Position numbers and translations under genes: made by a program
Origin: Coriobacteriia bacterium
GTDB lineage: Bacteria; Actinomycetota; Coriobacteriia; Anaerosomatales; JAAXUF01
Direction: 5' to 3'
Assembly: GCA_013336165.1 (NCBI GenBank)
Contig: JAAXUF010000018.1
Location: 1-32,397, forward strand
DNA length: 32,397 nucleotides
In this document: in pieces, positions 1 to 32,397 of the stretch
How the letters are laid out: each line of letters opens with the position of its first letter
Numbering within the stretch: position 1 is the stretch's first letter
Notes under the pieces: generated by a model
Seen by the model: the letters and a program-made list of their open reading frames with translations, nothing else
What the model was told of the DNA's origin: nothing
Database searches by the model: none

Positions 1-1
1 A

Positions 2-262
2 GTTGTGTTCGAAGACATGATCTCGATCTGCGAACCCGGTCTCGCGGTCAAGCACGTCCTCTTCACGCCTCCGTTTCAGTGGCCAGACAACGTTCTGACG
101 CGAGTGGACCTTGGAGACAGGACTATCTATCCGCTCCTTGCCGTGCCAATCACTGACTCTGAGCGTGATTTCGTGTATGCGCACGGCGCCAATGAGTTGG
201 AGAGTTGTTGGGAGAACTGGGACACCGATGTGCTTGAATGGAATCGACCTAGCTCGGTCTAA
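2..262 (+). CDS. SUFU-domain protein, C-terminal part (5' truncated by window edge)
   Basis: This reading frame is open at the window edge and ends with a TAA lying inside the R'' box of the first attC. A GTG at 5 could be a start, but there is no ribosome binding site visible and the protein lines up only with the C-terminal end of the suppressor-of-fused (SUFU) fold. It shares with the complete SUFU cassettes at 1529 and 9816 a hydrophobic strand followed by an acidic segment and a G-x-x-x-L helix (here VPITDSERDFVYAHGANELE). I infer it is the tail of a longer gene. Bacterial SUFU proteins are mostly uncharacterised; several act as immunity proteins next to polymorphic toxins. It is a different subfamily from the other two SUFU genes here. 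Confidence 0.65.
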   Translation, partial: VVFEDMISICEPGLAVKHVLFTPPFQWPDNVLTRVDLGDRTIYPLLAVPITDSERDFVYAHGANELESCWENWDTDVLEWNRPSSV

Positions 263-342
263 CAAACGTTTCGAGCTGACTCGCAGATAGTCGTCTCACT
301 CTGAAAGCGTTACGCTCGCAGCTCAAACGTCAGACGCTAGAC
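257..342 (+). repeat. attC site 1 (86 bp), mutated R' box
   Basis: R'' is GTCTAAC and the inner arms aaacgtttCgagc / gctcaaacgt pair with one extrahelical C. The R' box reads GCTAGAC instead of GTTAGAC, so the first T after the cleavage point is changed. It is the only complete site in the window without GTT. Confidence 0.9.
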
Positions 343-363
343 CGATCTATCTGTGGGGGCTGA

Positions 364-867
364 ATGCACTACGAGACGATCTTCGACTATACGAGAGCCG
401 CGCCATCTTGGATGCCTCTACTGTGGCTCGTCGGGTTCGTGGCCTTCATGTTCGGGATCATATTCCTCAAACGCCGCTTCGCCATCTTCCCGATTTCTTC
501 GCGTCAAGCGCGTGGCCTTCGAGGCTTGGTTCTTGGTTTCGTGACATTCTGTCTGGCGTTCGTCGTTCTGGGAATGGTCGGCCAGCGCGTCTATCTCAGC
601 AAGGCGATCGGAGAGGGGCGCACCCAGATCGCAGAAGGCACAGTCGACGACTACGCCTCTCACAAGGATGGCTATGAGCGTTTCACCGTTCAGGGAGTGT
701 TGTTCGAGTACTCGGACGACGGACTGACCGCCGGCTTCAATCACACGCAGTCACGGGGCGGGCCCATCCGAGGGGGCTTGCAGGTGAGAGTGACCTATGT
801 AGATGGCGACTCTGTGGCGCAAAACTCGATTGGTCGCTCCATCGTGAAACTGGAAATTGCACGATAG
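364..867 (+). CDS. Two-TM membrane protein with C-terminal soluble domain
   Basis: This is a 167-aa protein with an ATG at 364 preceded by a GTGGGGG ribosome binding site directly after attC 1. Residues 17-36 and 53-73 are hydrophobic and likely form a membrane hairpin. Residues 90-167 look like a beta-rich soluble domain with the pattern V-x-G-x-x-F-x-YSDD, then GFN-x-T, GGPI and VR-x-x-Y, which I have seen in hypothetical membrane proteins but cannot name. It stops 9 bp before attC 2 and is the only gene in its cassette. Function is unknown. Confidence 0.85.
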   Translation: MHYETIFDYTRAAPSWMPLLWLVGFVAFMFGIIFLKRRFAIFPISSRQARGLRGLVLGFVTFCLAFVVLGMVGQRVYLSKAIGEGRTQIAEGTVDDYASHKDGYERFTVQGVLFEYSDDGLTAGFNHTQSRGGPIRGGLQVRVTYVDGDSVAQNSIGRSIVKLEIAR

Positions 868-876
868 GCGATCACG

Positions 877-959
877 GCCTAACAATGGCATCGAGCGGTC
901 GGCGAATGCGGTACGCTTCTGAAGGCGCATGACCGCCGCTCATGCCCTAGACGTTAGGC
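877..959 (+). repeat. attC site 2 (83 bp)
   Basis: R'' is GCCTAAC and R' is GTTAGGC. The inner arms carry the 'ggcatCgagc / gctcatgcc' class of L boxes with the usual extra C. Confidence 0.93.
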
Positions 960-976
960 AGAGGATGGGGACACGA

Positions 977-1432
977 ATGATGCTGGTCGGAGCTGACACA
1001 CTGACTGAGAACGACGTGATTGAGCACGTGTGCTGCTATCTGCGGTCTACGGGCTGGGAGATTGAGCAGAGGCTCACGACTCGCCAAACAGGTGATGACA
1101 TCATCGCGCGCCGTCCGGACGGTATCCGGTTGTACATTGAGGCCAAGGGGGCGACTAGCGCGCTAGTCACAAGCAAGCGTTACGGCCGACCGTTTGACCA
1201 AGCCCAAGCCTCGGTTCACGTTTCGGAGGCTGCGTTTCGTGCTCTGAAGACGATTTCACGCAACGGCTCCGGCGGGCTAGACCGGGCCGGAATCGCGCTG
1301 CCGTCAAACACCCTGCATCGCCGCCTTATGGAGCCGGCTCTCTCGGCGATTCGCGATTTGGGCGTAGCCATCTTTTGGGTTCAGCCGGATGGCGAGATTG
1401 ATGTTGCCTGTCCATGGGCCGTCCCTGCCTAA
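977..1432 (+). CDS. PD-(D/E)XK nuclease-like protein
   Basis: The frame is open from inside attC 2, but the ATG at 977 has a GGGG ribosome binding site six bases upstream and is the likely start, giving 151 aa (an ATG at 965 is the alternative). Residues 39-58 read GDDIIARRPDGIRLYIEAKG, which fits the core of the PD-(D/E)XK restriction-endonuclease-like fold: catalytic D40/D41, then E55-x-K57 on the next strand. A glutamine helix segment (FDQAQASVHV, about 73-82) follows, as in Mrr/RecB-like members. The stop TAA lies in attC 3. It could be a DNA-acting defence protein or a repair nuclease; the family is inferred from the motif only. Confidence 0.75.
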   Translation: MMLVGADTLTENDVIEHVCCYLRSTGWEIEQRLTTRQTGDDIIARRPDGIRLYIEAKGATSALVTSKRYGRPFDQAQASVHVSEAAFRALKTISRNGSGGLDRAGIALPSNTLHRRLMEPALSAIRDLGVAIFWVQPDGEIDVACPWAVPA

Positions 1433-1511
1433 CAAGCGAATCGAGCAGAACGCCAGGAGCTACACTGACAAGAAAGCGGATGCGCGTCTGCTCATTCGCC
1501 AGACGTTAGAT
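1427..1511 (+). repeat. attC site 3 (85 bp)
   Basis: R'' is GCCTAAC and R' is GTTAGAT. The arms are of the 'agcgaatCgagc / gctcattcgc' class. Confidence 0.93.
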
Positions 1512-1528
1512 GCAGGAAGGGGAGGGCT

Positions 1529-2275
1529 ATGTCTGGACTAGAGGGTGTTACGTTGGCTGGAGATCCTGTGTTTCGTCACGCGCCGGAGACAAGCGTTTCG
1601 GGGCCAGCTTCATACAACGACGCGTATGCGGAAGCCGTCGTGAAACACATGTCGGCTGCTCTCGGGGAACCGAATGACATCATCTGGCACGAGGTGGTTT
1701 CGGACATGGTGCACATAGATGTGCACTTTATCGATCCGAAGACGGGCCCAAGTCGGCACGTGCTGTTCACAACTGGTATGAGCCATCGCCCGATGAACGT
1801 CCCGCCCGGTCATGATATCCCCGCGCTCACTGAGGTCATGATGGTCTTGCCGGGGGACTGGCCGCTGGATGAAGAATCACTTAGATCTGACCGCTATGGT
1901 TGGCCGCTGGGTCTGCTCGAGTCTCTTGCGCGTTTGCCGCATCAGTACGACACATGGCTGGGGGTGGGACACACCATTCCCAATGGTGAACCGGCTGTGC
2001 CCTACGTGGCAGGCACTGGGTTGTGCTGCGCGCTACTGCTTCCTCCAATCCAGGCGTTGCCTGATTCGAAGTGGAGCGTTCCGACTGACGATGGGCAGAG
2101 TATCTCCCTACTCTGTGTCTACCTGATTCATGAGGCGGAGATGGTTCTCAAGATGGAGAAGGGCACCGATGCATTGCTCGATCCCTTTGACGCTGCGCAT
2201 GTACTGGACATCGTGGATCTCAATCGGAAGAGCTCAGTGCAACCGCCTCGCAAGAAGAGGTTCGGTCTCTTCTGA
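1529..2275 (+). CDS. SUFU-domain protein (copy A)
   Basis: This 248-aa protein starts at ATG 1529 with a strong AGGAAGGGGAGGG ribosome binding site. It spans a full suppressor-of-fused-like domain: VHIDVHFIDP at about 61-70, LFTTGMSHRPMNVP at 79-92, and EVMMVLPGDWPL at 102-113, which is the family signature of a strand, a T-x-GMS-x-x-PM loop and an LP-x-x-W turn. A C-terminal HEAEMVLKMEKGTDALLD segment completes the fold. In bacteria this family is common among immunity proteins of polymorphic toxin systems, but no toxin is adjacent. A paralogue 92% identical (20 differences in 248 residues, counted by eye) lies at 9816-10562, in a cassette with a different attC class. Confidence 0.9.
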   Translation: MSGLEGVTLAGDPVFRHAPETSVSGPASYNDAYAEAVVKHMSAALGEPNDIIWHEVVSDMVHIDVHFIDPKTGPSRHVLFTTGMSHRPMNVPPGHDIPALTEVMMVLPGDWPLDEESLRSDRYGWPLGLLESLARLPHQYDTWLGVGHTIPNGEPAVPYVAGTGLCCALLLPPIQALPDSKWSVPTDDGQSISLLCVYLIHEAEMVLKMEKGTDALLDPFDAAHVLDIVDLNRKSSVQPPRKKRFGLF

Positions 2276-2295
2276 TGACGGGTCCGCGCGGCCGC

Positions 2296-2379
2296 ATCTA
2301 ACAAACGTTTCGAGCAGACGGCGAAAGCGCTACTCTTTCGAAAGCGGCACGTCCGCTGCTCAAACGTCAGACGTTAGGT
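2296..2379 (+). repeat. attC site 4 (84 bp)
   Basis: R'' is ATCTAAC and R' is GTTAGGT. The central stem is of the 'cagacggcgaaagcgctactctttcg' class (named by its first bases), not the 'ctgactcgcag' class found after the paralogous gene at 9816. Confidence 0.93.
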
Positions 2380-2403
2380 GAAAACTGCGGGAGGGGTTGA
2401 ATC

Positions 2404-2925
2404 GTGTTTCCCACCAACATCAATGGCACGGTTGAGTTGCCCTCTCTTGGTCTGCAGGACATCGATTCGCTGTTGGCAGGAATTGAACGAGAGCTTGACG
2501 CCGTCGTGGCCAAGGACGTGGTACGCGAGGGGAACGTCATCTCGTTTCGTGGCGGCTTCTTTCGCTCGTTCTTCATCTCGAGATGGAACCTGTTGGTTCC
2601 GATTCGCAACGGCACGATAGAAGTGGTCCCCGGACCTGTCTTGCGGGTTGATTATCGGCTATCGACGGTCGAATTCGTGACCATGGTTTCCACTCTAGTT
2701 ATCGTGGCGGCCCTGCTCGCAACGGTGAGCACAGTCTTCATGTTTGGTTCGGTCACGTTCCTGGTGTTCGCGTGGTTCTGCTTCATCGGCGTGAACTACC
2801 TGATCGCGATGCTTCGCTTCCCGTTCTTCGTGAAGCGTGCGGCGCGCAGACGCAACTTGGCAACGAGGCATGAGCCTTCTCGCAATCGATCTGCGAGTGA
2901 TTCAGAGCGGCCTGACAGCTGGTAG
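2404..2925 (+). CDS. Membrane protein with N-terminal soluble region
   Basis: A GTG at 2404 follows a GGGAGGGG ribosome binding site, giving 173 aa. Residues 1-85 look soluble and beta-rich. Two long hydrophobic stretches at about 91-112 and 114-136 form a membrane hairpin, followed by a basic tail (KRAARRR) that should face the cytoplasm. No known family is recognised. It is the sole gene of its cassette. Confidence 0.82.
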   Translation: MFPTNINGTVELPSLGLQDIDSLLAGIERELDAVVAKDVVREGNVISFRGGFFRSFFISRWNLLVPIRNGTIEVVPGPVLRVDYRLSTVEFVTMVSTLVIVAALLATVSTVFMFGSVTFLVFAWFCFIGVNYLIAMLRFPFFVKRAARRRNLATRHEPSRNRSASDSERPDSW

Positions 2926-2931
2926 TTCTTC

Positions 2932-3017
2932 ACCTAACAAACGTTTCGAGCTGACTCGCAGATAGTCGTTTCACTCTGAAAGCGTTACGCTCGCAGCTCA
3001 AACGTCAGACGTTAGTC
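2932..3017 (+). repeat. attC site 5 (86 bp)
   Basis: R'' is ACCTAAC and R' is GTTAGTC. The stem is of the common 'gctgactcgcagatagtcg' class. Confidence 0.93.
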
Positions 3018-3034
3018 CGAACCCATGAACCCAC

Positions 3035-3063
3035 TTGCGTTACGCAGCCTCGGTCGATAAGCT
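3035..3063 (+). promoter_or_regulatory. Candidate promoter of the AbrB/VapC cassette
   Basis: TTGCGT at 3035-3040 and TAAGCT at 3058-3063 are separated by 17 bp. The match is only moderate, but this cassette has an 81-bp leader where most have 15-40 bp, which fits an internal promoter. Confidence 0.4.
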
Positions 3064-3084
3064 ATACGTTGTACGAACGCTATA
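3063..3084 (+). promoter_or_regulatory. Imperfect palindrome, candidate antitoxin operator
   Basis: TATACGTT ... AACGCTATA forms an inverted repeat around GTACG, overlapping the proposed promoter and lying just upstream of the antitoxin start. AbrB-type antitoxins usually repress their own operon from such sites; this one is inferred. Confidence 0.4.
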
Positions 3085-3101
3085 TCGATGAGGAGTCCAT
3101 G

Positions 3102-3308
3102 ATGACGACTGTCACCATCTCGCCCAAGTTCCAGGTTGTGATTCCCAAGGTGATCCGCGAGAGCCTCGGGCTGCGCGCGGGCCAGCAGGTCCAGGCTATT
3201 GAATACGATGACCGGGTCGAACTGGTGCCTCTGCGTTCCGCCCGTGAGATGCGCGGCTTTCTGCGCGGGATCGCGACGGATGTGCCGCGTGAGGACGATC
3301 GGCTGTGA
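3102..3308 (+). CDS. AbrB/SpoVT-type antitoxin (VapB-like)
   Basis: Two adjacent ATGs at 3099 and 3102 follow a GAGGAG ribosome binding site; 3102 has the better six-base spacing and gives 68 aa. The N-terminal SPKFQVVIPKVIRESLGLRAGQQV segment is the swapped-hairpin AbrB DNA-binding fold of MazE/VapB antitoxins. The C-terminal tail (MRGFLRGIATDVPREDD) is the expected toxin-neutralising part. The stop overlaps the start of the PIN toxin by three bases, so translation is coupled. Confidence 0.92.
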   Translation: MTTVTISPKFQVVIPKVIRESLGLRAGQQVQAIEYDDRVELVPLRSAREMRGFLRGIATDVPREDDRL

Positions 3309-3685
3309 ACGTCGTCGATTCTTCGGGCTGGCTTGAGTATTTCGCGGGCAGCGCGGAAGCGGACTTCTTCGCCGGCGCCATCGAGGCGACTGAGGAACTT
3401 GTTGTTCCGACAGTGAGCGTCTACGAAGTGTTCAAGCGTGTGTATCAACAGCGGGGTGAAGGCGAAGCTCTGCAGGTTGCCGCGCTCATGCAGCAGGGGA
3501 CGATCGTTGAATTGAATGCAGCGCTTGCGCTTTCCGCCGCGCGCTTGAGTGCCTCGCTCGGCATCCCGATGGCGGACAGCATCATCCTTGCGACGGCACG
3601 CGCTCACGATGCCACGCTCTGGACGCAGGATGCGCATTTCGCGGGCATCGACGGGGTGATGTTCTCGGCGAAGAGGTCGGACTAA
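3305..3685 (+). CDS. PIN-domain ribonuclease toxin (VapC-like)
   Basis: This 126-aa protein starts at a GTG that overlaps the antitoxin stop (GTGA). The PIN catalytic acids are present: D5 (NVVDSSGWLE), E41 (VYEVFK), D91 (MADSIIL) and D109 (TQDAHF). VapC toxins are Mg-dependent RNases that cut tRNA or rRNA and are held inactive by the cognate VapB. The stop codon lies in the R'' box of attC 6. The pair forms a complete toxin-antitoxin cassette, a type known to stabilise large integron arrays against deletion. Confidence 0.93.
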   Translation: MNVVDSSGWLEYFAGSAEADFFAGAIEATEELVVPTVSVYEVFKRVYQQRGEGEALQVAALMQQGTIVELNAALALSAARLSASLGIPMADSIILATARAHDATLWTQDAHFAGIDGVMFSAKRSD

Positions 3686-3762
3686 CCAAGGCATCGAGCG
3701 GACGGCGAAAGCGTTACGCTTTAGGCAGCGCATGACCGCCGCTCATGCCTCAGACGTTAGGC
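3680..3762 (+). repeat. attC site 6 (83 bp)
   Basis: R'' is GACTAAC (one mismatch to RYYYAAC) and R' is GTTAGGC. The arms are of the 'aggcatCgagc / gctcatgcct' class. Confidence 0.92.
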
Positions 3763-3778
3763 CGAATTGGGGGAGTGG

Positions 3779-4636
3779 ATGGCTGATCGACAGTACTTCT
3801 CTGTTCGCACCGGCAAGCATCCAACAGGCGGCCGGCTTGATTTCGATGGACTCAAGCGGCTCTTCTTGGCAGCATTCGATCAGCTGGAGCAAGACGGCTA
3901 CTTTCAGGAAGTCTTCGGAACGCAATGCGTTGACGCCGGATGGATTCCTGGAACCGCTGGCAATGACATCGAGGCATTCTTCTTTCGTAAGCTGCGCAAG
4001 CAGTCGCTGTGGCCATTTGAGCCGTTCATCGGGTTCTACTCAGAAGACGATCTCTTTGATGTGATCGAACTGCTACATGACTGCGTATCGAAAGGAGTAG
4101 ATGGCAACTACCATTCTTGGGACAACTGCGGTTGGCACTACAGCACATTCGAAGCGCAGGCGGGACAGAACGACTATAGAGTTGCCATCAACGAGATCCT
4201 TACGGAGTACGGTTCCGGCTATCGACTCACGACCCAAGGGGAGATAGTGGCCCTTCCTCCGATAGGTTTGGGCGATTTGGAAGAGGCGCCCGCTCCGCCA
4301 GGGGATGAGCGGGCGGTCCAGTCACGAATTACAGCCGCTCGAGACAAATTCCGGCGACGGGGATCCACGATGGATGAACGCCGTGACGCTGTTCGAGACC
4401 TGGCAGACGTACTTGAGTACCTGAGGCCCCAGGCAAAGGCGGTGCTTCAATCCAGCGACGAAGCAGATATCTTCAACCTTGCCAACAACTTCGGTATTCG
4501 CCATCACAACGCCAAGCAGAAGACGGACTACGACCCGGCCATCTGGTTGAGCTGGGCATTCTATTACTACCTCGCAACGATTCATGCGGTGGCGAGGCTG
4601 ATAGAGAAGCGTCGGCTGTCACGGGAATCGGCCTAA
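3779..4636 (+). CDS. Abi/HEPN-like protein, candidate defence gene
   Basis: ATG 3779 follows GGGGGAG and gives 285 aa; a TTG at 3767 is possible but would overlap the ribosome binding site. The N-terminal half (about 1-160) is rich in aromatic residues and ends with GYRLTTQGEIVALP, a pattern seen before the HEPN part of AbiJ-like abortive-infection proteins. The C-terminal half is helical, with LEYLRPQAKAVL, DEADIFNLANNFGIRHHN (R241, H242, H243) and WLSWAFYYYLATIHAVARLIE. I recognise this as a HEPN-type or DUF4145-like helical domain, not as a named family. The canonical R-x4-H spacing is not clear. Its place between two toxin-antitoxin cassettes is probably coincidental. Confidence 0.8.
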   Translation: MADRQYFSVRTGKHPTGGRLDFDGLKRLFLAAFDQLEQDGYFQEVFGTQCVDAGWIPGTAGNDIEAFFFRKLRKQSLWPFEPFIGFYSEDDLFDVIELLHDCVSKGVDGNYHSWDNCGWHYSTFEAQAGQNDYRVAINEILTEYGSGYRLTTQGEIVALPPIGLGDLEEAPAPPGDERAVQSRITAARDKFRRRGSTMDERRDAVRDLADVLEYLRPQAKAVLQSSDEADIFNLANNFGIRHHNAKQKTDYDPAIWLSWAFYYYLATIHAVARLIEKRRLSRESA

Positions 4637-4713
4637 CAAAGGCATCGAGCGGACGGCGAATGCGGTACGCTTTCGTAAGCGCATGACCGCCGCTCATGCC
4701 TCAGACGTTATGT
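4631..4713 (+). repeat. attC site 7 (83 bp)
   Basis: R'' is GCCTAAC and R' is GTTATGT, with one purine position replaced. The arms are of the 'aggcatCgagc / gctcatgcct' class. Confidence 0.92.
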
Positions 4714-4738
4714 GTGCTTGCCACAAGCGCGTTCAGGG

Positions 4739-4767
4739 TTGACACATGCGACAAGCGTGTACACAAT
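4739..4767 (+). promoter_or_regulatory. Promoter of the Phd/PIN toxin-antitoxin cassette
   Basis: A perfect TTGACA at 4739-4744 is followed after 17 bp by CACAAT at 4762-4767. The palindrome GTGTACAC at 4757-4764 overlaps the -10 and is a plausible operator for the Phd-type antitoxin. Confidence 0.7.
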
Positions 4768-4791
4768 AGTGTCACGATTGGAGGCGCGATC

Positions 4792-5079
4792 ATGAAGTTT
4801 GTCAGTGTACGTGACCTGCGAGGCAAGTCGGCTGAAGTATGGAAGAACCTGCCCGGCGAGCGCGAGATGGTCATCACCAGCAATGGTCGACCGGTCGCCA
4901 TCCTTGCGGCGGTCAACGAGTCCAACCTTGAGGAGTCCCTCTCGGCATTCCGCCAGGCCCGCGCTGTCGATGCGGTCGCATCTTTGCAGCGCAAGTCGGC
5001 GACTCGGGGAACGGACAAGCTGTCGGCAGAGGAGATCGAGGCGGAGATCGCTGCCGTTCGTCAGAGCCGCGTCAAATGA
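4792..5079 (+). CDS. Phd/YefM-type antitoxin
   Basis: ATG 4792 has a GGAGG ribosome binding site seven bases upstream, giving 95 aa. Residues 1-40 (KFVSVRDLRGKSAEVW, then REMVITSNGRPVAIL) are the classic Phd/YefM DNA-binding N-terminus. The C-terminal part (EEIEAEIAAVRQSR) is a helical toxin-binding tail. It overlaps the toxin gene by ATGA at 5076-5079, so the two are translationally coupled. It probably represses its own promoter. Confidence 0.93.
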   Translation: MKFVSVRDLRGKSAEVWKNLPGEREMVITSNGRPVAILAAVNESNLEESLSAFRQARAVDAVASLQRKSATRGTDKLSAEEIEAEIAAVRQSRVK

Positions 5080-5501
5080 GGATCGTTCTTGATACCAATG
5101 TTCTCGTGTCGGGGCTACTCTCGCCGTTCGGACCGCCCGGTGAAATCGTGCGCATGGTGTCCTCGGGGGAGATCACACTGTGCCTTGATGCACGCATTCT
5201 GTCGGAGTATGAGGATGTCTTGGCCCGTCCCAAGTTCGGGTTCGACGAGGACGCCGTCGCCGCTCTGCTCGACTACATAGACTATCGAGGCCATGCAACG
5301 GCATCCTCTCCACTGGGGCAGCGGCTGCCGGATCCGGCCGATGAGCCGTTTCTAGAGGTGGCTCTTGCCTGCGGCGCGGAATGTCTTGTGACGGGGAATC
5401 TCATTCACTTTCCGCCAGATGCGCGCCAAGGTATGAACGTGGTGGCACCCATTGAGTTCTTGGCTGGCTACAGGGTGCGCAGCGTCGGCCGCGACACATA
5501 A
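5076..5501 (+). CDS. PIN-family toxin (COG1569-type)
   Basis: This 141-aa protein begins with MRIVLDTNVLVSGLL (D6), followed by ILSEYEDVLARPKF (E44), LPDPADEPFLEVAL (D86, D89) and LVTGNLIHFP (residues 104-113), the standard order for the PIN_3 toxin family. It should be an RNase neutralised by the Phd-type protein upstream; pairing of a Phd-like antitoxin with PIN_3 is common. The stop TAA lies inside attC 8. Confidence 0.93.
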   Translation: MRIVLDTNVLVSGLLSPFGPPGEIVRMVSSGEITLCLDARILSEYEDVLARPKFGFDEDAVAALLDYIDYRGHATASSPLGQRLPDPADEPFLEVALACGAECLVTGNLIHFPPDARQGMNVVAPIEFLAGYRVRSVGRDT

Positions 5502-5581
5502 CACGTGTTTCGAGCTGACTCGCACGAGGTTATCGTTCTCTGAGAGTGCAACGCTCGCAGCTCAAACACTGGACGTTAGAC
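5496..5581 (+). repeat. attC site 8 (86 bp)
   Basis: R'' is ACATAAC (one mismatch) and R' is GTTAGAC. The arms are 'acgtgtttCgagc / gctcaaacact', with the changed bases on one side matched by changes on the other. Confidence 0.92.
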
Positions 5582-5654
5582 ATGGTATTGACGAGTCGAT
5601 TGCGAGAGTGACATTCTCGCGGGACTTACACTTTCAGGGGGAGGGGTTTTCGAA

Positions 5655-6497
5655 ATGGCCTACGTGCCGCGCGAGTCTCTGTATACGCGAGTGGAGCGTC
5701 TCGTACGCGATCGGAAAGCCATGGCGCTCTTCATTCTCGGGTTTGTCTACGGAATGATCCGGCTCGCCGGTTTCTGTCTGTCGAGCGGTGTCTACTGGCC
5801 GCTCGCGCTTGGGCTCGGTATTGGGATTGTTGCGGTCTTGTACGCGCGTCGCCAAGCGCGCCTTCGCGAAGAGGCGGGTATGGCCAGCAGAGCTCTCACA
5901 TTCTATCCAATACCTCGTTCACGGTGGCCTCAGCTCGACGAAGCTATCGCAGGCTACCGTGCGCTTACCGGCGAAGCTTCCATCGGTCTCGGGTATCTCC
6001 GTTCAGTAGATGTGGGCGACCGTGTCGACGCTGATGTGTCTTACGTGAACCGCGAGCCAGACGCTGACGGCATCCGTCGTGTCGTCAGTCCTTTCGGAGC
6101 CCCACAGGATGCAGAGCCGATGTATGTGTTTGACGAGCGGATGCTCGATACCTATACGGCTGCTGAACTCCTAGCAGTCGTGCTGCACCTCAAATACCGG
6201 TTGGAGTTCGCTGGCGGGGAGTCGGCTCGTCTCGCGAACGGAGTGTGTGAGGCTGACAGCAAAGCCCTCCTCTTGATGCGGGACCACGCCGCACTGCTGC
6301 GGGCGATCGAGAAAAGTACACGAAAGCGTGAGACAGCCGCACCGGGGATGGGCGTGATTCGCTTCGCTGACAACGAAGTCTGTGCGGCAGGCGTCAGTGA
6401 CGCTGGTATTGTAAGAAAATGGTTGGTGCAGGACAGAGCGACAGCGCTTCGCACTCATCTCGGGGCGATGGCGTTCGATGTGCCCACGGCAGGGTAG
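5655..6497 (+). CDS. Membrane-anchored M48 peptidase homologue with degenerate active site
   Basis: ATG 5655 follows GGGGGAGGGG and gives 280 aa. Two hydrophobic segments at about 22-42 and 46-63 resemble the membrane hairpin of M48 (HtpX/YcaL-like) proteases. Residues 156-220 follow the M48 layout: MYVFDERML, then TAAELLAVVLHLKYRLE, then CEADSKALLLMRDHAALLRAIEK, matching the family's 'EL-x-x-VL-x-HE-x-x-H ... E-x-D' pattern. The zinc motif HExxH is replaced by HLKYR (178-182), while the downstream EAD (199-201) is kept. I infer a catalytically dead homologue with a binding or scaffolding role. Confidence 0.72.
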   Translation: MAYVPRESLYTRVERLVRDRKAMALFILGFVYGMIRLAGFCLSSGVYWPLALGLGIGIVAVLYARRQARLREEAGMASRALTFYPIPRSRWPQLDEAIAGYRALTGEASIGLGYLRSVDVGDRVDADVSYVNREPDADGIRRVVSPFGAPQDAEPMYVFDERMLDTYTAAELLAVVLHLKYRLEFAGGESARLANGVCEADSKALLLMRDHAALLRAIEKSTRKRETAAPGMGVIRFADNEVCAAGVSDAGIVRKWLVQDRATALRTHLGAMAFDVPTAG

Positions 6498-6535
6498 TGG
6501 GAGCATCATGCCTGCTAGAAACCCAAGCGCGACAT

Positions 6536-6621
6536 GTCTAACAAACGTTTCGAGCTGACTCGCCAATAGTCGTCTCGCTCTGAAAGCGCTACGCTCGCAG
6601 CTCAAACGTCAGACGTTCTAC
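6536..6621 (+). repeat. attC site 9 (86 bp)
   Basis: R'' is GTCTAAC and R' is GTTCTAC. The stem is of the 'gctgactcgccaatagtcg' class. Confidence 0.92.
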
Positions 6622-6644
6622 ACATACACGGCACTCGCTCGCAC

Positions 6645-6764
6645 GTGATACGGCTCTTCGAAGAAGCAAACGGCAGGGAACCGGCTGAAACGCGGTGCAC
6701 CATTGCGTTCAACCTGAGAGTGATAAGGGAAGTGCCCACCGTGCTTCGTGCCTTGGAGGGGTGA
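6645..6764 (+). CDS. Short ORF of hairpin cassette (copy A, possibly decayed or non-coding)
   Basis: A GTG at 6645 opens a 39-codon frame (VIRLFEEANGREPAE ...) ending with TGA inside a long hairpin. There is no ribosome binding site. The second copy at 26989 has ATG instead of GTG and CGA instead of the TGA. Nearly all differences between the copies change an amino acid, so either this copy is decaying or the protein is not what is selected. Confidence 0.35.
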   Translation: MIRLFEEANGREPAETRCTIAFNLRVIREVPTVLRALEG

Positions 6765-6786
6765 TATCCGTAGATATCACCCCTCC
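6755..6786 (+). repeat. Perfect 14-bp inverted repeat with 4-nt loop (hairpin, copy A)
   Basis: GGAGGGGTGATATC pairs perfectly with GATATCACCCCTCC around the loop CGTA, just before attC 10. No U-tract follows, so it is not a classical intrinsic terminator. It could act as an RNA structure or a single-strand DNA fold. The same hairpin, with one mismatch, occurs at 27099-27130. Confidence 0.85.
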
Positions 6787-6792
6787 AGAAGT

Positions 6793-6877
6793 GTAGAACA
6801 AGCGAATCGAGCAGAACGCCAAGAGTTAGACTGACAAGTACGCGGATGCGCGTCTGCTCATTCGCCAGACGTTAGCA
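6793..6877 (+). repeat. attC site 10 (85 bp)
   Basis: R'' is GTAGAAC (two mismatches) and R' is GTTAGCA. The arms are of the 'agcgaatCgagc / gctcattcgc' class. Cassette 10, from 6616 to here, is only about 256 bp including the site. Confidence 0.88.
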
Positions 6878-6892
6878 CCAGCAGGAGGAATC

Positions 6893-7471
6893 GTGGGTGA
6901 ACCAGGGGCTATGGACTCCATCGAGCGGCTGTCAATGGCGCTCATCTTCGCCGGACCAGTCTCACTATGGGTGCGCGCGGCTCGGCTCTTCGGCGTAAAG
7001 GTCGTCGCTGCTCCCGCTGTTGACAGCTCTTTGCTTCTTCGGGCGGAGGGGGACGCCTGCGCTGCTGTACGCCGTTTCGCCCTTGCACTGGTCGCCACCG
7101 TGATATGCCTTCTAGTTCTGCTACTTGCCGTTCTTCCGCTACAGGCGACATTCGTCCGTCCGCTGATAGGCGAGGGGTTCGATCTCGTCGCCAACTCCGC
7201 TTTGGCCAGCGGGATGTCTCGCTCGGCTGCAGGCAGCACCGCAAGCGCAGTGATCACTCTGCTGATTCTCGCATTCGGTCTTCTGAATGCAGCGCTCATC
7301 TCAGCAATCCCCGTGTATCTATTCCGGTCTGCCACACTCGCAGCCGCTCCTGCGGTCTCGGTCGCTCTGGCGCACCGCACCCAACCCATCGATCCTGACC
7401 GGCTGAACTCCTACCCTCGCGTTGCGTACGCGATTGAACGCGTCTTGGGCGGGCGAGCACAGCGCGCATGA
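6893..7471 (+). CDS. Two-TM membrane protein, paralogue of the gene at 19693
   Basis: GTG 6893 follows AGGAGGA and gives 192 aa. An N-terminal amphipathic segment with GPVSLWVRAARLFGVKVV is followed by membrane segments at about 63-86 and 118-142, and a C-terminal NSYPRVAYAIERVL motif. The gene at 19693 has the same plan (GPLSWWPAVLRVFGIRVE, two membrane segments, RDYPRSRYVLRRLL), so the two are divergent members of one unnamed family. Function is unknown. Confidence 0.85.
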   Translation: MGEPGAMDSIERLSMALIFAGPVSLWVRAARLFGVKVVAAPAVDSSLLLRAEGDACAAVRRFALALVATVICLLVLLLAVLPLQATFVRPLIGEGFDLVANSALASGMSRSAAGSTASAVITLLILAFGLLNAALISAIPVYLFRSATLAAAPAVSVALAHRTQPIDPDRLNSYPRVAYAIERVLGGRAQRA

Positions 7472-7486
7472 GTCAGTCGCCTGCGA

Positions 7487-7572
7487 TGCTAACAAGTGCT
7501 TCCAGCCGACTCACGCACGCGCTAGGCTGACATGAAGCCGCTCGTTCGCGGCTGAAGCACTGGACGTTAGAC
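7487..7572 (+). repeat. attC site 11 (86 bp)
   Basis: R'' is TGCTAAC and R' is GTTAGAC. The arms 'aagtgcttCcagc / gctgaagcact' are the most altered L-box pair among the regular sites, yet remain complementary. Confidence 0.9.
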
Positions 7573-7614
7573 ACAACCAGATGTCGGGGGTCGTCGGAAT
7601 CGCGAGGGGGATCT

Positions 7615-8235
7615 ATGGAAGTAGGAGCAGAGGTTCAGCCGGACAGTTCAGTGCGGACAGCCTACGAAGCGCCAGTGGACAGGCTTGAGTACGCGGGGTT
7701 CTGGATACGTCTGGTAGCACGGCTCATCGATCTGATTATCATGTATGCCGTCTCTTTCTGTGTCGGATTTGTGGTCGCTGCAGCATTGGTCATCATGGCC
7801 GTCATGACGGGCGCTTCATATGCGTCGGCGGCAGCGCGGTTCGGCGAAACGACGGCGCTGAGCTTCGTTTTGGCGCTGATCGCCAACGTGGCATATGGGA
7901 CGTTGGCGGAGGGGTTTCACGGTTCGACGCCTGGCAAGATGGCCGTTGGCCTGACGGTTCTTGGCCAAGACGGCGGCTTCTGCAGCCCCGGTTCGGCGCT
8001 GGGTCGTTCGCTCGCGTTCTACATCGACACTTTGTTCTTCGCCTTGCCGGCGTTCGTCACCATGAGACAGACGAATCGTCAGCAGAGACTCGGCGACAAG
8101 TGGGCGAAGACGGTCGTGGTTCGGCGCAGGTCGGTTCATCGTTCGCAACTACGGCCCGTTGGCAGATTCATCGGAGTGACGTGCGCAGTGGTATTTGCCT
8201 ACTCACTTGTGATCGCCGTGTCGCTGTTCTTCTAA
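7615..8235 (+). CDS. RDD-family membrane protein
   Basis: ATG 7615 follows GAGGGGG and gives 206 aa. The RDD hallmarks are clear: YAGFWIRLVARLIDLII at about 26-42 with the conserved R32 and D39, GSTPGKMAVGLTV at 103-115, and QRLGDKWAKTVVV at 157-169. Hydrophobic segments lie at about 37-64, 80-97, 133-150 and 186-206; the last is an extra segment after the RDD core. RDD proteins are integral membrane proteins, some linked to Na+(K+)/H+ transport; the substrate here is unknown. Confidence 0.9.
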   Translation: MEVGAEVQPDSSVRTAYEAPVDRLEYAGFWIRLVARLIDLIIMYAVSFCVGFVVAAALVIMAVMTGASYASAAARFGETTALSFVLALIANVAYGTLAEGFHGSTPGKMAVGLTVLGQDGGFCSPGSALGRSLAFYIDTLFFALPAFVTMRQTNRQQRLGDKWAKTVVVRRRSVHRSQLRPVGRFIGVTCAVVFAYSLVIAVSLFF

Positions 8236-8246
8236 CACGTTTGCGA
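8230..8246 (+). repeat. Possible remnant of an attC left end
   Basis: TTCTAACACGTTTGCGAG resembles an R''-L'' half (compare the left end of attC 26) and lies 22 bp before the complete attC 12. It overlaps the RDD stop codon. It may be a leftover of an earlier attC; chance similarity is possible. Confidence 0.35.
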
Positions 8247-8251
8247 GGTGT

Positions 8252-8337
8252 GTCTAACCAACGTTTCGAGCAGACTCGCAGATAGCCGTCTCGCTCTGAA
8301 AGCGTTACGCTCGCAGCTCAAACGTCAGACGTTAGGC
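8252..8337 (+). repeat. attC site 12 (86 bp)
   Basis: R'' is GTCTAAC and R' is GTTAGGC. The stem is of the 'gcagactcgcagatagccg' class. Confidence 0.93.
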
Positions 8338-8354
8338 AGAAGTGGGGTAGTCGG

Positions 8355-9053
8355 TTGGACATCGGGGACGAACAGCGCCAAGGACTCGGGACGGCGTTGA
8401 ACGAGTCAACTTTGCTCGGATTCGAGGTCTTGCCGGAACAGCGACTGGCGGCTGCAACCTTCTCTGTGCTTGCCCTGACGAATCACGGCGACCCCCCTGC
8501 TGACCCGCGTGTACAAATCATCTTCTCTCCTGTTGGGCGGGTTGTCGCCTCGTTGAGGGATGGCAGCTGGGACGATTGCCGTGCGCCAGCCAGACGATTC
8601 GAACTCAATGAACTCCTTGAGGTCGTGAAGGGGTTTGGAGGGCTACCCATCTATGGCTGGGAGTTCATCGATACAGACGACGCTTCGCTAGCAAGTATGG
8701 CGGGGCGTTACAGTCTCGATTGGACCTCGGGCGAGACGGGGGGTCTGTCTCACTCAATTTCGGTCTTCCAAGACGAAGCAGACCGGTATCTTGATCTGGT
8801 GGTTTGGTTCGATGATCTACTGGTCTTCACGTCTGACGGCACTCAGGTACCGCTCGATGACTTCATCGCAGGTGGTGAGCGCTGGTGGGATGCGATGTAC
8901 GCCGGTGATTCACGAACCAAGAGCGCCGGCATTTTCCCCATGCCAAAGGGGCGGAACAAGCGGACGGTACTGCGTCGTCTACTGTCTCGCGTGCGACGCT
9001 CTCTCCGCGACTCTCCGCCGGAGCAGTCAGATGGCGGGGACTCCTCTGCCTAA
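8355..9053 (+). CDS. Hypothetical protein of the duplicated cassette (copy A)
   Basis: A TTG at 8355 with GGGG seven bases upstream gives 232 aa; no ATG fits. The protein is acidic, with no membrane segment. Recognisable stretches are VQIIFSPVGRVVASLRDGSWDD (about 53-74), a W-rich middle and a basic tail (RRLLSRVRRSLRD). I recognise no family. The whole cassette, gene plus attC, recurs base for base at 17360-18155. The stop TAA lies in the attC. Confidence 0.85.
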   Translation: MDIGDEQRQGLGTALNESTLLGFEVLPEQRLAAATFSVLALTNHGDPPADPRVQIIFSPVGRVVASLRDGSWDDCRAPARRFELNELLEVVKGFGGLPIYGWEFIDTDDASLASMAGRYSLDWTSGETGGLSHSISVFQDEADRYLDLVVWFDDLLVFTSDGTQVPLDDFIAGGERWWDAMYAGDSRTKSAGIFPMPKGRNKRTVLRRLLSRVRRSLRDSPPEQSDGGDSSA

Positions 9054-9133
9054 CAAACGTTTCGAGCTGACTCGCAGATAGTCGTTTCGCTCTGAAAACG
9101 TTACGCTCGCAGCTCAAACGTCAGACGTTCGAC
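9048..9133 (+). repeat. attC site 13 (86 bp)
   Basis: R'' is GCCTAAC and R' is GTTCGAC. The stem is of the 'gctgactcgcagatagtcg' class with the private change 'gaaaacgtt', shared only with attC 25, the copy. Confidence 0.93.
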
Positions 9134-9149
9134 CGACCGGGGGGTCAGC

Positions 9150-9761
9150 TTGATCTGGGATGAATGGGCGAGCATCACGCGCTTCCTCGAGAGCAGCAGA
9201 TTCACACTGCTGCCAGCGGCCATGCGGTGGGAGGAGTTGCTGCAACTCAACCCCATTGCTGCCAATCTCGAGTTCGAGGCACAGGGGACTCTCTATCGCG
9301 TTTCGCTTGACCAACATATCTCAGCCCTCCGGGACTTGCGACCTCTCTACTCGTCTGCGCTTCTGCTCTACTACGCTCTTGCTGAAGCCGCGGCCGCAGA
9401 TCGGCTTAGTCGAGACGACCTTGTCGGCTGCAATGGAATCGAGGACTGGGCTGAAAGACTGCTGTCGGCTGCGGGTGTTGGATGGCTCAGTGAGGACGAA
9501 CGGCTCGGTATCGTTGAAGTCGGCGTCATGCGGAACCTCGTTGCGCACGGCGAGCGCGAGTACTCCAAACGGGCAGTCGCAAAGTTGGCAGCAGCCGGCG
9601 TGTGCTCGCCCCCGTCTGTGGGAGATCGGGTCGTACTGGACTACGAGATTCTGAAGCAGTACCGCTCGCGACTGAAGAGTCTTCTCAACAGGGGTGGACT
9701 AGGCTCTGTCGCGGTCGAACAAGCAAATCGAGCAGACTCGCAGGAGATTGTCGTAACCTGA
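9150..9761 (+). CDS. HEPN-like protein with R-N-x3-H motif
   Basis: A TTG at 9150 sits five bases after GGGGGG, giving 203 aa. The protein is largely helical. LYSSALLLYYALAEAAAADRL (about 67-86) followed by an R-N-L-V-A-H motif at 128-133 matches the HEPN ribonuclease signature R-x4-H with N after R. HEPN proteins act as RNase toxins, defence effectors or their modulators. No partner gene is in the cassette. The frame runs about 48 bases into attC 14, so the last residues (QANRADSQEIVVT) are encoded by the recombination site. Confidence 0.78.
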   Translation: MIWDEWASITRFLESSRFTLLPAAMRWEELLQLNPIAANLEFEAQGTLYRVSLDQHISALRDLRPLYSSALLLYYALAEAAAADRLSRDDLVGCNGIEDWAERLLSAAGVGWLSEDERLGIVEVGVMRNLVAHGEREYSKRAVAKLAAAGVCSPPSVGDRVVLDYEILKQYRSRLKSLLNRGGLGSVAVEQANRADSQEIVVT

Positions 9762-9799
9762 CAGCGTGAGCCTCGCTGCTCATTTGCTGGACGTTAGAT
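9714..9799 (+). repeat. attC site 14 (86 bp)
   Basis: R'' is GTCGAAC and R' is GTTAGAT. The arms 'aagcaaatCgagc / gctcatttgct' form a private L-box pair. The HEPN gene terminates inside. Confidence 0.9.
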
Positions 9800-9815
9800 G
9801 CAGGAAGGGGAGGTT

Positions 9816-10562
9816 ATGTCTGAACTAGAGGGTGTTACGTTGGCTGGAGATCCGGTGTTCCGTCACACGCCGGAGGCAAGCGTTTCTGGGCCGGCTTCAT
9901 ACAACGACGCGTATGCGGAAGCTGTCGTGAAACACATGTCGGCTGCTCTCGGGGAACCGAATGACCTTATCTGGCACGAAGTGGTTTCGGACATGGTGCA
10001 CATCGATGTCCACTTTATCGATCCGAAGACGGGTCCCAGTCGGCACGTGCTGTTCACAACCGGCATGAGCCATCGCCCGATGAACGTTCCGCCTGGTCAT
10101 GATATCCCCACGCTCGCTGAGGTCATGATTGTCTTGCCGGGTGATTGGCCGCTGGATGAAGAATCACTCAGATCCGAGCGCTATGGTTGGCCCATTACTC
10201 TACTCAAGACTCTTGCGCGCCTACCGCATCGGTACGATACATGGCTGGCCGTAGGACATACGATTCCCAATAATGAGCCGCCGGAGCCCTACGTGGCCGG
10301 TACCGGGTTGTGTTGTGCGTTGCTGCTTCCTCCAATCCAAGCGTTGCCTGATTCGAAGTGGAGCATTCCGACTGACGATGGGCAGAGTATCTCCCTACTC
10401 TGTGTCTACCTGATTCATGAGGCGGAGATGGTTCTCAAAATGGAGAAGGGCGTCGATGCTTTACTCGATCCCTTTGATGCTGCGCATGTACTGGACATCG
10501 TGGACCTCAATCGGAAGAGCTCAGTGGAACCGCCTCGCAAGAAGAGGTTCGGTCTCTTCTGA
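9816..10562 (+). CDS. SUFU-domain protein (copy B)
   Basis: ATG 9816 follows AGGAAGGGGAGG exactly as in copy A; an upstream in-frame ATG at 9798 overlaps the attC R' box and is unlikely. The protein is 248 aa and 92% identical to the one at 1529. The substitutions concentrate in residues 98-160, around EVMIVLPGDWPL and YGWPITLLKTLARLPHRYDTW. That clustering is what one might see in an immunity-type protein adapting to a partner, but this is inference. All SUFU motifs are intact. Its attC belongs to a different stem class from copy A's. Confidence 0.9.
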   Translation: MSELEGVTLAGDPVFRHTPEASVSGPASYNDAYAEAVVKHMSAALGEPNDLIWHEVVSDMVHIDVHFIDPKTGPSRHVLFTTGMSHRPMNVPPGHDIPTLAEVMIVLPGDWPLDEESLRSERYGWPITLLKTLARLPHRYDTWLAVGHTIPNNEPPEPYVAGTGLCCALLLPPIQALPDSKWSIPTDDGQSISLLCVYLIHEAEMVLKMEKGVDALLDPFDAAHVLDIVDLNRKSSVEPPRKKRFGLF

Positions 10563-10582
10563 TGACGGGTCAGCGCGGCCGC

Positions 10583-10668
10583 ATCTAACAAACGTTTCGA
10601 GCTGACTCGCCAATAGTCGTTTCGTTCTGAAAGCGCTACGCTCGCAGCTCAAACGTCAGACGTTCGAC
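10583..10668 (+). repeat. attC site 15 (86 bp)
   Basis: R'' is ATCTAAC and R' is GTTCGAC. The stem is of the 'gctgactcgccaatagtcg' class, whereas the paralogous gene at 1529 is followed by the 'cagacggcg' class. Confidence 0.93.
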
Positions 10669-10688
10669 ATAACCTACCGCCGTCGCCG

Positions 10689-11273
10689 CTAGGCGTTCTC
10701 GATGTTCTGCGCTGTCGCTGGGGATTTCGCCGCAAGCTTCACTAAGGCTCTTGCTACACGCTGCGCTCCGCTTTTGCTGACCAGATTGGCATCATCCAAT
10801 GCTTCCCGGAGGGATCCGGCAACTTGAGCGGTCTCATCAGCCAATGACTTCGGCCGTCCAACGGCGAACACCTGCTTTGCGGCGACCGAATAGACGGCCA
10901 GCTCGTCTGGTTGCCCAGCGATTCGTGCGGGGTCTTCGGCTCTAATGACGGACAGGATGCCTTGTTCATCCCACAAGAGTCCTTCGAAGGTAGCTCCTCC
11001 GGGTGCACGGTATACGTCTGGTCTGAATAGCCTGAAGAAGGCAAGCTGTCCAAGGAGCGCCAAGATCATCGCGATGGCTGCGACGAGCATCGCGAGCGTG
11101 GAATAGCGTTGTATGGCTCCGACGCCAAGCCACAAGACAATCAGGCTTAACGCGGTTGTCACAAGTGCGGATTTCTGGTTGAGGGCATCGCGTGCCTTTA
11201 GAAGGAGGATGGCCACAACTTCGAATATGATCACTGCCATGAGTAGGATCTGGCTGGCAACATCCGGTGACAT
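10689..11273 (-). CDS. Three-TM membrane protein, the only reverse-oriented cassette gene
   Basis: The minus strand carries a long frame; an ATG at 11273 preceded by GGGGGAA gives 194 aa, and another at 11321 would add 16 residues but lacks a ribosome binding site. Hydrophobic segments at about 6-26, 36-54 and 59-80 are followed by a cytoplasmic-looking domain with GLLWDEQGILSVIRAEDP, ending in a helical tail (LREALDDANLVSKSG ...). No family is recognised. It faces against array transcription, so it must have its own promoter or be silent. I see no convincing promoter. Confidence 0.75.
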   Translation of the reverse strand: MSPDVASQILLMAVIIFEVVAILLLKARDALNQKSALVTTALSLIVLWLGVGAIQRYSTLAMLVAAIAMILALLGQLAFFRLFRPDVYRAPGGATFEGLLWDEQGILSVIRAEDPARIAGQPDELAVYSVAAKQVFAVGRPKSLADETAQVAGSLREALDDANLVSKSGAQRVARALVKLAAKSPATAQNIENA

Positions 11274-11344
11274 GCGTTCCCCCGTTTCGCTGTGCGCAGT
11301 CTCGCGTGGTGTTTCCTCCATCCAATGTTATCGTGATCGGGTAT

Positions 11345-11428
11345 GTCGAACAAACGTTTCGAGCAGACGGCGAAAGCGCTACTCTTTCGAAAGCGGCACG
11401 TCCGCTGCTCAAACGTCAGACGTTCGAC
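11345..11428 (+). repeat. attC site 16 (84 bp)
   Basis: R'' is GTCGAAC and R' is GTTCGAC. The stem is of the 'cagacggcgaaagcgc' class. The site keeps the normal orientation although the gene of this cassette is reversed. Confidence 0.93.
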
Positions 11429-11459
11429 GTAGTGGTTGACCGCGATTAGGGGGAGCGCG

Positions 11460-12128
11460 ATGGTCTTTCCTGTTGCATTGGTGCTGGCTCTTGCATTTGC
11501 ACTGCTGGGGAGGGTGCGGGCGGTTCAGGAATCTCTTCCTTGGACGATCGCTACTGCCATCTGCCTTGGCTTGGCGCTGTCCGCGATGGTTGCCAGCCCA
11601 CCAGTGATGCTGACGTTCAGTTGGCCCTTCATTCTGGGCGCTTGGTTTTCGATCGGCTGGAAGACTGCAGTGGACTGGACTTGGCGCGGCTATGTGAAAG
11701 CTAGGCAATGTGCTCTGACGCCGCGCGCTGGCCTGCCTGACGCACGCGTGATGCTGATGGTGCCGTACAACACCGTCATCTCGGTTGTCTTGGCCATTGG
11801 CGCGCCGCTGGGCGTGTTGCTGTGGACGCGATATCTGGAAGGAATGCTCGCTCTGAGCGGCTATCCTGCCAGCCGCGTGTTTTCTCTTGCTCCGGCCGTG
11901 GTGTTCGGCCTTGCCTTGTTCGGTCTCGTCTCCTTCTGGCTTCTGCTGCGTGTGGCCCGGCGCAAGAACCCGTGGTACGCCACGCAGATCAAGCTCGCAT
12001 GGGCGGCCGCGAGCACGGGAGCGCGCCGTCGGCACCTGTTTGATGAGGCGATTGCCTCGGAGCCAGCTGAAGAGAGGGCTAGTTGGGACACGTCGAACAA
12101 AGGCATCGAGCAGAACGCCAAGAGTTAA
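11460..12128 (+). CDS. Multi-TM membrane protein with attC-encoded C-terminus
   Basis: ATG 11460 follows AGGGGGAG and gives 222 aa; an upstream TTG at 11436 is less likely. Hydrophobic segments lie at about 2-17, 28-46, 52-69, 104-122 and 143-164, so it is probably a five-TM protein. The C-terminal part is basic, then acidic (RRRHLFDEAIASEPAEE). The last residues (SNKGIEQNAKS) are read from attC 17. No family is recognised. Confidence 0.82.
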   Translation: MVFPVALVLALAFALLGRVRAVQESLPWTIATAICLGLALSAMVASPPVMLTFSWPFILGAWFSIGWKTAVDWTWRGYVKARQCALTPRAGLPDARVMLMVPYNTVISVVLAIGAPLGVLLWTRYLEGMLALSGYPASRVFSLAPAVVFGLALFGLVSFWLLLRVARRKNPWYATQIKLAWAAASTGARRRHLFDEAIASEPAEERASWDTSNKGIEQNAKS

Positions 12129-12176
12129 ACTGACCTGCGAGGGTATGCGCGTCTGCTCATGCCTCAGACGTTAGAC
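12092..12176 (+). repeat. attC site 17 (85 bp)
   Basis: R'' is GTCGAAC and R' is GTTAGAC. It belongs to the 'aggcatCgagcagaacgcc' class. Confidence 0.92.
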
Positions 12177-12190
12177 GCAGGGAGGTGTCG

Positions 12191-12874
12191 TTGGTGGACG
12201 AGATTGGCAACAGATTGCGTCGTCGAGCTGTAGTGCTCGACCTCGGCGGAGCACGGCTGCCGGAGAACGCGGACGCAAGCTGGTTCGGCCATGTTGGCAT
12301 TTGTGCCCCAGGGGAGGACTGGCCTTTCTGGAATGGCCGCCCCATGGTGCCACTCTGCCAGCTCAACCTGAAAGAGATGCCCTTCCGGCCACCATATCTC
12401 GAAGACATCGACGCTATTGCGGTCTTTGTGGATGAGGAGGATCTCCCTGACGGGGCCGCCAACGGGCAAGGTTGGCTTGTTCGTACATATCGCGATCTTG
12501 ACTCCCTGGTTCCGCTCCCCAGTCCCGGCTCCTTCTCCGTGCGACCTTTCCCGCTGTTTGCTCGAGTGGTGGATGATGACTTCCCGTGTTGGGACGACGT
12601 GCCCATCGAGCTGCCGGAGGACATCGCAGACCAGTACGAAGTGCTGTTCACGAACTCGGGGGGTCTTAAACTTGGCGGCTGGCCCACGCTCGTACAGTCG
12701 GAGATCTGCTGGGCTCCTTTCAGTCAGCATCCGGCAAGACCTGAGTACGTATTCCAGATTGACTCCACAGAAAAGGCAAACTGGTCATGGGGTGACCAAG
12801 GGGTCGCTTACATCGGACGAGGCACGGTTCTTGGGAGCACTGACGTATGGACATTGTCTTGGCAGTGCTACTGA
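12191..12874 (+). CDS. DUF1963-family protein
   Basis: AGGGAGG at 12179-12185 is followed by TTG 12191 (five-base spacing) and GTG 12194; either gives about 226-227 aa. The sequence follows the DUF1963 (YwqG-like) pattern: WPFWNGRPMVPLCQLNLKEM, IAVFVDEEDLP, KLGGWPTLVQSEICW, PEYVFQIDS and a final G-T-V-x-x-S-x-D-V-W-x-L-S-W-QCY. The family is a soluble beta-rich fold found widely, including near toxins as putative immunity proteins. No enzymatic role is known to me. Confidence 0.85.
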   Translation: MVDEIGNRLRRRAVVLDLGGARLPENADASWFGHVGICAPGEDWPFWNGRPMVPLCQLNLKEMPFRPPYLEDIDAIAVFVDEEDLPDGAANGQGWLVRTYRDLDSLVPLPSPGSFSVRPFPLFARVVDDDFPCWDDVPIELPEDIADQYEVLFTNSGGLKLGGWPTLVQSEICWAPFSQHPARPEYVFQIDSTEKANWSWGDQGVAYIGRGTVLGSTDVWTLSWQCY

Positions 12875-12879
12875 GCCGC

Positions 12880-12963
12880 GTCTAACAAACGTTTCGAGCA
12901 GACGGCGAAAGCGCTACTCTTTCGAGAGCGGCGCGCCCGCTGCTCAAACGTCAGACGTTAGGT
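12880..12963 (+). repeat. attC site 18 (84 bp)
   Basis: R'' is GTCTAAC and R' is GTTAGGT. The stem is of the 'cagacggcgaaagcgc' class. Confidence 0.93.
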
Positions 12964-12970
12964 GGGGCAC

Positions 12971-13696
12971 ATGAAGGGGGGAGCGTTGGTCACTGGTCGC
13001 TATGTCGCAGGGATGGATATCGACTCTACGCCGGTGTTCTATTCGTCCAAGCAGCTCAAAGTCACAGGTATGAAGATCTCGTCGGGAAGCAGGGTGTATC
13101 CCGTTTCGACCATCACGACCGTGGAGATACTCGGGCGCCGCACCGTTCTTATCGTCGAGTCGCTGAAGATGGCAGGCGCTGGAGTCATGCTGCTGTTCAT
13201 GGGCCTCTTGCTCTCGGGTCTCATGGGTGGTTCCGGTGCTTGTGTCTTTGGTCCCCTTCTTCTAGCAAGCGTACTTGCCTTTCTCGCGTCTGTCCTTTGT
13301 ATCTTTGTCTTCATCTTTGAGCGCGAGGTACACATCTGTCCGTCATCGGGCAACAGCTTGATCGTTAAGGTCTATGACCTCACGACTGCACTTGAGATGC
13401 GGGCGGCCGTTGAGCGTGCAATGACCTATCACGCCAACTCGGCGGCAGGTGTACCCACGGTTGCAGATGAATTGAACAAACTGGCTGCCCTGAGGTCGCA
13501 AGGGGCCATATCGGAGTCAGATTGGGAAAGGGCGAAAGATCTGTTCCTTGGCAAGCGTCCAAGCGCGCAAGAGCAGGCTATTGAGCAACTGCGACAGCTT
13601 TACGAACTTCATCGCAGCGGGGTTCTCTCGGAGTCGGAATTCAACATGAAGAAGTGGGATATTCTCTCGCGAAACCAATCCCAAGCTGCGTTCTGA
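12971..13696 (+). CDS. Membrane protein with two SHOCT domains (paralogue A)
   Basis: ATG 12971 follows AGGTGGGG; later starts at 12986 (after GGGGGGAG) or 13013 are also possible, and 13013 would match the start of the paralogue at 29923. From 12971 it is 241 aa. An N-terminal beta domain (TPVFYSSKQLKVTGMKI ... VYPVSTITTVEIL) is followed by a membrane hairpin (MLLFMGLLLSGLMGG ... LLASVLAFLASVLCIFVFIF) and two C-terminal SHOCT motifs: ADELNKLAALRSQGAISESDW and LRQLYELHRSGVLSESEFN. SHOCT is a short oligomerisation motif often at the end of membrane proteins. The N-terminal domain may be DUF6232-like; I am not sure. Confidence 0.82.
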   Translation: MKGGALVTGRYVAGMDIDSTPVFYSSKQLKVTGMKISSGSRVYPVSTITTVEILGRRTVLIVESLKMAGAGVMLLFMGLLLSGLMGGSGACVFGPLLLASVLAFLASVLCIFVFIFEREVHICPSSGNSLIVKVYDLTTALEMRAAVERAMTYHANSAAGVPTVADELNKLAALRSQGAISESDWERAKDLFLGKRPSAQEQAIEQLRQLYELHRSGVLSESEFNMKKWDILSRNQSQAAF

Positions 13697-13739
13697 GCGT
13701 TTTTGCATGCGGTCTGAATAGCAGGCTGCGTACGGGCCC

Positions 13740-13824
13740 ACCTAACAAAGGCATCGAGCAGAACGCCAAGAGGTAAACTGACCTGAGAGGTTGTGCGCGT
13801 CTGCTCATGCCTCAGACGTTCGAC
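13740..13824 (+). repeat. attC site 19 (85 bp)
   Basis: R'' is ACCTAAC and R' is GTTCGAC. It belongs to the 'aggcatCgagcagaacgcc' class. Confidence 0.92.
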
Positions 13825-13845
13825 AGAACTGTGGGGGAGGGGAAG

Positions 13846-14415
13846 ATGACCCAAGACGTCAGCATGGCCAGTGATGTGACTCCAGTGCGTCTTCGTTACG
13901 TTGTATTCACTGCCATCGGATGGACCTTGGTTGCGTGGCTCCTGTGGGTCGTGGTTGTCCTTGCGTCAAATGTGGCGGCCTCATATCTCGCATTGGGTTT
14001 GTGGGGAGATTGGGTCGATACCCACGCCTTGGTGCTCGGCTGGATCTACATTGTGTTCTGGAAATCCGTCGAAGCATTTGCCGTGCTGGCCGTGACGTCA
14101 TGGGCGCATGCCCTCAATCGATCAGTCGTTTGGCTCCTGTTTTGCGAAGCGCTCCTCGACGTGGTGTCGGCTGCGCATGTTCTGCGTGGAGGTCAGGCGC
14201 AGACCTTGTGGGCTTTCGGCTACGATTTTGGTGCGGCGGGCGGTTGGCAGTATTCCTCCGTGACAGTGGCTTCCGCGGCAATCATCGTGGCAACTGTTTT
14301 GACGTTCGTTTGGTGGCGGTATCGTAGTGTGTCGCTACGTTTGCTCTTCTGGCCACCACCCGCACTTCGACGGGTCATGTCGAACAAAGGCATCGAGCAG
14401 AACGCCAAGAGGTAG
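13846..14415 (+). CDS. Four-TM membrane protein with attC-encoded C-terminus
   Basis: ATG 13846 follows GGGGGAGGGGAAG and gives 189 aa. Hydrophobic segments lie at about 19-45, 60-85, 93-112 and 138-157. The tail after the last segment is basic, and its final residues (SNKGIEQNAKR) are read from attC 20, as in the gene at 11460. No family is recognised. Confidence 0.82.
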   Translation: MTQDVSMASDVTPVRLRYVVFTAIGWTLVAWLLWVVVVLASNVAASYLALGLWGDWVDTHALVLGWIYIVFWKSVEAFAVLAVTSWAHALNRSVVWLLFCEALLDVVSAAHVLRGGQAQTLWAFGYDFGAAGGWQYSSVTVASAAIIVATVLTFVWWRYRSVSLRLLFWPPPALRRVMSNKGIEQNAKR

Positions 14416-14463
14416 ACTGACCTGAGAGGTCATGCGCGTCTGCTCATGCCTCAGACGTTAGCT
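14379..14463 (+). repeat. attC site 20 (85 bp)
   Basis: R'' is GTCGAAC and R' is GTTAGCT. It belongs to the 'aggcatCgagcagaacgcc' class and is nearly identical to attC 19. Confidence 0.92.
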
Positions 14464-14718
14464 ACAACAGGAATCGACTGGGAAGCAGGGGGATACGGCT
14501 CGCGCTCCGCGCTCGGACAATCTCGCGAATCCCGGCTTGGAGCAGTCGACCTGCAAGTGCGCAAGCGAAACGTTCTTGGAGCCGGGTGCCGCAGAGTCGG
14601 AAGGTGAGGAGAGCGTACGCCGTCTCCTCTGAAGAACGGCTTTCCCGCTTGTGCACGCTTCGGTGATCGCGCCACGAGCGACCTGCGAGATTGACGTTGG
14701 AATGGAATGACAGCGTGT
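14464..14718 (+). other. Cassette without a convincing gene
   Basis: This 255-bp interval lies between two good attC sites. Several overlapping frames on both strands stay open for about 60 codons, but none combines a start codon with a ribosome binding site. A GCAGGGGGA sequence near 14488 is followed by no usable start. It contains GGCTCGCGCTCCGCGCTC near 14498, which recurs at about 32323 in another cassette that also begins GTTAGCTACA. It may encode an RNA, be a decayed gene, or be read on the minus strand (weak frame 14462-14656). Confidence 0.5.
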
Positions 14719-14802
14719 AGCTAACAAGCGTTTCGAGCAGGCGGCGAAAGCGCTACTCTTTCGAAAGCGGCGGGGCCGCTGCTCAAACGCCAGACGTTCG
14801 AT
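14719..14802 (+). repeat. attC site 21 (84 bp)
   Basis: R'' is AGCTAAC (one mismatch) and R' is GTTCGAT. The stem is of the 'gcaggcggcgaaagcgc' class. Confidence 0.92.
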
Positions 14803-14824
14803 GGAACGATGAAGGGGAGACATC

Positions 14825-15265
14825 GTGACACTCGTATACACGCTTCTGTTCGTCGCGGCTCTCGTCGGAATTGTCGTCCGTCTGCATCAAGGATTCTTGG
14901 CTGTTCGGCTCCGGGCAGCTGCGAAAGCCGGTTGCGCTGCTTCAATTCTGACGCGTCCGGCAGACATTCTGCGGCTAGGGGCGGTAGCCGCAGTCGTTTC
15001 TACGGTGCTTTCGGCCGTTTCAGCGATGATTGCGCCGGGTTCCGGTGTCATCGAACTGGGTCTCGGCCTCTTTGCTGGCGTGTTCGTGGCCGGCATCTAC
15101 TGGCGTTATCCTGCCGCGGCACCCATCGCAATTACCTCACCCGATTGGGAGACTGGCGAGGTCGGCGGCTACGGGATCATGCGTATCGCGCGCTATCTTT
15201 ATGCGAGCATTGCCACCGCTGGGGCGATTGGAGCTGCCGTCGCTCTGGTTTCGCGTATGTGGTGA
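14825..15265 (+). CDS. Small four-TM membrane protein
   Basis: GTG 14825 follows GAAGGGGAGA and gives 146 aa. Hydrophobic segments lie at about 2-20, 50-70, 75-93 and 122-142, with a conserved-looking loop TSPDWETGEVGGYGIMR before the last. No family is recognised. It is the only gene in its cassette. Confidence 0.82.
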   Translation: MTLVYTLLFVAALVGIVVRLHQGFLAVRLRAAAKAGCAASILTRPADILRLGAVAAVVSTVLSAVSAMIAPGSGVIELGLGLFAGVFVAGIYWRYPAAAPIAITSPDWETGEVGGYGIMRIARYLYASIATAGAIGAAVALVSRMW

Positions 15266-15314
15266 GTCTTCCATGGATGAGGTGAATCGCGGCGTTTCGG
15301 ACTCAACGCGTCTC

Positions 15315-15400
15315 ATCGAACAAACGTTTCGAGCAGACTCGCAGATAGCCGTCTCGCTCTGAAAGCGCTACGCTCGCTGCTCAAACGTCAGACGTTAGAT
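15315..15400 (+). repeat. attC site 22 (86 bp)
   Basis: R'' is ATCGAAC and R' is GTTAGAT. The stem is of the 'gcagactcgcagatagccg' class, like attC 12. Confidence 0.93.
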
Positions 15401-15442
15401 GCAGACCAAGGGCCAACTGCTTGTGGGGGAGGGGATTCACGG

Positions 15443-16033
15443 ATGTCGGGTCTTCTCGACAGATTATTTGGACGCGCACCTGAGGAGTCGGCTCCTGACC
15501 CCGATTTTCCGGCGACGCTCGAGGCTCTCTGGCGCCTGGCGGATGAACTTGGCCGCACGTCGTCGAAGAATCCTCTATACGTTCTGGATCTAGTCGGGCT
15601 CCTGCTCGTGCGCCCACTTGAACGATGGGATTACGATTGCACGCCCTTGAACTCACTGACGTTTGCTCACACGGGCGGCGATGGCGTTCACTTTGGTCTT
15701 CTGCAGGTCGAGGGTGTTGATCGCAAGGCGTGGCCCATCGTGATGACCGTCCCCGGTGCATTCAGTGACTGCAATCGAGTCATCGCGGGTGGCTTCGACG
15801 AGTTCATGGCCATCGGGGCGGTCAACGGCTGGTTCACTCTCGAGCAGCTCGTCTACGATCTCGACGGGGCATTGGAGTATCTCGCGACGCCCGGCCAACC
15901 GGATTCATGGCAGGAACGCGACGACATGGCCAGTCTCGTTCGTGAGCGCCTAGGCATCGTGCCTGTGCCCCTCACGCGTGAGAGACTTGATGAGTTGCAG
16001 GCTCTGTACGGGCCGGCCATTCTGAATGATTGA
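15443..16033 (+). CDS. Soluble hypothetical protein, possibly SMI1/KNR4-like
   Basis: ATG 15443 follows GGGGGAGGGGATT and gives 196 aa. The core WDYDCTPLNSLTFAHTGGDG then VHFGLLQ (about 62-88), WPIVMTVPGAF and AGGFDEFMAIGAVNGWF resembles the 'FA-x-TG-x-DG' strand and the F-x-E-F-L helix of SMI1/KNR4 (SUKH) proteins, a group rich in immunity proteins. The resemblance is partial and I cannot exclude an unrelated family. No membrane segment is present. Confidence 0.75.
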   Translation: MSGLLDRLFGRAPEESAPDPDFPATLEALWRLADELGRTSSKNPLYVLDLVGLLLVRPLERWDYDCTPLNSLTFAHTGGDGVHFGLLQVEGVDRKAWPIVMTVPGAFSDCNRVIAGGFDEFMAIGAVNGWFTLEQLVYDLDGALEYLATPGQPDSWQERDDMASLVRERLGIVPVPLTRERLDELQALYGPAILND

Positions 16034-16047
16034 GAATCGGCGGTCGC

Positions 16048-16133
16048 ATCTAACAAACGTTTCGAGCTGACTCGCAGATAGTCGTTGCACTCTGAAAGCG
16101 TTACGCTCGCAGCTCAAACGACAGACGTTAGCC
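16048..16133 (+). repeat. attC site 23 (86 bp)
   Basis: R'' is ATCTAAC and R' is GTTAGCC. The stem is of the 'gctgactcgcagatagtcg' class. Confidence 0.93.
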
Positions 16134-16154
16134 ATTGCATGATCGGGGGGCTTC

Positions 16155-17267
16155 ATGCCAAGCACTCGCGAGAACAGGGTTGCAGGACAAAAAGCGGCCG
16201 TTGGTTTCGAGGACACAGCGCTGTACAGAGCCATAGCTGATTTCGCATCCGGCACAGGTGCCTCGCTGGGGGATCCAACACTGCTGCAGGACTTCTCGGA
16301 CGCGCTTGGCGTTCGTATCGAGGCGGCTGTGTCCAACCCGATTCTCCAGTACGGAGTTCACACTGAGGCAATGTTTGAATGGGTCGTTCATGCCTTGGGC
16401 GGGACTGTCCTCTCGCAGCGTCTCGACAATGGAAGCGGAACTGTCCTAGAGGATGAAGAGGTGTCTTCACCCGATTTCCTGTTGGTCACTCAAGAAGGCA
16501 AACGATTTGTCGTTGAGGTCAAGAACTGCGCCTCCAAAACGAATCCGCCGCTGAAGGTGTTTCGACGTGTCTACCTTGAACGGCTCGCGACCTACGCAGA
16601 TAAGCTAGGTGCGGAGGCCAAAGTAGCGATCTTCTGGTCTCACGCGGGGTTCTGGAGCATGGTTGACGTGGGCTTTCTCCTCTCAACCACAGACTCTGCG
16701 AAGGTTTCTCTGTCGATGTTCGACGCTCTTGCGGAATCAGAAATGGCCTCAATTGGGGACAGATGGGTGCACCTGCGTCCATATCCTTTTCGATTTCGCA
16801 TGAGTTTCGACATCTTGGATCGCGAACCCGGCAATGGAAATCAAACAACCCTGAGCCTCAGGGTTTCTGACGTCGGGATGACCTTGGGCTCGAAGACGCT
16901 TGAGGACAAGACGGACAGCAAGGTGGTGTCGTACCTAGCCATGTTTGGAATGGAAACTGACGGTGGCGATGACTTTGTCTTCGACTCTGATTCGGCTGGG
17001 CACATCGAGTTTGTCGCCGGGGACGACCCGGAGACTGAAGAATCACAGATGCTCACAATCGGTCCACTGAGCTCAGTTCTAGCGCGTCATTATCGTCTGA
17101 CGAGCTGTGATGAGAACGGACAGGTTTCGGGACTCGCGTACAATCGAATACCCGTAGATCATCCCATCAGGTTGCTTGCAGGTGGATACCAAGGTAGTCA
17201 GGTTGGCTTCATCTACTTCAAGCTCAGTCCTCGTCATGAATCTGATGTCGTTGAGTTGCATAGCTAG
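16155..17267 (+). CDS. PD-(D/E)XK nuclease-like protein (370 aa)
   Basis: ATG 16155 follows GGGGGG, and this is the longest gene of the window. A helical N-terminus is followed by THTEAMFEWVVHALGG-like sequence with E71 in the helix (about 69-83), SPDFLLV at 105-111 (P106, D107) and KRFVVEVKN at 116-124 (E121, K123). This is the order helix-E, PD, E-x-K of the PD-(D/E)XK fold. The remaining 240 residues form a separate, mainly beta region of unknown role that could recognise a target. It could be a restriction-like or anti-phage nuclease; no methylase or partner gene accompanies it. Confidence 0.8.
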   Translation: MPSTRENRVAGQKAAVGFEDTALYRAIADFASGTGASLGDPTLLQDFSDALGVRIEAAVSNPILQYGVHTEAMFEWVVHALGGTVLSQRLDNGSGTVLEDEEVSSPDFLLVTQEGKRFVVEVKNCASKTNPPLKVFRRVYLERLATYADKLGAEAKVAIFWSHAGFWSMVDVGFLLSTTDSAKVSLSMFDALAESEMASIGDRWVHLRPYPFRFRMSFDILDREPGNGNQTTLSLRVSDVGMTLGSKTLEDKTDSKVVSYLAMFGMETDGGDDFVFDSDSAGHIEFVAGDDPETEESQMLTIGPLSSVLARHYRLTSCDENGQVSGLAYNRIPVDHPIRLLAGGYQGSQVGFIYFKLSPRHESDVVELHS

Positions 17268-17281
17268 ATTGCCGCAGGCAT

Positions 17282-17365
17282 GGCTAACAAACGTTTCGAG
17301 CGGACAGCGAAAGCGCTACTCTTTCGAGAGTGATACGGCTGCCGCTCAAACGTCAGACGTTAGGC
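17282..17365 (+). repeat. attC site 24 (84 bp)
   Basis: R'' is GGCTAAC (one mismatch) and R' is GTTAGGC. The stem is of the 'gcggacagcgaaagcgc' class. Confidence 0.92.
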
Positions 17366-17382
17366 AGAAGTGGGGTAGTCGG

Positions 17383-18081
17383 TTGGACATCGGGGACGAA
17401 CAGCGCCAAGGACTCGGGACGGCGTTGAACGAGTCAACTTTGCTCGGATTCGAGGTCTTGCCGGAACAGCGACTGGCGGCTGCAACCTTCTCTGTGCTTG
17501 CCCTGACGAATCACGGCGACCCCCCTGCTGACCCGCGTGTACAAATCATCTTCTCTCCTGTTGGGCGGGTTGTCGCCTCGTTGAGGGATGGCAGCTGGGA
17601 CGATTGCCGTGCGCCAGCCAGACGATTCGAACTCAATGAACTCCTTGAGGTCGTGAAGGGGTTTGGAGGGCTACCCATCTATGGCTGGGAGTTCATCGAT
17701 ACAGACGACGCTTCGCTAGCAAGTATGGCGGGGCGTTACAGTCTCGATTGGACCTCGGGCGAGACGGGGGGTCTGTCTCACTCAATTTCGGTCTTCCAAG
17801 ACGAAGCAGACCGGTATCTTGATCTGGTGGTTTGGTTCGATGATCTACTGGTCTTCACGTCTGACGGCACTCAGGTACCGCTCGATGACTTCATCGCAGG
17901 TGGTGAGCGCTGGTGGGATGCGATGTACGCCGGTGATTCACGAACCAAGAGCGCCGGCATTTTCCCCATGCCAAAGGGGCGGAACAAGCGGACGGTACTG
18001 CGTCGTCTACTGTCTCGCGTGCGACGCTCTCTCCGCGACTCTCCGCCGGAGCAGTCAGATGGCGGGGACTCCTCTGCCTAA
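17383..18081 (+). CDS. Hypothetical protein of the duplicated cassette (copy B)
   Basis: This is identical in sequence to the gene at 8355-9053, with the same TTG start and the same 232 aa. The frame is also open upstream through attC 24, but the copy boundary and the GGGG ribosome binding site support the TTG at 17383. Absence of any visible substitution implies a very recent copy. Confidence 0.85.
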   Translation: MDIGDEQRQGLGTALNESTLLGFEVLPEQRLAAATFSVLALTNHGDPPADPRVQIIFSPVGRVVASLRDGSWDDCRAPARRFELNELLEVVKGFGGLPIYGWEFIDTDDASLASMAGRYSLDWTSGETGGLSHSISVFQDEADRYLDLVVWFDDLLVFTSDGTQVPLDDFIAGGERWWDAMYAGDSRTKSAGIFPMPKGRNKRTVLRRLLSRVRRSLRDSPPEQSDGGDSSA

Positions 18082-18161
18082 CAAACGTTTCGAGCTGACT
18101 CGCAGATAGTCGTTTCGCTCTGAAAACGTTACGCTCGCAGCTCAAACGTCAGACGTTAGAC
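18076..18161 (+). repeat. attC site 25 (86 bp)
   Basis: R'' is GCCTAAC and R' is GTTAGAC. It is identical to attC 13 up to the GTT, after which the two diverge, because the last R' bases belong to the next cassette. Confidence 0.93.
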
Positions 18162-18183
18162 ACGCCGCAGAGAGGAGGACCGA

Positions 18184-18747
18184 ATGCGTGATGCGATCAA
18201 TGCTATTAGGGCCAAGATCGGGGTCGAACCTCGACACTTCGGTCTGTTCGCTCGCAGGTACGTCAGTGGCTCTCGTCCATCATGGATGGAAGATGATGAC
18301 GACCTGATGGAGTTCTTCCGCAACCAGGATCTGTTAATGCACGAAGGTGGTGTTGTCTGGGGAGCGTTGGTCCAAGCGAACACGCTGCTGTTCAGTCCTG
18401 GGAAGATGGATCACCCCGCGATGGTGATCTACGCCCCGGATCGCTCTCTGGATGCATGCCCCGAATGGCTCTCATCTGTCGCACGCGAGTTGTATCAGCT
18501 CAAGAATACGATGCCCGAAGAACCCGATCGACGTGAGCTGGCCTCGATGATCACTGATGAGATGGAACGCGGTTTGGGCTGGACCGTCCCCTCCAGTATC
18601 ACAGGGGGAAAGCTTATCAAGTCCTCGTCGGTCATGGTGTTCCGGCAGCATCTGCCGCATGGTGTACTCAAAGGGGATTTCTTTCCGCTGCTATTCCACC
18701 CAGATACATCGGCCGTGATGATCGTGCCCAGTCGATACTGGTCGTAG
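18184..18747 (+). CDS. Hypothetical soluble protein
   Basis: ATG 18184 follows AGAGGAGGA and gives 187 aa. The protein has W/F-rich strands (HEGGVVWGALVQANTLLF, about 53-70) and an HPAMVIYAPD segment. Near the end lie VMVFRQHLPHGVLKGDFFPLLFHP and a final MIVPSRYW. No transmembrane segment and no family recognised. Confidence 0.82.
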   Translation: MRDAINAIRAKIGVEPRHFGLFARRYVSGSRPSWMEDDDDLMEFFRNQDLLMHEGGVVWGALVQANTLLFSPGKMDHPAMVIYAPDRSLDACPEWLSSVARELYQLKNTMPEEPDRRELASMITDEMERGLGWTVPSSITGGKLIKSSSVMVFRQHLPHGVLKGDFFPLLFHPDTSAVMIVPSRYWS

Positions 18748-18772
18748 CTGCCGTGGCCAGGGGCGCCGGGGT

Positions 18773-18856
18773 GTCTAACACACGTTTCGAGCGGACAGCG
18801 AAAGCGGTACGCTTCAGCAAGCAATACGCCTGCCGCTCAAACGTCAGACGTTAGAA
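18773..18856 (+). repeat. attC site 26 (84 bp)
   Basis: R'' is GTCTAAC and R' is GTTAGAA (last position mismatched). The stem is of the 'gcggacagcgaaagcgg' class. Confidence 0.92.
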
Positions 18857-18886
18857 CGAGACCCATAAATCGTCTGAGGTTGTTAC

Positions 18887-18915
18887 GCGTGAATAACGTT
18901 TGACGTTATTCACGC
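18887..18915 (+). promoter_or_regulatory. Perfect 12-bp inverted repeat, candidate HigA operator
   Basis: GCGTGAATAACG and CGTTATTCACGC flank a five-base spacer TTTGA. It overlaps the -35 of the promoter of the HigBA cassette, so a bound HigA dimer would block transcription. Confidence 0.8.
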
Positions 18916-18928
18916 ACAGCGTTATTAT
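18900..18928 (+). promoter_or_regulatory. HigBA cassette promoter
   Basis: TTGACG at 18900-18905 and TATTAT at 18923-18928 are separated by 17 bp. The expected transcription start, 6-8 bases on, falls at about 18935, right at the HigB ATG, suggesting a leaderless mRNA. Confidence 0.75.
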
Positions 18929-18935
18929 TCTTGCC

Positions 18936-19214
18936 ATGATCATCTCGTTCCGTGACACCGACACAGCAGCTCTCGCAGGTGGCATGCGCGTCAAGCGCTT
19001 CGTCGCCTTTGAGTCCGTCGCGCGTCGCAAACTGCGGCAACTCGAGATCGCTGGTCAGCTTGACGACTTGAGGGTGCCGCCGGGCAATCGGCTCGAGGCG
19101 CTCAAGGGTGATCGCGCTGGTCAACACAGTATTCGGATTAACGATCAGTATCGTGTTTGCTTTCGCTGGACTGCCGCTGGACCCGAAGACGTTGAGATTG
19201 TGGACTACCACTAG
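18936..19214 (+). CDS. higB: HigB-type mRNA interferase toxin
   Basis: ATG 18936 gives 92 aa; the longer frame from 18900 starts inside the operator and is rejected. The sequence MIISFRDTDTAALAGG, VARRKLRQLEIAG, DDLRVPPGNRLEALKGDR and QHSIRINDQYRVCFRW with the final VEIVDYH is the full RelE-superfamily HigB/GraT pattern. HigB cleaves mRNA on the ribosome and is neutralised by HigA. There is no ribosome binding site, in line with a leaderless transcript. The toxin-first gene order is typical of HigBA. Confidence 0.95.
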   Translation: MIISFRDTDTAALAGGMRVKRFVAFESVARRKLRQLEIAGQLDDLRVPPGNRLEALKGDRAGQHSIRINDQYRVCFRWTAAGPEDVEIVDYH

Positions 19215-19223
19215 AAGGTGATG

Positions 19224-19529
19224 ATGATGACAACCGCACTTGCACCCGTAACGCCAGGCGAGCTTTTGCTTGAGGAGTTCCTGCTTCCTATGGGCATCTC
19301 GAAGTATCGTCTCGCCAAGGAGATCGGGGTACCGGCGCAGCGCATCGGTGAGATCGTGGCCGGTAGGCGCGCGATCACGGCTGATACTGACCTGCGTCTG
19401 TCCCGCTTCTTCGGATTGTCGGAGGGTTACTGGCTGCGTGCCCAGGTCGCCTACGACACGGAAGTTGCTCACGAGCGACTGGCGGGGGAACTCGACAAGA
19501 TTCGGCCATGGTCGGGAACCGCGGCCTGA
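19224..19529 (+). CDS. higA: HigA-type antitoxin, XRE helix-turn-helix
   Basis: GAAGG precedes a run of starts (GTG 19218, ATG 19221, 19224, 19227); ATG 19224 has the best spacing and gives about 101 aa. PGELLLEEFLLPMGISKYRLAKEIGVPAQRIGEIVAGRRAIT is the HigA/VapI-type XRE domain, with the helix-turn-helix at about residues 24-45. LRLSRFFGLSEGYWLRAQVAYD is the usual follow-on helix pair. It should bind HigB and repress from the palindrome at 18887-18915. It follows the HigB stop by about ten bases. Confidence 0.94.
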   Translation: MMTTALAPVTPGELLLEEFLLPMGISKYRLAKEIGVPAQRIGEIVAGRRAITADTDLRLSRFFGLSEGYWLRAQVAYDTEVAHERLAGELDKIRPWSGTAA

Positions 19530-19540
19530 ATCGGGGTCCG

Positions 19541-19626
19541 TTCTAACACGTGTTTCGAGCTGACTCGCAGATAGTCTTCGCATTGTGAAAGCGCTACGCT
19601 CGCAGCTCAAACACCGGACGTTAGCA
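19541..19626 (+). repeat. attC site 27 (86 bp)
   Basis: R'' is TTCTAAC and R' is GTTAGCA. The arms are 'acgtgtttCgagc / gctcaaacacc', like attC 8, which also ends a toxin-antitoxin cassette. Confidence 0.91.
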
Positions 19627-19692
19627 TCATCAGCAGGACGTTCTCGGAGTTGACGAATCGCTTGGGTGTTCGGGGAAACGGGGGGCGAAGAC

Positions 19693-20274
19693 GTGGATCA
19701 TCATGTCTCGGGATTGACGCTATCAACACGGTTTGTGCTCGCCTGTGTGTACAGTGGGCCACTCTCATGGTGGCCTGCGGTGTTGCGAGTCTTTGGCATC
19801 AGAGTGGAGCCGCTTCCAAATCCGCAGGAGGCTCATCTGTCGAAGGCTGAGGCGGACTCGTACAAGGCCACCCGCTACTTCTTGCGTGAGTGGATCGTGG
19901 TTGCCGCGGAAGTGATCTTCCTCCTATTGTGGCTCCCAGTCCTGTCTTGGCTCAATCGTCATTGGCTTGGGCCGCTCTTCTATGCCGTCTTTGATTCAGC
20001 GATGGGTTTCGGTCTCAGCAGGAAGGTTTCGGCTGATCTCGCGTACTATGTGAACGTTGCCGCCATTTTTCTCCCACCTGTCCTCATTGGGGTGGCAGCG
20101 GTCGTCTCGATTTGGATATTGACGGTTCGCTCGCTGCGTTCAGCGGCGTTCGGAGTGTCGATTGCCCTTGGGCTCGCGAAGGAGAATGCAGTCGTTGGCG
20201 ACCAGCTGAGAGACTATCCACGGAGTCGCTATGTTTTGCGACGACTTCTCAAGCGTGATCCCGTGCAAGGCTGA
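19693..20274 (+). CDS. Two-TM membrane protein, paralogue of the gene at 6893
   Basis: GTG 19693 sits seven bases after GGGGGG, giving 193 aa; a GTG at 19666 is possible but lacks a ribosome binding site. GPLSWWPAVLRVFGIRVE near the N-terminus, hydrophobic segments in the middle (VVAAEVIFLLLWLPVLSWL and AAIFLPPVLIGVAAVVSIWIL) and a final DYPRSRYVLRRLL match the architecture of the gene at 6893. The two are clearly related but diverged. Function is unknown. Confidence 0.84.
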   Translation: MDHHVSGLTLSTRFVLACVYSGPLSWWPAVLRVFGIRVEPLPNPQEAHLSKAEADSYKATRYFLREWIVVAAEVIFLLLWLPVLSWLNRHWLGPLFYAVFDSAMGFGLSRKVSADLAYYVNVAAIFLPPVLIGVAAVVSIWILTVRSLRSAAFGVSIALGLAKENAVVGDQLRDYPRSRYVLRRLLKRDPVQG

Positions 20275-20277
20275 GTA

Positions 20278-20363
20278 TGCTAACAAACGTTTCGAGCTGA
20301 CTCGCAGATAGTCGTCGCTCTCTGAAAGCGTTACGCTCGCAGCTCAAACGTCAGACGTTGGAC
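20278..20363 (+). repeat. attC site 28 (86 bp)
   Basis: R'' is TGCTAAC and R' is GTTGGAC. The stem is of the 'gctgactcgcagatagtcg' class. Confidence 0.92.
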
Positions 20364-20382
20364 GGACATTGAAGGGGTGAGC

Positions 20383-20856
20383 ATGGGGTTTCTGTCGAAG
20401 AGATTCGGGCGGAATCGCAATTCTGAGTTGAGGCAGTTCGGGAGTCTGGCGGGTGAAGACGAAGCGACGCTGGCGTTGGATCGCGAGTTCCTGCCAGCAG
20501 TAGTCGCGGTGCACTTCCCGGGATCAAGGCTCACAGGAACTGCAGCGGATCTTCCGCTCATGCAGGAGATTCTGGCACACGGACCCTACACTGCCGATGC
20601 CGTTGGCGAGGCGGTCGCTCTCGGGACCGTGCTGGGTGACATTCTCTGCCACAGCCTCGATATGTCTTGGGTGCGGTACGTCGACAACGACGGTGTTGAT
20701 TTGGCCTTGCGTTACCAGAAGACGTCGCTCACTGTTTTTCCGCGCAGCATGATCCTGAAGCGGATCGAGCAAGGCGAGGATCCGGACTTGGCGGATCTTC
20801 ACGATGGGGTTTGTGTTGAAGTGCGGAAGATGCTTGCCAGTGGGGAGTATAGGTAG
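20383..20856 (+). CDS. DUF3806-like protein
   Basis: ATG 20383 follows GAAGGGG with about five bases spacing, giving 157 aa. The central VALGTVLGDILCHSLDMSW, VRYVDNDGVDLALRYQKTSLTVFP and MILKRIEQGEDPDLADLHDGV follow the DUF3806 pattern of an LG-x-x-LG helix, a W, a strand and a P-x-x-x-x-x-KR-x-E-x-G-E turn. It is a small soluble protein of unknown function, often found in proteobacterial accessory regions. No membrane segment. Confidence 0.8.
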   Translation: MGFLSKRFGRNRNSELRQFGSLAGEDEATLALDREFLPAVVAVHFPGSRLTGTAADLPLMQEILAHGPYTADAVGEAVALGTVLGDILCHSLDMSWVRYVDNDGVDLALRYQKTSLTVFPRSMILKRIEQGEDPDLADLHDGVCVEVRKMLASGEYR

Positions 20857-20872
20857 GTCGCCGTCCAACATG

Positions 20873-20963
20873 CGAATCAACCTGACAAACCTCGGCAAGT
20901 AAGCCGCGCTTCCTCCGAGGCCTTGTGGGCCTCGGTTTGCAGGTTATTCGCTAGACGTTAGGC
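20873..20963 (+). repeat. attC site 29 (91 bp), divergent architecture
   Basis: R'' is GTCCAAC and R' is GTTAGGC, both perfect matches to consensus. The arms are 'gcgaatCaacctg / caggttattcgc', keeping the extrahelical C but otherwise unrelated to the other sites. Inside, CCGAGGCC and GGCCTCGG (20915-20935) form a perfect 8-bp hairpin. It is the longest site and looks imported from another integron lineage. Confidence 0.88.
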
Positions 20964-20993
20964 GTATCACTGGATCGGCTCCGGGGGGCATGG

Positions 20994-21722
20994 GTGGATC
21001 TTCTCAATTGGTTCCGTAATCGCAAAGTTCCTCGGCAGGCGTTGTCTGCGTCGGACGTGTCCGAGGCGGTCGTTAGTAGCGCTGGGCGAACAAAGTACGA
21101 TGTGCTCTTGGACTCCCGCGCCAATGGGGTCGATGAATTTCGAGCGTGGGTCTTGGATGCGTATCGCTCCTTGCTTGAAGACGGAGACTACATGGAGCTG
21201 CCTTGTCGTCCGGAGCGATATGCAAATCCCTTCAGCGTTCGGCTTGGCAACTCCACCACGGTGATTGAGATCGAGGGTGTTTCCTACGGGATGGGAGCTT
21301 CGACGAAGGTTTTTCATGCAGAGGATGCAGATGATGATTGGTACGGACTTCCCGTATGGAAGCTGATGCCGAAACTTGCTCCCGAAGGGAATACCAAGAG
21401 CAGGCAGCTGTTGGGGCAGCGTGAACAGATTCTTCGTCAGGCGGCTGACCTTATGGAGTACGCAAGGGATGTTCTTTCTGGCGATTTCAAGGTTCTGGAC
21501 GCCATCGTCGATCACCAACGCCAGCTGGATGAAGAGAGGCTCGCGCGAGCCCCTTCAAGAGCTCAACGTGCAGCCAATGTGGCGGTTTCTGAGGCGGGAC
21601 ATGCTTTCAAACGAGGCGAGTACTCAACCGTCGTGAGGTTGCTTGAGCCGCACCTGGCGCTCTTGACTCCATCTCAGAAGCGTCGCTATGACATAGCTCG
21701 TGAACGATCGGTCAACGCCTAA
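20994..21722 (+). CDS. Hypothetical protein with C-terminal TPR-like helices
   Basis: GTG 20994 sits five bases after GGGGGG, giving 242 aa. The N-terminal half contains VDEFRAWVLDAYRSLLEDGDYMELP and FSVRLGNSTTVIEIEGVSYG. The C-terminal 55 residues (AGHAFKRGEYSTVVRLLEPHLALLTPSQKRRYDIARE) look like a tetratricopeptide-type helical pair. No known family is recognised. Its cassette follows the divergent attC 29, but its own site is of the standard class. Confidence 0.8.
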   Translation: MDLLNWFRNRKVPRQALSASDVSEAVVSSAGRTKYDVLLDSRANGVDEFRAWVLDAYRSLLEDGDYMELPCRPERYANPFSVRLGNSTTVIEIEGVSYGMGASTKVFHAEDADDDWYGLPVWKLMPKLAPEGNTKSRQLLGQREQILRQAADLMEYARDVLSGDFKVLDAIVDHQRQLDEERLARAPSRAQRAANVAVSEAGHAFKRGEYSTVVRLLEPHLALLTPSQKRRYDIARERSVNA

Positions 21723-21802
21723 CAAACGTTTCGAGCTGACTCGCAAAAGGTTTACGCTTTCTGACAGCGCTACGCTCGCAGCTCAAACGTCAGACGTTAG
21801 GA
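21717..21802 (+). repeat. attC site 30 (86 bp)
   Basis: R'' is GCCTAAC and R' is GTTAGGA (last position mismatched). The stem is a variant of the 'gctgactcgcaaaagg' class. Confidence 0.92.
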
Positions 21803-21824
21803 CGAACAGACTAGGAGGCTCGTC

Positions 21825-22733
21825 GTGTTTCAGATGCCGAACGCGGTGACAATTTCGGCCCGGTCCTCCTCCCTGACCAACTCATTCGTGAACTCGATCA
21901 TTCCGGTCTTTCACCCTTCCCAGGAGGAGATTGAAGAGGCGCTCGCGGTCTTGGGCATGACGCTGGACCACACCGAGTGTGTCTACTGCGGGAACGCTAC
22001 GACAGAATGGGACCATCTCCGGCCCCTTGTGAAGAACAAGCGTCCGACGGGATACGTTTCGGAGATCGCCAACCTTGTTCCGGCATGCGGCAAGTGCAAC
22101 CAGTCCAAAGGCGGATCGGACTGGCGGACCTGGATGGTTGGACCAGCCAAGCTCTCGCCTCACACCCGTGGGGTCGCAGATCTCGAAAGCAGGATTGCGA
22201 GTCTCGAGCGATATGAGGAATGGCGCACGCCACTTAGGGTAGACTTCGAACAGCTGGCGGGCGGCACTCTGTGGACCAAGCATTGGGACAACCATTATCG
22301 ATTGATGGACCTGGTCTCGGAGTGTCAGGTCACGGCGGACGAGATCAAGCAGCTCGTTCGTCAAGTCCATGATCAGCGTTCGCCGCGATCTTCTGCACGC
22401 GGCGCGGTGCGTCCGCGATCCCGTACAGACCGCCAGCCACGGCAGGCGGCCCAAGCAGATGTGGAGCGGCTGCTGAGGAGTGTCGGCTACGCCGCATTCG
22501 TCGAGTACTACGCTGTATTCGCGGACTTGTCACTTTCAACCGAGCACGCGATCGAGCGTCTGCCCCAGCGCTACAGCGAGGGCGGACGGCGAACACGCGT
22601 GAACTGCGCACGTCGCATCATCAATGGAGGAATGGCCCGGGAAGCGCTTTCGGCCATCGCGGCTTCTGAGGCTGTGGACCCCGCCACCGTTCGGCAGGCT
22701 GAGCAGCTACTGCGTGAACTGGGGTCGTCCTAA
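21825..22733 (+). CDS. HNH endonuclease
   Basis: GTG 21825 has AGGAGG six bases upstream, giving 302 aa. The HNH core is complete: C52-x-x-C55, then EWDHLRPL with D63-H64, N83 in EIANLVPAC, C88-x-x-C91-N92. The four cysteines make the structural zinc site typical of this subfamily. The C-terminal half is an Arg-rich linker followed by a helical region (VERLLRSVGYAAFVEYY, about 210-300) that could bind DNA or a partner. No DNA methylase is adjacent. It may be a stand-alone defence nuclease. Confidence 0.9.
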   Translation: MFQMPNAVTISARSSSLTNSFVNSIIPVFHPSQEEIEEALAVLGMTLDHTECVYCGNATTEWDHLRPLVKNKRPTGYVSEIANLVPACGKCNQSKGGSDWRTWMVGPAKLSPHTRGVADLESRIASLERYEEWRTPLRVDFEQLAGGTLWTKHWDNHYRLMDLVSECQVTADEIKQLVRQVHDQRSPRSSARGAVRPRSRTDRQPRQAAQADVERLLRSVGYAAFVEYYAVFADLSLSTEHAIERLPQRYSEGGRRTRVNCARRIINGGMAREALSAIAASEAVDPATVRQAEQLLRELGSS

Positions 22734-22813
22734 CAAACGTTTCGAGCTGACTCGCCGATAGTCGTCGCACTCTGAAAGCGCTACGCTCGCAGCTCAAACG
22801 TCAGACGTTAGGC
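22728..22813 (+). repeat. attC site 31 (86 bp)
   Basis: R'' is TCCTAAC and R' is GTTAGGC. The stem is of the 'gctgactcgccgatagtcg' class. Confidence 0.92.
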
Positions 22814-22831
22814 CGATATGAAGGGGGATTC

Positions 22832-23311
22832 ATGGCTATCACGCTCGACGATCTCACAGTTAGCTTCGCGCACATCGATCGCGATGGTCTGCTTGCGGAC
22901 TGGGTCTGGCTCATCGGGACGAGCCGTTTGCCTATTCTAGTCACTGCCGCAGGTGATGCATTCCTGCAGGATGCGGACGATGGCTCGGTTCTGTTCCTCG
23001 ACACCCAGGCCGCTGAGTTGAGCACCGTGGCGGACTCCCCGGAAGAGCTGCGTTCGCTTCTGGCAGATCGACAGTTCGTCTACGACTATCTGTTTGTCGA
23101 GATGTGTGCTGACCTTGCTGCTAGGGGTCGAACCTTGGGGCCGGGACAGGTCTACGACTTGGAGCAGCCCATGGTCCTAGGCGGCAATTGTGTTCCAGAC
23201 AACATCAGGTCGCTTGATATGGCCGTGCATTTTTCGCTGCTCGGGCAGATCCATGAGCGGGCACGCAATCTGCCGGAAGGAACGTCCATTGCCGGTGTCG
23301 GTATCGAGTAG
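22832..23311 (+). CDS. Tdi1/DUF1851-type immunity protein (copy A)
   Basis: ATG 22832 follows AAGGGGGA and gives 159 aa. The pattern AAGDAFLQDADDGSVLFLD, then LGPGQVYDLEQPMVLGGN and VHFSLLGQIHERA is that of the DUF1851 / T6SS-immunity Tdi1 C-terminal family, in which the first characterised member protects against a type VI secreted NAD-targeting effector. No effector is nearby. A 97% identical paralogue (5 differences, counted by eye) lies at 28165, including the 18-base leader. Confidence 0.88.
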   Translation: MAITLDDLTVSFAHIDRDGLLADWVWLIGTSRLPILVTAAGDAFLQDADDGSVLFLDTQAAELSTVADSPEELRSLLADRQFVYDYLFVEMCADLAARGRTLGPGQVYDLEQPMVLGGNCVPDNIRSLDMAVHFSLLGQIHERARNLPEGTSIAGVGIE

Positions 23312-23316
23312 CTACG

Positions 23317-23400
23317 GCCTAACAAACGTTTCGAGCGGACAGCGAAAGCGCTACTCTTTCGAGAGCGACACGCCTGCCGCTCAAACGTCAGACGTTAGGC
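23317..23400 (+). repeat. attC site 32 (84 bp)
   Basis: R'' is GCCTAAC and R' is GTTAGGC. The stem is of the 'gcggacagcgaaagcgc' class, unlike the attC after the paralogous gene (attC 39). Confidence 0.93.
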
Positions 23401-23458
23401 GGAGTGTAGTACCATTTGAAGCGGGACAGAATAACTCTGTAGCATGGGGGGATCACAG

Positions 23459-24271
23459 ATGCAGGTGGGAGTCTATGTAGACGGGCGTCCTCTGGAGTTT
23501 AATGAGGTAACGCAACTGTTCAGCATCGGCAACGTGCAAGTCAGTCATGCCCAAGTGGCTGGATATGATCGAGCGGGTGAGCTAACTTGGGCAACTAACG
23601 AGTTGCGCAATTGGTTCTATCAGCTCCTGAGCCGGACTCCTCCGGCTATCCAGGCACCAGTTCGGAAACGTCGTCGCGCTGGCTTAATAGTTGTCATTGT
23701 CGCGTTGGTGCTCCTGTCTTGTTGCGGCATCTCCTCCTGTCTGGCCCGCTTGGGATCCGACGCCACTGGCACTTCGTCCTCGAACTCAGGGGCCAGTCAG
23801 GATCAGACTAGCACCTCGTCTTCGAGTTCAGGTGGCAATCAAGGTCAAGCGACTGCGGAACCAGTGATCAAGGTCGGACAGTCTTTCAGTACTGACAAAT
23901 ATGAGATTACTGTGACAGCGGTAGAGGTTAAATCCAAAGTGGGATCCGAATACTTTGACTCCAAGCCTGCTGAGGGCGGTGTCTATGTTGCGGTGCAGTG
24001 GAAGTACAAGAACATCACTAACAAGCCAATCAGTTCTTTCTGGAACTCATTCACCGTCAACCTTATCGACCCGAACGGAACCAAGTTTTCGTCTGACGTC
24101 AATGCCTCCAGTAGCTACGCGACTGAGATTGACCCAACGCGAAAGGTAATAAGCGATCTCAATCCGGGAATCACGGTCAGTGGCGGGACGGTGTTCGAAG
24201 TCGCGAAGGATTCCTTCAGCAAGGACAACTGGACCCTTCTTGTTGAGGGACAGAAGGTTTCCCTCAAGTAG
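23459..24271 (+). CDS. Membrane-anchored protein with DUF4352-like domain
   Basis: ATG 23459 follows GGGGGGA; an ATG at 23444 would place the ribosome binding site inside the gene. It has 270 aa. A cytoplasmic N-terminus (residues 1-66) ends with basic RKRRRAG, followed by one membrane helix (about 75-92). A Ser/Thr/Gly-rich linker (102-132) leads to an extracytoplasmic beta domain (136-270) with YEITVTAVEVKSK, YVAVQWKYKNITNKPI and VNLIDPNG, the telokin-like DUF4352 pattern. Codon usage looks more AT-rich than in neighbouring cassettes. An Asn-rich, low-complexity linker is consistent with surface exposure. Confidence 0.83.
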   Translation: MQVGVYVDGRPLEFNEVTQLFSIGNVQVSHAQVAGYDRAGELTWATNELRNWFYQLLSRTPPAIQAPVRKRRRAGLIVVIVALVLLSCCGISSCLARLGSDATGTSSSNSGASQDQTSTSSSSSGGNQGQATAEPVIKVGQSFSTDKYEITVTAVEVKSKVGSEYFDSKPAEGGVYVAVQWKYKNITNKPISSFWNSFTVNLIDPNGTKFSSDVNASSSYATEIDPTRKVISDLNPGITVSGGTVFEVAKDSFSKDNWTLLVEGQKVSLK

Positions 24272-24300
24272 ACATAGTCGTTCATAAATGTTCTCTACCC

Positions 24301-24386
24301 GCCTAACAAAGGCATCAAGCTGGCTCGCAAGAGGTTTACGTTTTCTGAGAGAGTTGCGCTCGCAGCTTATGCCTTAAACGTTAGGC
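24301..24386 (+). repeat. attC site 33 (86 bp)
   Basis: R'' is GCCTAAC and R' is GTTAGGC. The arms 'aggcatCaagctgg / gcagcttatgcct' form a private class, with TTAAACG before R' where the other sites have CAGACG or TGGACG. Confidence 0.92.
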
Positions 24387-24392
24387 GGAATC

Positions 24393-24680
24393 ATGGGTGT
24401 CGGCGAGAGTCTCTCGAAGCGATTGGTTGCGCATCGTAGGGCGCGATCGGCCTCGCGGCGCGCCCGTGAAGCGTTTCGGGCGGCGTACCCTGATAAGCGA
24501 ATGCACATGGGGCAAGTTGTTCTGTTAGACGATTTCTCCGTTGTGACCGTTTGGTGGGATAACAACATGCGGCCAAACGCTCGGTCATGGTGGCGCGTTC
24601 CGTCCCAAGATACACAGACTTGCGAGGAGCTGACGCTCGACGCCGTCTCGGTGATCCTCGATGTTTCCAGCGTTCGATGA
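24393..24680 (+). CDS. Small basic hypothetical protein, first gene of a two-gene cassette
   Basis: ATG 24393 follows GGCGGA, a weak ribosome binding site, giving 95 aa. The N-terminal third is strongly basic (SKRLVAHRRARSASRRAREAF), and the rest contains MGQVVLLDDFSVVTVWWDNN. No family is recognised. It is followed after 78 bp by a second gene with no attC between them. Confidence 0.65.
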   Translation: MGVGESLSKRLVAHRRARSASRRAREAFRAAYPDKRMHMGQVVLLDDFSVVTVWWDNNMRPNARSWWRVPSQDTQTCEELTLDAVSVILDVSSVR

Positions 24681-24758
24681 GCACACGGTTGTCGTATTGT
24701 GGGAGCGTGGGGTTTGGCGGGTGCGCGTTAAATGTGAATGGCAGTCAAGGGGGACTAG

Positions 24759-25220
24759 ATGAGTGATCTGTTCGCTGAACTCAAGCCTGACATCGAGGCG
24801 TTGGCAAATCCTTTGTTCGAGGCGTCGGAGATGTTCGTGCGCAAGCGCGGTCAGTTCCTGCCCCATGGGGCTGTTCTTGAGACTGACGGCAGTGTTCGTC
24901 TTGTCATGGCTGCTCCGGATGACCTCGACGCGAAAGTATCGTCAATCGAGATTCTGCCACGCCTGCATGAGGCACTTCGCCGCGAGGCAGAAGAACATGC
25001 GCTCAAAGCAGTGGCCGTGTGTGAGGACGTGACGATCACGCCGGCGGGACACAGGCAGACGCGAGCCGTCAAAGTTCTCGTCGAACATGCTCGTGGGCTT
25101 ACGGTTGCCCTCTATCTGCCGTATCAGCGAAAGCTGCTCGGCAGCTGTAGTTTCGGCGATATCTTGCTGATGGTTGCGGAGCCCGAAGTGCGTCCGTGGG
25201 CCGTGGAGAGATCCGCCTAA
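24759..25220 (+). CDS. Hypothetical protein, second gene of a two-gene cassette
   Basis: ATG 24759 follows AAGGGGGA and gives 153 aa. GQFLPHGAVLETDGSVRLV at about 31-49 and a long helix (ILPRLHEALRREAEEHALKAVAV) lead to VEHARGLTVALYLPYQR. The family looks like small soluble bacterial proteins I cannot name. The stop lies in attC 34. A GTTAAAT matching the R' consensus lies upstream at 24727-24733, which might mark a lost cassette junction. Confidence 0.8.
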   Translation: MSDLFAELKPDIEALANPLFEASEMFVRKRGQFLPHGAVLETDGSVRLVMAAPDDLDAKVSSIEILPRLHEALRREAEEHALKAVAVCEDVTITPAGHRQTRAVKVLVEHARGLTVALYLPYQRKLLGSCSFGDILLMVAEPEVRPWAVERSA

Positions 25221-25298
25221 CAAACGTTTCGAGCAGGCGGCGAAAGCGCTACTCTTTCGAGAGTGATACGTCCGCTGCTCAAACGTCAGACGTTAGGC
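25215..25298 (+). repeat. attC site 34 (84 bp)
   Basis: R'' is GCCTAAC and R' is GTTAGGC. The stem is of the 'gcaggcggcgaaagcgc' class. Confidence 0.93.
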
Positions 25299-25315
25299 AT
25301 ACGAAAGGAGAGTCT

Positions 25316-26173
25316 GTGAGGGTCTTCCTAAGCTGGTCGGGTTCACGGAGTCGTTTTCTCGCAGATGCTTTGCGAACATGGCTACCCCGGGTGATGCAGT
25401 CACTTCGTCCTTGGATGTCTGACGAGGACATTGCGAGCGGCGCTCGCTGGTTGCCTGAAGTATCGTCGGAGCTTGGGCAGGCCAAGGTTGGCATATTGCT
25501 GGTAACGCCGGAGAACCAGTCAAACCCTTGGCTTGTTTTCGAAGCAGGTGCCCTTTCGAAGACGATTGAACAGACATTTGTTTGCCCACTGCTATTCGAT
25601 ATGACTCCAGTTCAACTGGGCGGTCCTTTGGCTCAGTTTCAAGCGGTAACTCTTGACCGTGCGGGAGTCCTGAAAGTCCTTCAGAACCTGAATCGAGCAC
25701 TAGACGCTGATAGGATATCTGAAGTCGATCTGGGGGAGATCTTCGACGTATGGTGGCCTCACTTGGAGGCGCAATTGCTAAAGATTCCCAGTCTCGATGA
25801 ACCGGTCGCGGCGCCGCGCACGACCGAAGAACTACTAGAAGAAATCTTGGCGCTCAACCGCGAGCAACTTCGACGCGAGAACGTGCGGCTGGAGCACTCC
25901 CAAATCCGTGACGAGTACATTGATCAGTTCATACCTGTTATGGAACAAATGGCGGGGACTGTGAGGGTCATGCAAGAACGTGGAGAGATGATGGCCAGGG
26001 ATCTGCCGTCAGCACTGCACCCGTACATCAATTCAGATGTGCCTGTGGCCAGCATGGATCAGATGACGAAGTTGGTGCGCGATTCGTCAAAGATGAATCG
26101 ACAAGCATTACAGCAACTGCTGTCGATGCCTTCAGAATCAGAAGACGCTTTGCAGCCTGAGACAGATGCCTAA
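25316..26173 (+). CDS. TIR-domain protein, candidate anti-phage effector
   Basis: GTG 25316 has AAAGGAG five bases upstream, giving 285 aa; the frame is open further upstream through attC 34 but without a start. Residues 1-120 form a TIR domain: RVFLSWSGSRSRFLADALRTWL, DEDIASGARWLPEVSSELGQAKVGILLVTPEN and NPWLVFEAGALSK. E77 is at the position of the catalytic glutamate of NAD-hydrolysing TIRs. Residues 195-285 are helical and probably coiled-coil (EELLEEILALNREQLRREN), suggesting oligomerisation. No Thoeris ThsA or other partner gene is in the cassette. Confidence 0.9.
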   Translation: MRVFLSWSGSRSRFLADALRTWLPRVMQSLRPWMSDEDIASGARWLPEVSSELGQAKVGILLVTPENQSNPWLVFEAGALSKTIEQTFVCPLLFDMTPVQLGGPLAQFQAVTLDRAGVLKVLQNLNRALDADRISEVDLGEIFDVWWPHLEAQLLKIPSLDEPVAAPRTTEELLEEILALNREQLRRENVRLEHSQIRDEYIDQFIPVMEQMAGTVRVMQERGEMMARDLPSALHPYINSDVPVASMDQMTKLVRDSSKMNRQALQQLLSMPSESEDALQPETDA

Positions 26174-26252
26174 CAAGCGAATCGAGCAGAACGCCAGGAG
26201 TTAGACTGACAAGCACGCGGATGCGCGTCTGCTCATTCGCTGGACGTTGGGC
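26168..26252 (+). repeat. attC site 35 (85 bp)
   Basis: R'' is GCCTAAC and R' is GTTGGGC. The arms are of the 'agcgaatCgagc / gctcattcgct' class. Confidence 0.93.
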
Positions 26253-26344
26253 AGATCCAAAGAGAGTGCCGGGTTGAGGCGCCCCGCGCACGCACGTCTC
26301 TCGCTGCGTTGAACGCCACATCTTCGCCGGAAGGGGACAGTACC

Positions 26345-26824
26345 ATGTCATCGTCAGCAACCATCCCGGAACTTATTGACGCTTACCGCGTTGGCCCGGC
26401 CGCTTTGCGCGACGCGATCGCCGGGATGGACCCGGAGGCGCTGTGCGCCCGTCCTATCGCCGGCAAGATGAGTTCACTTGAGGTGCTTTGTCACATCGTC
26501 GACTCGGATCAGTTCATGTGTGATCGCGTCAAGCGCACGATTGCGACGGACAAGCCGCTGCTCATGGGCGTTGAGTCTGCGAGCTATCCGGGACCGCTCC
26601 ACTACCACGAGCGCGATCCTGAACTCGATCTACGCCTGCTTGCAGCGCAACGTGAACAGCTTGCGGCAGACTTGGAGCGTCTCGCTCCGCAGGCATGGGA
26701 ACGCACGGCGGTGCATTCTGAAAACGGCCTGCAGACTCTGCGCGAAGTATTCGAGCACGCTGTCGAGCACCTTGAGGATCATGTGGTCACCATCATGGAC
26801 AAGCGCAAGGCAATGGGCTTGTAG
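26345..26824 (+). CDS. DinB-family putative metalloenzyme
   Basis: ATG 26345 follows GGAAGGGGA and gives 159 aa; the longer frame from 26309 has no binding site. It is a four-helix DinB/YfiT-like protein: ELIDAYRVGPAALRDAIAGMDP, SSLEVLCHIVDSD (H50), then EVFEHAVEHLEDHV (H138, H142), giving the three histidines of the metal site. Members include thiol transferases and many of unknown function. The cassette has an unusually long 92-bp leader without an obvious promoter. Confidence 0.9.
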   Translation: MSSSATIPELIDAYRVGPAALRDAIAGMDPEALCARPIAGKMSSLEVLCHIVDSDQFMCDRVKRTIATDKPLLMGVESASYPGPLHYHERDPELDLRLLAAQREQLAADLERLAPQAWERTAVHSENGLQTLREVFEHAVEHLEDHVVTIMDKRKAMGL

Positions 26825-26881
26825 GGGGTCACTCCTTTGTGGACGTTTTTTTGAGTGCGACCTGTGGCGCGTGCGCTGACT

Positions 26882-26965
26882 GCCCAACAAACGTTTCGAG
26901 CAGACGGCGAAAGCGCTACTCTTTCGAAAGCGGCACGTCCGCTGCTCAAACGTCAGACGTTCTAC
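26882..26965 (+). repeat. attC site 36 (84 bp)
   Basis: R'' is GCCCAAC and R' is GTTCTAC. The stem is of the 'cagacggcgaaagcgc' class. Confidence 0.93.
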
Positions 26966-26988
26966 ACATACACGGCACTCGCTCGCAC

Positions 26989-27234
26989 ATGATACGGCTC
27001 TTCAAAGAAGCAAACGGCAGGGAACCGGCTGAAACGCGGCGCACCATTGCATTCAACCTAGATGCAATGAGGGAAGTGCCCACCGTGCTTCGTGCCTTGG
27101 AGGGGCGATATCCGTCGATATCACCCCTCCAGAAGTGTAGAACAAGCGAATCGAGCAGAACGCCAGGAGTTAGACTGACAAGCAAGCGAATGCGCGTCTG
27201 CTCATTCGCTGGACGTTCGATGGAACAGGAGTGA
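26989..27234 (+). CDS. ORF of hairpin cassette (copy B), runs through attC into the next cassette
   Basis: ATG 26989 opens an 81-codon frame (MIRLFKEANGREPAETRRT ...). It passes through the hairpin because CGA replaces the TGA of copy A, crosses attC 37 and stops in the next cassette's leader. No ribosome binding site precedes it. Only about the first 50 residues are cassette-specific. It may be a fragment of a larger gene or a spurious frame over a structural element. Confidence 0.35.
   Translation: MIRLFKEANGREPAETRRTIAFNLDAMREVPTVLRALEGRYPSISPLQKCRTSESSRTPGVRLTSKRMRVCSFAGRSMEQE
27099..27130 (+). repeat. Inverted repeat with 4-nt loop (hairpin, copy B)
   Basis: GGAGGGGCGATATC pairs with GATATCACCCCTCC around CGTC, with one C-A mismatch at 27106. 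It is the counterpart of the perfect hairpin at 6755-6786. Confidence 0.8.
27137..27221 (+). repeat. attC site 37 (85 bp)
   Basis: R'' is GTAGAAC (two mismatches, as in attC 10) and R' is GTTCGAT. The arms are of the 'agcgaatCgagc / gctcattcgct' class. Confidence 0.88.
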
Positions 27235-27239
27235 GGTAG

Positions 27240-28094
27240 TTGCCCGAACTAGGTTCAGCGGAAGCGCGGACATCGGAGGAGCTCCTTGTGGCTCATCGGG
27301 TTGAACGTCAGGACGAAGAGAGTCAGTGGGAATCCCTGACGGCTCTCCAGAAGCGCGGGGGGCAGACTGAATTCGATCTGGGCAGACGTTTGACCCAGAG
27401 TGATGACCCATCTGACCGTGAAATCGGCGCGAACCTTCTTGGCCAGCTTGGCTCGGGGACGCCTACCTTTCTCACGGAGTCGGTGGACATTCTTCTGACG
27501 ATGTTGGGCGATCCGGATTTGGATGTACTTGGAGCCGCCATCATCAATCTGGGGCATCGCGGCGATGTGCGCTGCGTCGCAGCGCTGTGTGAGTTCACGA
27601 ATCACGAGAGTTCTGAGATTCGCTACGCCGTGGCGTCTGCCCTTGGCGGATTCGGCGATGAGCTGGCAGTGGCCGCACTGATTCAACTTGCTCAAGATAC
27701 TGACTTCGACACTAGGAATTGGGCTGTGTTTGGTCTCGGGTCACTGACTGAGGCAGATAGCGATGAGATTCGCGAGACTCTGGCGAGTGCCCTTGATGAT
27801 CCGGACCTCGAGATTCGCGGCGAGGCCCTTGTCGGTCTTGCTCGTCGCGGCGATCTACGTGTACGCGCTGCGTTACTGCGTGAATGGGAGGGCAGCGATG
27901 TCAGCCTTCTGAGTCTTGAGGCCGCAGAAGAGCTGGGGGACTCCGCGCTCTTGCAGCGGCTCGAAGAACTTCTGACGACCTTAGACTTCGACGAAGGCGG
28001 AAGCTTCGAGTCGCAACTCCTAGCGGCAATCGCAGCGTCCAGTCAGGTTATGCGTGGTCCATCGAACAAACGTTTCGAGCTGACTCGCAGATAG
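27240..28094 (+). CDS. HEAT-repeat protein
   Basis: A TTG at 27240 is preceded by CAGGAG and GAGG, giving 284 aa. Repeated helical pairs of about 30 residues are evident: DILLTMLGDPDLDVLGAAI, CEFTNHESSEIRYAVASALGG, LAQDTDFDTRNWAVFGLGS and LASALDDPDLEIRGEALVG, the PBS-lyase/HEAT-type pattern. Such proteins are usually protein-binding scaffolds. The C-terminal residues (PSNKRFELTRR) are read from attC 38. No membrane segment. Confidence 0.88.
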   Translation: MPELGSAEARTSEELLVAHRVERQDEESQWESLTALQKRGGQTEFDLGRRLTQSDDPSDREIGANLLGQLGSGTPTFLTESVDILLTMLGDPDLDVLGAAIINLGHRGDVRCVAALCEFTNHESSEIRYAVASALGGFGDELAVAALIQLAQDTDFDTRNWAVFGLGSLTEADSDEIRETLASALDDPDLEIRGEALVGLARRGDLRVRAALLREWEGSDVSLLSLEAAEELGDSALLQRLEELLTTLDFDEGGSFESQLLAAIAASSQVMRGPSNKRFELTRR

Positions 28095-28146
28095 TCGTCG
28101 CTCTCGGAAAGCGTTACGCTCGCAGCTCAAACGTCAGACGTTAGGC
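28061..28146 (+). repeat. attC site 38 (86 bp)
   Basis: R'' is ATCGAAC and R' is GTTAGGC. The stem is of the 'gctgactcgcagatagtcg' class. Confidence 0.93.
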
Positions 28147-28164
28147 CGATATGAAGGGGGATTC

Positions 28165-28644
28165 ATGGCTATCACGCTCGACGATCTCACAGTAAGCTTC
28201 GCGCACATTGATCGCGACGGCCTGCTCGCGGACTGGGTCTGGCTCATCGGGACGAGTCGTTTGCCTATTCTTGTCACTGCCGCAGGTGATGCGTTCCTGC
28301 AGGATGTGGACGATGGCTCGGTTCTGTTCCTTGATACCCAGGCCGCTGAGTTGAGCACCGTGGCTGACTCTCCGGAAGAGCTGCGTTCGCTTCTGGCAGA
28401 TCGGCAGTTTGTCTACGACTATCTGTTTGTCGAGATGTGTGCTGATCTTGCTGCCAAGGGTCGAACCTTGGGACCGGGACAGGTTTACGACTTGGAGCAG
28501 CCCATGGTCCTAGGCGGAAATTGTGTTCCGGACAACATCCGGTCGCTCGATATGGCCGTGCATTTCTCGCTGCTCGGGCAGATCCATGAGCGGACGCACA
28601 ATCTGCCGGAGGGAACGTCCGTTGCCGGTGTCGGTATCGAGTAG
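28165..28644 (+). CDS. Tdi1/DUF1851-type immunity protein (copy B)
   Basis: ATG 28165 has the same AAGGGGGA leader as copy A. The 159-aa product differs from the one at 22832 at five positions, including A to V in the DVDDG turn, R to K in AAKGR and A-R to T-H near the C-terminus. Many third-position changes separate the genes, so they are older copies under constraint and not a fresh duplication. All DUF1851/Tdi1 motifs are kept. The attC that follows is of another class. Confidence 0.88.
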   Translation: MAITLDDLTVSFAHIDRDGLLADWVWLIGTSRLPILVTAAGDAFLQDVDDGSVLFLDTQAAELSTVADSPEELRSLLADRQFVYDYLFVEMCADLAAKGRTLGPGQVYDLEQPMVLGGNCVPDNIRSLDMAVHFSLLGQIHERTHNLPEGTSVAGVGIE

Positions 28645-28649
28645 CTACG

Positions 28650-28735
28650 GCCTAACAAACGTTTCGAGCTGACTCGCAGATAGTCTTCGCTCTCTGAAAG
28701 CGCTACGCTCGCAGCTCAAACGTCAGACGTTAGGC
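28650..28735 (+). repeat. attC site 39 (86 bp)
   Basis: R'' is GCCTAAC and R' is GTTAGGC. The stem is of the 'gctgactcgcagatagtc' class; the sequence matches attC 32 through the R'' and L'' boxes and then departs. Confidence 0.93.
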
Positions 28736-28759
28736 ACACATAACCGAAGGTTGACGCAC

Positions 28760-29173
28760 ATGAATGAGGGTTGGCACGGCGACGAGTACTACATCATCTT
28801 TGGTGAGGGTGAGATTGCGGACGCCACTCAGAGGTATCGCGTTGCTCAGGAATTCCCTGAACACTCGGTGATGGGTCTGCGCGGCTGGGACGATCTGATT
28901 GTGTGCGATAGCGAAGGCCAAGCGTTTGCGGTTCCGTCGGTACCGCTTGACGCACGGCATGTGCTGCCCTGCAATGTTCCTGAGGCAGCGTCTCTCGAGG
29001 CGGATAGTCGCTTCGTCGGACTGGTCAAATGGTACGTCACGCCCATCGTCTTCGGGGGTGACCCTCAGGCCCAAGACAACATAACCTGGGTCAGCCATGA
29101 GCAGCACTCTGAACTTGTGGCTTGGTGGAACGAACGCTATCGCGAACTCAAAGGCAACGACGCAGGAGCCTAA
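28760..29173 (+). CDS. Hypothetical soluble protein (GDEY / GLRGWDD family)
   Basis: ATG 28760 follows GAAGG at nine bases, giving 137 aa; a TTG at 28751 is too close to it. The sequence has a clear family look: WHGDEYYIIFGEGE, EHSVMGLRGWDDLIVCDSEG, VPSVPLDARHVLP, LVKWYVTPIVFGGDP and LVAWWNERYRELK. I associate it with a widespread uncharacterised family in accessory regions, possibly immunity-related, but cannot name it. The stop lies in a degenerate attC. Confidence 0.82.
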   Translation: MNEGWHGDEYYIIFGEGEIADATQRYRVAQEFPEHSVMGLRGWDDLIVCDSEGQAFAVPSVPLDARHVLPCNVPEAASLEADSRFVGLVKWYVTPIVFGGDPQAQDNITWVSHEQHSELVAWWNERYRELKGNDAGA

Positions 29174-29251
29174 CAACGGCATTCAATTGATAGCGCCACG
29201 CGCTGTGGCTGATGCTTCGAATGTGCAATTGCCGGGAGTGGTGTGTTTAGT
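29168..29251 (+). repeat. Degenerate attC-like site (site 40, 84 bp)
   Basis: It begins with a perfect R'' GCCTAAC and ends 84 bp later with GTTTAGT, one mismatch to GTTRRRY. The arms 'ggcattCaattg' and 'caattgcc' pair only in part, and an inner GCCAC/GTGGC hairpin lies at 29194-29208. It lacks the tcgagc-type L boxes of the rest. It is either a decayed or a foreign site. Confidence 0.5.
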
Positions 29252-29344
29252 ATCTGAATCCGCGGTGCCTAACAAACGTTTCGAGCGGACAGCGAAAGCG
29301 CTACTCTTTCGAGAGCGACACGCCTGCCGCTCAAACGTCAGACG
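29246..29344 (+). other. Gene-less 'empty' cassette (99 bp)
   Basis: If the degenerate site is real, the segment up to the G of the next R' box is a cassette with only about 20 bp of non-attC sequence and no gene. Otherwise it is the remnant of a deleted cassette. Confidence 0.4.
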
Positions 29345-29350
29345 TTAGCT
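29267..29350 (+). repeat. attC site 41 (84 bp)
   Basis: R'' is GCCTAAC and R' is GTTAGCT. The stem is of the 'gcggacagcgaaagcgc' class, nearly identical to attC 32. Confidence 0.93.
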
Positions 29351-29364
29351 CCACTAGGAGACCT

Positions 29365-29802
29365 ATGAACCGTTTGGATCTCACTATTGCGCGACGGTCC
29401 GCCCCCACTGGTCTGGGCGTTGAATACATGGACTTCGTCATCGACGATACGCCGCTTCGGCAGCTCTTCAGCGAGTTCGATCACGTCTCGTGTATCGCTC
29501 GTTTTCCCGTCAAGGATGAGTGCATCAAAGCCGCGTCTTGGTTGTTGCCTGGTTCGACCGACTATGGCACGTGGCGATGCTCGATGTACGTATGTGGAGA
29601 GTGCGGCGATCCCGAGTGCGGCGAGGTGTCTGTCTGCGTAACGGTCAGCCCCAATACCATCTCATGGCACAGTTTCGCTTTCGATACCGCGCTCGATGGA
29701 CAGATTGATGAGTTCGATGACGTGGGTCCGTTTGAATTTGACAGGGCTGCCTACTCTCGTTGTATCGAGAGGGGCATCGTCTGGTTGCGTGGAGGGAGCT
29801 AA
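29365..29802 (+). CDS. Cys-rich hypothetical protein
   Basis: ATG 29365 follows TAGGAG and gives 145 aa. The middle has YVCGECGDPECGEVSVCV, with C77, C80, C85 and C91, which may bind a metal. This CGxCGD-x-x-CG element is recurrent in a family of small bacterial proteins without known function. The rest is acidic (DGQIDEFDDVGPFEFD). The stop lies in attC 42. Confidence 0.82.
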   Translation: MNRLDLTIARRSAPTGLGVEYMDFVIDDTPLRQLFSEFDHVSCIARFPVKDECIKAASWLLPGSTDYGTWRCSMYVCGECGDPECGEVSVCVTVSPNTISWHSFAFDTALDGQIDEFDDVGPFEFDRAAYSRCIERGIVWLRGGS

Positions 29803-29882
29803 CAAACGTTTCGAGCAGACTCGCAGATAGCGGTCTCGTTCTGAAAGCGCTACGCTCGCTGCTCAAACGTCAGACGTTCGAT
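29797..29882 (+). repeat. attC site 42 (86 bp)
   Basis: R'' is AGCTAAC (one mismatch) and R' is GTTCGAT. The stem is of the 'gcagactcgcagatagcgg' class. Confidence 0.92.
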
Positions 29883-29922
29883 GGAGCTGATGGTTAGGGT
29901 CGATATCGTATTTGGGGGACCG

Positions 29923-30618
29923 ATGGCAGAGATCGAGTACTACGTTGGCAAGAATCTCATCGTCACGAGCGCGAGACTCAAATACCGGGATGTGACGTGC
30001 CCGATTTCTGGAGTGACGGCCGTTCGCGTGTCGAAACTTCCTGAGGTAGAGACTGATCGGCATGGGTCGCGGATGGCTCGGGGTGTGGGCTTGTTCCTCG
30101 TGGGTGCCATTATCGCAGTCTTGATGCTGGTCAGTGGGCTGAACGCAGGAATGCTGTTCAGCATTGCCGGCGTCTTCTGCGTTATTGGCGTCGCAGTCGC
30201 GGTAGCCGGGGCGAGAATGGTTAGATCTGGATGGATTGCGGATCGAGAGGATTCGGCACGTCGCGGAGTGATCGTGGGTCTTTCGTCCGGGGAGAACCTC
30301 AACATACGCGTAGCTTCTCTCGACACTGCCAAGCTGATCCGTGAGGCGATTGAACAGGCGCTGACATCTGGTGTCACGCTAGGCAGTCAGTCATCGATTG
30401 CTGATGAGCTGAGCAAGCTCGCGGAACTGCGTGATGCGAGCGTAATCTCCTCTGAGGATTGGGAGCGCGCCAAGGATCTCTATCTGGGCAAGCGACCGGA
30501 TGAGCGCGCGGCGGCGATCATCCAATTGAGACGACTGCATGAACTCCATCGGGATGGGATCCTGTCGGAATCCGAATTCAACAGCAAGAAGTGGGACATC
30601 CTCAGCCGCTCCAAGTAG
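29923..30618 (+). CDS. Membrane protein with two SHOCT domains (paralogue B)
   Basis: ATG 29923 follows GGGGGA and gives 231 aa; the ATG at 29881 lies inside attC 42 without a ribosome binding site. The plan is the same as in the gene at 12971: an N-terminal beta domain (EYYVGKNLIVTSARLKYRDV, CPISGVTAVRVSKL), a membrane hairpin (GLFLVGAIIAVLMLVSGL and FSIAGVFCVIGVAVAVAG) and two SHOCT motifs (ADELSKLAELRDASVISSEDW and LRRLHELHRDGILSESEFN). The C-terminal 70 residues are far more conserved between the paralogues than the membrane part. Confidence 0.85.
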   Translation: MAEIEYYVGKNLIVTSARLKYRDVTCPISGVTAVRVSKLPEVETDRHGSRMARGVGLFLVGAIIAVLMLVSGLNAGMLFSIAGVFCVIGVAVAVAGARMVRSGWIADREDSARRGVIVGLSSGENLNIRVASLDTAKLIREAIEQALTSGVTLGSQSSIADELSKLAELRDASVISSEDWERAKDLYLGKRPDERAAAIIQLRRLHELHRDGILSESEFNSKKWDILSRSK

Positions 30619-30641
30619 CGCTTGCGACCGGTGCCGGCCAC

Positions 30642-30727
30642 ATCGAACAAACGTTTCGAGCTGACTCGCGGATAGTCGTTTCGCTCTTAAAGCGCTACGC
30701 TCGCAGCTCAAACGTCAGACGTTCGAC
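30642..30727 (+). repeat. attC site 43 (86 bp)
   Basis: R'' is ATCGAAC and R' is GTTCGAC. The stem is of the 'gctgactcgcggatagtcg' class. Confidence 0.93.
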
Positions 30728-30754
30728 ATACCAAATGATGGGGGGGTTACACCG

Positions 30755-31294
30755 ATGGCGATTGCTATCCTAGTTCTCGGCTTCGTGATGAATGTCGCAG
30801 GGGTGGCCATCAGCTCCTCGCGCGATCTGCAGTGGCTCAAGGTCACTGTGCTGGGCTGGGCGCGTGAGAGCCGGATGGCCGCGGCGTCCCGACTGCGAGC
30901 CGCTTGGTCTAGGCTCAGGGGTGGTAAAGTCAGACCCCAAGCGATATCCGGGTCAGCGTCGATCAACATCGCCACGGGCAGCTGGGCAACCGGGTTCGCG
31001 TGGAATGAGATCCCCGATGGATTAGATCTGGGGGAGACGGTCAAACGGCTGCAGTCTCGGACAGACATCCTGCTTCAAATGTGCTTGAACGAGAGCGCCG
31101 GTCGTGCAGAAGCCATCGGGCAAATCAAAGCTGTGGTGAGCGAGACAACGGAGTCAGTTAATGCCCGATTCGTTGATCTCGATGCAAGAATCCATGACTT
31201 TGACGTGAAGCCGGCGGGGCAGAGGGCCACGGGAGCGTTGCTCGTGATTTGTGGCTCGGTTTTGATGTTCGCCTCTGGGTTCATGCATGTCTAG
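30755..31294 (+). CDS. Membrane protein with central helical region
   Basis: ATG 30755 follows GGGGGGG and gives 179 aa. A short hydrophobic N-terminus (1-19) and a C-terminal one (about 161-177) flank a long soluble region with probable coiled coil (LGETVKRLQSRTDILLQM, then EAIGQIKAVVSETTESVNARFVDL). No family is recognised. The two ends could place both termini in the membrane. Confidence 0.8.
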   Translation: MAIAILVLGFVMNVAGVAISSSRDLQWLKVTVLGWARESRMAAASRLRAAWSRLRGGKVRPQAISGSASINIATGSWATGFAWNEIPDGLDLGETVKRLQSRTDILLQMCLNESAGRAEAIGQIKAVVSETTESVNARFVDLDARIHDFDVKPAGQRATGALLVICGSVLMFASGFMHV

Positions 31295-31301
31295 ATGGGA
31301 T

Positions 31302-31386
31302 GTCGAACAAGCGAATCGAGCAGAACGCCAAGAGCTACACTGACAAGCAAGCGGATGCGCGTCTGCTCATTCGCTGGACGTTAGAC
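31302..31386 (+). repeat. attC site 44 (85 bp)
   Basis: R'' is GTCGAAC and R' is GTTAGAC. The arms are of the 'agcgaatCgagc / gctcattcgct' class. Confidence 0.93.
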
Positions 31387-31399
31387 GGAGGGGGATACT

Positions 31400-32179
31400 G
31401 TGTTCGGATGGGGTAAGAAGGATTCGCGTCCCGATGTTCAGCTGGTGTATGCACGGTCTCGCATTCTTGGAATTCGTATTGTCCACGCCATGGCATGGCC
31501 TCCGCCAGACATGCTCGTTGGGATGATGGAAACTTGGGATGCGTCGGAGCGGGAAGCTTTGCTGCAGCAGTATAAGCAGGCAGCAGACGCGATCCGTGGA
31601 TCTCTTGAGACATCCGGAGTCTGGAAGCACACGACTCTGGACGAGAGGCAGTTCTTCACAGCGGGCCTGACCGGGCGGTCTCAGCAGCAGCTCGTCGACT
31701 CTTCTTGGGCAGTAGAATCTCTCTCCTGTTGCCTTTGGGCCATGTCGCTTCTGCCTGAGATGCCCGGTTTCGACCAAGAATCCGACCCAGCCATCGCAAA
31801 ACTCTTGCCACCGTCTGCGGAAACGCTTGCGCTAAGAAGCGGGGACGAGCTGGAAAAGGCCCGATCAGTAGCGGAGCTTTGGCACTGGCGAAGTCGTACA
31901 CGCCAGTTGATCGAATCCGGCCAGTCAATCCCTGCTCTGCCTGACGGGATGACGCTGGACGAGGTGGTTCGTCTGACATCTGAGGCGGCCGCCAAGGCCG
32001 GCGATCTGCGAGACGTGTGCGATGGCGACTTCTGTGCTTTCGGCAAGCCTTACCGTTCGATTTCCGCGGAAGAGTATTCGCACGCGACATCTATTGCGGC
32101 TGAACGACACAAAGCACTCAATTGGATCTGTGGTATGGCTCCAAAGAATGACTGGAGCTTGACGCCCACAGATACATGA
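31400..32179 (+). CDS. DUF4272-family protein
   Basis: GTG 31400 follows GGAGGGGGA and gives 259 aa. It fits DUF4272: an early R-x-x-x-L-x-x region, TLDERQFFTAGLTGRSQQQLVDSSWAVESLSCCLWAMSLLPEM, ALRSGDELEKARSVAELWHWRSRTR, a conserved AERHKALNWICG and the final NDWSLTPTDT. The family is soluble, mainly helical and of unknown function, often encoded near toxins or within accessory islands. Length is normal for the family. Confidence 0.87.
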   Translation: MFGWGKKDSRPDVQLVYARSRILGIRIVHAMAWPPPDMLVGMMETWDASEREALLQQYKQAADAIRGSLETSGVWKHTTLDERQFFTAGLTGRSQQQLVDSSWAVESLSCCLWAMSLLPEMPGFDQESDPAIAKLLPPSAETLALRSGDELEKARSVAELWHWRSRTRQLIESGQSIPALPDGMTLDEVVRLTSEAAAKAGDLRDVCDGDFCAFGKPYRSISAEEYSHATSIAAERHKALNWICGMAPKNDWSLTPTDT

Positions 32180-32197
32180 CGGGGCGTTCGTAGACCC

Positions 32198-32280
32198 GTC
32201 TAACAAAGGCATCGAGCGGGCGGCGAAAGCGGTACGCTAATGACAACGCATGACCGCCGCTCATGCCTCAGACGTTAGCT
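32198..32280 (+). repeat. attC site 45 (83 bp)
   Basis: R'' is GTCTAAC and R' is GTTAGCT. The arms are of the 'aggcatCgagc / gctcatgcct' class. Confidence 0.93.
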
Positions 32281-32373
32281 ACAGCAGTACAACGGCGCTG
32301 AAGAACTCGATGCATTTGAGGCTCGCGCTCCGCGCTCAAACACGAATGAATTGCTATGCAAGGGGGGATTGTA

Positions 32374-32397
32374 TTGGCTGATTGCTTTGAGCCTGTC
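32374..32397 (+). CDS. Start of next cassette gene (3' truncated by window edge)
   Basis: A TTG at 32374 sits five bases after an AGGGGGGA ribosome binding site, and its frame (MADCFEPV) is open to the window end. Too little is visible to name it. The leader is 93 bp, longer than usual, and contains the 18-base GGCTCGCGCTCCGCGCTC also found at about 14498. Confidence 0.45.

Follow-up and report, generated by a model that had tools for sequence, protein, structure and literature searches.

The window, by which we mean the whole 32,397-nucleotide stretch of DNA analysed, is the complete contig C18 of a 1.99-Mb Coriobacteriia genome (28 contigs, 99.5% complete) and forms part of an integron cassette array, the rest of which lies on contigs C22, C23, and C9. 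At least 57 well-formed attC sites are present in C18, C22, and C23, and the cassettes each end in a related attC. An intact-looking integron integrase of 319 aa is encoded at C22:4693-5634, scoring 482.8 bits against TIGR02249 (curated cut-off 265). The 3' end of the integrase gene, intI, is followed by an attI-like junction near position 4477 of C22 ('cattG|TTGGGCGGGC', recognized by sequence only and matching the first attC's arm) and then by the first cassettes, which means that intI is oriented toward the array. The intI contig C22 measures 7.3 kb, and contig C9, which holds another part of the array, 66 kb; in relatives, intI lies on long contigs. The attC sites decay toward the distal end of the array, in C9. 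Outside the window, the genome was covered by sequence searches and by the array contigs and contig ends.

The cargo includes toxin-antitoxin cassettes (MazE-like/PIN, Phd-like/PIN, and HigBA), SUFU cassettes, Tdi1-like immunity cassettes, an HNH protein, and a TIR protein. The TIR protein, carried in a cassette (window positions 25196-26173), matches PADLOC TIR-TM at 2e-64 and the HNH protein (21825-22733) has weak PtuB-like matches; these two proteins are possible anti-phage cargo. The cassette at 10663-11422 has its longest ORF (10689-11321) on the minus strand, opposite to the array direction. Rfam with its gathering thresholds returned nothing for the window, and a 16S search in the genome gave no match, several controls being equally silent. 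The features on which the analysis turns are collected in Table 1.

Table 1. Cassettes, attC sites, and reading frames discussed in the text, in window coordinates.
Feature	Position	Strand	Remarks
Cassette copy 1	8332..9127	+	TTAGGCAG ... attC ... GACG; identical to copy 2; arms complementary
ORF in copy 1, 232 aa, TTG start	8355..9053	+	Other genomes of the phylum have distant homologues (25-41% identity)
attC of copy 1	9050..9127	+	R' arm now from the next cassette (GTTCGAC)
attC before copy 1	8254..8331	+	Unlike the attC before copy 2 beyond the last 16 nt
Cassette copy 2	17360..18155	+	Exact identity with copy 1
ORF in copy 2, 232 aa	17383..18081	+	Identical, from identity of the copies
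attC of copy 2	18078..18155	+	Bottom strand predicted to fold as a canonical attC hairpin
attC before copy 2	17284..17359	+	From sequence comparison
SUFU-domain cassette	1506..2373	+	Body 91% identical to 9794-10662, attC type different
SUFU-domain cassette, second copy	9794..10662	+	Body 91% identical to 1506-2373
T6SS Tdi1-like immunity cassette	22808..23394	+	Body 94% identical to 28141-28729, attC type different
T6SS Tdi1-like immunity cassette, second copy	28141..28729	+	Body 94% identical to 22808-23394
HigBA toxin-antitoxin cassette	18851..19620	+	Two more copies in C22 and C23, 91-96%
256-bp cassette without its own ORF of at least 60 aa	6616..6871	+	Relatives at 26960-27215 and in C22, 92-95%
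256-bp cassette, second copy	26960..27215	+	Same family, 92-95%
Cassette	14797..15394	+	Body 87% identical to C23:2015-2610, attC type different
Second exactly duplicated cassette, first 123 bp	32275..32397	+	Also in C22; contig ends here

The original prediction was that one cassette, gene plus attC, had been duplicated base for base 9 kb apart, and sequence comparison within the window bears this out: the two copies align over 796/796 bp with 0 mismatches. The maximal exact match is slightly longer, 814 bp (8316-9129 against 17344-18157), and lies far beyond chance. On the left, the duplicated cassette's surplus consists of 16 nt ending CAAACGTCAGACG, a 3' end that many of the array's attC sites have in common, and on the right of 2 bp, the obligatory TT. 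The left surplus carries little information because 476 of 1596 attC pairs (~30% of all pairs of the 57 well-formed sites) share at least 16 nt there. With the surplus accounted for by the attC 3' end and the TT, the identical unit is exactly one cassette, running from TT... to ...G, and both of its ends fall at the integrase cleavage point G|TT, where the breakpoints had been placed. Identity on the right ends after the GTT, as had been noted, the flanks beyond the TT diverging into TTCGACCG and TTAGACAC, and the attC stems upstream of the two copies are unlike (CGCAG vs TGCCG). Identity reaching well past the attC boundaries, which the original prediction had named as evidence against itself, is absent. 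The unit being a cassette with attC arms, an ordinary IS or phage repeat was rejected.

In an excised circle, the 5' arm of a cassette's attC pairs with the first bases of that cassette. This complementarity is exact over the first 7 bases in 51 of 54 complete cassettes and in 110 of 2862 (3.8%) pairings of different cassettes made as a control, which shows that the cassette limits are real. In the duplicated cassette, TTAGGCAG is complementary to CTGCCTAA. The bottom strand of the copy 2 attC is predicted to fold into the expected imperfect hairpin; the copy 1 attC, folded alone without constraints, gives a non-canonical structure, its R' now being supplied by the next cassette (TTCGAC). The 232-aa cassette protein belongs to no Pfam, NCBIfam, or PADLOC family, and a single-sequence structure prediction (mean pLDDT 33) was uninformative.

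We assign a probability of about 0.76 to the reading that the integrase recently copied and pasted the cassette within a large, probably chromosomal integron. Four features behind this reading are seen directly: exact cassette boundaries, identity of the copies, a genome that also encodes IntI, and no co-duplicated flanks. IntI would recombine folded bottom strands, joining the cassette's attC with the preceding attC and releasing a cassette circle. Only the bottom strand would leave, and replication of the top strand would keep the donor array intact, a semi-conservative outcome. Its attC would then let the circle enter the same array at a different G|TT, which could be that of an attC or that of attI; in the latter case, later insertions would have buried the cassette. 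We infer the replication step and the donor/recipient direction, as well as the presence of both copies in one chromosome. Integrase-mediated excision and reinsertion had been proposed originally, and the integrase boundaries, the encoded IntI, and the lack of carried flanking homology all speak for the enzyme; simple excision and reinsertion, however, only moves a cassette, so two copies require either semi-conservative copy-and-paste or two independent captures. Since duplication needs the semi-conservative outcome, we favour the earlier explanation with that refinement: its observation was exact and its interpretation sound in substance. Its dating of the event as recent, drawn from the lack of substitutions, is reasonable, but homogenising gene conversion could also produce identity.

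Two captures of the same cassette from an external pool, such as another cell's array or a plasmid, would use the same enzyme and sites with a different source, and the boundaries would be identical; the other families of this array with copies at 87-96% identity could likewise be separate captures. We nevertheless consider double capture quite unlikely. Apart from attC repeats, no further copy of the cassette was found in the rest of the genome, in 60 relatives, or in a plasmid collection, and a protein-level search found no copy of the cassette protein in viral contigs, leaving no outside carrier among the sources searched. Zero substitutions are most simply obtained from a local donor, and the attC of the cassette belongs to a type native to this array, in which another attC matches it at 97% identity.

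The exact pair is not the only duplication in the array. An all-cassette comparison found five further families at 87-96% body identity, making six cassette families including the exact pair, plus a second exact duplicate cut by the contig end; in all of these the duplicated unit is a single cassette, starting at its first base. The second exact duplicate, at 32275 and in C22, is matched over 123 bp or more, beginning on the left 4 nt ahead of the TT. In 10/10 further homologous pairs, identity begins at the first cassette base, and the attC sites preceding the members of these pairs resemble random attC pairs, with shared runs of 4-26 nt. Co-duplicated neighbours were found in none of the homologous cassette pairs of the array. 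A start at the first base combined with unrelated neighbours is what single-cassette mobility predicts, unlike block duplication, and segmental duplication was rejected for want of shared neighbours. No exact whole-cassette duplicates occur in array stretches from eight relatives, most of these stretches being short. The third copy of the 256-bp cassette lies on the C22 reverse strand at 4738-4993; this cassette could be a regulatory or promoter cassette.

The attC sites of this array do not always travel with their genes. In the SUFU, Tdi1-like, and 14797 families, cassette bodies reach 87-94% identity, but their attCs belong to different types with just 79-81% identity, and the attC of each copy is 97-100% identical to that of an unrelated cassette. 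The swapped attCs in the window lie at 2298-2373, 10585-10662, 23319-23394, 28652-28729, and 15319-15394. A clean hybrid follows intI as its first attC (C22 reverse strand 3297-3370), with its left 47 nt equal to type B and its right 33 nt to type A. By their sequences, attC sites appear partly decoupled from their genes, with recombination or conversion inside attC as the likely cause of the swaps and the hybrid. Gene conversion among attC sites was suggested in 2006 for Vibrio (PMC1382264), and individual candidate exchange events can be pointed to here in an actinobacterial array.

These same observations lend something to the idea that RecA-type homologous recombination or gene conversion between attC repeats made the exact duplicate, its integrase-like boundaries merely reflecting the likeness of attC ends. 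The repeats are ~78 bp long and up to 100% identical, and recombination inside them seems to occur, as seen in the C22 hybrid, in identical attCs on unrelated cassettes, and in the swapped types. A single crossover, however, would duplicate the 9-kb block, and no neighbours were co-duplicated. Both breakpoints are moreover confined to the 16 + 2 nt containing G|TT, that is, to the last 16-18 nt of an ~80-nt attC, which by a rough estimate would happen by chance in ~5% of cases if breakpoints were uniform. We regard this origin as highly improbable.

A third alternative is that the duplication exists only in the assembly, through an artefact or a strain mixture in which each chromosome has one copy, at differing positions, and both contexts were threaded into one contig. 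Many contig ends share exactly 127 bp, and the assembly is therefore a short-read de Bruijn assembly with k = 127. The 814-bp repeat exceeds this k, so the linkage of the copies may rest on graph topology instead of spanning reads, and other repeats of the array did break contigs (C18/C22 and C23/C9). Given an assembly of this kind, we infer that one molecule carries the two copies. A single 127-mer can cover any one of the four junctions, which makes it very likely that both contexts exist in the sampled population. Two copies on one contig would form a simple loop in the assembly graph, which would have one path through all edges and could be traversed without spanning pairs. A strain mixture would itself imply integrase-mediated cassette movement as its simplest cause. 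We hold an artefact or mixture to be improbable and retain copy-and-paste within one array as the preferred reading.

Copy-and-paste duplication of this kind has been demonstrated experimentally for IntI1 in class 1 integrons (PMC8024014), and as there, the whole cassette with its attC is duplicated, probably by the integrase, and the original array is kept. In the class 1 case, duplication occurred under antibiotic selection and mostly at the first position of a plasmid integron (PMC8024014), whereas here it lies inside a large and probably chromosomal array. Such duplication has been reported as common in large chromosomal integrons. The array also resembles Vibrio superintegrons (PMC1382264) in its many duplicated or paralogous cassettes, its toxin-antitoxin cassettes, its array-specific attC family, and the suggested attC gene conversion; unlike those, it has an actinobacterial host, an intI directed toward attI and the array, and several attC types mixed in one array. 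An intI in cassette orientation, toward the array, is shared with Treponema-type integrons (PMC3607928), from which the present case differs in phylum and in the presence of the integrase in many genomes of one actinobacterial order. The duplication itself is thus an ordinary, known kind of event in a little-described host group. As a natural trace of a cassette being copied and pasted it is clean, and it suggests that an actinobacterial integron, probably chromosomal, is active now or was recently. The graded older copies (~96, 94, 91, and 87% identity) could let the array serve as a clock for duplication and attC exchange.

More consequential than the duplication is how widely integrons occur among these Actinomycetota. 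Coriobacteriaceae bacterium EMTCatB1 (Actinomycetota) and the window's genome belong to one order: a relative of the window's genome from that order matches EMTCatB1 at 100% over 6001 bp. Among the window's genome and 60 relatives of the order, an integron integrase was found at E < 1e-60 in 43 of 61 genomes, representing 31 of 40 genera. For the majority of the relatives fetched, the contig stops a short way 3' of intI, the pattern that assembly breaks in repetitive arrays on that side would give. An analysis from 2008 described Actinobacteria as notably absent among integron carriers (PMC2426708), and our full-text literature search, whose coverage is incomplete, found no paper on coriobacterial integrons. 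We give even odds to a broader reading of this array. On this reading, crossover or conversion within attC lets the sites recombine with each other regardless of which genes they accompany, and cassettes would both be copied and trade their recombination sites; an inverted-orientation integron, undescribed in the literature searched, would moreover be present in much of the order.

Mobile elements other than cassettes have probably entered the array as well. An IS30-like terminus (family assigned by eye) adjoins attC twice, at C23 1-127 together with C9 1-127 and at the C23 end, with identical 127 bp, and IS insertions inside the array are likely. Two attC sites ~2.1 kb apart also occur at C6:44439-46720, away from the main array on a large contig without other array pieces.
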